The notes beneath the pieces are model-generated. The model was not told the DNA's origin. It saw only the letters and a program-made list of their open reading frames with translations, and searched no databases. From Calditrichia bacterium (GTDB lineage: Bacteria; Calditrichota; Calditrichia; Calditrichales; Calditrichaceae): DNA of 42,030 nt. Of the stretch, positions 1 through 42,030 are shown piece after piece (the stretch's first letter is position 1; every line of letters begins with the position of its first letter). The translations under genes and the position numbers were made by a program. Where the stretch lies: assembly GCA_026983775.1 (NCBI GenBank), contig JALSTK010000133.1, forward strand, positions 1 through 42,030, written 5' to 3'.

Positions 1-465
1 GCAGACAGCAACTTTGTGGAAGTGGCCGGTGCGGCGGGTGATAGCGCCATCGACTGGAGCCATATTACCAAGGTGAATTTTATCTTTCACAACAACGGTG
101 ATTTCAATACCGTTCTTGCGCAGGTGGATAACTTTCAATTATTACCGAATGTAACCGGCCTGGAAGAAGCGGAACCATTAAAAGCAGATGGTTTTAAACT
201 ATCTCAAAACTATCCCAACCCGTTTAATCCGACGACAAATATCGAATTTAATCTGCCTCATAAGGGTACTGTGTTATTGGAAATATATGATATAAACGGG
301 AAGAGGATTAAAACGCTGGTTAACGGAAGTTTGAATGCGGGTCACTACACATACTCCTGGGATGGAACCGATAGACTACACGGAAAGGTTGCTTCCGGTT
401 TGTATTTTTACCGCCTGAAGACGAAAAAGCAAAGCCGGGTCAAACGGATGATTTTGCTGAAGTAA
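1..465 (+). CDS. C-terminal part of a secreted protein with a type IX-like sorting domain (5' end outside window)
   Basis: The reading frame is open to the left edge, so the gene starts upstream of the window; the GTG at 16 is only an internal codon. The first ~50 residues (ITKVNFIFHNN...VDNFQLL) resemble the last strands of a jelly-roll carbohydrate-binding module, which is inference. After a short linker comes a C-terminal sorting domain of about 80 residues. It begins LSQNYPNPFNPTTNIEF, continues through an IYDINGKRI strand and ends GLYFYRLKTKKQSRVKRMILLK. In the FCB group this domain directs export through the type IX secretion system and is removed at the cell surface. The next two genes encode proteins with the same domain, so this is the first visible member of a cluster of exported, probably polysaccharide-acting proteins. 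The catalytic part, if any, is not visible. Confidence 0.85.
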   Translation, partial: ADSNFVEVAGAAGDSAIDWSHITKVNFIFHNNGDFNTVLAQVDNFQLLPNVTGLEEAEPLKADGFKLSQNYPNPFNPTTNIEFNLPHKGTVLLEIYDINGKRIKTLVNGSLNAGHYTYSWDGTDRLHGKVASGLYFYRLKTKKQSRVKRMILLK

Positions 466-532
466 CGAGCGAAAATTAAGAAGGCAAGTCAAACGCTTTG
501 GCTTGAATGGCCGCAATATTTCACAACCCATA

Positions 533-569
533 CCCATCCCTTTCGCTCCGAACAAAAGAAAGGGATGGG
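533..569. other. Strong intergenic hairpin, 12-bp stem
   Basis: Arms cccatccctttc (533-544) and gaaagggatggg (558-569) are perfect inverted complements around a 13-nt loop. The hairpin lies between two sorting-domain genes and ends 37 bases before the ATG at 607. No T-run follows on the plus strand, so a classical intrinsic terminator is unlikely. It could protect or process mRNA between the genes, or be a leaky terminator; which one cannot be decided from sequence. Confidence 0.6.
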
Positions 570-606
570 ACAATGGGCCGGTATAATAAATTTGGAGAGG
601 AACAGA

Positions 607-3600
607 ATGAATCTTAGAACGAACGGTAATAGTTTGGCCGCTGGTATATTTTTTTATTTTTGGGCGGTTGGCTTTTCCATAGCGCAGTCGGTTTCAGTAT
701 CACCTCAAAGCGTCACCTTAGGCACTTACAATTCGGCGGATTTTTTGGTAAGTTCACCGGTAACGGTCCATTTCAATGCCGGTAGCTGGGTCTCCCATTA
801 CACATTGCGCGTTTTTACCGAGAATAGCGACGGTCAACCCGGCCTGGTCGGCCAAAGTGATTCTACTTTTAAATTGCCGTTTAAAGTATGGACGGCAAAT
901 TATGGCCCGACTACAACCGTTCCTTATCCGGATAATTGTCCCAACTGGACAGACTACTGGCTTTGGGTGCCGGATAAATCGGAAATGGTTTCAGATAATC
1001 GATACACCTGGCGAAGATTATCCTGGGTCGGCCCTGGGGAAGATAAAAGCGTCGGGTCGCCGTTTGACGTGTACTTTGCATTTGATTTGGTTCGTAACGG
1101 ATATTCTCAACAGACCTATAAAACGAAGATATATTTCGAATTAATCGATAAATTTGATGATGATACGGGCGCTTTAAGCGTTATAGATACGCTTGTTCTT
1201 GATCTGACTCTAAATTTTCATTTTGATGGTAGCGTATCCCTGGATGTGGGGTCTTTGCAAACGCAAACCGCAATGCTCACGACCGATACCCGTCTGTTGG
1301 TAAGCGGTACACTTTATGCTTCAATTGAGGCTTCCGGTTTGCGCTCCTACAATTCGGCCAATGATTACAATGCGGTTTCCATCCGCACTTATACAAAAAA
1401 TAATCCCCAAAATAGCCAGATAGTGCAAATGGGGCTTCCGGGACAGACCAACCCGGATCAGGCGGTTCATCTTAAAGTATGGACACCGAATTACGGCACA
1501 GGTGTGGATAATGACGCAGACGGTATTCCCGATATAGATAACGATCTTAACTGGAAATCGGATTCCGCTTCGGTATGGCTCTATGTTTTCGACGCTAATC
1601 AAACCATTCGTGAACAAGCCCCATTCGACTATCCGCTATTTGATCAAACCGACCTGATAAAATTCACTCAGCTTCACCCTGATCCCGATCAACAGGTTCC
1701 GCCCGGGTTTCGCTATGTCAATCCAAGTCCCTATTCGAGTTCCTGCGAGGATGGAAGAATTCCCATTAAGTTTTGTCTTACGCTCGATGGGAAAACAGCA
1801 CCGCAAACATACAAAACAGAGATTTATGTTGAACTTGCCGTATCGGGCAACTACGGGCAAACCTTTACTTCCATTACCGATTCGCTGGAATTGACTGTAC
1901 ATGTACAAGCTGCCCAGCCTATTATTACCTTAACTGCAGATCAAACGACCCTTCAATTTTCCGGTCTGCAAACTTTCAGCCATCGGAAATTGGCGGATGG
2001 ATATGTAACACTTTCTTTAGATGCTCTGGGACTTTATCAATATGACGCCCTTGCTTTACGTATGCTTACCAGGAACGGTCCGGATGCGCAAGGTCACGTT
2101 CGGCTGGGTATGTTGGGAAACGATAGGCCGGATTGGTCGGTAAACTTGCGTGCCTGGTCTAAAGGAATCGATGATAATGATGACAACGTCCCCGATATAA
2201 ATAACGATACAAATTGGAAAGGCGGCGATAGCATCGTCTGGGCTTATATCCTTGATGAAGCGGAACCGGCTAGGGAAGATTGGAGCTATATAACAGACCC
2301 TCAGGATCCTTTTTATGACGGGCAAAACGCCTGGGGCAGGCCCCTTTTCGACTTTGTAGAACTATATCGCTGGAGCGATTATAACGATCGAACGGATGCA
2401 AACGGTGATTATGTATATCATCTTCCCCAGCATATACGAATGATAGACCGCACTCAGAGCGGAGGCCTGGATCGAAGAGTAAAAATATATTTTGCGGCTG
2501 ATTTTACAGACGCCTTCCCACAGGATTATAATACGATTGTAAATTTCGAAGCGGCCTTTTCAGCCGATGGGGGCTATACCATTGCGCGTAAAGAAACGTT
2601 GCAAGTGAATATCAGCGCTTCTATTCCCGGCAATAGTAAAAATGCTCTGTACTGGATGCAGCAGCGGGTTGATATGAACCCGGTTATTAACGGAAGTAAC
2701 GGAAAAGTGGAAAAGCTTGCAGACAGCAAGCAGGAAGAAAACAATTTTAATGATGCCGGGTATATCTATGATCAGGCCCTGGCTGTGATTGCTTTTACCC
2801 GAGCGGGTGATTATACCCGGGCCGCTCAAGTTTTAAATGCCTTAAATTATTTACAAAATAGTGACGGCAGTTTTTTCTTTAGTTATATGAGTGCGATCAA
2901 TGATTCCCTTATAAATGTATGGGCAACAACGGATACGGATAATAATAACTTGCCGGACGAACTGGAAAAACGGGTTAACTGGTGGCAGACACATAATCTC
3001 AGTAAAGACAAGCAACAGGTGAAGGAATGGATCTATGATGATTGGACTTCAACCGCCTGCCCGCAAACAGAGACCACCCTGCCGGATAAAATAAAATATA
3101 GAACGAATGATTTTCGCAAGTTTACCGGAACCAACGCCTGGTTGGCCTTAGCACTGATATATTATGAAAATGCTTCCGGCGACGAACAATTCCGTCCGGT
3201 GCTTGATAATTTGATTAACTATCTTAAGAGTCTGCAACAGGTTTCCTTAGCGACGGCCACAGACAGCCTGGATTATGGCGCTGTACGCGGCGGACGTAGT
3301 TTCTTTTGGTGGGCCGGTGATTCGCTCAACGGATATGACGGGCTGTCAAAAGACGGATTTGTAAACCTGCGCGCCTACTCCATGGAACATAATTTGGATA
3401 CCTATGCCGCTTTTCGGTATTATGCCGGTTTAACGGGCGATCAGGATGCGAAGGATCGCGCTGAAGAGATAAAAAATTTTGTATTCCGTGCTTTATGGGC
3501 TCCCGGCATCGATTTGACCCTTCATCCCGAAGCAAACGGGTATGTGGAAAATTGTTTTTTCGTAGGTTTCGATATGACCGATAACGGCTTACAGCAGAAT

Positions 3601-5124
3601 CCATATGGATTGATAGATGTGCATCATTTTTTGGACGCCCAAAGTTGGGCGGTACTCTCTTTTGGTCAGGATGTTTCCGTTACCGATAAAAACGGTAATG
3701 CAGGTACTTTAAAAATGGTTCTTGATTTTTTGGACGAAACGGACCATCGTACCTGGCTGGATTATAACAATAATCCGATTTCACCACGCCCTTTTCTTAA
3801 AGTGACTGATCAATCCATTTATCAGGGAACCTCTGCTGCAGCAAATGGCATTGACGGATACAAAGAGTCGGCGCGCGAACGTTATTATCAAACCGCCGAT
3901 AATCCGACCGGTGATTTTGTCTGGTCCGAAGGAAGTGAGGGTGTAGTCGGGGCGCGTTATCTCACAGGAGATACTTCGGTTGCACAGTATTATCATAATG
4001 AAACCAATAGTTACATGCTGCAAAACGGTGGAGTACCGTACAGCACCTTAGCCGTGCTTGATTCGGCCGCCTGGAAAGGAAAGGAACTATGGTTATTTGC
4101 TGATCTGGCTTCGATTGCCGGCACGGCCTGGTATTTCTTTAATCAACCGGATGCAAACGGCGATGTCTTTAATCCCTTTCAGCCGTTTGAACTGCCGCCG
4201 GAGCCGATATTTACGGAAGATTTTGAGAGTTATTCTTCGGGCGACTGGCCGGATACGAGCGACTGGACCGCTTTAAAAGCTTCCTTATGGTTCTGGGAAG
4301 CAGTAAACGACGCCGGATCAATGCAAATGGAAGGATTTAACGGCGGGGAACAATTACTGGAAATAAACGGTTACAACCCCGGTGATTTTACTTTAAGCTG
4401 TGCGATCCGTTTTCCATCGTCATCGGCACATCAAGCGGGTTTGTTTTTTAGAAAGCAGGATAGTAACAATTTCTATACGGCTTATTTGGAAGAGGGACAA
4501 AGTGCGACTTCTACCTGGGCGGTTGTGTTTGGTAAAATACAAAATGGAAGCTTTTCGAAATTGGACGGTGCTGGTATAGGCGAGACCATAGCAACCGGAA
4601 AAACCTACCGTTTAAAAGTAGATGCTTCAGGTAGTACAATAAAAATATATGTAGACAAGGGCAACGGATTTGATTTGATTATCCAGAAAACGGATAACAC
4701 CTTCTCCACCGGTACACTTGGATTACGCGGAAATGCCGCCGGACATACCCGTTGGGATAATATTATTTTGTATGATGTAGCGGGTGTTGATTTGAATAAA
4801 AGAAGGGCTGCGCAGGGAAACGATACAAAAAAGAATCATTTACCCACAAACTATGCACTTTTGCCGAATTTTCCTAATCCGTTCAATATGCAAACCAATA
4901 TACGTTTCACAATACCGGAAACGCAGAAACTGCATCTACAAATATACGATTCGTGCGGCCGGCTGGTTACCACCTTGATGAACAAAACGCTTCAGGCAGG
5001 AAGATACACGAAAAGTTGGGATGGACTTAATAATAACCATGCACAGGTATCCAGCGGAATGTATTTCATTCGCATGAGAGCGGGGAATTTTGTGGCATAT
5101 CGAAAAGCCCTGTTATTAAAATAA
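607..5124 (+). CDS. Large secreted protein: three N-terminal repeats, alpha-helical toroid-like region, LamG-like domain, sorting domain
   Basis: The frame opens at 565, but the ATG at 607 is preceded by GGAGAGG at 595-601 region spacing and starts a normal signal peptide ending ..FSIAQ, giving 1505 residues. Three related repeats follow (about residues 28-205, 206-437 and 437-675). They share phrases such as LRVFTEN/IRTYTKN/LRMLTRN and a following KVWT/RAW strand. Repeats two and three carry Asp-rich loops (DNDADGIPDIDND, DDNDDNVPDINND) that look like calcium sites. About residues 676-1190 (YDQALAVIAFTRAGDY, LQNSDGSF) resemble an alpha/alpha-toroid six-hairpin glycosidase or lyase fold, but I could not identify a family or catalytic residues. 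A concanavalin-like region (FTEDFESYSSGDW...RWDNIILYD) comes next, then a type IX sorting domain (LLPNFPNPFNMQTNIRF...ALLLK). It is probably a cell-surface polysaccharide-acting protein. Only 8 bases separate it from the GH16 gene, so the two are very likely co-transcribed. Confidence 0.85.
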   Translation: MNLRTNGNSLAAGIFFYFWAVGFSIAQSVSVSPQSVTLGTYNSADFLVSSPVTVHFNAGSWVSHYTLRVFTENSDGQPGLVGQSDSTFKLPFKVWTANYGPTTTVPYPDNCPNWTDYWLWVPDKSEMVSDNRYTWRRLSWVGPGEDKSVGSPFDVYFAFDLVRNGYSQQTYKTKIYFELIDKFDDDTGALSVIDTLVLDLTLNFHFDGSVSLDVGSLQTQTAMLTTDTRLLVSGTLYASIEASGLRSYNSANDYNAVSIRTYTKNNPQNSQIVQMGLPGQTNPDQAVHLKVWTPNYGTGVDNDADGIPDIDNDLNWKSDSASVWLYVFDANQTIREQAPFDYPLFDQTDLIKFTQLHPDPDQQVPPGFRYVNPSPYSSSCEDGRIPIKFCLTLDGKTAPQTYKTEIYVELAVSGNYGQTFTSITDSLELTVHVQAAQPIITLTADQTTLQFSGLQTFSHRKLADGYVTLSLDALGLYQYDALALRMLTRNGPDAQGHVRLGMLGNDRPDWSVNLRAWSKGIDDNDDNVPDINNDTNWKGGDSIVWAYILDEAEPAREDWSYITDPQDPFYDGQNAWGRPLFDFVELYRWSDYNDRTDANGDYVYHLPQHIRMIDRTQSGGLDRRVKIYFAADFTDAFPQDYNTIVNFEAAFSADGGYTIARKETLQVNISASIPGNSKNALYWMQQRVDMNPVINGSNGKVEKLADSKQEENNFNDAGYIYDQALAVIAFTRAGDYTRAAQVLNALNYLQNSDGSFFFSYMSAINDSLINVWATTDTDNNNLPDELEKRVNWWQTHNLSKDKQQVKEWIYDDWTSTACPQTETTLPDKIKYRTNDFRKFTGTNAWLALALIYYENASGDEQFRPVLDNLINYLKSLQQVSLATATDSLDYGAVRGGRSFFWWAGDSLNGYDGLSKDGFVNLRAYSMEHNLDTYAAFRYYAGLTGDQDAKDRAEEIKNFVFRALWAPGIDLTLHPEANGYVENCFFVGFDMTDNGLQQNPYGLIDVHHFLDAQSWAVLSFGQDVSVTDKNGNAGTLKMVLDFLDETDHRTWLDYNNNPISPRPFLKVTDQSIYQGTSAAANGIDGYKESARERYYQTADNPTGDFVWSEGSEGVVGARYLTGDTSVAQYYHNETNSYMLQNGGVPYSTLAVLDSAAWKGKELWLFADLASIAGTAWYFFNQPDANGDVFNPFQPFELPPEPIFTEDFESYSSGDWPDTSDWTALKASLWFWEAVNDAGSMQMEGFNGGEQLLEINGYNPGDFTLSCAIRFPSSSAHQAGLFFRKQDSNNFYTAYLEEGQSATSTWAVVFGKIQNGSFSKLDGAGIGETIATGKTYRLKVDASGSTIKIYVDKGNGFDLIIQKTDNTFSTGTLGLRGNAAGHTRWDNIILYDVAGVDLNKRRAAQGNDTKKNHLPTNYALLPNFPNPFNMQTNIRFTIPETQKLHLQIYDSCGRLVTTLMNKTLQAGRYTKSWDGLNNNHAQVSSGMYFIRMRAGNFVAYRKALLLK

Positions 5125-5132
5125 GGAATAGT

Positions 5133-6218
5133 ATGAAACGTATTTGTTGGTTTTATCTTTTAGTAGCAGTCTTTGTTTACGGACAAAATAAATATCCCGG
5201 CTCAGGCGAAGTACAGGATTATACCGCATCGCGAAGTATTGATTTTGCCGGTTATCATTGGCTGGTGAAAGGCAGCATGTCACCGGTGGGGCCGGGACCC
5301 AACTATTTTTCGGACGGTAGCGAAAACGTTTGGGTGGATAGCCTGGATAATTTGCACTTGCGTATTACCGTACGTGACCACAAATGGTATTGTGCCGAAG
5401 TTATCCTTCAGGAATCGTTGGGTTACGGTACTTATGTGTTTAATACAACCAGCCGTATAGGAGCGATTAACGAAAACATCGTTCTCGGTTTGTTTACCTG
5501 GGATACATCCGCGCCAAACGAAGACTATAGGGAAATCGACATCGAATTTGCCCGCTGGGGTGATGCCCATAAGGCAACCAACGCCCAGTACGTTGTCCAA
5601 CCATATTTTGTGTCCGGTAATTTGCAAAGATGGTATATGCCCGTTGAACAGGATTCATCCACCCATATAATCGACTGGCACGAAACGGCGATTGATTTCA
5701 AATCCTTAAACGGTATTCAGAAAGCACAACCGTTCGATTCCCTGATATTTGAATGGAACTATTTCGGTCAGCATTTTACCCAACCCGGTAACGAGAATAT
5801 CCGTATCAATTTATGGCTGCAGTCCGGGTTGGCCCCGTCGGATTCCCAGGAACAGGAGATAGTTATTTCCGGTTTTACCTATATTCCGGAAAACCCCGAT
5901 GCATTGGATCAAACTCCTCCTCATCAGCCTCGTCAATTCACACTACGGCAAAACTATCCCAATCCGTTTGGCGAAAGCCACCTCTATCGGGGCAATTCCG
6001 CAACGGTTATTGAGTACGATCTGTATTCCGCCGGAAAGGTTACTTTAAACGTGTATAATTTGACAGGCAAGAAAGTGGCAACGTTAGTGGACGGCTTCAG
6101 GCAAAGCGGCCTACATAAGGTAATTTTCGATGCGGAAAAACTCGTTTCGGGAATCTATTTTTACACGCTGAAAAAAGACGGCTTTGTACACACTAAAAAG
6201 ATGATACTAGTTAGGTGA
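5133..6218 (+). CDS. Secreted GH16-type glycoside hydrolase with sorting domain
   Basis: The 361-residue protein starts with a signal peptide (MKRICWFYLLVAVFVYGQ). Residues ~30-255 look like a GH16 beta-jelly roll. The signature EIDIEF supplies nucleophile E134, helper D136 and acid/base E138, matching the ExDxxE active site of endo-beta-glucanases and related GH16 enzymes. Substrate (laminarin, lichenan, agarose or other) cannot be read from the sequence. The C-terminal ~85 residues are a type IX sorting domain starting LRQNYPNPFGES and ending KKMILVR. Unusually, there is an inserted LYRGNSA segment after the NPF motif. AAGGAAT precedes the ATG at good spacing, and the gene follows the repeat protein by 8 bases. 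The next gene, an ABC ATPase, starts 24 bases on. Together they suggest extracellular polysaccharide cleavage linked to sugar uptake. Confidence 0.85.
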   Translation: MKRICWFYLLVAVFVYGQNKYPGSGEVQDYTASRSIDFAGYHWLVKGSMSPVGPGPNYFSDGSENVWVDSLDNLHLRITVRDHKWYCAEVILQESLGYGTYVFNTTSRIGAINENIVLGLFTWDTSAPNEDYREIDIEFARWGDAHKATNAQYVVQPYFVSGNLQRWYMPVEQDSSTHIIDWHETAIDFKSLNGIQKAQPFDSLIFEWNYFGQHFTQPGNENIRINLWLQSGLAPSDSQEQEIVISGFTYIPENPDALDQTPPHQPRQFTLRQNYPNPFGESHLYRGNSATVIEYDLYSAGKVTLNVYNLTGKKVATLVDGFRQSGLHKVIFDAEKLVSGIYFYTLKKDGFVHTKKMILVR

Positions 6219-6242
6219 ACAGAGAGCAGGGAACAGAAAACA

Positions 6243-7331
6243 ATGTCGATAGTGAAGCTGGTTAGGGTATCGAAGATATATGGAAAAGATAGTAAGGCGG
6301 TACATGATATTAGTCTTGAAGTAAGGGATAAAGAATTCCTGGTTCTTGTTGGCCCCAGCGGCTGTGGGAAATCCACTATTTTAAGAATGATTGCCGGATT
6401 AGAGGATATCACGGATGGAACGTTGTACATCGATAATAAAAAGATGAATAATATCCTACCGAAAGAACGCAATATTGCAATGGTTTTTCAAAATTATGCT
6501 CTATATCCTCATATGACTGTATTTGAAAACATGGCCTTCGGGTTAAAATTGAGAAAGATACCCAAAAATAAAATCCGCGAGCAGGTATATAACGCTGCGG
6601 ATATTCTGGGGCTCACTTCTTACTTACATCGTAAACCTTCAAAACTGTCCGGCGGACAAAGACAACGGGTGGCTTTGGGCCGGGCCATTGTTCGCAATCC
6701 CTCCGTCTTTTTATTTGATGAGCCGCTTTCCAATCTCGATGCTAAACTCAGAATGCAGATGAGAAGGGAAATATCCAAACTGCATGTCCGTTTGCAGGCC
6801 ACTATGATCTATGTAACCCACGACCAAACGGAAGCCATGACTATGGGTAACCGGATCGCCGTTCTGAAGAACGGTGTTCTACAACAGCTCGACGAACCGG
6901 TTCGTTTATACAACAATCCGGCCAATAAATTCGTGGCGGGATTTATCGGAAGCCCGGCGATGAATTTTATAAAAGGTACAATATTGCGGAAAAACAATGA
7001 ACTGTTTTTTGTATCTCCTTCCTTCCATATTTCAATCAATGCGCTGCATAATATCCGACTTTCTACTTATATTGGTAAATCGGTTATTTTAGGGGTACGA
7101 CCGGAATACATTAAGTTAAATACTCCGGATAATGAAGCTTCGGGTCAAACAGTAATCGATATGATCGAGCCCCTGGGTGCTGAGACATTTTTATATCTTC
7201 AGACATCGGAGGGACAGTTGATCTGCCGCGAACAAAACGATTTTTCCTATCTCAGCGGTCAAAAAGTATCCATCTCTTTTGAGACGGACCATTTGCATTT
7301 TTTTGACGCGTTTACGGAAAACTCTATTTGA
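6243..7331 (+). CDS. ABC transporter ATP-binding protein, MalK/UgpC type
   Basis: This 362-residue cytoplasmic ATPase has all nucleotide-binding motifs: Walker A GPSGCGKST (37-45), Q-loop in VFQNYALYPH (~83), signature LSGGQRQRVALGRA (from 135), Walker B VFLFDEPLSNLDA (155-167) and switch His in VTHDQTEAM (193). The C-terminal third (from ~235, SPAMNF and LGVRPE) is the TOBE/OB regulatory domain typical of carbohydrate-importer ATPases (MalK, UgpC, MsmK). No permease or solute-binding protein is encoded next to it. Either those lie elsewhere, or the ATPase energises several sugar importers, as MsmK does in other bacteria. Its place 24 bases after a GH16 gene supports use of oligosaccharides released outside the cell; that link is inference. 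The upstream ribosome site is weak (GCAGGGA, 14 bases from ATG). Confidence 0.9.
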   Translation: MSIVKLVRVSKIYGKDSKAVHDISLEVRDKEFLVLVGPSGCGKSTILRMIAGLEDITDGTLYIDNKKMNNILPKERNIAMVFQNYALYPHMTVFENMAFGLKLRKIPKNKIREQVYNAADILGLTSYLHRKPSKLSGGQRQRVALGRAIVRNPSVFLFDEPLSNLDAKLRMQMRREISKLHVRLQATMIYVTHDQTEAMTMGNRIAVLKNGVLQQLDEPVRLYNNPANKFVAGFIGSPAMNFIKGTILRKNNELFFVSPSFHISINALHNIRLSTYIGKSVILGVRPEYIKLNTPDNEASGQTVIDMIEPLGAETFLYLQTSEGQLICREQNDFSYLSGQKVSISFETDHLHFFDAFTENSI

Positions 7332-7510
7332 ATTGCCCTGAAATGAGTATATTTACTTACTAAAATGAAGGCCGATGTTTTCCTGTTCTACCGAAGGTAT
7401 GAAAAAAACATCACTGTTATGCCTATATTCAATCATATAGTATCCATGATTCGCTATCAGACCCTCTTTGACTGTTTTCCGATCTCCTCGGTTTACAAAA
7501 ACTTCTAATC

Positions 7511-8452
7511 TTAAACATTCTGTTCTATAGCCGTATACACATAATCCAACCAATCATCATGGATTACGGAACGACCGTGAATAGCATCGGAATACGCCTT
7601 CTGTAAGGTGGCACACACGGGTCCCATGGAACCGCTCCCGATTTTTCGCCGGTCTATTTCGCGTAAGGCAATTACTTCTGCAGCCGTTCCGGTTACGAAC
7701 ACCTCGTCTGCAATATATAGCTGATCGCGGGTCAAAATCTCTTCCGTTACCCGATACCCAAGGTCTTCGGCCAATGTGATGATGGACTGGCGGGTGATAC
7801 CTTCCAGGACGGAATTGCGGGGTGGGGTAAGAATAACATTATCGCGTACTACAAACAGGTTCTCCCCGGTACATTCGGAAACATTGCCGTTGGGATCAAG
7901 CATAATCGCTTCATCATAACCGGCACGCACGCTTTCGGTTTTGGCCAAAACGGAATTAACATAATTCCCGGCAATCTTGCCCTTGGTCATGGTAATGTTG
8001 GGATGATGTCTGGGGAAAGAGGAAATATTGGCCCGTACGCCACGGTTCAATGCTTCGTCACCGAGATAATTGGTCCATTTCCATACAGCTACACTTATTT
8101 CGACCGTCGTATTATCAACCGAAAGATTCCATCCTCCTTCCTTTATATAAATTAACGGCCGGATGTAGCACTCCTCCAATTCATTCATCTCAATTAATTT
8201 AAGTATCGCGTCATATACTTCCTCCTCGGTGTAGGGCAGTTGGGACAAACCTAAAATATCGGCACTGCGATACATACGCTTAATATGGTCTTTCAAACGG
8301 AACACGGCCGGCCCGTGTGCCGTAGCATACGAGCGGATGCCCTCAAAAATACCGGTTCCGTAATGTAAGGAACTGGTCATGAAATGGATTGTTGCCTTTT
8401 CATAGGGAACAAAGTTTCCTTCCAACCAGACATATTTGGATTCAAATGCCAT
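7511..8452 (-). CDS. ilvE: Branched-chain amino acid aminotransferase
   Basis: A 313-residue class IV (D-amino-acid-transaminase fold) PLP enzyme that makes the last step to valine, leucine and isoleucine from their 2-oxo acids with glutamate. The PLP lysine is K159 in MTKGKIAGNYVNS, the counterpart of K159 in E. coli IlvE. SECTGENLFVV and the early HYGTGIFEGIRSY stretch are family signatures. AGGAG lies ideally before the ATG. It is the last gene of the ten-enzyme operon, 9 bases after cimA. The 180 bases beyond it show no clear intrinsic terminator before the convergent ABC ATPase gene ends, so where the long transcript stops is unclear. Confidence 0.95.
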   Translation of the reverse strand: MAFESKYVWLEGNFVPYEKATIHFMTSSLHYGTGIFEGIRSYATAHGPAVFRLKDHIKRMYRSADILGLSQLPYTEEEVYDAILKLIEMNELEECYIRPLIYIKEGGWNLSVDNTTVEISVAVWKWTNYLGDEALNRGVRANISSFPRHHPNITMTKGKIAGNYVNSVLAKTESVRAGYDEAIMLDPNGNVSECTGENLFVVRDNVILTPPRNSVLEGITRQSIITLAEDLGYRVTEEILTRDQLYIADEVFVTGTAAEVIALREIDRRKIGSGSMGPVCATLQKAYSDAIHGRSVIHDDWLDYVYTAIEQNV

Positions 8453-8461
8453 GATGCACTC

Positions 8462-10054
8462 CTAACTTTGTAAAATTTTTGCGGAAATATGGTTTTTCAT
8501 TATTTTGTAATTCAAACTATCCCCTAACGCTTGTAAACTGGCTTGAATTATATTTTCGGAAACGCCGACCGTAGACCAGCTCCGTTCGCCATCCGTAGAT
8601 TCCACCAGGACGCGTACCTTGGCTGCTGTGCCGTCTCTCTGACCCAGCACGCGCACTTTGTAATCCACCAAATGAATGCTGATGATTTCCGGATAGAAGC
8701 GGGTTAAAGCCTTGCGCAGGGCATGATCCAGAGCATTGACCGGTCCGTCTCCATCGGAAGCGGTATGCTCGATCTCTTCGCCGACTTTTACTTTGAGTAC
8801 GGCTTCGGCATAATCCTTACCGTCATCATCGAGCAGCACGTTCACTTTGGCATAAGTGACACTGAAGTAGGGTTCATAGATATTGAGCTCTTTGCGCAGC
8901 AGTAGTTCAAAAGATCCCTCTGCACCGTCGAATTGTAAGCCTTCATATTCAAGAGATTTGATATATTGCACAAACTGACGACTGAACTCCCGGCCGGTCG
9001 GAATATGCAGGCCCAATTCTTTGGCTTTATAGCGTATATTACTTTGACCGGAGAGGTCCGAAACCAATACGTGTTGTTTATTACCGACCCGGCCGGGTTC
9101 GATATGTTCGTACATGCGGCTGTCTTTCAAAACGGAACTGACATGAATACCGCCTTTGTGAGTAAAAGCCGACTTACCGACGAAGGCGGCACGGGTGTTG
9201 GGAATCAGATTAGCCACCTCATTGACAAAATAAGATAAACTTGTGATCTGTTCCAGTTGAAGGGGCTTGCCGGTCTTCAGATTCATCTTTAATATTAAAT
9301 TGGGGATAATACTACAAAGATTGGCATTACCACAGCGTTCCCCAAAACCATTGATTGTGCCCTGAACGTGCACTGCCCCGGATTCCACGGCAACGAGCGT
9401 ATTGGCCACTGCCAATTCACTATCGTTATGAGCATGGATACCGAGTGGAGTCCGGACTGTCCGATATACATCCTCAAAAGCCGTTCTTATCTGGGATGGA
9501 AGAGAGCCGCCGTTTGTATCGGCCAGGACCAGAACATCCGCCCCGCCGCGTTCAGCCGCCTGTACCATTTTCAAGGCAAAAGCGGAATCATCTCTGTAGC
9601 CGTCAAAGAAATGTTCGGCATCGAAAACGACCCGTCTGCCATGATCTTTAAGAAATTTTACGGAACGATAGATGAGCTCTTCATTCTCTTCATCACTCAG
9701 GTTCAGACTGTAGCGGGAATGGAATTTCCAGGTTTTACCGAAAATAGAGACCACGGGTGTTTCGGCTGCCAGAAGCATATTCAGGTTCTTATCCCTGGCA
9801 ACCTTATCGGGGAATCGGGCCGTGGATCCGAAGGCACAAATCTGAGCTTGTTTCAGCTCCAGATGGGATACCTCTTTGAAATAGGCTTCGTCTTTGGGAT
9901 TACTACCGGGCCAGCCGCCCTCAATGATATCGATTCCGAATTCGTCCAGTTTTTCCGTGATGAGTAATTTGTCGTGAATAGAGAGATTAACCGCTTCGCC
10001 CTGACTACCGTCGCGCAAAGTGGTATCGAATAATTCAATCACTGCTTGTTTCAT
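8462..10054 (-). CDS. cimA: (R)-citramalate synthase
   Basis: This 530-residue enzyme condenses pyruvate and acetyl-CoA to (R)-citramalate, the first step of threonine-independent isoleucine synthesis. The N-terminal HMGL-like TIM barrel has DTTLRDGSQGEA (metal ligand D10), the citramalate-synthase phrase IIEGGWPGSNPKD (43-55), and GIHAHNDSELA with metal ligands H207 and H209. Residues ~400-520 form the LeuA-type dimerisation/regulatory domain (DGPVNALDHALRKAL). It is clearly a different branch from the leuA product in this operon, which has IEAGFPVSSPQQ at the matching place. The start has AGGATAAT upstream. It sits 35 bases after leuD and 9 before ilvE. With leuC, leuD and leuB it converts pyruvate to 2-oxobutanoate, which the ilv enzymes take to isoleucine. 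Confidence 0.95.
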   Translation of the reverse strand: MKQAVIELFDTTLRDGSQGEAVNLSIHDKLLITEKLDEFGIDIIEGGWPGSNPKDEAYFKEVSHLELKQAQICAFGSTARFPDKVARDKNLNMLLAAETPVVSIFGKTWKFHSRYSLNLSDEENEELIYRSVKFLKDHGRRVVFDAEHFFDGYRDDSAFALKMVQAAERGGADVLVLADTNGGSLPSQIRTAFEDVYRTVRTPLGIHAHNDSELAVANTLVAVESGAVHVQGTINGFGERCGNANLCSIIPNLILKMNLKTGKPLQLEQITSLSYFVNEVANLIPNTRAAFVGKSAFTHKGGIHVSSVLKDSRMYEHIEPGRVGNKQHVLVSDLSGQSNIRYKAKELGLHIPTGREFSRQFVQYIKSLEYEGLQFDGAEGSFELLLRKELNIYEPYFSVTYAKVNVLLDDDGKDYAEAVLKVKVGEEIEHTASDGDGPVNALDHALRKALTRFYPEIISIHLVDYKVRVLGQRDGTAAKVRVLVESTDGERSWSTVGVSENIIQASLQALGDSLNYKIMKNHISAKILQS

Positions 10055-10089
10055 AATATTATCCTGTATGGGTATCTTATAAACTTTAA

Positions 10090-10647
10090 TTAGATCATTC
10101 CGCTTTTTCGGGCATATTCAAAAATACCGCCCGCTTCGATAATGGGAAGCACATCGCCCGGAGGTAGCAGCGAATAGCTCTGCCCCGTGTTTTGATTTTT
10201 GAGGGTTAATGAATCCAGGTCTATGGAAAGCGGATCACCGCTTTTGATCTTCTCTTTTAAAACGACTTCTGTTTCTAAGGGAACAATGAAGCCCCCGTCC
10301 ACGGCATTCCTGTAAAAAATGCGGGCATACGATTCGGCTACAACCACCTGCACTCCGGCTTTTTGCAATGCATAGGGAGCGTGTTCGCGGGAAGAGCCGC
10401 AACCGAAGTTGGAGCCGCCGATAATAATTTGAAAATCCGACCGATCATTTTCACCGCTAATGAAAGGGATGTGACCGGTCGGCAAGCCGGCCTTTTCCTC
10501 GGGCACTCCGGATAGAGCATAGCGGCCGTATTTTTTGGATTCTTCCGGATCACTTAAACTATAGACCAGGTGTTCGGCCGGGATGATCTGGTCCGTGTCC
10601 ACATTATCACCTAAAACATAGGCTTTACCTTCTATGATTTTCTGCAT
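10090..10647 (-). CDS. leuD: 3-isopropylmalate/citramalate dehydratase small subunit
   Basis: The 185-residue swivelling subunit partners LeuC to isomerise 2-isopropylmalate to 3-isopropylmalate; in this operon it should also act on citramalate. Visible signatures are GDNVDTDQIIPAEHL (14-28), the substrate loop GGSNFGCGSSREHAPYAL and the FYRNAVDGGF region. Its short length is that of the archaeal/LeuD2-type small subunits rather than the ~200-residue enterobacterial form, and those types commonly accept both substrates. An AAGGAG site lies about 12 bases before the ATG. It follows leuC by 42 bases, one of the larger gaps in the operon. Confidence 0.93.
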   Translation of the reverse strand: MQKIIEGKAYVLGDNVDTDQIIPAEHLVYSLSDPEESKKYGRYALSGVPEEKAGLPTGHIPFISGENDRSDFQIIIGGSNFGCGSSREHAPYALQKAGVQVVVAESYARIFYRNAVDGGFIVPLETEVVLKEKIKSGDPLSIDLDSLTLKNQNTGQSYSLLPPGDVLPIIEAGGIFEYARKSGMI

Positions 10648-10689
10648 GGAATGGTTGACTCCTTATAGTTGTTCGGGCTCTGTTTGTAT

Positions 10690-11988
10690 TTATTGTAAAA
10701 ACTCCCTTGGATCTGTGATGGCCCCCTTAAGGGCGGAGGCGGCCACGGTTAAGGGCGAGGCCAGAAAGATTCCGGCGTTCTTGCTGCCCATCCGTCCCGG
10801 GAAATTACGGTTCGTAGTGGAAATAACCACATCGTTGTCGATCGAGCGGCCGATCGTATCGGCCGGGCCGCCCAGACAGGCAGCGCAGGAAGAGGGAGCC
10901 AGTACACAACCGGAATCGGTTAATATATCAATCAGACGCTGACCTTCGTAGGTTTCGGATTTTAATTTTCGGGCAATCGACGTACTGGCCGGAACGACAA
11001 AAGTCGGTATTACCACCCGTCGGCCTTTGAGTATTTTTGCGGCATGAATAAAATCGGTTAACTTACCTCCGGTACAGGAACCGATATAGGCCCGGGTCAG
11101 AGGAGTACCCTGAACCTTTCGAACCGTATCCCGGTTATCGGGACTATGGGGTTTGGCTACCACAGGTTCCAGTTTTTCAACATCGAACCGATACTTACTG
11201 TGATACCTGGCATCGGGATCGCTTTGTAATATCTCATACGGTTGCTGTGTTTTTCCCTTGAGGTAATCTTCGATAACGGCGTCGGCCGCTATGATGCCGT
11301 TCATGCCGCCTGCTTCCACGGCCATGTTGGTCAGGGTCATGCGTTCATCAACATTCAGGCTTTGAATGGCTTGTCCGCTAAATTCCATAGCCCGGTAGGT
11401 TGCACCGTCTGTGGTAATCTCTCCCAGAACATGAAGAATTAAATCCTTGGCAGTCAGATAGTCCGGCATGTTACCATCGAAGATAAATTGCATCGATTCG
11501 GGAACCTTCTCCCAGATTTTGCCGGTGCCCAGCACGAAGGCCGCATCCGTATTGCCCACACCGGTGGCGAACAGGCCGAACGCACCGGCAGTACAAGTAT
11601 GGGAATCCGTACCGATCAAGACCGTGCCCGGCCGGTTAAATCCCTCTTCGGCCAGGGCGATATGGCAGACTCCCTTATAGCGGGCGGTTCCCACATCGTA
11701 GTAATTCGGCAGATTATAATCGGAGGCAAACTTGCGGAGAATATCCACATTGCGGATAGCATGCTTATCGCTGGTGTAAATGTAGTGATCCGGAAAAATG
11801 ACCAATTTATTTTTATCCCAGATCCTGGCTTTCTCTCCGAATTCATCCTTCCAAATCTGAATCGTGGGGGGACCGCATACGTCATGGGTCATTAACGTAT
11901 CGACATTGAGCCATATATTTTCACCCGGTGTGACCGATTTCTTACGGGCTGCTTTGGCCAATATTTTTTCTGTGATCGTCATGGGCAT
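10690..11988 (-). CDS. leuC: 3-isopropylmalate/citramalate dehydratase large subunit
   Basis: A 432-residue aconitase-superfamily protein carrying the [4Fe-4S] cluster. The three cluster cysteines are C305 (YIGSCTGGK), C368 and C371 (SSCAACLGG). IGTDSHTCTAGAFG around 125-138 and GVGNTDAAF are further family marks. The length and sequence style fit the shorter LeuC2/HacA-like group, which in citramalate-pathway organisms serves both leucine and isoleucine synthesis. MPMTIT offers two ATGs; AGGATTT is closest to the proper spacing from the first, so 11988 is chosen. The gene lies between leuA (13-base gap) and leuD. Confidence 0.93.
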   Translation of the reverse strand: MPMTITEKILAKAARKKSVTPGENIWLNVDTLMTHDVCGPPTIQIWKDEFGEKARIWDKNKLVIFPDHYIYTSDKHAIRNVDILRKFASDYNLPNYYDVGTARYKGVCHIALAEEGFNRPGTVLIGTDSHTCTAGAFGLFATGVGNTDAAFVLGTGKIWEKVPESMQFIFDGNMPDYLTAKDLILHVLGEITTDGATYRAMEFSGQAIQSLNVDERMTLTNMAVEAGGMNGIIAADAVIEDYLKGKTQQPYEILQSDPDARYHSKYRFDVEKLEPVVAKPHSPDNRDTVRKVQGTPLTRAYIGSCTGGKLTDFIHAAKILKGRRVVIPTFVVPASTSIARKLKSETYEGQRLIDILTDSGCVLAPSSCAACLGGPADTIGRSIDNDVVISTTNRNFPGRMGSKNAGIFLASPLTVAASALKGAITDPREFLQ

Positions 11989-12001
11989 AGTGTAAATCCT
12001 T

Positions 12002-13585
12002 TCATACGACGTTGGAATACGTGGTTTTTTGTTTGGCGTCTGTCTGATTACTCAAATCACCTTGTAAACGGTTTATAGCCTGCAGATAGGCAATGGCACT
12101 GGCTTCGATGATATCCGTAGAAACTCCTCTGCCGTTATAAGACTTGTTGCCATTGCGAATGCGCAGAAGAACCTCTCCCATCGCCTTTCGGCCGGAAGTC
12201 ACCGAACGAACCTGGTAGGATTCAATTTTATATTTTGTATTCAGGGCGCGATCAATAGCATTAAATACCGCATCCACCGGGCCATCCCCTGTGGCGGATT
12301 CCTGAATAATTTGCTCTTTAACGGTCATTTTGATGGTGGCCGTGGGAATGGCATGGGTGCCGATATTTATCTGCCAATAATCCAGTACATAGTCCTCTTT
12401 TTTCTTCTTGACCTGATCGCCCATCAAAACACGAAGATCATCATCGAATACTTCCTTCTTTTTATCCGCCAGATCCGTGAATTTTCGGTAGGTTTTATTT
12501 AACTCGTCTTCAGTGAGTTGATAGCCCAGCTCCTGAAGCCTGACTTTCAACCCGTGACGTCCGGAATGTCTTCCGAGGACGATCTTTGTTTTCTGTACGC
12601 CCACATCTTCGGGAGTCATAATTTCATAGGTTTCACGATTTTTAAGCATACCGTCCTGATGGATGCCGGATTCATGAGCAAAGGCATTGGCACCGACAAT
12701 AGCCTTGTTGGGTTGAACGATGATGCCGGTAAAACCGGAAACCATACGGCTGGTGTTGTAAATTTCCTTTGTTTCAATCGCCGTATGAAAGGGCAGGATA
12801 TCTTTGCGCACATTCAGGGCCATCACAAATTCCTCGAGGGAAGCGTTTCCGGCTCTTTCGCCGATTCCGTTGATCGTACATTCCACCTGCCGGGCGCCGG
12901 CCCGAACGGCAGAGATAGAGTTGGCCACTGCCAAGCCCAGGTCATTATGGCAATGGACACTGATAATGGCCCGGTTAATATTTTTTACTCTTTTCCGAAG
13001 CTCCAGGATTTTATTTGCGAATTCTTCCGGGAGCGTATAACCGGTGGTATCGGGGATATTGACCGTGGTGGCCCCGGCTTCGATGGCCGCTTCGATGACT
13101 TCCGATAGATAACCGATATCGGTCCGTCCCGCATCTTCCGCGGAAAATTCCACATCGTCGCAAAAGGTGCGGGCATATCGGACGGCATCAATGGACATCT
13201 GCAGGACAGTCGCCCGCTTTTCCTGAATGGAGGTGCCGTACCGCGGGTCTCCGAATTTTCCCATAATATGATAATCGGATGTACTGGAAAAGGTATGAAT
13301 GCGTTGTTTCGGCGCTTCCCGAACGGCCTCATAGGCTTTTTTAATATCCAGTTCTTTGGCTCTCGAAAGAGCGGCAATGGTGGCATCCACCTCCCCGGCG
13401 ATCATTTTAACCGCTTCGAATTGCTGCGGAGAAGAGACGGGAAATCCGGCTTCGATTACATCCACTTTCAATTTGGCTAATTGATGGGCTATTTCCAGTT
13501 TTTCATAAACATTTAATGAGGCTCCCGGTGATTGTTCGCCATCACGCAAAGTGGTGTCAAAAATAATAATTTGATCTTCCATCAT
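12002..13585 (-). CDS. leuA: 2-isopropylmalate synthase
   Basis: This 527-residue enzyme condenses acetyl-CoA with 2-oxoisovalerate, the committed step to leucine. The TIM barrel shows FDTTLRDGEQSPG (metal ligand D10) and SVHCHNDLGLAVANS with H211 and H213. The subdomain linker contains GIHQDGMLKNRETYEIM. Residues ~395-515 (ATGDGPVDAVFNAIDRA, SGRKAMGEV) form the C-terminal regulatory domain that binds leucine in this family, so feedback inhibition is expected. Two tandem ATGs follow AGGAAAAA; either could start. Eight bases separate it from leuB. Having both this gene and cimA in the operon separates leucine and isoleucine entry steps clearly. Confidence 0.95.
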   Translation of the reverse strand: MMEDQIIIFDTTLRDGEQSPGASLNVYEKLEIAHQLAKLKVDVIEAGFPVSSPQQFEAVKMIAGEVDATIAALSRAKELDIKKAYEAVREAPKQRIHTFSSTSDYHIMGKFGDPRYGTSIQEKRATVLQMSIDAVRYARTFCDDVEFSAEDAGRTDIGYLSEVIEAAIEAGATTVNIPDTTGYTLPEEFANKILELRKRVKNINRAIISVHCHNDLGLAVANSISAVRAGARQVECTINGIGERAGNASLEEFVMALNVRKDILPFHTAIETKEIYNTSRMVSGFTGIIVQPNKAIVGANAFAHESGIHQDGMLKNRETYEIMTPEDVGVQKTKIVLGRHSGRHGLKVRLQELGYQLTEDELNKTYRKFTDLADKKKEVFDDDLRVLMGDQVKKKKEDYVLDYWQINIGTHAIPTATIKMTVKEQIIQESATGDGPVDAVFNAIDRALNTKYKIESYQVRSVTSGRKAMGEVLLRIRNGNKSYNGRGVSTDIIEASAIAYLQAINRLQGDLSNQTDAKQKTTYSNVV

Positions 13586-13593
13586 TTTTTCCT

Positions 13594-14694
13594 TTACAAT
13601 GTCAATTTTTCTGCATACTCACTCTGAAAAATAGTCTCAACATTTTCCAGAATGCTTTCGGTCATTTGCTGAGTATTAACCAGGGTCAGGCCCTTACTGA
13701 ATATATCGGCGGTTCTCCGGCCCTGAGCCAGCGTACGTTCGACGGCTTTTTCAATCAGATCGTCCGCTTTGCTCAGACCGAAGGACAAAGAGAACATCAT
13801 GGCTACGGAACGGATGGCTGCAATGGGATTGGCAATATTCTGCCCTGCAATATCCGGGGCGCTGCCGTGCACCGGCTCATACAATGCGTATTTTTCACCC
13901 ACACTGGCCGAAGGAAGCATGCCCAGGCTACCGGTAATCATGCCGGCAATATCACTTAAAATATCACCAAACAGGTTGGAGGTGAGAATAAGATCAAACT
14001 GTCGCGGTTCACGCACGATCTGCATGGCCGTGTTATCCACATAAAGATTCGTAAGCTCAATATCCGGATAGTCGCCATGTACCTCGGCCACCACATCTCT
14101 CCAGAACTGGGATACTTCCAGTACATTGGCCTTGTCAACCGAAGTGACCCTTTTTTTTCTCAAACGGGCGATTTCGAAAGCCTTACGGGCAATGCGTTCG
14201 ATTTCAGAACGGGCATAGACCATGGTGTTCCAACCTTTTTCCCGGTCATGTCCCCTGGGTTGACCAAAATAAATCCCCCCGGTCAATTCTCTCAGCACAA
14301 CAAAATCGGTTCCGCTGAGTACCTCTTTTTTTAAAGAAGAATCATCAAGTACCGAGTTGTAAACCTTTGCCGGTCGAATATTGGCATAGAGTCCCAGGGA
14401 TTTGCGTAGTTTTAAGAGGGCTGCCTCCGGTTTAAGATGGTGTTCCAGTTTTTCCCATTTATAGCCTCCTACGGCACCTAATAACACCGCATCCGCTTCA
14501 TAGCAGGCCTGAAGAGTTTCATCCGTAAGAGGTGTTCCGTAGGCATCATAAGAACAGCCGCCCATCAGTTGTTCATTGACATCAAAGGATAGACCGAATT
14601 TTTCTCCCACCTGACGCATCACTTGTAACGCAGCCGACATGATTTCCGGCCCGATTCCATCTCCCGGTAAAACGGTTATGTTAGCTTTCATCAT
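13594..14694 (-). CDS. leuB: 3-isopropylmalate dehydrogenase
   Basis: The 366-residue beta-decarboxylating NAD-dependent dehydrogenase oxidises 3-isopropylmalate and, in a citramalate pathway, 3-methylmalate. Signatures are LPGDGIGPEIM at the N-terminus, GGIYFGQPRG, SVDKANVLEVSQFWRDVV with the catalytic lysine, and the cofactor-side VHGSAPDIAGQNIANPIAAI. One base separates the upstream ilvC stop from this ATG, and the ribosome site AAGGA lies inside the ilvC end, so translation is probably coupled. A second ATG directly follows the first. Confidence 0.95.
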   Translation of the reverse strand: MMKANITVLPGDGIGPEIMSAALQVMRQVGEKFGLSFDVNEQLMGGCSYDAYGTPLTDETLQACYEADAVLLGAVGGYKWEKLEHHLKPEAALLKLRKSLGLYANIRPAKVYNSVLDDSSLKKEVLSGTDFVVLRELTGGIYFGQPRGHDREKGWNTMVYARSEIERIARKAFEIARLRKKRVTSVDKANVLEVSQFWRDVVAEVHGDYPDIELTNLYVDNTAMQIVREPRQFDLILTSNLFGDILSDIAGMITGSLGMLPSASVGEKYALYEPVHGSAPDIAGQNIANPIAAIRSVAMMFSLSFGLSKADDLIEKAVERTLAQGRRTADIFSKGLTLVNTQQMTESILENVETIFQSEYAEKLTL

Positions 14695-14695
14695 T

Positions 14696-15694
14696 TTAGG
14701 ATTCCTTCTTTGGTAACCAGGACATCATTTTCCGCAATTCGGCTCCCACCGTTTCGATGGTATGATTGCGGTTGGCTTCCCTTAACTTTTGCAGATTAGG
14801 CTGTCCCTGTTCATTCTCTGCAATCCATTCTTTGGCAAAGGAGCCGTCCTGCACTTCCTTTAAAACCTGGCGCATGGCATCTTTGGACGCTTCGGTGATG
14901 ACCCGTGGCCCGCGGGTCATGCCTCCGTATTCCGCAGTATCGCTTACCGAATAATTCATGCGCGACAAACCCCCTTCATAATAAAGGTCAACGATGAGTT
15001 TCATTTCATGCATGCATTCGAAGTAGGCCAGCTCCGGGGGATAGCCCGCTTCCGTAAGTACTTCGAATCCTGCTTTAATCAATTCGGCGGATCCGCCGCA
15101 TAGTACGGCCTGTTCACCGAAAAGATCGGTTTCCGTTTCATTCTTAAAAGTGGTTTCGATAACACCGGCTCTGGTGCCGCCGATTCCTTTGGCCCAGGCC
15201 AGCGCCATTTCTTTGGCTTTCCCGCTGTAATCCTGTTCAACGGCAATCAGGCAGGGCGTGCCGTTTCCCTGCTGAAAAGTACGTCGTACCAAATGGCCGG
15301 GACTCTTGGGAGCGATCATGATCACGTCGATCTCTTTTGCGGGTACGATTTCTTTGTAGTGGATGTTAAAACCATGCGCAAAGGCCAGTGTATCTCCGGC
15401 CTTCAGGTTGGGCTCGATGGCAGTCCGGTAAACGGACTTTTGGGTTTGATCCGGGAGAAGGACCATGATCACATCGGCCCATTTTACCGCCTCCGCCACC
15501 TCTTTTACGGCAACACCGGCTGTTTCGGCTTCCTGCCAGGAAGCACTTGATTTCCGGAGACCGACGCAGACATTCATTCCACTGTCCTTTAAATTTAAGG
15601 CATGGGCGTGGCCCTGGCTGCCATAGCCCAGCACAGCGATTTTTTTATCTTCTAATAAACTTAGGTTTGCATCCTGATCATAATAGACTTTCAT
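14696..15694 (-). CDS. ilvC: Ketol-acid reductoisomerase, class I
   Basis: This 332-residue enzyme rearranges and reduces acetolactate and acetohydroxybutyrate. An ATG at 15700 also exists, but the GAGGAG site touches it directly; the ATG at 15694 lies six bases away and gives the usual start [14 protein letters not shown], so 15694 is chosen. The Rossmann motif [17 protein letters not shown] begins at residue 23. The cofactor-specificity loop LRKSSASW (46-53) keeps Arg/Lys/Ser residues typical of NADPH-using enzymes. The length is that of class I, not the ~490-residue enterobacterial class II. It is 33 bases after ilvN and nearly touches leuB, so the ilv and leu halves form a single unit. 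Confidence 0.95.
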
Positions 15695-15727
15695 TTTCAT
15701 CTCCTCAAATTGAGTTTGTTAAATTTG

Positions 15728-16237
15728 CTAAGCAGTGAGTTCTTTTTTGGGGTGTTTTAATTGCTCACCCCTTTTTAAGGCTACCGTGCCGGACCTGGCA
15801 ACCTCTTTAATTCCATAAGGCACCAGCACATTCAGGGCGGCAATGATTTTGGCCGGAGGACCGGTAATTTCCAGTGTAATGGATTTATTATTGATATCCA
15901 CAACCACTCCTCGGAAAATGTCACTGATATTTTTTATTTCTTCCAGCGAACCTTTTTGGTAGTTGACGGAAATGAGGATGAGCTCTCTCTCCACACGTTC
16001 CATTTTGCTAAGGTCCACCACCTTAACCGTATCGATAAGCCGGTTGAGTTGTTTCACAACCTGATCGATAATATGGTCGTCACCGGAAGTGACAATCGTC
16101 ATCCTGGATATATCCCGGATTTCAGTCTCACCGATTGAGATACTGTGAATATTAAAACCCTTGGCACTGAACATGGTGGCAATTCGGTCAAAAGCACCGA
16201 ATGTGTTTTCGACTAAAATACTAATGGTATGTTTCAT
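15728..16237 (-). CDS. ilvN: Acetolactate synthase small (regulatory) subunit
   Basis: The 169-residue subunit has an N-terminal ACT domain (KHTISILVENTFGAFDRIATMF..GFNIHSISIGETE, residues 2-38, ending ~75). An ALS-small C-terminal domain (ELILISVNYQK to the end) follows. It activates the large subunit and carries the valine feedback site in this family. ENTFGAFDRI departs from the common ENxPGVLxRV pattern at the loop that usually contacts valine, so feedback sensitivity may be altered; that is inference. It follows ilvB by only two bases, as expected for subunits made in fixed ratio. The gene name ilvN (or ilvH) is by family. Confidence 0.94.
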   Translation of the reverse strand: MKHTISILVENTFGAFDRIATMFSAKGFNIHSISIGETEIRDISRMTIVTSGDDHIIDQVVKQLNRLIDTVKVVDLSKMERVERELILISVNYQKGSLEEIKNISDIFRGVVVDINNKSITLEITGPPAKIIAALNVLVPYGIKEVARSGTVALKRGEQLKHPKKELTA

Positions 16238-16239
16238 AG

Positions 16240-17958
16240 TTAGATCATCCTCTTTGGGTTTAAACGTTCCAGAATCATATTGGATATGGAAGCTCCGGCC
16301 GGCACCATGGGGAATACCATATCTTCTTTTAAAACACGGAATTCAACTAACACCGGACGATCATCAATGGCCAGGATCTTGTCCAAAACGGGATCCACAT
16401 CTTCCATCCGTTCAACGGCAAACGATTGAATTCCCAGCGCTTCTCCGAGTTTAGTGAAATCCGGATTGGCATTGCTCAGATCGGTAAAGCTGTACCGTTC
16501 GTCATGAAATAATTCCTGCCATTGGCGAACCATGCCCAGGAAGCTATTATTTATGATAAAAAATTTAACCGGCACGTTGTAGGCTTTTGCCGTAATCAAT
16601 TCTTGCATATTCATCTGAAAACCGCCGTCACCGCTGATGGAGATGACCGGACGTCCCCCGGACCCGAATGAGGCTCCGATCGCAGCGGGAACCGAAAAGC
16701 CCATGGTGCCCAGTCCTCCGCTGGAAAGGTGGGATCTGGGCCGGGTGAATTGGTAAAACTGAGCAATCCACATCTGGTGCTGACCTACATCGGAAACAAT
16801 AATGGCTTCTCCCTTTGTTTTTTGGGAGAGTTGTTCGATAATATAGGCGGTTCGAATGGCGCCGTTATCCTTTTCATAGGTTAACGGACATTCCTGTTGC
16901 CAGGCACGAATCTGTTCCCACCACTGTTGGGTATCCGGTTTTTGATTCACCTCTGCCATGAGGCCTTCGAGTACATTTTTTACATCACCGACGATGGGCA
17001 GGTCGACCAGAACATTCTTTTCGATGGCTGTGGGGTCTATGTCCACATGAATTTTATAAGCATCAACGGCAAAAGAATCTATTTTCCCGGTAACCCGGTC
17101 ATCGAAACGGGCTCCCAGGGCAACCAACAGATCGCAGTGATTCATAGCCTGATTCGCCCAGTACATGCCGTGCATACCCAGCATGCCCAGAGATTGAGGG
17201 TCTGTTCCGGGAAAGGCACCCAGGCCTTGCAGAGTCATGGTAACCGGCAGATTATTTTTGCGGGCGAATTCAGTCAGCTCTTTGGAAGCTCCGGACATAA
17301 TGACGCCGCCACCCACATAAAGCAGAGGGCGCTTGGCTTTCATTATCTTTTGCGCGGCCTTTTTAATCTGATGCGCATTCCCTTGGTAGGTGGGTTTGTA
17401 TCCGCGAATATGAACCTCTTCAGGGTAGTCAAAAGTCGTTTCATCATTAATCATATCCTTTGGCAGATCCACAACGACCGGACCCGGACGTCCGGAAGAG
17501 GCAATATAAAATGCTTTGTGAATGGCCGGAGCCAGTTCTTTCACATCTCTTACCAGAAAACTATGTTTGGTTACAGGTCGGGTGATGCCGATGATGTCCG
17601 CTTCCTGAAAAGCATCGTTGCCGATTAATTGAGTCGGCACCTGTCCGGTGAAAACGACAATAGGCGATGAATCCATGTAGGCGTTTGTAATTCCGGTTAC
17701 CGTATTGGTTGCTCCGGGCCCGGAGGTGACCAGAACAACCCCGACTTTACCGGTTACACGGGCATAGCCTTCCGCCATATGGGCCGCACCTTGCTCATGT
17801 TTGGCCAGAATATGGGTCAGATAGTCGATATCATAGAGTTCTTCATAGATATTAATGGTCGCTCCGCCCGGGATGCCGAAAATGTATTCCACATTTTCAC
17901 GTTTTAAGGCTTCGAATAAAATTTTAGCCCCGGTGAGTTTTTTCTTTCTTGCGGTCAT
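16240..17958 (-). CDS. ilvB: Acetolactate synthase large (catalytic) subunit
   Basis: This 572-residue thiamine-diphosphate enzyme condenses two pyruvates to acetolactate, or pyruvate with 2-oxobutanoate for isoleucine. The N-terminal Pyr domain has YIFGIPGGATINIYEEL and the catalytic glutamate in AKHEQGAAHMAEGYAR. GPGATNTVTGI, LGARFDDRVTGK and the thiamine-binding stretch SGDGGFQMNMQEL ending in IINN complete the family pattern. It is not a pyruvate oxidase or catabolic acetolactate synthase, because it is followed two bases later by its regulatory subunit. AAGGAT lies at good spacing before the ATG, 20 bases after ilvD. Confidence 0.95.
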   Translation of the reverse strand: MTARKKKLTGAKILFEALKRENVEYIFGIPGGATINIYEELYDIDYLTHILAKHEQGAAHMAEGYARVTGKVGVVLVTSGPGATNTVTGITNAYMDSSPIVVFTGQVPTQLIGNDAFQEADIIGITRPVTKHSFLVRDVKELAPAIHKAFYIASSGRPGPVVVDLPKDMINDETTFDYPEEVHIRGYKPTYQGNAHQIKKAAQKIMKAKRPLLYVGGGVIMSGASKELTEFARKNNLPVTMTLQGLGAFPGTDPQSLGMLGMHGMYWANQAMNHCDLLVALGARFDDRVTGKIDSFAVDAYKIHVDIDPTAIEKNVLVDLPIVGDVKNVLEGLMAEVNQKPDTQQWWEQIRAWQQECPLTYEKDNGAIRTAYIIEQLSQKTKGEAIIVSDVGQHQMWIAQFYQFTRPRSHLSSGGLGTMGFSVPAAIGASFGSGGRPVISISGDGGFQMNMQELITAKAYNVPVKFFIINNSFLGMVRQWQELFHDERYSFTDLSNANPDFTKLGEALGIQSFAVERMEDVDPVLDKILAIDDRPVLVEFRVLKEDMVFPMVPAGASISNMILERLNPKRMI

Positions 17959-17978
17959 GGTGTATCCTTCTCTTCTTA

Positions 17979-19667
17979 TTACAAATCTTCAATATTTTTT
18001 AAAATGGCTCCGCTACTGGCCGATGTGACCATATGGGCGTATCGTGCCAGATAACCCCGTTTAATTTTAGGTGTAAACGGTGGAATCCGGGACAACCGCG
18101 CCTGAATCTCCTCTTCGCTTAGTTTTACATGTAAAGATTTGTTGGGAATATCAATGGAAATTATATCGCCATTTTGCAGGGCCGCAATAGGTCCCCGTTC
18201 CGCCGCTTCCGGAGAGACATGTCCGATACAGGCTCCACGCGTGCCTCCGGAAAAACGTCCGTCCGTAATAAGCGCTACTTTATCTCCCAGACCCATACCC
18301 ATGATAGCGCTGGTCGGAGAGAGCATCTCCGGCATACCCGGCCCTCCCTTCGGTCCTTCATAACGAATGACGACCACACTTCCGGCTTGAATTTCGTGTT
18401 TGGCGATAGCTTCCAAAACTTCATCCTGCGAGTTATAAACCTGAGCCGGTCCCTCATGGACCAGCATATTTTTTTCCACGGCTCCTATTTTTACCACGGA
18501 ACCTTGCGGTGCCAGATTGCCAAACAGAACGGCCAGGCCTCCGCTTTTTAAGTAGGGATCCGTATGGGGCCGAATGACCCGCTTGTTTTTTATTTCTGCG
18601 TTCTCAATATTTTCACCGAGAGTTTTGCCGGTCACGGTTTGCACGGAAGTATCCAGGATGTTGTCTACTTGCGACAATTCGTGCAATATGGCAGAGATAC
18701 CGCCGGCCGCATCCACATCTTCCAGATGGACAAAAGGGGTGGCCGGGCTTACCTTACAGATGTACGGTACGTTCGCCGCAATATCATTCAATTGGTGTAA
18801 ATCGAAGTGTATACCCGCTTCATTGGCAATAGCCAGCGTATGCAAAATGGTATTGGTACTGCCGCCCATGGCCATATCCAGGGCGAAAGCGTTACGGAAA
18901 GAGGCCGGAGTTAAAATATCAAGGGGTTTTGTGTCGGTTTTGACCAGTTCCATGAGTTGAGCGGCGGCTTTTCGGGCCAGCTCCAGACGACGTTCATCCA
19001 CGGCTACAATGGTTCCGTTTCCGGGGAGAGCCATGCCAAGGGCTTCCATTAAACAATTCATGGAATTGGCAGTAAACATACCGGAGCAGGAACCGCAGGT
19101 AGGGCAACCGACTTCTTCCAACTCGTGTAACTCGCTGTCATTAATTTCACCGCGGTGATGTTGCCCCACTCCTTCGAATACGGAGATGAGATCCACTACC
19201 TTACCCGATTTAAGATGTCCGGCCTTCATAGGGCCTCCGGAAACAAAAATGGTGGGAATGTTTATCCGTACTGCGGCCATGAGCATTCCGGGAACAATTT
19301 TATCACAATTTGTGATACAAATGATGCCGTCCAGACGGTGAGCTTCTACGACGGTTTCCACGCTGTCTGCAATAAGTTCACGGCTGGCTAAAGAATAGCG
19401 CATGCCGATATGTCCCATGGCAATTCCATCGTCGATACCGATCGTATTAAATTCGAACGGTACACCGCCATTCCGGCGAATCACTTCTTTGACTTCTTTG
19501 CCGAAACCTTGCAGGTGCACATGGCCCGGGATCAGGTCCGTATAGGAATTAACCACTCCGATGAAGGGCTTCTTAAAATCGACTTCTTCTTTGATGACAC
19601 CAGTTGCGCGCAATAGACTACGGTGTGGAGCGCGCTCTACTCCGGATTTGATCATATCGGATCTCAA
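17979..19667 (-). CDS. ilvD: Dihydroxy-acid dehydratase
   Basis: The enzyme dehydrates the dihydroxy acids to the 2-oxo acids of valine and isoleucine. The open frame reaches further upstream to 19703, but a TTG at 19667 is the likely start. AAGGGAG lies six bases before it and the resulting [21 protein letters not shown] is the usual family start, giving 562 residues. Cluster cysteines are C121 ([12 protein letters not shown]) and C194 ([13 protein letters not shown]). The first-cysteine position reads LIPGHVHL without Cys, as in the oxygen-labile [4Fe-4S] E. coli enzyme and unlike [2Fe-2S] types; this favours a low-oxygen lifestyle, as inference. It is the first enzyme gene of the operon and carries the attenuator-like leader immediately upstream. 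The rare TTG start may keep initiation weak and dependent on leader RNA folding. Confidence 0.92.
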
Positions 19668-19719
19668 ATCATACTCCCTTTTTTTTATTTCCCGCCTGAA
19701 CAATCCAGCTCTCTCCCGG

Positions 19720-19832
19720 TCAATCCCGAGGAACCGTTTTGTTATAGAAAGAGTGATATGACTTTGGTATGCTTCGGGATTGAGGTCTGATTAGCCTAGC
19801 AGCAGAATCAGATTAATTATAATAATCCCGAG
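19720..19832 (-). promoter_or_regulatory. Attenuator-like alternative hairpins between leader peptide and ilvD
   Basis: In RNA sense, segment 1 (CUCGGGAUU, 19832-19824) lies inside the Leu-Leu-Gly-Ile codons of the leader ORF. Segment 2 (UCAAUCCCGA, 19783-19774) lies just past its stop. Segment 3 (CUCGGGAUUGA, 19730-19720) lies before ilvD. Segment 2 can pair with segment 1 (8 bp) or with segment 3 (10 bp), but not both. A ribosome stalled on the Val/Ile/Leu codons would cover segment 1 and leave 2:3 to form. No T-run follows segment 3, so this may control ilvD translation or Rho access rather than an intrinsic terminator. The pairings are seen directly; the mechanism is inference. Confidence 0.7.
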
Positions 19833-19940
19833 TAGAAGAACTATGACGTTAGGAAGGATGGTGACAGGTATAGACAAAACATCCCCGTTAATCCGGCGTA
19901 CTGTAGAGACGATGGTATTTTTCAGGGTTATGTTTTGCAT
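19791..19940 (-). CDS. Branched-chain amino acid leader peptide (49 residues)
   Basis: A 49-codon ORF starts with ATG at 19940 and stops with TAA at 19791, 123 bases before the ilvD start. Its last 18 residues are VIVLLLGIIIINLILLLG, of which 15 are Val, Ile or Leu; the N-terminal half adds several more. Such a run directly ahead of a branched-chain biosynthesis operon is the hallmark of a leader peptide that senses charged tRNA-Val, -Ile and -Leu, as ilvL does in E. coli. The start lies about 26 bases from the predicted transcription start; the ribosome site is weak (AAGAATGTAAG). It is not a homologue of IlvL by sequence and has no function beyond being translated, as far as can be seen. 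A short hydrophobic membrane peptide is the alternative, but position and overlapping RNA pairings favour attenuation. Confidence 0.85.
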   Translation of the reverse strand: MQNITLKNTIVSTVRRINGDVLSIPVTILPNVIVLLLGIIIINLILLLG

Positions 19941-19972
19941 AAACTTACATTCTTTTGTAATTAATTCCGGGC

Positions 19973-20001
19973 AATATAAGTAGGGAAAGAATGTTTGTCA
20001 A
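19973..20001 (-). promoter_or_regulatory. Sigma70-type promoter of the ilv-leu operon
   Basis: Reading the minus strand, a perfect -35 TTGACA (20001-19996) and -10 TATATT (19978-19973, five of six consensus bases) are separated by exactly 17 bases. Transcription should begin near 19966, about 26 bases before the leader ATG. No other promoter of this quality is visible between it and ilvD. Confidence 0.8.
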
Positions 20002-20224
20002 GAAAAAATGGGAGATTATTTTAATTTTTTGTTTTATGTAAAACTGCTAAATAGGCGAAACGTTCCCATAGAGGAAGTTGAAAACTTTCGACACTACGTA
20101 TACTGAAGGGAGGGGTGAGTTATGCCAATGCGGTTAGACTTTTTAATGCGCAAAAAATACGGGAGCCTTCCATAACGATGGGTTCGTCTTCTTATAGGAA
20201 AAATTTATCCTTTTATCCTTTCAT

Positions 20225-20737
20225 AGCTTATTTTTGATTCTATCTCATTTTGGTGGATAAGCTAATTATTAAATTTCACAATGATATCGATTCTTCAAAT
20301 GAAAATCCTGCGGGGCATTCGGTTAATCATCCGTCCCTGACGGGACGACCTAAAATACGCTCTTATCATTTCCCGCCAATAAATTGGCGGGCTAATCTCA
20401 GATTTTCCCTCCGGGGAAAGGAATAGACAACCGAAATATAACAGCCTTAAGGCGCTTCAGGATCGTTTACCCGTGAACTTAATACTTTTTACGTACCTTT
20501 ACATTTAACCTGAAATTCCAAAGTACAAATAACAAAAATCAAATAAATCCCAAAAAACAATAACTCAAATATGAAACAACCCTTCATCTTTTGGGTGACT
20601 TATTAAATTTTGGATTTTAGCGCCATTGTTATTTGTTGCTTGTTTTTTGTGATTTCCAAAAGATCACTTTAGCAAATAGGGCTTTTGATAATCGCTCTCG
20701 TATTAATTCACACGATTCGATATAGAGTCGTATTTTA
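20225..20737. repeat. Long direct repeat, copy 1 (~513 bp)
   Basis: This stretch recurs in the same orientation at 21825-22339 with roughly nine of ten bases identical by eye. It contains several perfect hairpins: cgtccctgacgggacg (20332-20347), cccgccaataaattggcggg (20372-20391), tttccctccggggaaa (20404-20419) and gccttaaggc (20444-20453). Its second half has an A-rich arm (~20510-20570) and a T-rich arm (~20600-20665) able to fold as a long imperfect hairpin. No coding potential is evident. It may be an intergenic repeat family of this genome or the end of a mobile unit. Confidence 0.85.
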
Positions 20738-21024
20738 TCTGATGGAATCTTGCCCCCGTAAAGCAACAGAGCCAAAACAATACCGATTGGTTAACAAACA
20801 ATCCCGGCAGGGATGTTTGCTATTAGCCCGGCGATTCATCGCCGGGAACAGGTAGACAAAAAGTAGCATGTCCCGTCAGGGACATTTGAATAAACCTCGG
20901 GTGCAGTCTGTTAACCCATAGAGAAATCGCCCACTACCGGACGATCTGAAAAAACGGGAAATTTTATAAATTTAGTTTTTCATTACATTGAGTTCTTTAT
21001 GCAAATTTCACTCCGTATACTTTC
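20738..21024. other. Non-coding stretch with further tetraloop palindromes
   Basis: No gene is seen here. Two perfect hairpins stand out: cccggcgattcatcgccggg (20827-20846) and atgtcccgtcagggacat (20868-20885). They share the four-base-loop style, and partly the GTCCC/GGGAC words, of those in the long direct repeats. The rest holds nothing recognisable. Confidence 0.6.
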
Positions 21025-21207
21025 CTTCAGCGTCACGCCCGCTTTTTCCGCTTTACCACAGGCCAAGCCTGTGGCTACTCATATTCGTATCCTTCGGATA
21101 CTATTGTTTTTAAATACAAGATGAACAAAACCATAAAAAATTGTTTCATTCCTTTGATCGGTCTTCCGTTAATATACGGCTTCATAAGAAACCCGGTAGA
21201 GCCAAAA
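21025..21207 (+). repeat. Partial copy of the palindromic repeat element (right end plus 122-bp arm)
   Basis: This piece matches the right end of the fuller copies. It has hairpin CCACAGGC-CAA-GCCTGTGG (21056-21074), the right terminal repeat tgtggctactcatatt (21070-21085), hairpin gtatcc-ttc-ggatac (21087-21101) and a conserved ~122-bp arm (21086-21207). The matching left terminal repeat is not found upstream, so this copy is incomplete. Its end joins directly to the body of a GIY-YIG nuclease gene. Confidence 0.75.
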
Positions 21208-21419
21208 AATTAAATCGTTATTATATCGGTTATACCAATGACCTTGAAAAACGGTTACTAAGACACAATGCTGCCTTGGGTAAATACACAAAACGGGGAA
21301 TCCCATGGGTACTGGTCTATACGGAAGCTTTTCCTTCAAAATCCGATGCTATAAAAAGAGAACGGGAAATCAAAAAAATGAAAAGTAGAAAATATATACA
21401 AGAATTGTTGAACAAATAA
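21208..21419 (+). pseudogene. GIY-YIG nuclease gene remnant, 5' end replaced by repeat DNA
   Basis: From about 21208 the frame encodes KLNRYYIGYTNDLEKRLLRHN..KYTKRGIPWVLVYTE..SKSDAIKREREIKKMKSRKYIQELL. This is the body of a small GIY-YIG domain protein of the UvrC/UPF0213-like family, including the YIG half, the Arg of the LEKRL helix and the catalytic-helix glutamate region (KREREIKK). The first strand, normally YVYIL.S, is missing. The frame upstream (back to a TTG at 21141) is instead repeat DNA that has no ribosome site. I therefore read it as 5'-truncated, although a ~92-residue product from the TTG cannot be excluded. Intact relatives are usually about 85-100 residues. It lies between two long direct repeats. 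Confidence 0.7.
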
Positions 21420-21460
21420 GGAACGCAGAAAATTATCCTTAAATCATCACGAAGTGATGT

Positions 21461-21679
21461 AATATGAGTAACCACAGGCGAAGCCTGTGGGCAAGATACA
21501 ACCGAATAAGGTTACCGCAAAGCGGTAAAATAAACCGGGCATTTCAATGTATAGGGTCTCCTATTTCGTTAGAAGGCTCTGTGTTCCACATTTGACGCCT
21601 TCAGCGTCACTCTCGCTTTTTCCGCTTTACCACAGGCTCCGCTCCTGCCCGGCGGCTGACGGGTGTGGCTACTCATATT
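21461..21679. mobile_element. MITE-like palindromic element, copy 2 (219 bp)
   Basis: The element is bounded by inverted repeats aatatgagtaaccaca (21461-21476) and tgtggctactcatatt (21664-21679), matching at 15 of 16 positions. Inside are hairpins CCACAGGC-GAA-GCCTGTGG (21472-21490), ttaccgc-aaa-gcggtaa (21512-21528) and a longer CCACA..TGTGG structure at the right end. A catcac-gaa-gtgatg hairpin (21445-21459) sits just outside the left end. It encodes no transposase. A second copy with the same termini lies inverted at 41588-41793, so the unit is dispersed. Target duplications are not obvious. Confidence 0.7.
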
Positions 21680-21824
21680 CGTATCCTTCGGATACTATTA
21701 TCTTTAAATACAAAATGAACAAAACCATAAAAAATTGTTTCATTCCTTTTATCGGTCTTCCGTTAATATACGGCTTCACAAGAAACCCGGTAAAGCCGAA
21801 AAAATAATCCTCTTTTCCGCTCAG
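21680..21824 (+). repeat. Conserved arm next to the MITE-like element, copy 2
   Basis: Positions 21680-21801 repeat 21086-21207 almost exactly and recur inverted at 41466-41587. The arm starts with hairpin gtatcc-ttc-ggatac (21681-21695). A 30-codon frame beginning MNKTIKNCFI is open in all three copies, but most differences between copies change amino acids and no ribosome site precedes it, so it is not called as a gene. The second long direct repeat begins at 21825. Confidence 0.7.
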
Positions 21825-22339
21825 AGCTTATTTTTGGTTCTATGGCATTTTGTGAGGATATGCTAGTTATTATATTTCACTATGATATCGATTTTTCAAA
21901 TGAAAATCCTGCGGGGGTATTCGGTTAATCATTCGTCCCTGACGGGACGACCCAAAATACACTCTTATTATTTCCCGCCAATAAATTGGCGGGCTAATCT
22001 CAGATTTTCCCTCCGGGAAAAAGAATAGACAACCGAAATATAACAGCTTCAAAGCGCTTCAGGATCGTTTACCCGTGAACTTAATACTTTTTACGCACCT
22101 TTAAATTTAACCTGAAATTCCAAAGTACAAATAACAAAAATCAAATAAATCCCAAAAAACAATAACTCAAATATGAAGCAACTCTTCATCTTTTGGGTGA
22201 CTTATTAAATTTTGGATTTTGGTGCCATTGTTATTTGTTGCTTGTTTTTTGTGATTTCCAAAAGATAACTATAACAATTACGGCTTTTGACAATCGCTCT
22301 CGTATTAATTCACACGATTCGACATAGAGCCATTATTTT
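21825..22339. repeat. Long direct repeat, copy 2 (~515 bp)
   Basis: This is the same unit as 20225-20737 in the same orientation. Hairpins cgtccctgacgggacg (21934-21949) and cccgccaataaattggcggg (21974-21993) are unchanged. The gccttaaggc hairpin of copy 1 reads gcttcaaagc here (22046-22055), where a C-G pair has become T-A. Between the copies lie 1.09 kb holding the GIY-YIG remnant and the MITE-like element. Confidence 0.85.
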
Positions 22340-22770
22340 ACCCTACTGAGGCCTGCCCACATTAAATAAATGACAGAGCCATCTATTTAATATATACGTC
22401 TATCCGATGGGAATACACCAGATTCGAATTAAATGGACGAAACAACTCGCCCCTCTTTCCCCCATGCCATGGGGGAGTTGAAACATCAGATGGGCGGAAA
22501 TATCATGGGAAGGGGGGAGTTACATCCGAGCCGGTTAAAATGATTGATTCAATAAATGATGAGGGTATTTGGAAAAAATAATCTTGTTATTCGGTCGGAT
22601 ACATATTTTACTTCACGGGAAACTAATCAGCAAAAGATATAGAACCGCATTTTTTTCGTATCGGGTAAATTTTTTATGTTTTAATGACCTTTATGGTAAG
22701 GAAACTAAAATCGGCTATAATAGGATTATTTTTTCGCAAATTCGTATATCGGTTAAGGCAAACATCTTTT
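22340..22770. other. Gene-free stretch with one perfect palindrome
   Basis: Nothing coding is convincing. The palindrome cccccatgccatggggg (22459-22475) is the only clear structure. An open frame at 22569-22781 has no family resemblance, no ribosome site and runs into the converging gene, so it is not called. Confidence 0.5.
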
Positions 22771-23541
22771 TTAGCTTTTGATCTCCCAGAATCCGAATAA
22801 TTCTACCGGAGTGCTCACATAATCCATCATCGGATCATCCCAATCGGTACCATAATAAAGAAGGGGCTGATTTTTGATATTTTCCGGTATTTCGATATGG
22901 TAGACGATGGTACCGGTTTCTTCAAGAAGATTAAATAATTCAATCGCACTTTTTTTGCTTATTTTATAGTGATCTTCCAAAAAGGCGATTATATCCTCTT
23001 TTCCGGAAAAATAGTCTTCTCTGAATTCGCGGCTAAATTTATGAAGTAAAGTTTCCCCGACTTCAGCGAGAGATCGTCCCCCGCTTAGTTGTTTGCAGAG
23101 GTCTTCATTGAGATCATCGATCAAAAAACGGGTTTTAGCGATGATTTCCAGAATCTTTTGAATCCGATTGGCGAGGCGTCTTTGTTCCGTAAGGAGACGC
23201 GGTAATTCCGCTTTAAGAAGTTGTAATTCATCATCCTGTAAGTCTTCGGCTTTCTTGGCAAAAATCTTATCTAATTTATCTTCGGTTCTTTGCAGCCAAC
23301 CCTGAAAATCAGCTGTCTCTTCTTTGAGGAGGTTTACCTTGATATCTTTTATATCAGGGAATTGCCGTGCTTTACTGATCAGGATATCCAATTTGTGTTG
23401 AATACTCTTCATCTCATTCAACTCATCATTCAGGCTTTGTAAGGTTTTTTGTAAATTTCGGGTATCTTTTTTTAAATGAAAATCCATTGCATTGCGGTCT
23501 TTAGTTTGGAACCATTGGGCAAAATCCTGAAATATGCGCAT
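22771..23541 (-). CDS. Hypothetical coiled-coil protein with a possible winged-helix end
   Basis: I do not recognise this 256-residue protein. It has no signal peptide or membrane segment. Residues ~22-165 are strongly helical with heptad-like spacing (LQKTLQSLNDELNEMKSIQHKLDIL; LLKAELPRLLTEQRRLANRIQKIL), suggesting a long coiled coil. Residues ~180-225 (DYFSGKEDIIAFLEDHYKISKKSAIELFNLLEETGTIVYHI) have the helix pattern of a winged-helix-like module. The C-terminus is aromatic and acidic (YYGTDWDDPMMDY). AAAGGAT lies at good spacing before the ATG. It stands alone, divergent from the small lipoprotein gene, next to the repeat island. Confidence 0.75.
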   Translation of the reverse strand: MRIFQDFAQWFQTKDRNAMDFHLKKDTRNLQKTLQSLNDELNEMKSIQHKLDILISKARQFPDIKDIKVNLLKEETADFQGWLQRTEDKLDKIFAKKAEDLQDDELQLLKAELPRLLTEQRRLANRIQKILEIIAKTRFLIDDLNEDLCKQLSGGRSLAEVGETLLHKFSREFREDYFSGKEDIIAFLEDHYKISKKSAIELFNLLEETGTIVYHIEIPENIKNQPLLYYGTDWDDPMMDYVSTPVELFGFWEIKS

Positions 23542-23766
23542 TGCGTTTATCCTTTCTCGTTTTATTAGAATTCGGTATCGTTTTTTCTTCCTTTGTTAGT
23601 TTAAAGGGCAAGAAAATGATTTTGTTCCCCTGTATTTTCAAAAAAAGAGCGGGGATTAATTTTTAATCAAACTATTTATGCAGAAGTACCGGATCTGTTT
23701 TGGCAAAAGGGTGACATAAAAAATGCTGTAAGAATAGGGATCCAGCAAAGATTTGTCGATTTGTTC

Positions 23767-23795
23767 TTGACTTAATAATAGAAAGTACTTACTTT
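23767..23795 (+). promoter_or_regulatory. Candidate promoter of the small lipoprotein gene
   Basis: TTGACT (23767-23772) and TACTTT (23790-23795) are 17 bases apart, about 40 bases ahead of the ATG at 23836. The -35 is good and the -10 is weak. Confidence 0.45.
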
Positions 23796-23835
23796 TTGCT
23801 TTCATTCTTCAAGCCATATAAAAGGAGGTCCTTAA

Positions 23836-24030
23836 ATGAAAAAGGCTTTAATGTTTTTAATCACAGGTTTAATGGCACTATCATTACTAAGTTGCGGTGG
23901 TCAGAAAACACAGGAAGCAAAAAAACCTGCGGTTGAGGCGAAAACTACCCAGGCTGTTCAGGATACGACCGCTAAGGCAGATACCACTCAGCAGCAGGCG
24001 ACCACTCAGCAAAAACCTGCTGAGAAATAA
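23836..24030 (+). CDS. Small lipoprotein, Thr/Gln/Lys-rich
   Basis: A 64-residue protein with a lipoprotein signal peptide ending at the lipobox LLSC-GG (Cys20). The mature part is a low-complexity chain rich in Ala, Thr, Gln and Lys (QDTTAKADTTQQQATTQQKPAEK) without predicted structure. An almost perfect AAAGGAGG site precedes the ATG, and the gene has its own promoter and an intrinsic terminator 41 bases after the stop. It therefore looks like a single-gene, well-expressed unit. Small envelope lipoproteins of this style are common and mostly uncharacterised; I assign no function. Confidence 0.85.
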   Translation: MKKALMFLITGLMALSLLSCGGQKTQEAKKPAVEAKTTQAVQDTTAKADTTQQQATTQQKPAEK

Positions 24031-24070
24031 TTTTGAAAAGGAATATTCATCATAAAAGGATTTTACAGGC

Positions 24071-24100
24071 AAAAGCCCCATTCGGGGCTTTTGTTATTTT
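24071..24100. terminator. Intrinsic terminator, probably bidirectional
   Basis: The stem aaaagcccc (24071-24079) and ggggctttt (24084-24092) with loop attc is followed by T-rich DNA on the plus strand (ttttgttatttt). The A-run on the left gives a U-run on the minus strand, so it can serve both the lipoprotein gene and the convergent histidine kinase gene ending at 24109. Confidence 0.9.
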
Positions 24101-24108
24101 AAAAAGGT

Positions 24109-26745
24109 TTAAATATTATCCAGAATGGTTCGTATTTTTTGCGATAGTTGACCCACCGAATAGGGTTTATGTAAGAAGTTTACATCCTTATCCAGAAATC
24201 CATCCCGGGCAATATTGCCATCTGTATAACCCGATGTATACAGGACCTTCAACTCTTTATATTTTTCTTTGAGTTGATCGACTAAATCCTTACCACTTAC
24301 TTCAGGCATGACCAGATCGGTAATCAATAAATCAAAACGGAAGTTATTTCGTTTAACCATTTTAAGGGCGTGTATGGCGTCTTCGGCCACGTGGATGGTA
24401 TAACCTAATGATTCAAGAGCAGAGACAGCGAACTCCCGGATTCCTGCATCGTCTTCCACAAAAAATATGGTTTCTGTTCCTCTTTGAAGGGAAGATTCTT
24501 TAATCTTTAGCTGTTCCGATTTTTCTTCTTCATCTGAAGTCGGCCAGTAAATTTTAAAAGTTGTGCCTTTCTCCGGTTTACTGATAACCTGGATTAAGCC
24601 GTTATTTTGTTTAACGATCCCATAAATGGTAGACAGACCCAAACCGGTTCCTTTGCCCACCCCTTTGGTTGTAAAAAAGGGCTCAAAAATCTTCTTTTGC
24701 GTTTCTTCATCCATACCCACTCCTGTATCTGTAACCGATATAAGGACATGTAACCCCCGGCGGCCTTCATTCTTGAGCAACTCGTTATCTTCATCTAAAA
24801 ATATATTGGCGGTTTCTATATGTATCCTCCGTCGGGCATAGACCGTATTGGCATTGATAGCGTCGCGGGCATTGACCACTAAGTTCATGATGATTTGTTC
24901 GATCTGTCCCGGATCCGCTTTGATAGGTGCGATTTGGTCGGCGAGTTTCATTTTTAAAGTAATATCTTCACTAATGAGTCGCCCCAGCATTTTACCCATA
25001 TCGGAGATGATTTCATTGATGTTGATTATTTTTAAACGTACGATTTGTTTGCGACTGAAGGCCAGCAGTTGGCGCGTTAAATTTTGAGCTCGTTTACTGG
25101 CTTTCTCAATTTCATCGATGTGTCGTTTAAGAGGATTGTTATCTTCCATCTTCAGCATGGCCAGCTCCACATGCCCGCTGATGACCGTCAACAAATTGTT
25201 GAAATCATGGGCAACGCCACCGGCCAGCGTCCCGATAGCCTCCATCTTTTGGGATTGGCGTAGCTGTTCTTCCAGCAACCGTTGATCCGTGATATCTCGT
25301 AAAATACCCAGAATAGCGACCTGGTTCTTCCACTCGACTTGTGAAAGATTAACCTCCAGATCGAGAATACGGCCGTCCCTTGCTTTTCCTTTAAAAATAT
25401 AGCGATCCGGTGTAAATTGACCGGCCTCATGTGCTTTTCTTCTTTTTTCAATAAATTCCAGACTCTCATCGGCCACCAAACCCAAAAGATTGAAATCGGA
25501 TTGTTCTACGTCTTCTTTCGTGTAGCCCAGGATGGCAGTAAATTTCGGATTCACCTCCACAAAGCGCGTTCCAATAATGACATACATGGCATCATTGGAT
25601 TGCTCGAAAATCTGTCGGAAGCGTTCTTCACTCTCCAGCAAGGCTTGTTCGGCTTTTTTATATTCGGTTATGTCCTGGATGACCACCAGATGGCCGGATT
25701 CTCCATGGATATTAAAATGAACGGCAGCGACCAGACCGAAAATAATCTCGCCCTTCACATTGATAAATTTCTCCTCGCTGACATCCAACGCCGCTCTGGT
25801 TAATTGCATTTCTTTTATTCTCTGAGCGATGTGTTCCCGGGAATCTTCATGAATAAAATCCGAAATTCGACGTCCGATAAATTCATCTAATGTTTTTAAC
25901 CCGGATAATTCAACAGCCTTTGGATTTGCAAAAATGATTTTGCCGTCTTTATGGATAAGGATCGCATTGGGAGACAACTCCACCACGCTCCGGTACCGTT
26001 CCTCACTATCCTGGAGCGCTTTCAATGCTTCACTACGTAATTTTTCACGCTTAAAAATCTGATCCAGCATATCGTTGAAGCGATCATAGAGAATGCCCAG
26101 TTCGTCATTCGATCTTCTTTTAACACGGACCGAGTAATCCTCTTCGGCGGTAATTTTCTGGGTCGCGTTTGCCAGGCGCAGGATGGGAGTGGAAATGATT
26201 TTCTGTAACTGCCGGGCCAGGAAGATAGCGGCAATGATCAATAGCAGGAGCAATAAGCCCATCGTTAGCAGGTAATAGAAAATTTGTTTCCGTAAATATT
26301 CGGTTGAAATCGATAAATAAAGAGTGCCGTAAGTTTCACCTTTATATTGAATCGGTTGATATACATCCAGATAATTACCGGCAAAAATAATTTTATAATG
26401 CAAATCCACTTTTTGGGGTGGCATAATTCGGGCCAGTTTGGTAAATGTTACAAATATACGTCCATGAGCGTCATAGAGGGTTGCCATGCGCAGCTCGCTT
26501 ATATTCTGCAGGCTGGATAGAGTTTCATAAGCAGATTCTTTATCCGAAAAGGCAAGATCACTTACACTATAATTAGCGGTCACCTGGGCCAGAGTTTTGG
26601 TTTTTTTTATCAGGCTGGACTTCATCTGGCGAATACTGAAAAAAGCGGATAGGGCAAAGCCAAGCACTAATAAGGTGCTGGCGGTGATGGAAATGATAAG
26701 GATTAATTTATTTTTTAATGACAAATTTTCGTAAAACTGTAGCAT
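24109..26745 (-). CDS. Membrane-bound hybrid sensor histidine kinase (HAMP, two PAS, HisKA, HATPase, receiver)
   Basis: The 878-residue protein has membrane segments at ~13-37 and ~157-178 flanking a periplasmic sensor of ~120 residues. HAMP follows (~179-231), then PAS domains (~247-361 and ~371-485). The HisKA H-box [15 protein letters not shown] has phospho-acceptor H513. The ATPase domain has [17 protein letters not shown] and [11 protein letters not shown]-terminal receiver carries phospho-Asp D810 in [13 protein letters not shown] and KP at ~859. There is no DNA-binding output, so signal must pass through phosphotransfer to another protein. It is the last gene of a three-gene unit with a TonB-type receptor and a YfiR-like protein. 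Seven bases separate it from the latter, and AGGACC lies before its ATG. The context suggests that the sensor reads the periplasmic partner. Confidence 0.92.
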
Positions 26746-26752
26746 ACCGGTC

Positions 26753-27319
26753 CTATTCTATGATCCTGGCCACCCGAAGTAAACGGGAGCTCACAACCAG
26801 GTCCGTTTGTCCTAATACTTTTAAATTGATTTCGAAGCGTATAAAAGTTTTCCACTGATAAAAATTGATCATCACTCCTTTTTCACCAAATCCGGGAGTG
26901 TCACTGATGGTTAAAATATTTTTACCCTCTACGGAGCTCAGAATATGATCGAGTCGTTTTTTTTGATCTTTACTGATGAACAATATGTTTGTTCGGCCCA
27001 GTTCTCTAATATTTTTCAATTTTTTTATCAGGATTTTCTTTTCATTGATTTTAGTGGAAGAAGCAATCATTTGCAAATTTTCAAGAATGGGCGAGTCTCC
27101 AAGAATAGAAATCGTGAAAGAATGTTTTTTATTTGAATACCATTTGGCAAAGGGCCATTCCACGAAACGGGAAATCTTCTGGATAAAGGCCGCTTCGATA
27201 GCGTATCTGGACTCCTGGGCTTTAACCACTCCCATGAAAAACAGACTGCAGCTGATGCTTATAAATATTATTCTTCTGAATACTAACTTCATAACTGATT
27301 CAATTCTGATAAAAATCAT
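26753..27319 (-). CDS. YfiR-like (DUF4154) periplasmic signalling protein
   Basis: The ATG at 27319 overlaps the receptor stop as ATGA, so translational coupling selects it; an internal ATG at 27292 (MKLVFRRIIF) would also give a signal peptide. After the signal sequence (...FFMGVVKAQ) the family pattern appears: AAFIQKISRFVEWP, then ISILGDSPILENL, a strand ILFISKDQKK, ILTISDTPGF, and a final NLKVLGQTDLVVSSRLLRVARI. YfiR proteins are periplasmic regulators that, in Pseudomonas, restrain a membrane diguanylate cyclase. Here the downstream partner is a hybrid histidine kinase instead, so control of that kinase's sensor is the natural guess. I do not see the Cys pairs known in Pseudomonas YfiR. 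Confidence 0.8.
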   Translation of the reverse strand: MIFIRIESVMKLVFRRIIFISISCSLFFMGVVKAQESRYAIEAAFIQKISRFVEWPFAKWYSNKKHSFTISILGDSPILENLQMIASSTKINEKKILIKKLKNIRELGRTNILFISKDQKKRLDHILSSVEGKNILTISDTPGFGEKGVMINFYQWKTFIRFEINLKVLGQTDLVVSSRLLRVARIIE

Positions 27320-29538
27320 AACCACATATGATAGCGAAATCCCAGCCGGAATAAAATGGGATCCTGGGGAGCGGAAATAAAAGCATTACTGGTGGACCCA
27401 CCGGCATTATAATATTTTGTATCCAGGGCATTGTTAATATCGATTACCAGGTCGATCATTTTGAACAACTGATTCATAGACATGTGAATATTAAGGATAT
27501 GGTATGAATCGACCTGGACTCTTCTTCGGGGATGCCGGCTGTCTATCCAGACGGAATTTGTTTTACCGATCCAGTACAAGCGTGGGCTGATCGTAAAAGC
27601 ATTGCGATAATTCCATACCAGACCAAGTTTGAGCTTGTGAGTAGCCAGATAGGGCAAATCCAGTTTTTCCCCTCCTTTTTTTTCGATAATATAGCCATCG
27701 GTAATGGAATAATTTGCCCAACCTTCCAGGGATGAATTGGTAAAATTTAAATGATATTCCCCGCAAAGAGAGAGGCCCCAGATTCTGGCCTGACCGATAT
27801 TCTCGTAACGACTCCAGTTCAGAATTTCGCCTCCGTTAATATAGTAACTGGGGGTAGTATACGCATCCCTCAGGATGATATCACTCATCGTGGTAACGAA
27901 GGTGGAAAAATTGAAAAGCAAATCGTTGGATACGGTTCGTGAACCGTCAAATTCCAGGGTACGTGTCCGCTCCGGCTGTAAAAATGCGTTGGGAATATGC
28001 AGATAATAGCTGATGTATTGACCATTACCGTTTTTTTGTCCTGAAAAAGAACCGAAGTGATCGTAACTGGTATACGGTGAGGGAGCCAGATAGGATTCGC
28101 CATACATGGTTTTTAAATTTGTTTTACGGTCCGGACTGTAGGTAATGGCGAGTCTGGGCATTATCGTACTATTGTAACGGGTATTATGATCATAGCGAAA
28201 TCCGACGGTAGAATGCAAATTATTTAGCCATTGGGTCTGCCATTGTAAATAGGCGGCATGATTGGCATAATTCAAATAAAAAAATTTCAGTGGAATCGTA
28301 TTTTCCGTACCCGGGTAAAAAAAATGTTGCTCGCTAAGGGGATGGTTCTCTTGTACTCTATGCGACAAGTCCATGGTCTGGGGCAGAGCGGAAAGGGACT
28401 CGAGTACCAGGCCACTCGTAAAATTGTGTTTTCTGTCTAATCGGTAATTGACCTGCTCTTCCAACGTCATCCGGGATCCCAATCCGTACTTATAAATGCG
28501 CTGGTAAGCGGAAAAAATGTTTTTAAAAACGGAATTGGGGTAAATTTTATATGATCCGTATGAAAGAGAAGTTTTAGCCGAAAATTTTCCACCGAAATGA
28601 TACGTGTAATCGGCATATAAACTATAGACACCGGTGTCATATTGTAGGTTATCATCAAAGGCATTCTGGTCCGGTTTTATGCCGTTGGTTGTCGGTGAAG
28701 AATAAAAAGAGCTGAACAGCGCCAGATGGAAAGCTTTATGAGCGGTCAATTGTACAAACAAACTATTGCTTGCGGTCGGGGCCTGGTATTGATGTCGATC
28801 CGAAACACGGACGATGGTATCGCCTCCGAAAGTGACGAGGGGGGCCGGCCTGAATTTAGCAGGATAAAAAGAGGATAAATCGGCATTCCGACTCTTGTGA
28901 AAAGCAACTCCAGCCTGCATATTTATATCCGGATACAGTTGTTTCTTAATGAAAATCGATGAACGGTAGTAATGATACATCCCTGCTGAAAAGTTAACGG
29001 ATAACTGCTCATTTGTAGGGTCATCATCGGTGATAATGTTAATGATTCCACTAAAGGCATCCGCTCCATACAGGGCGGAAGAGGGCCCGAGGATGATTTC
29101 GACCTGTTTGGCCATATAGAGGGGATAATTTTCCTTAACAGCAATGATATCTGCCGTAGGCGAACTTATTCTCTGGCCGTTCAGCAAAACAAGAAATTTG
29201 CTGTTTCCGGAAATACCGCGTACGGTAATCCGGTTGAATGAGAAGACGTGTGAGTATTCCTGGATATCGACTTCGGGCAAATCACGAAGAAGGTCTTCCA
29301 ATGAATAGTAGCCTCGCTCCTCAATTTGTTCTTTGGTGAATACCAGGATATGGGCCGGGGCATTGTGGATGTCCTGACTCACTTTACTGGCGGAACTAAC
29401 CGTAATGTGTAATAGTTCTTCCAGACTCATGTTAAATAATTCATCGGATTTTTTCGATTGAGCCTGTAAAACAGAAAGCGAAATAAAGAGAAAAATAAGA
29501 GTAGATGCGATTAAATTTAGATGGCTGGATGAATTCAC
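27316..29538 (-). CDS. TonB-dependent receptor (outer membrane)
   Basis: The 740-residue protein starts at a GTG preceded by GGAGAG and a signal peptide ending ..VLQAQ. A short N-terminal stretch LFNMSLEELLHITVSSASK is typical of receptors encoded beside signalling proteins. The plug domain follows (APAHILVFTKEQIEERGYYSLEDLLRDLPEVD, NRITVRGISG, LVLLNGQRI, VEIILGPSSALYGADAFSGIINIIT). The rest is a 22-strand beta-barrel pattern ending in an aromatic residue two before the end (YHMWL). Ligand is unknown; no metal-, siderophore- or SusD-type partner is nearby. The stop overlaps the start of the YfiR-like gene. The receptor, YfiR-like protein and hybrid kinase probably form an outer-membrane sensing route. 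Confidence 0.9.
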   Translation of the reverse strand: MNSSSHLNLIASTLIFLFISLSVLQAQSKKSDELFNMSLEELLHITVSSASKVSQDIHNAPAHILVFTKEQIEERGYYSLEDLLRDLPEVDIQEYSHVFSFNRITVRGISGNSKFLVLLNGQRISSPTADIIAVKENYPLYMAKQVEIILGPSSALYGADAFSGIINIITDDDPTNEQLSVNFSAGMYHYYRSSIFIKKQLYPDINMQAGVAFHKSRNADLSSFYPAKFRPAPLVTFGGDTIVRVSDRHQYQAPTASNSLFVQLTAHKAFHLALFSSFYSSPTTNGIKPDQNAFDDNLQYDTGVYSLYADYTYHFGGKFSAKTSLSYGSYKIYPNSVFKNIFSAYQRIYKYGLGSRMTLEEQVNYRLDRKHNFTSGLVLESLSALPQTMDLSHRVQENHPLSEQHFFYPGTENTIPLKFFYLNYANHAAYLQWQTQWLNNLHSTVGFRYDHNTRYNSTIMPRLAITYSPDRKTNLKTMYGESYLAPSPYTSYDHFGSFSGQKNGNGQYISYYLHIPNAFLQPERTRTLEFDGSRTVSNDLLFNFSTFVTTMSDIILRDAYTTPSYYINGGEILNWSRYENIGQARIWGLSLCGEYHLNFTNSSLEGWANYSITDGYIIEKKGGEKLDLPYLATHKLKLGLVWNYRNAFTISPRLYWIGKTNSVWIDSRHPRRRVQVDSYHILNIHMSMNQLFKMIDLVIDINNALDTKYYNAGGSTSNAFISAPQDPILFRLGFRYHMWL

Positions 29539-29656
29539 TTTAGCTCTCCAATTTGATTAAATGGTAATAAGGAAAATATCGGAAAGATATGGGAAAACAT
29601 TAGCCCGATTCGGGAGTTATTTAGCGTTGTTCAGGGCCTGAAAAAAATTAATTTTA

Positions 29657-29684
29657 TTGATTTTAGCCGTCAAACATATATATT
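29657..29684 (+). promoter_or_regulatory. Promoter of the protease gene pair
   Basis: TTGATT (29657-29662) and TATATT (29679-29684) are 16 bases apart and end 29 bases before the ATG at 29714. An upstream in-frame start at 29657 would fall in this promoter, which argues for the 29714 start. Confidence 0.65.
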
Positions 29685-29713
29685 CTGTTATGAAAATAAA
29701 AAGGGGAGGCATT

Positions 29714-30745
29714 ATGAACACAAATTTAGAAGATATCCGACATGTATTAAGTGCTGTGCGTAGAGAATTACAGAGTAAACCCAATGTGGTTGCGACCGGT
29801 GTGGGTTACAAAATTGTAAATGGGAAGAAGAGTGATGAGCTGGCTATTATTTGCTCGGTGGTTTCAAAAAAAGCGAAGCGGAAATTAACGGCACAAGAGA
29901 TCATTCCGGCAACAATCCAGGGCATTACAACCGATGTTTATCCTGTGGGGATTATCTATGCTTTGCAGGATCCGAAAGGAAAATTTCGACCCGCACCCGG
30001 AGGGGTGAGTATTGGTCATATTCATATTACAGCCGGAACGCTCGGTTGTCTGGTCCAAAAGGATGGGAAAAAATTTATTTTATCCAATAACCATGTTCTG
30101 GCCGACAGTAATGATGCCGAAATCGGAGATGCCATACTGCAACCCGGTCCCTATGATAACGGAAGTTATCCGCAGGATCAACTGGCCGAGCTGAGCGATT
30201 TTATTCCCATCCATTTCGAAGGGGAATCAAATGGAAACGGCGGCAGTCCTTGTAAAATTGCCGGCGCCACCTCTGCATTTTTAAATGCGCTGGCCGCATT
30301 GGTAGGAAGTCGAACCAGGCTTAAGCCGGAAAGAAGAGTAAGCTCCCAGGCCGGTGAAAATGTGGTGGATTGTGCTATCGCAGAACCCCTTGATGAAAAG
30401 GACGTACTCAATGAAATCCTGAATATTGGGAAAATAAGCGGAGTGGCCGAAGGGACATTGGGAATGGCTGTGAAAAAGAGCGGGCGGACGACCGGTCTTA
30501 CTACCGGGTCGATTCAACAAGTGGATGTTACGGTGCAAGTCAGTTATGGCTCGAATAAGACCGCAACCTTCGTAGATCAGTTGATGGCCGGAGAGATGAG
30601 TGCCGGAGGCGACAGCGGTTCAGCCGTTTTGAATGAACAAAATGAAATCATCGGTCTGCTTTTTGCCGGAAGTAGTAACAGCACCATTTTCAATCGCATC
30701 CAAAATGTATTCGATGCCCTGAGTGTCGGTTTACTACAAGAGTAA
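29714..30745 (+). CDS. Trypsin-fold serine protease without signal peptide
   Basis: A GGGGAGG ribosome site selects the ATG at 29714, giving 343 residues. The chymotrypsin-like triad is visible as H127 (ILSNNHVLAD), D219 (NVVDCAIAEP) and S301 (SAGGDSGSAV). The oxyanion loop GGDSGS is intact, so it should be active. No signal peptide or membrane segment is present, so action inside the cell is expected, unlike HtrA/Deg proteases; there is no PDZ domain. The first ~85 residues (SKPNVVATGVGYKI..QGITTDVYPVGIIYAL) form a separate domain. A similar but shorter protein is encoded 10 bases downstream. The family resembles bacterial trypsin-like proteins related to plant NAL1; substrate unknown. Confidence 0.85.
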   Translation: MNTNLEDIRHVLSAVRRELQSKPNVVATGVGYKIVNGKKSDELAIICSVVSKKAKRKLTAQEIIPATIQGITTDVYPVGIIYALQDPKGKFRPAPGGVSIGHIHITAGTLGCLVQKDGKKFILSNNHVLADSNDAEIGDAILQPGPYDNGSYPQDQLAELSDFIPIHFEGESNGNGGSPCKIAGATSAFLNALAALVGSRTRLKPERRVSSQAGENVVDCAIAEPLDEKDVLNEILNIGKISGVAEGTLGMAVKKSGRTTGLTTGSIQQVDVTVQVSYGSNKTATFVDQLMAGEMSAGGDSGSAVLNEQNEIIGLLFAGSSNSTIFNRIQNVFDALSVGLLQE

Positions 30746-30755
30746 GAGCTAAATA

Positions 30756-30971
30756 ATGCAGCACATTCATACCGTTAAAAAAAAGTACGAGCAAATCTGG
30801 TTGGCTCTTCCCTATGTCCAGGCAGTGGGAATCGGAATACTCAGTGACGGAAGCAAAGGGATCATTATCTCCGTAACCAATGAGAACCAGATAGAAAAAT
30901 CGCAGTTACCGAAGGAGGTGGAGGGCGTTAAAATTGAACTAAAAACCACCGGTCCAATAAACGCCCTCTGA
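30756..30971 (+). CDS. Small protein resembling the N-terminal domain of the adjacent protease
   Basis: The 71-residue protein has no signal peptide. Aligned by eye, LPYVQAVGIGILSDGSKGIIISV...LPKEVEGVKIELKTTGPINAL follows the protease region KPNVVATGVGYKIVNGKKSDELAIICSV...IPATIQGITTDVYPVGIIYAL. Shared features are P-V-x-VG-G, a beta strand of small hydrophobics, P-x-x-x-x-G and a terminal G-I-x-AL. That suggests a free-standing copy of the protease's leading domain, encoded 10 bases after it and surely co-transcribed. It could be an inhibitor, chaperone or decoy of the protease; this is inference. The ribosome site is weak. Its stop lies 2 bases from the end of the convergent tolC-like gene, with no terminator visible between. 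Confidence 0.75.
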   Translation: MQHIHTVKKKYEQIWLALPYVQAVGIGILSDGSKGIIISVTNENQIEKSQLPKEVEGVKIELKTTGPINAL

Positions 30972-30973
30972 TT

Positions 30974-32275
30974 TTATTCGGATCTTTTGCTTAACAGTTT
31001 TCCACTCAGGCGAAGCAGTTCGGTTTCCGCCGATTTAGCCTGGAATTTGGCCTGCGACAAGCGGTAGCGGGCTTGAATTAAATTTAACTGTGCCGCACGG
31101 AAATCGGTGGCCGTCAAATGTCCCAGATTATATAATTCCTGAGAGCGCTTAAAATTCAATTCCGCAGCGTCCAGGTTGGTTTGCTCCAGTTCCAGGATAT
31201 AGCGCTGATTGCGGTAGGCCGTATAAGCATTGTCCAAATCTTTTTCCAGATTCAGCTTCGCTTTTTCCAAAAAGATCTGTTGGTTTTTCAGACCGATACG
31301 TGCGTTTTGACTTTGTATTCTATTTTGAAACCCGTTAAAGAGATTAAAGGTCAGTGAAAGCCCGGCCGAAAGGCTGCGGTTGGGATTATCCATGGCCAGG
31401 CTTAAATCCGCCGTGTTCTGTGAATAACCGTAGGCCGAGCTCAAATCCAGCCGTGGGGAGTAAACGGATTGTGCCTGTCGTAGAGCATATTTAGCCTGCT
31501 TCAACTGATTCCGAGTGAGTAATAAGGAGGCGTTATGATGAAAAGCGCTTTGCTTCAACTCCTCTCGTGAAGGCATAGTAATAAAGGGTACCTGCGTATC
31601 TACCGTAAAATCAAGGTTTACATCTCGACCCAACAGTAAATTAAGATTGCGGCGCGCTTCGGTTAAAAGAAGGTCCGCATTAAGATAGGCTGTCGTGTCC
31701 GTGTTAAAATCCACTTTGGCGTTTAATACGGCAATTTTATCAGCCTGGCCGTAAACGGACTTTTTATTTATTCTTTGCAGCCGTTCTCTGGAAATTTGCA
31801 GGGCGTCATGACGAATCTGCAAAACTTCTTCAGCAGCAGCTACCTTGTAATAAGCAGCAATAACCCGGCTCAGGGTTAGTTCAATATCTTGGCGGGCGGC
31901 CAGTTGGCCGCTTTCGGCCTGTGCATGCAGACTTTTTAAAATAAAATAGCTGCCCAGCCCGTTAAACAAATTGTAACTCAGCACAATCCGGGCCGAATTA
32001 AAGGTGGACCTCTCTTTGTTCTCTCCGCCAGGGGTTTGCAAAGTTTGCTCGCTATAGTCTGCCCCGGCCTGCACGTCCAATTTGGGTAACAAACCGGCAT
32101 TACCCGGGTGAGCATTATTCCGACTCATTCTGGCCGTGTTTCGGTTAATTTTAATCTGATGGTTTTTTTGCAGGGCGATGGCCACGGCTTCATCCAATTT
32201 TAGTAACTCCTGAGCATGCAGTAAATTATTTCCTGTTACTACCAGTATGAACCAAACCAATAATATATTTTTCAT
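30974..32275 (-). CDS. TolC-family outer membrane efflux protein
   Basis: This 433-residue outer-membrane channel protein has a signal peptide (MKNILLVWFILVVTGNNLLHAQ). Two internally related helical halves follow, each with the pattern of long coiled-coil helices (LTLSRVIAAYYKVAAAEEVLQIRHDAL; LEKDLDNAYTAYRNQRYILELEQTNLDAAELNFKRSQELYNLGHLTATDFRAAQLNL). These are typical OEP repeats that trimerise into the channel-tunnel. It begins 18 bases after the RND pump gene, making the third component of the same pump. It is shorter than E. coli TolC (~490) but normal for the family. Confidence 0.92.
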   Translation of the reverse strand: MKNILLVWFILVVTGNNLLHAQELLKLDEAVAIALQKNHQIKINRNTARMSRNNAHPGNAGLLPKLDVQAGADYSEQTLQTPGGENKERSTFNSARIVLSYNLFNGLGSYFILKSLHAQAESGQLAARQDIELTLSRVIAAYYKVAAAEEVLQIRHDALQISRERLQRINKKSVYGQADKIAVLNAKVDFNTDTTAYLNADLLLTEARRNLNLLLGRDVNLDFTVDTQVPFITMPSREELKQSAFHHNASLLLTRNQLKQAKYALRQAQSVYSPRLDLSSAYGYSQNTADLSLAMDNPNRSLSAGLSLTFNLFNGFQNRIQSQNARIGLKNQQIFLEKAKLNLEKDLDNAYTAYRNQRYILELEQTNLDAAELNFKRSQELYNLGHLTATDFRAAQLNLIQARYRLSQAKFQAKSAETELLRLSGKLLSKRSE

Positions 32276-32293
32276 TCGTCTTTTCCTAATTAG

Positions 32294-35200
32294 TTACAAT
32301 CCTTTTACAAAAATATCTTCTCTTACCGCGGGTTCCACCATCTCCGCTTTCGGTTTCTCCCGATTCAACAGCCAGAAAATATAGACTTTCAGTTTATTGA
32401 ATAGATTCAACAACGCCGGCAGCATCAACAGGTTAAGCACCGTGGCGAATAACAATCCGTATGCTACGGAAATGGCCATAGGAGAAAGAAACTGGGCCTG
32501 GAAGCTGGTTTCAAAGATCAAAGGACCCAGACCGGCAATGGTGGTCAGCGAGGTTAACAGAATCGGTCGGAAACGACTGATGCCGGCTTCGTACAGGGCG
32601 CTTTTAAAATTCATTCCCTTTTTCAGGCGGCGATTCATGGCATTGACCAGCACCAGGGCGTCGTTGACCATGATGCCGATAAGGGCAATCATGCCAAACA
32701 TGGAAAGAACGCTGATGATATAACCCTGAATATAATGTCCCCAAACCACGCCGATCAGGCCGAAGGGCACCAGTAAAAATACGATGAAAGCCTGCATAAA
32801 GGAACGGAAGGTGATGATGATAATGATAAACATCAACAGTAAGATGGGCGGCAAAACGCTCATCGTGGAACGCATGGTCTTGGCCGTTTCACGGCTTTGC
32901 CCTTCAAAATCAAAATCCACATCCGGATATTTGTCGCGTAAAAGAGGTAAGATACCGGCCTTAATACCGGCAATCAGATCCGTAACCGATTCCTTGGGAT
33001 TGGATATATCCGCTTCCACGGTCACCACACGCCGTGTGTCCAGATGGTTGATGGACATGATGCCCCGTTTCACGCTTAAATTGGCGACTTCCTGCAAAGG
33101 ATATTCCCGTCTGTTGGGCAAACGAATGCGCATATGAGCCAGTTGCGACAGGGTGGCCCGTTCGGCATCGGTATAACGAACATAAATGCGCACTTCGTCG
33201 ATGCCGCGCTGAATACGCTGTGCTTCCGCGCCGAAAAATCCTCCCCGCACCTGGTCCACTACATCGCGCGGGGTCAATCCGAGTGCTAATCCTTTTTGCT
33301 TGAGAGTAATATTCACTTCGCGTAAACCGGGCGGATCATTATCCACTACATCTTTAAGAGCCCTGATTTTACGCAGCTCGTTTTTTAAATCCGTTTTTGC
33401 GGCCCGTACTTCATCCAAATCATCGCCGATAATGGCCACCGATACCGGTTTACCCCAGTGTCGGCTACCGCCGAATTCCAGGTTTTCAGCCATGGGGATG
33501 GTTCCGGTTGCTTCCCGGATGCGGTTGGTTAAACCGATGCTGGAAATATCGCGTTCTTCCCCGGGAATAAAATTTACATTCACCGAACCTTTATTGGTAC
33601 CCGGCCCGATTTTGCGGGTCACACTGGTCATTACATCGATACCGCCGTGGTTTTTTTTATAATTGTTGTTTACGCTCCAAACAATTTTTTCGATATATTG
33701 TAATAAACTGTCGGTAACGGCTACGCTGGTTCCGGCCGGAAGTTGTAAAGAAACCTTCATATTGTCCATTTCAATATTAGGGAAAAAGGTGGTCTTTACA
33801 AAACTGCCTTTCAGCGCTCCGATGGTAATGATTAGCAAAGCCACAGGGATGCTGAGCGACAGTAAAGAATGTTTGATAACAAAACGCAGTTGCGTGGCAT
33901 ACAATTTGTCGCGTATCCAGTGCAAAGCCTTTTCGGTTTGTTCCTCAAAGCGGTTTTTCTTGCCGGGGGCGATTTTAAGGGCCTTGGAATGTCCCACATG
34001 CGCGGGCAGAATAAAGGCCGCTTCTACCAGGGAAAATAGTAAAGCGGCGATGACCACATAGGCCAGGTCTTTGGTCCGGTCGCCCATGCCGCCTTCCAAA
34101 AATAAGAAGGTCGAAAAAATAATCACCGTGGTCAGTACGGCGGAAATCACCGAAGGCAGTACTTCCATGGTACCGTTTATAGCCGCCTTGTAAGGCGTAT
34201 CGCCGCGCTCGTAATGCTGATAAATATTCTCTGCGATCACTATGCCGTCGTCCACCAGCATACCCACGACCAGGATCATGCCCAATAAAGACATGACATT
34301 GATGGTGATGCCGACCAGAGGGGCCAGGGCAAACATACCGGCAAAGGCGACGGGAATACCCAACGAAACCCACAAGGACAAACGACCGTTAAGAAACAGG
34401 GAAAGGAAGAGAATAACCAGCAAAAAGCCCATAATGCCGTTTTTGGTCAATAAATTAATACGTTCCTGGATGATTCTCGAACCGTCGCGTAATACCGAAG
34501 CCTGTACTTCCCGATGCTCGGTGTTAAATTTTTTAATATATTGATTTACATAGTTAGCCGTGTGAAAAAGGTCTTCATTGTTGGTTGTGTTTACGTCAAT
34601 TTCCACTGCCGGTTTTCCGTTATAATACACACGATTGGGATTATCATTCCAGCGGTCGCGTAGATCGGCTACATCTTTCAGACGTACAATGGCGCCGTCT
34701 TGAGTCGTCTTAACCACGATGTGGCCCAATTCTTCGGCATGATACCCTTTCGTGTTGGCCCGGATTAATAATTCTTCCTTCTTGCCTTTAATTTTTCCGC
34801 CGGTCATACGCAGATTGGCTTTACGTACGGCATTACTTACCTGCGCAAAAGTAAGCTGGAATCTGCGCAGATCGGCTTCACGTAATCCGATCTCGATCTC
34901 CTCATCCGGAAATCCGCTTAAAGTGATTTTGGAAATGCCGTCCTGACTGCGCAGATCACGTTCTACCCGGCGGGCGTATTTTTTCAGGATATGCAAGTCA
35001 ACCTCTCCGTGAATAACAAAATTGATGGCAAAATCCATCATTTCCTGTTTATAGATAACCGGTTTTTCCATGCCGACCGGAAAATAACTGATCTTGTCCA
35101 CGGCGTTTTTTACATCGGCCAGAGCCACATTGATATCATACCCCGTGCGTAGTTCTACCATGACCCTTCCGCTGTTCTCGCTGGAAACCGAGGTAATGCG

Positions 35201-35437
35201 GTCGATACCGGTCACGCCTTTGAGGTTGTCTTCGATTTTTAGTACAATTCCTTCTTCGATTTCCCTGGGCGCTGCGCCGGGATAAATGACCTGAACGACA
35301 ATCACCTTACTGGGAATCTGCGGGAAAAAAGTTGTTTTAAGGCTTTTCATACCAAGATAACCGAAGATGAGTAAAGTGACTACAATTACGTTTCCCAATA
35401 CAGGGTAGTGAATAAATCTTTTGACTATATCTTTCAT
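32294..35437 (-). CDS. RND-family inner-membrane efflux pump
   Basis: A 1047-residue proton-driven exporter with the usual 12 membrane helices: one at the start (VLGNVIVVTLLIFGYLGM), a cluster around 330-480, and the mirrored set from ~530 and ~860. Large periplasmic porter and docking loops lie between. TM4 carries the proton-relay pair in GMLVDDGIVIAENIY. In TM10 the position of the AcrB relay lysine lies in GIMVNDALVLVNAMN, so the partner residue differs from AcrB. PGAAPREIEEGIVLKIE and GFPDEEIEIGL are HAE-type features rather than the CusA heavy-metal type; no methionine pathway is seen. Substrate could be drugs, bile-like compounds or cell-envelope products. It lies between the adaptor and channel genes, 28 and 18 bases from them. 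Confidence 0.93.
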   Translation of the reverse strand: MKDIVKRFIHYPVLGNVIVVTLLIFGYLGMKSLKTTFFPQIPSKVIVVQVIYPGAAPREIEEGIVLKIEDNLKGVTGIDRITSVSSENSGRVMVELRTGYDINVALADVKNAVDKISYFPVGMEKPVIYKQEMMDFAINFVIHGEVDLHILKKYARRVERDLRSQDGISKITLSGFPDEEIEIGLREADLRRFQLTFAQVSNAVRKANLRMTGGKIKGKKEELLIRANTKGYHAEELGHIVVKTTQDGAIVRLKDVADLRDRWNDNPNRVYYNGKPAVEIDVNTTNNEDLFHTANYVNQYIKKFNTEHREVQASVLRDGSRIIQERINLLTKNGIMGFLLVILFLSLFLNGRLSLWVSLGIPVAFAGMFALAPLVGITINVMSLLGMILVVGMLVDDGIVIAENIYQHYERGDTPYKAAINGTMEVLPSVISAVLTTVIIFSTFLFLEGGMGDRTKDLAYVVIAALLFSLVEAAFILPAHVGHSKALKIAPGKKNRFEEQTEKALHWIRDKLYATQLRFVIKHSLLSLSIPVALLIITIGALKGSFVKTTFFPNIEMDNMKVSLQLPAGTSVAVTDSLLQYIEKIVWSVNNNYKKNHGGIDVMTSVTRKIGPGTNKGSVNVNFIPGEERDISSIGLTNRIREATGTIPMAENLEFGGSRHWGKPVSVAIIGDDLDEVRAAKTDLKNELRKIRALKDVVDNDPPGLREVNITLKQKGLALGLTPRDVVDQVRGGFFGAEAQRIQRGIDEVRIYVRYTDAERATLSQLAHMRIRLPNRREYPLQEVANLSVKRGIMSINHLDTRRVVTVEADISNPKESVTDLIAGIKAGILPLLRDKYPDVDFDFEGQSRETAKTMRSTMSVLPPILLLMFIIIIITFRSFMQAFIVFLLVPFGLIGVVWGHYIQGYIISVLSMFGMIALIGIMVNDALVLVNAMNRRLKKGMNFKSALYEAGISRFRPILLTSLTTIAGLGPLIFETSFQAQFLSPMAISVAYGLLFATVLNLLMLPALLNLFNKLKVYIFWLLNREKPKAEMVEPAVREDIFVKGL

Positions 35438-35465
35438 ACTTTTCCCGTAGTGTTGTTTGTTTAAT

Positions 35466-36572
35466 TCAGTTTATTTTGATCTCTCCGGAACCTGTTCCCG
35501 GACTCTCCTGGGCAAGGATTTGCTGGCCGTCTTTCAGACCGTTCACGATTACAAAATCACCCTCATTCCGTACGATTGTAACCGGTGTCAGACGCAGGAC
35601 GGAATCGGCTTTAACGTAGAGTTTGTTCTGATCCACCAGCCAGACGGTGGGAATTCGTATGCCCAGTGCAGCCCCGGAACAGGTGATTTGGGCGATGAGG
35701 TACATACCGTCTTTTAAACGGCGGTCGCTGACGGAAACATATGCTTTGACGGTCTGTGTCGAAGGATCGATTTTACCGTTGATGCGCCGCACTGTCCCTT
35801 TGAATTCACCGGCCATATCTTCGGATGTTAAACGGACAGGATCGCCGGGATGAACATAAGCTAAGTCGGGAATATTTAGCGTAGCTTCCAGTTCATATAG
35901 ATTTTCATTGGTAAATTCACCTAGTTTTTGACCGGCACGTACCAGGGAACCGGGTGTTATATCCGCTTCGGTTACCACGCCGTCAAAAGGGGCGCGTAGG
36001 GTGTATTTATCCAGGGTAGCCTCCATGCTTTTTACCGAATAATACAAATTGTAAATGTTACGCGAGGCAATAAAATACTGTTCTTTGCTGTCTGCCGCAG
36101 GGGGCAGGGGTTTGAGCGCTTTGTTCAGTTGAAAATCGGTTAGGTATTGCCGCCACTTTTCGGCGCTAACCGGAAAGTCGATGGCAAAATCGGGCAGGAA
36201 TAACGTGAGTTGATTCAATAAACCGCTCTTTTGGGCCAGCACATTGTTGCGGTATACGCTGTCATCGATACGCAATAAGGTTTCATTGCGTTTGAATTTA
36301 TTACCGGTGCGAAACGAAGTCTGCGCCTCATGCAAAACGCCGGTTACTTCCGCAAACAGTATAATCTTATGATAGGCTTGCAGGTTGCCTCCGCTGCGGA
36401 TTGTAAGGGGAAGTTTCCGGATAGTAACCGTTTTAAATGTAAACGGTTTGTGTTTCTGAGCCGATGCTTTACGTCGTGGCATTTCCCCGGAATTACTCAG
36501 CGCACCGGCAATTAAAAATCCCGCTATGATAATCACTAAGGCTAATCCCAAACTTAATATCTTGTTCTTCAT
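35466..36572 (-). CDS. Membrane fusion protein (periplasmic adaptor) of RND pump
   Basis: The 368-residue adaptor begins with a membrane anchor (~6-26, LGLALVIIIAGFLIAGAL). The barrel-sandwich halves are ILFAEVTGVLHEAQTSFRTGNKFKRNETLLRIDD and TLRAPFDGVVTEADITPGSLVRAGQKLGEF. They are separated by a rather short helical stretch (~95-180), so the hairpin is smaller than in AcrA. A beta-barrel (LEATLNIPDLAYVHPGD..) and membrane-proximal domain complete it. TTTAAGGAG stands well before the ATG. It is the first gene of the pump operon and follows the two-component genes after a 299-base gap. Confidence 0.92.
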   Translation of the reverse strand: MKNKILSLGLALVIIIAGFLIAGALSNSGEMPRRKASAQKHKPFTFKTVTIRKLPLTIRSGGNLQAYHKIILFAEVTGVLHEAQTSFRTGNKFKRNETLLRIDDSVYRNNVLAQKSGLLNQLTLFLPDFAIDFPVSAEKWRQYLTDFQLNKALKPLPPAADSKEQYFIASRNIYNLYYSVKSMEATLDKYTLRAPFDGVVTEADITPGSLVRAGQKLGEFTNENLYELEATLNIPDLAYVHPGDPVRLTSEDMAGEFKGTVRRINGKIDPSTQTVKAYVSVSDRRLKDGMYLIAQITCSGAALGIRIPTVWLVDQNKLYVKADSVLRLTPVTIVRNEGDFVIVNGLKDGQQILAQESPGTGSGEIKIN

Positions 36573-36871
36573 CTGAAGCTCCTTAAATAAGTCCTATTTG
36601 TACCCCTTTTACCTTCAAAAGGTAATAAATCTGCTTACATATCGCCGCCTTGTCCTGCTGTAGCGGAACTGTCTTCCTTTAAACAGGATAATTCTATAAC
36701 ATCCTGAGCCGAAGTATAGTTTATTGTGCATCGTAACTCTTTAAAAAACAATGTATTTTTTGGAGGGTTTGCCTCATTTCGGACGGCAATGATTTTTATA
36801 CATCCCTCAACATATAATCTGTACATTGGAATCGGCAATCATTCCGCTTACCTTTTCCTGCTTTCTGATCT
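36573..36871 (-). promoter_or_regulatory. Intergenic region before the efflux operon, with an inverted repeat
   Basis: The stretch between the kinase stop and the adaptor start holds the palindrome taccttcaaaaggta (36610-36624), two 6-base arms around CAA. It lies about 40 bases ahead of the adaptor start codon, a place where an operator could act. No clear -35/-10 pair was found. A 67-codon frame starting at a TTG (36838-36635) is open but has no family resemblance and is not called. Confidence 0.35.
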
Positions 36872-38197
36872 CTATTTCCCCACGTATTGATTCATCTTTA
36901 ATCGAATGCGTACGGTCGTTCCCCGGCCCGGTTCACTATCGATTTCAATTTTCCCGCTGTGCAGATCTATGATTTTTTTAACCAGACTCATGCCCAGTCC
37001 GTAACCGCCGGTCTTTTTGGAACGGGATTTGTCCACCCGGTAAAAGGGTTCAAAAATATGGGTGATTTCATCGGACGGAATACCCTGGCCAAAATCCTGC
37101 ACGGTAATCCATACTTCCTGTCCGCTTTGCTCTAAGTTTATTTGTACAGCCGGGCTGTCCGGGGTAGAAAATTTCAGGGCGTTTTGGACGAGATTATCCA
37201 GGGCCATCCGCAAACGCTCGCCGTCGGCTTTTATTTTCAGGTTTTGTGCGTGGACCGTCAATTCAATTCCCGGCCTCTGTTTGTCATAAGAAGCGCATAC
37301 TTTATGTACGATTTCAGAAAGATCTACATCTGTTTTATGTAAACCGCCGAAAGTACTGTCTAACCGTTCCTTCTCCAATAGTTCTGTAATCATCATTTCC
37401 ATATCCGCAATATCGCTGCGGATATCATTTCTGGCGCTGCCGTTTTCGATAAATTCCAACGCTACTTTGATGCGGGTCAACGGCGAGCGCAGTTCATGAC
37501 TGGCATCCAAAAGCAGTTGATCACGGGCCTTAAGCATCTCTTTAATGCGTGCAGTCATAAGATTAAAGGATCGCGCCAGGTCGCCTAATTCGTCTTTGCG
37601 GGTGGTAGTCAGTTTATAATCGAGATTACCGGCGCTCAACTGTTTGGTGGCTTCGTCCAGTTGCTCGATAGGCTGCAATAGCCGACGAATGATGAAATAG
37701 AGGATTGTTAAAATAAACATCATGAACAGCACCATGGTTAAAATACGCCATTGAATCTCGGAACCGTTTTCCCAAACACGGCTTTTGAACAACAAAGTAT
37801 AAACTCCCTGGGGAGTCGTATTTTGTACGAAGAGGCCATTGGCAACATAGGCGATGGAAAATTGTTTTTTCCCGGTAACGGTGTGCCATTGTAAAGTACC
37901 CTTTTCAATATCCGGCGGCTCGCTGGCCCAGTTCATTTTTCGGGCAGTAAATCTTATGGCAATATGCAGACTATCGGCCAGCTCTTTTGCTTTGCTCGTG
38001 TCCGGAGGTATGCCCATTCGGTTAATAAGATATGCGCTGTATTGAGCCATGTTTCTATCCATATTCTGATGATGCGGGCGGGATGCAAAATATTTATGCA
38101 TGGAATATCCGACGGCTGCGATAGTTAAGTGAGCTGCTAAGAAAATCAAAATGATTTTAAGAAAGAGCGAGTTTTTAATTTTTTCTTTAATTGGCAT
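36872..38197 (-). CDS. Sensor histidine kinase, OmpR-partner type
   Basis: The 441-residue kinase has membrane helices at ~12-33 and ~150-171 flanking a ~115-residue periplasmic sensor rich in His, Met and Lys near its start (HKYFASRPHHQNMDRNM). HAMP follows (~172-224), then HisKA with phospho-acceptor H234 in LLLDASHELRSPLTRI. The ATPase domain has NLVQNALKFS, DFGQGIP, EPFYRVDKSRS and GYGLGMSLVKKI. Its ATG overlaps the response-regulator gene by 11 bases. Overall layout is that of CpxA/RstB-like kinases. Signal unknown; the efflux pump downstream suggests envelope or toxicant stress. Confidence 0.93.
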   Translation of the reverse strand: MPIKEKIKNSLFLKIILIFLAAHLTIAAVGYSMHKYFASRPHHQNMDRNMAQYSAYLINRMGIPPDTSKAKELADSLHIAIRFTARKMNWASEPPDIEKGTLQWHTVTGKKQFSIAYVANGLFVQNTTPQGVYTLLFKSRVWENGSEIQWRILTMVLFMMFILTILYFIIRRLLQPIEQLDEATKQLSAGNLDYKLTTTRKDELGDLARSFNLMTARIKEMLKARDQLLLDASHELRSPLTRIKVALEFIENGSARNDIRSDIADMEMMITELLEKERLDSTFGGLHKTDVDLSEIVHKVCASYDKQRPGIELTVHAQNLKIKADGERLRMALDNLVQNALKFSTPDSPAVQINLEQSGQEVWITVQDFGQGIPSDEITHIFEPFYRVDKSRSKKTGGYGLGMSLVKKIIDLHSGKIEIDSEPGRGTTVRIRLKMNQYVGK

Positions 38198-38882
38198 CGC
38201 CGGCTTCTCCTATAAACAGATAGCCGCTACCCCAGACGGTTTTGATAAATTGCGGAGTTTTGGGATTATCGCCCAGCTTTTGGCGCAAACGACTGACCAG
38301 CACATCCACCGAACGGTTAAAGGCTTCCCATTCGATGCCGCGCATGGCATCCATGATCCGGTCACGATCCAGAACTCTGCCTTTGTTGCGGATAAACAGG
38401 GATAAAAGTTCGAATTCCGTGGTAGTTAAACCGCAATTTCGATTGTCTATAGAAGCGGTTTTTTTATCGAAATCTATCTGTAAAGCACCGAATTGTTTGC
38501 TGCTCATAGACGGAACCGCTTGCCCGCGGCGTAATATGGTTTGGATACGTGCCACCAGTTCCCGTGGTTCGAAGGGCTTGGGAATGTAATCATCAGCGCC
38601 GATTTCCAAACCTACAATTCGGTCCGTTACTTCACCACGGGCCGTAAGCATGATAACCGGTGTGTTCTTTGTTTTACGAATGGTACGAAGCACTTCAAAG
38701 CCGTCCATGGAAGGCAGCATAACATCCAAAATAATCAAATCCGGATTAAGCTGTTCCAACAATTTTAATCCTTCTTCCGGATGAGTGGCAGAGTTTACGG
38801 CAAAATCGAATTTGGCCAAATACGCACTTAGTAAAGCGTTAAGTTTTTCATCATCGTCGATGAGTAAAATTTTTGGTTTCAT
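38187..38882 (-). CDS. Response regulator, OmpR/PhoB family
   Basis: The 231-residue regulator has a receiver with acidic pocket LLIDDDEKL (9-11), phospho-Asp D53 in LIILDVMLPSMDG, Thr in VIMLTARGE and Lys in DDYIPKPFEPREL. A C-terminal winged helix follows from ~130 (FGALQIDFDKKTASIDNRNCGLTTTEFELLSLFIRNKGRVLDRDRIM..VDVLVSRLRQKLGD..IKTVWGSGYLF). It overlaps the kinase gene by 11 bases. A direct repeat of OmpR-family spacing sits about 100 bases upstream, so autoregulation is likely. The downstream RND pump operon is the obvious target. Confidence 0.94.
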   Translation of the reverse strand: MKPKILLIDDDEKLNALLSAYLAKFDFAVNSATHPEEGLKLLEQLNPDLIILDVMLPSMDGFEVLRTIRKTKNTPVIMLTARGEVTDRIVGLEIGADDYIPKPFEPRELVARIQTILRRGQAVPSMSSKQFGALQIDFDKKTASIDNRNCGLTTTEFELLSLFIRNKGRVLDRDRIMDAMRGIEWEAFNRSVDVLVSRLRQKLGDNPKTPQFIKTVWGSGYLFIGEAGDAN

Positions 38883-38959
38883 ATATAGCTTCCGGTTATC
38901 CTTAGATCAGCATGGAATTATCCATTGCTTTTTCATTGGTTTTCAATTTAGAACATAAA

Positions 38960-38998
38960 TGTAAATAAAAAATTTCAGAATTGTAACAAGATGTAACA
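38960..38998 (-). promoter_or_regulatory. Candidate response-regulator binding site (direct repeats)
   Basis: The heptamer TGTTACA on the minus strand occurs at 38998-38992 and again at 38988-38982, exactly 10 bases apart. A weaker TGTAAAT-like match (38960-38966 plus strand) lies two turns away. OmpR/PhoB-family regulators bind such same-face direct repeats as dimers. It is 100 bases upstream of the regulator gene. The rest of the 338-base gap (38883-39221) shows no gene. Confidence 0.55.
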
Positions 38999-39221
38999 AA
39001 GTGGGGAAAAGAATTTACAATGTCCCGAGGAATTTTTTCTGTATTGCCCACATAATGAATAACCCGGCTGATCCCAATAATTTTCGATTGGAGCGGTTAT
39101 GGATGTTTCGAAAACAGAGAAATTTGCCGGAGCAGCGGTTCAGGGAACATACGGTAGACAACTGCAGCGTCCATGAATTCTCCGCGAAGGACATCATTTA
39201 TTTTATCGTGTTACAAGCGGT

Positions 39222-41327
39222 CTATCGCCCGGATGCAGAAGGTTTGAACCTGGAATTTTTCAGTTTATCGATAGCATCCTTTTGTCCCATGATCAGCAAG
39301 GTATCGCCGAATTTAAAGCGGTAATCAGGTGTTGGTGTAAAAATATTTTGCCATTCTTTCTTCTCGGGATTGAATTTTTGTTTAATGAGAATCACTTCTA
39401 TCCCCATACGGTTACGTAAGTCCAACATTTTTAAATTTTTGTTGATAAAAGAACCCGGAGCTTCTATTTCACACAGCAGGTGGCCGTGGGACATTTCTAC
39501 CGATTTAAAGGTTTCCAACGAACTGATATAGCTGGAAACGGAAGTAACGGTATCCCGTTTAAATATCTCTTCATTATACGCACGCATCACTTCGTCTTTG
39601 GATATAACACCTATTATTTTTCGCTCTTCTCGATTATTTACGACCGGTGCTTCGGCAATATTCATTTCGCTAAATAGCATGGTAACCACATCCAGTGTGT
39701 CCTCCGGTGTGAAAAATCTTGGTGCGGGCAACATTAGATCCAGGGCGATTATAAAAGGCTCCAGGGTGTCTTTCTCAAAAATAATTTTACGCAAATCCTG
39801 AACGGAAACAACACCTATCAGACGTTCCTGATTATCAATGACAAAAAAATTGGAATGGGAACTTGTAACGGTTAGATCCATGAGTTTATTAAAAGGTGTA
39901 TTAATCCGTACCACTTCGAATTCTGGTTTCATAACCTGGGCAACCCGTAACCCCTTAAGAATATTTATTTCCTGACCCTGAAAGAGATTAATACCGCGTC
40001 GCGACAGTTTTAAGGTGTAAATGGAATCTTTTTTAAGCCGGGTCGTAATTAAAACGCTGATAATACAGGCAATCATCAAAGGCAAAATAATGCGGTAATC
40101 ATTAGTCAGTTCAAAAATAATGAGAATGGAGGTAATCGGGGCGTGCATGGCTCCGGCAGCCACCGCCCCCATGCCCACCAAAGCGTATGCTCCGGAGCTG
40201 GCCGTGAGGGTGGGGAATAACACATGCACGACCGTTCCTACAAATCCGCCCAGGCTGGCCCCTAAAAATAACGAAGGGGCAAAGATACCGCCCGAGCCGC
40301 CCGAGCCAATCGTAATCGAAGTGGCCAATAATTTAAGGGCTACCAATAAGAGAAGAAAATACCAGGCCAGTCGGCTTTCCAGCGCCAAACTGATGGTATC
40401 ATAACCGACACCGAAAATATAAGGAAAGAGAATGCCCATCAAACCGATCAGTGCACCTCCGATAGCCGGTTTTACGAATCCGGGAATAGGAAGAGCCTCG
40501 AAAATGTCTTCTGTCTTGTAGAGCAGGTTTATAAAGGCAAGAGCCACAAATGCGGCCAGCACGCCCAGGAGAGCATAAGGTATCATTTCGAACACGCTGA
40601 CTAACTGGTACTGCGGAATCACAAATGCCGGGAAATCACCTAAAAAATGCCGTGAAACTACTGTGGCCGAAACGGATGCAACCACAATCGGGCTGAACTG
40701 AGAAATGCCGAAATCACTCAGAATGATTTCCATGGCAAACAGGGCGCCGGCAATGGGCGCATTGAAGGTCCCGGCAATTCCGGCTGCCGTGCCACAGGCT
40801 ACCAGTGTTCGTAAATGTGAACCGGTTACTTTAAGCAATTGCCCGAAGGTCGAACCGATGGCCGAACCGATTTGCACGATAGGGCCTTCGCGGCCGACAC
40901 TACCACCGGAACCGATGCTGATGGCCGAAGCAAATACCTTGGCAATCATTACCCGGGGCCTTATAGCCCCGCCGCGTAATACGATGGATTCCATTACTTC
41001 CGGAACACCATGTCCTTTGGCTTCACGGGCGAAAATATAAACAATAGGCCCGACCATAATTCCACCTATTACCGGGGCGCCCAGTTTGATGTACCAGGGT
41101 AACTTTAAAGCGTAAGATAAAGAGTAATCCCAGGTTTGAAAGAACATCCCTTCGAAGAAACGAATGGCAAAACGGAAGAAAATAGCACCGAATCCGCCAA
41201 GTACACCGATAAGAACGGCGATCAAAACCATAAAGGTGTGTTCGTTGAGTCGAAGACGATAGAACTGGTTCACTAATGAGTTTTGAAAAGATTCCAAGTG
41301 CTTTCGCGTATGGGGGACACCTGACAT
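39222..41327 (-). CDS. ClC-type chloride channel/transporter with CBS pair and TrkA-C-like domain
   Basis: The 701-residue membrane protein has the ClC core (~30-445) with filter segments GHGVP (105-109), GREGP (145-149; gating E147) and GGIFAP. A conserved Tyr occurs in SIYTLKL near 455. The serine of the classic GSGIP is His here. At the site of the internal proton glutamate of ClC-ec1 (E203) the sequence reads FAMEIIL, placing Ile201 there. Two CBS domains follow (~470-590: VAQVMKPEFEVV.., LMLPAPRFFTPEDTLDVV..). The final ~85 residues (LCEIEAPGSFINKNLKMLDLRNRMGIEVILIKQ..FGDTLLIMGQKDAIDKL) look like a TrkA-C/RCK-C ligand domain, which is unusual company for ClC outside some bacteria. Probably regulated by nucleotides through CBS. 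The gene stands alone. Confidence 0.92.
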   Translation of the reverse strand: MSGVPHTRKHLESFQNSLVNQFYRLRLNEHTFMVLIAVLIGVLGGFGAIFFRFAIRFFEGMFFQTWDYSLSYALKLPWYIKLGAPVIGGIMVGPIVYIFAREAKGHGVPEVMESIVLRGGAIRPRVMIAKVFASAISIGSGGSVGREGPIVQIGSAIGSTFGQLLKVTGSHLRTLVACGTAAGIAGTFNAPIAGALFAMEIILSDFGISQFSPIVVASVSATVVSRHFLGDFPAFVIPQYQLVSVFEMIPYALLGVLAAFVALAFINLLYKTEDIFEALPIPGFVKPAIGGALIGLMGILFPYIFGVGYDTISLALESRLAWYFLLLLVALKLLATSITIGSGGSGGIFAPSLFLGASLGGFVGTVVHVLFPTLTASSGAYALVGMGAVAAGAMHAPITSILIIFELTNDYRIILPLMIACIISVLITTRLKKDSIYTLKLSRRGINLFQGQEINILKGLRVAQVMKPEFEVVRINTPFNKLMDLTVTSSHSNFFVIDNQERLIGVVSVQDLRKIIFEKDTLEPFIIALDLMLPAPRFFTPEDTLDVVTMLFSEMNIAEAPVVNNREERKIIGVISKDEVMRAYNEEIFKRDTVTSVSSYISSLETFKSVEMSHGHLLCEIEAPGSFINKNLKMLDLRNRMGIEVILIKQKFNPEKKEWQNIFTPTPDYRFKFGDTLLIMGQKDAIDKLKNSRFKPSASGR

Positions 41328-41463
41328 AGGACCGATCTCTCGCTTTTAGAAGAACTGTTCTATGGCTAATATACAAAATACTTTTTATGAATCTAACTAT
41401 TTAAATAAATATCGGTCTGTATTTGCCAGAACATCAGCCTGAAGAATATGTAGTTAACGCCTT

Positions 41464-41587
41464 TGTTTTGGCTCTACCGGGATTCTTGTGAAGCCGTATA
41501 TTAACTGAAGACTGATAAAAGAAATGAAACAATTTTTTATGGTTTCGTTCATCTTGTATTTAAAGACAATAATATCCGAAGGATACG
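41464..41587 (-). repeat. Conserved arm next to the MITE-like element, copy 3
   Basis: Read on the minus strand this matches 21086-21207 and 21680-21801, including the tatcc-gaa-ggata hairpin (41573-41585). The open frame covering it arises from the repeat and is not called as a gene. It lies between the ClC gene start region and the element. Confidence 0.7.
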
Positions 41588-41793
41588 AATATGAGTAGCC
41601 ACAGGCTGCGCCTGTGGTAAAGCGGAAAAAGAGAGCGCGATGCTGAAGGCGTCGAATGTGGAACACAGAGCATGCGATCGAAATAGAAGACCCTTTACAT
41701 TAAAAGGCCTGGTTTATTTTACCGCTTTGCGCTTGCATCTTGCCCACAGGCTTCGCTCCTGCCCGGTGGTTGACGGGTGTGGCTACTCATATT
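41588..41793. mobile_element. MITE-like palindromic element, copy 3 (206 bp)
   Basis: Bounded by perfect 16-bp inverted repeats aatatgagtagccaca (41588-41603) and tgtggctactcatatt (41778-41793). It contains the hairpin CCACAGGC-TGC-GCCTGTGG (41599-41617) and, at the other end, the longer CCACA..TGTGG variant also present in copy 2. The central core (CTGTGTTCCACATT on one strand) matches copy 2 in inverted orientation. It lies ~130 bases from the 3' end of tRNA-Ser. The DNA between them (41794-41925) has short GC-rich hairpins but no gene. Confidence 0.72.
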
Positions 41794-41925
41794 GCATCAC
41801 TATAACCGTTGAGCGTACAAGGTTTTTCCCGAGGGGGACCTCAGGGTGGCGAGACCGCCCCAATAAACCGCTTCGTCACCTCTGCCCAAAGAACAAATAC
41901 GGTAAGGTACTTATTTAAAAATACA

Positions 41926-42014
<89 letters not shown>

Positions 42015-42030
42015 ATAAAAATTGACTCAT

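Follow-up and report, generated by a model that had tools for sequence, protein, structure and literature searches.

A probable ribosome-mediated attenuator with competing RNA segments ahead of the branched-chain amino acid operon of a Calditrichia bacterium

How does a bacterium of the class Calditrichia control the expression of its complete set of valine, leucine and isoleucine genes? The window, that is, the whole stretch of 42,030 nucleotides analysed here, comes from a genome of 4.03 Mb in 179 contigs and carries these genes as a ten-gene operon in the order ilvDBNC-leuBACD-cimA-ilvE, with all ten identities assigned by NCBIfam (Table 1). The start codon of ilvD is most likely TTG 19667, because homologues begin at the same L/V/M-RSD and AGGGAG is found at 19679-19674. 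Taking this codon as the start, 123 nt separate ilvD from the stop codon of a short upstream ORF. The initial annotation had placed this 49-codon minus-strand ORF, ending in a run of Val, Ile and Leu codons, between a sigma70 promoter and ilvD at the head of the ilv-leu-cimA operon, and had read it as the leader peptide of a ribosome-mediated attenuator. The ORF, the promoter and the operon were all recovered. Two other features of the window can be recorded here. A dispersed repeat covers part of the DNA 5′ of the promoter (20060-20500); it has about 20 copies of 70-94% identity in the genome and a second copy in the window at 21798-22102. A tRNA gene (Rfam RF00005) lies at the window end (41929-42014, minus strand).

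Table 1. Features of the leader region and the operon in the window.
Feature	Coordinates	Strand	Remark
ilvB, ilvN, ilvC, leuB, leuA, leuC, leuD, cimA, ilvE	7511..17958	-	NCBIfam
ilvD, operon gene 1	17979..19667	-	NCBIfam
Shine-Dalgarno AGGGAG of ilvD	19674..19679	-	
3:4 OFF hairpin CGGTTCCTCGG-GATTGA-CCGGG-AGA-GAGCTG, then GATTGTTC (weak U-tract)	19706..19736	-	-12.2 kcal/mol
Segment 3 TCGGGATTGA	19720..19729	-	2:3 helix
Candidate anti-Shine-Dalgarno CACTCTTT in the 2-3 spacer	19748..19755	-	spacer:RBS duplex -22.3 kcal/mol; not supported as general
Segment 2 TCAATCCCGA, 8 nt past the leader stop	19774..19783	-	pairs with segment 1 or 3
Leader peptide ORF, 49 codons	19791..19940	-	Ile/Leu-rich end conserved in 34 aligned loci
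Segment 1 CTCGGGATT, codons Leu-Gly-Ile, within the sensor run	19824..19832	-	in frame in 33/34 loci
Helix P0, 3′ arm ATGTTTTGT, leader codons ~20-23	19874..19882	-	also formed in the predicted fold
Helix P0, 5′ arm GCAAAACAT, from the leader start codon	19930..19938	-	arms match within each species
Sigma70-type promoter TTGACA-17-TATATT	19973..20001	-	11/12 consensus bases matched

The product of the ORF, MQNITLKNTIVSTVRRINGDVLSIPVTILPNVIVLLLGIIIINLILLLG, has Ile, Leu or Val at 15 of its 18 final residues, the highest count among the window ORFs of 20-120 codons (runner-up 11/18), and shuffling of the 1-kb upstream region did not yield an ORF of this kind in any of 300 trials. No strong Shine-Dalgarno sequence was found for it. 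At the equivalent site of about 26 of the 34 homologous loci, the promoter pattern TTGACA-17-TA..T is present, and this conservation of a promoter 5′ of the ORF speaks against transcription starting downstream of 19791, which the initial annotation had regarded as fatal to its own reading. The comparison of the ilvD upstream region that it had suggested as a check was made among relatives. The nearest IlvD proteins, of 82-74% identity, belong mostly to Calditrichota, with Ignavibacteria/Melioribacter and others next. Of the class, 18 genomes encoding a close IlvD were compared. In two the locus starts at a contig end; in all 16 Calditrichota loci with readable upstream DNA a short ORF rich in Ile, Leu and Val stands just 5′ of ilvD with its Ile/Leu run kept. 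The same leader design occurs in most of the Ignavibacteria loci examined. Between species, the peptides have unrelated N-terminal halves and keep the end ...LLLGIIIISLI..LG. Peptide conservation is partly structural, because the last Gly and the Ser-Leu pair are apparently maintained through RNA pairing.

The RNA around the leader stop codon can be divided into four segments, and their pairings 1:2, 2:3 and 3:4 are mutually exclusive. This architecture is common to 14 of the 16 Calditrichota loci, the other two (L025 and L026, family f5) having diverged leaders. Segment 1 is located 12-21 codons 5′ of the stop, in frame with the leader. The core of segment 2, AATCCCGA, begins a few nucleotides past the stop codon across loci; segment 3 follows at a distance of about 45 nt in the window and about 25-55 nt across loci, with segment 4 directly after it. 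All three pairings exceed their controls. In the alignment of 34 loci, 257 of 306 cells are paired in 1:2 against 242.9 ± 2.9 when species are permuted (0/5000), and 264 of 306 in 2:3 against 250.6 ± 2.7 (0/5000). Both sides have changed in 9 of the 11 pairs of the 2:3 helix, compared with 3.6 ± 1.1 in shuffles, with 89.3% of cells paired; when the helix is slid by one column, paired cells fall to 56% or less. The 3:4 complementarity over all loci has a mean of -10.0 against -8.6 ± 0.39 kcal/mol in controls (0/200). The 3:4 hairpin of the window has 11 pairs, and the energy of this single copy against shuffled 3′ arms is not significant (fraction 0.15). A further helix, P0, joins the leader start codon to a site within the ORF. 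The two arms vary strongly from species to species but remain complementary within any one of them, GCAAAACAT/ATGTTTTGT being the example of the window; they score 19.9 when matched against 15.6 when taken from mismatched species (0/10000 permutations). A small hairpin at the ORF end, TTAGCC:GGCTAA, also exceeded codon-order shuffles (13.9 against 11.5 ± 0.40; 0/100); it is broken in the window copy and was dropped as a part of the element. In Calditrichota family f5, the leaders of L025/L079 and L026 are rich in Ile, Leu and Val, precede ilvD and are without the segment 1-2-3 sequence; their RNA part may have been replaced.

Loci outside this alignment were reached with a covariance model, R1, which was built from the 34 loci and spans the RNA from the stop codon to segment 4, without the leader codons. 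Over 40 Calditrichota genomes R1 gave 15 matches, all of them at branched-chain genes (13 at ilvD and two at leuB-leuA). The latter two are in genomes with a divergent IlvD (G016 and G019), where the match sits before leuB-leuA. Within the genome of the window, a loose search for the pattern of segments 2 and 3 hit 11 places, mostly unrelated, and R1 hit one. Further matches came from genomes reached via Ignavibacteria loci. Comparison of leader sequences left 13 loci outside the training of R1 (L126, L133, L143, L147-L154, L156 and L157), and in every one of them an ORF rich in Ile, Leu and Val ends within 4 nt of the R1 start. The gene downstream is ilvD in ten, leuB-leuA in two and ilvB in one. 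Two matches depart from this pattern. L144 (G063:C48:11195-11278; E=1.4e-6) lacks a leader ORF, and just downstream no branched-chain gene was found; it may be a decayed copy, and the same genome holds an intact one as well. L145 (G068) is a weak match (E=0.003) and was not placed at a branched-chain gene.

An ORF of product codons between promoter and operon, control codons conserved despite drift, exclusive 1:2, 2:3 and 3:4 pairings and the location of segment 1 within the control codons are features by which an attenuator is recognised. Judged from these features of the DNA, the element is very probably a ribosome-mediated attenuator that controls the complete Val/Leu/Ile operon, as the initial annotation had proposed; the covarying exclusive pairings, which were absent from its evidence, now support that proposal. 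RNA polymerase would start near 19965, and a ribosome would translate the leader. When charged tRNA-Ile or tRNA-Leu is scarce, the ribosome would stall in the run past Leu-Gly-Ile and cover segment 1, leaving segment 2 to pair with segment 3 as an antiterminator, so that the 3:4 hairpin would not form and the operon would be expressed. With Ile and Leu in ample supply, the ribosome would either cover segment 2 while at the stop codon, 8 nt away, or depart and let 1:2 form. With segment 2 occupied, segment 3 would fold into 3:4 and expression would be cut. If no ribosome loads, 1:2 would likewise form and 3:4 would be allowed. Helix P0 probably paces the polymerase or limits repeat initiation on the leader.

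Which amino acids are sensed can be read from the codons. In the sensing region of the 34 leaders, defined as the codon after Leu-Gly through the stop, Ile makes up 42%, Leu 29% and Val 5% of the composition; Ile and Leu are present in 34/34 leaders and Val is absent from 17/34. CTA, a rare Leu codon, accounts for 33% of the Leu codons in this region against 4.8% in the ilvD genes of the same loci, an approximately sevenfold enrichment. A preference for rare control codons is a hallmark of leader peptides, as in enteric leuL. The general sensors are Ile and Leu, not Val. The multivalent control by all three amino acids that had been proposed at the outset thus stands for Ile and Leu and falls for Val as a general sensor; triple sensing of the enteric type does not fit a leader family in which Val is scarce. 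The window leader has two Val codons directly 5′ of segment 1, and weak Val sensing is possible there because a ribosome stalled at those codons might still cover segment 1.

The output step is less uniform, and sensing seems to be more conserved than output. Terminator scores above -30 occur in 10 of the 34 loci against 1.75 expected, the window copy scoring -32.7. In the window the 3:4 hairpin is followed by GATTGTTC, which is not a proper U-tract, and tracts of seven T are confined to some Ignavibacteria. A canonical intrinsic terminator was therefore rejected as the general output, being enriched yet absent in many loci. The other candidate for this step is translational attenuation, in which formation of 3:4 would let the 2-3 spacer pair with the ilvD ribosome-binding site and the 2:3 helix would free that site. 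Besides the window duplex (Table 1), strong spacer:RBS duplexes are predicted in L023 (-34.6), L024 (-28.8) and L052 (-19.8 kcal/mol). Matched spacer:RBS pairs beat mismatched ones (p=0.0014), with the window's own pairing the best of 34, and the predicted accessibility of the window Shine-Dalgarno falls from 0.70 to 0.29 without 2:3. Against this, the OFF-state accessibility over the 34 loci is that of shuffled spacers (0.349 against 0.362 ± 0.016; window fraction 0.42), the matched-pair signal is weak in Calditrichia alone (p=0.11) and most relatives are without a long helix. Shine-Dalgarno sequestration, strong in four loci, was accordingly rejected as a general output, and as the output step it is a possible but rather doubtful reading. 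We lean towards termination over a translational block: from the modelled hairpins, premature transcription termination may well be what 3:4 brings about.

Explanations that replace attenuation altogether fare much worse. A riboswitch, or a leader bound by a protein, with the ORF not serving as a sensor, would agree with an RNA that is well structured and conserved. Against it, there is no conserved unpaired core, the bases that are conserved fall in the competing arms and the Ile/Leu codons, and the leader region has no match in Rfam, neither at the gathering score nor at E up to 5, which makes this explanation highly improbable. Slightly less probable still is that the ORF encodes a small translated membrane protein with one hydrophobic helix, the RNA pairing being incidental. 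The C-terminus is indeed a typical hydrophobic stretch, but the N-termini are unrelated between species while the position, the Ile/Leu run, the CTA bias and the covarying pairings persist; those pairings run through both codons and UTR, and in three genomes the element stands at leuB-leuA or ilvB. A chance hydrophobic ORF before ilvD, conceivable since short ORFs are common, has a negligible probability, being refuted by the shuffles and by conservation in the 34 aligned and 13 held-out loci.

Under the attenuator reading, covariation evidence extends ribosome-mediated amino-acid attenuation to Calditrichota and Ignavibacteria. Nearly 50 orthologous loci are named whose leader genes are easily missed in annotation, and the outcome is an RNA family defined by its sequence, whose segments can be tested. 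As a tentative and rather speculative extension, it could represent an old branched-chain attenuator family common to both groups and able to move between ilvD, leuB-leuA and ilvB, with one 1-2-3 switch serving different outputs by species (weak or intrinsic termination, or Shine-Dalgarno sequestration) and a covarying start-codon hairpin timing leader translation. Other leaders were observed before ilvD in further phyla. Marinimicrobia (L056, L062, L065, L066, L078, L059 and L064) have a different Ile/Leu-rich leader ending in ..INLLILVIIGLAVQVA and the stop codon, with other candidate pairings (CGCCGTC/GACGGCG and GGTAGG/CCTACC); R1 gives no match in G069, the one Marinimicrobia genome tested. 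A third type, M..LFSLSLIVVVLAVLIIKDQFLVRMAAVRVK and stop, occurs in Chloroflexi (Anaerolineae; L087, L089, L092, L095-L097, L100, L102 and L106-L118); downstream of it, L107 and L113 carry a canonical terminator made of a GC-rich hairpin plus T7.

Among known systems, the enteric leaders ilvL (ilvGMEDA) and trpL follow the 1:2, 2:3, 3:4 logic and have segment 1 among the control codons; ilvL responds to all of Val, Leu and Ile and is closed by a canonical terminator. The Calditrichota leader shares this segment logic; unlike in ilvL, Val is rare in its family. As of 2010, leader peptides were said to have been known from Proteobacteria and Actinobacteria alone, a Firmicutes hisS case being added (PMC2965389). 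No earlier report of leader peptides in Calditrichota, Ignavibacteria or Bacteroidota was found in the open-access literature; the survey of Lopatovskaya et al. (2010, Mol Biol 44:128), the most pertinent one judging by its title, stands outside it, so that a prior prediction in related phyla is possible. The novelty that had been supposed for the leader survives as to Calditrichota and Ignavibacteria and concerns lineage and architecture, not principle, because leader-peptide control of ilvD-first operons has been demonstrated or proposed in the Firmicutes S. aureus and Listeria (PMC5794164, PMC5864092). In S. aureus, a leucine-rich attenuator peptide precedes ilvD (PMC5794164). In both this system and ours, an ilvD-first ilv-leu operon is preceded by a short ORF rich in Ile and Leu, and alternative RNA structures occur; the S. 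aureus peptide has 26 aa and a clear poly-U terminator captured by an antiterminator fold (PMC5794164), whereas the window leader has 49 aa and helix P0, its segments 1-4 compete three ways and a proper U-tract is missing. Listeria Rli60 is comparable, being a ribosome-mediated attenuator before ilvD whose terminator is formed from segments 3 and 4, but its peptide has 13 aa, mutants back its terminator of -17.1 kcal/mol, and it is coupled to CodY (PMC5864092). The Corynebacterium ilvBNC leader and the ilvB-II motif share the three-hairpin logic of anti-antiterminator, antiterminator and terminator and a branched-chain-rich uORF, and differ in a uORF of 15-17 aa before ilvB, a strong terminator followed by uridines and a different sequence (PMC11857589, PMC10272879). 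The actinobacterial LEU element before leuA ties a Leu-rich leader to the Shine-Dalgarno region, in its case through a pseudoknot formed between Leu codons and the Shine-Dalgarno box (PMC1262725). In conclusion, the proposed sensing logic of the Calditrichota leader is as known from these systems, and its lineage and sequence family are, within the literature covered, new.
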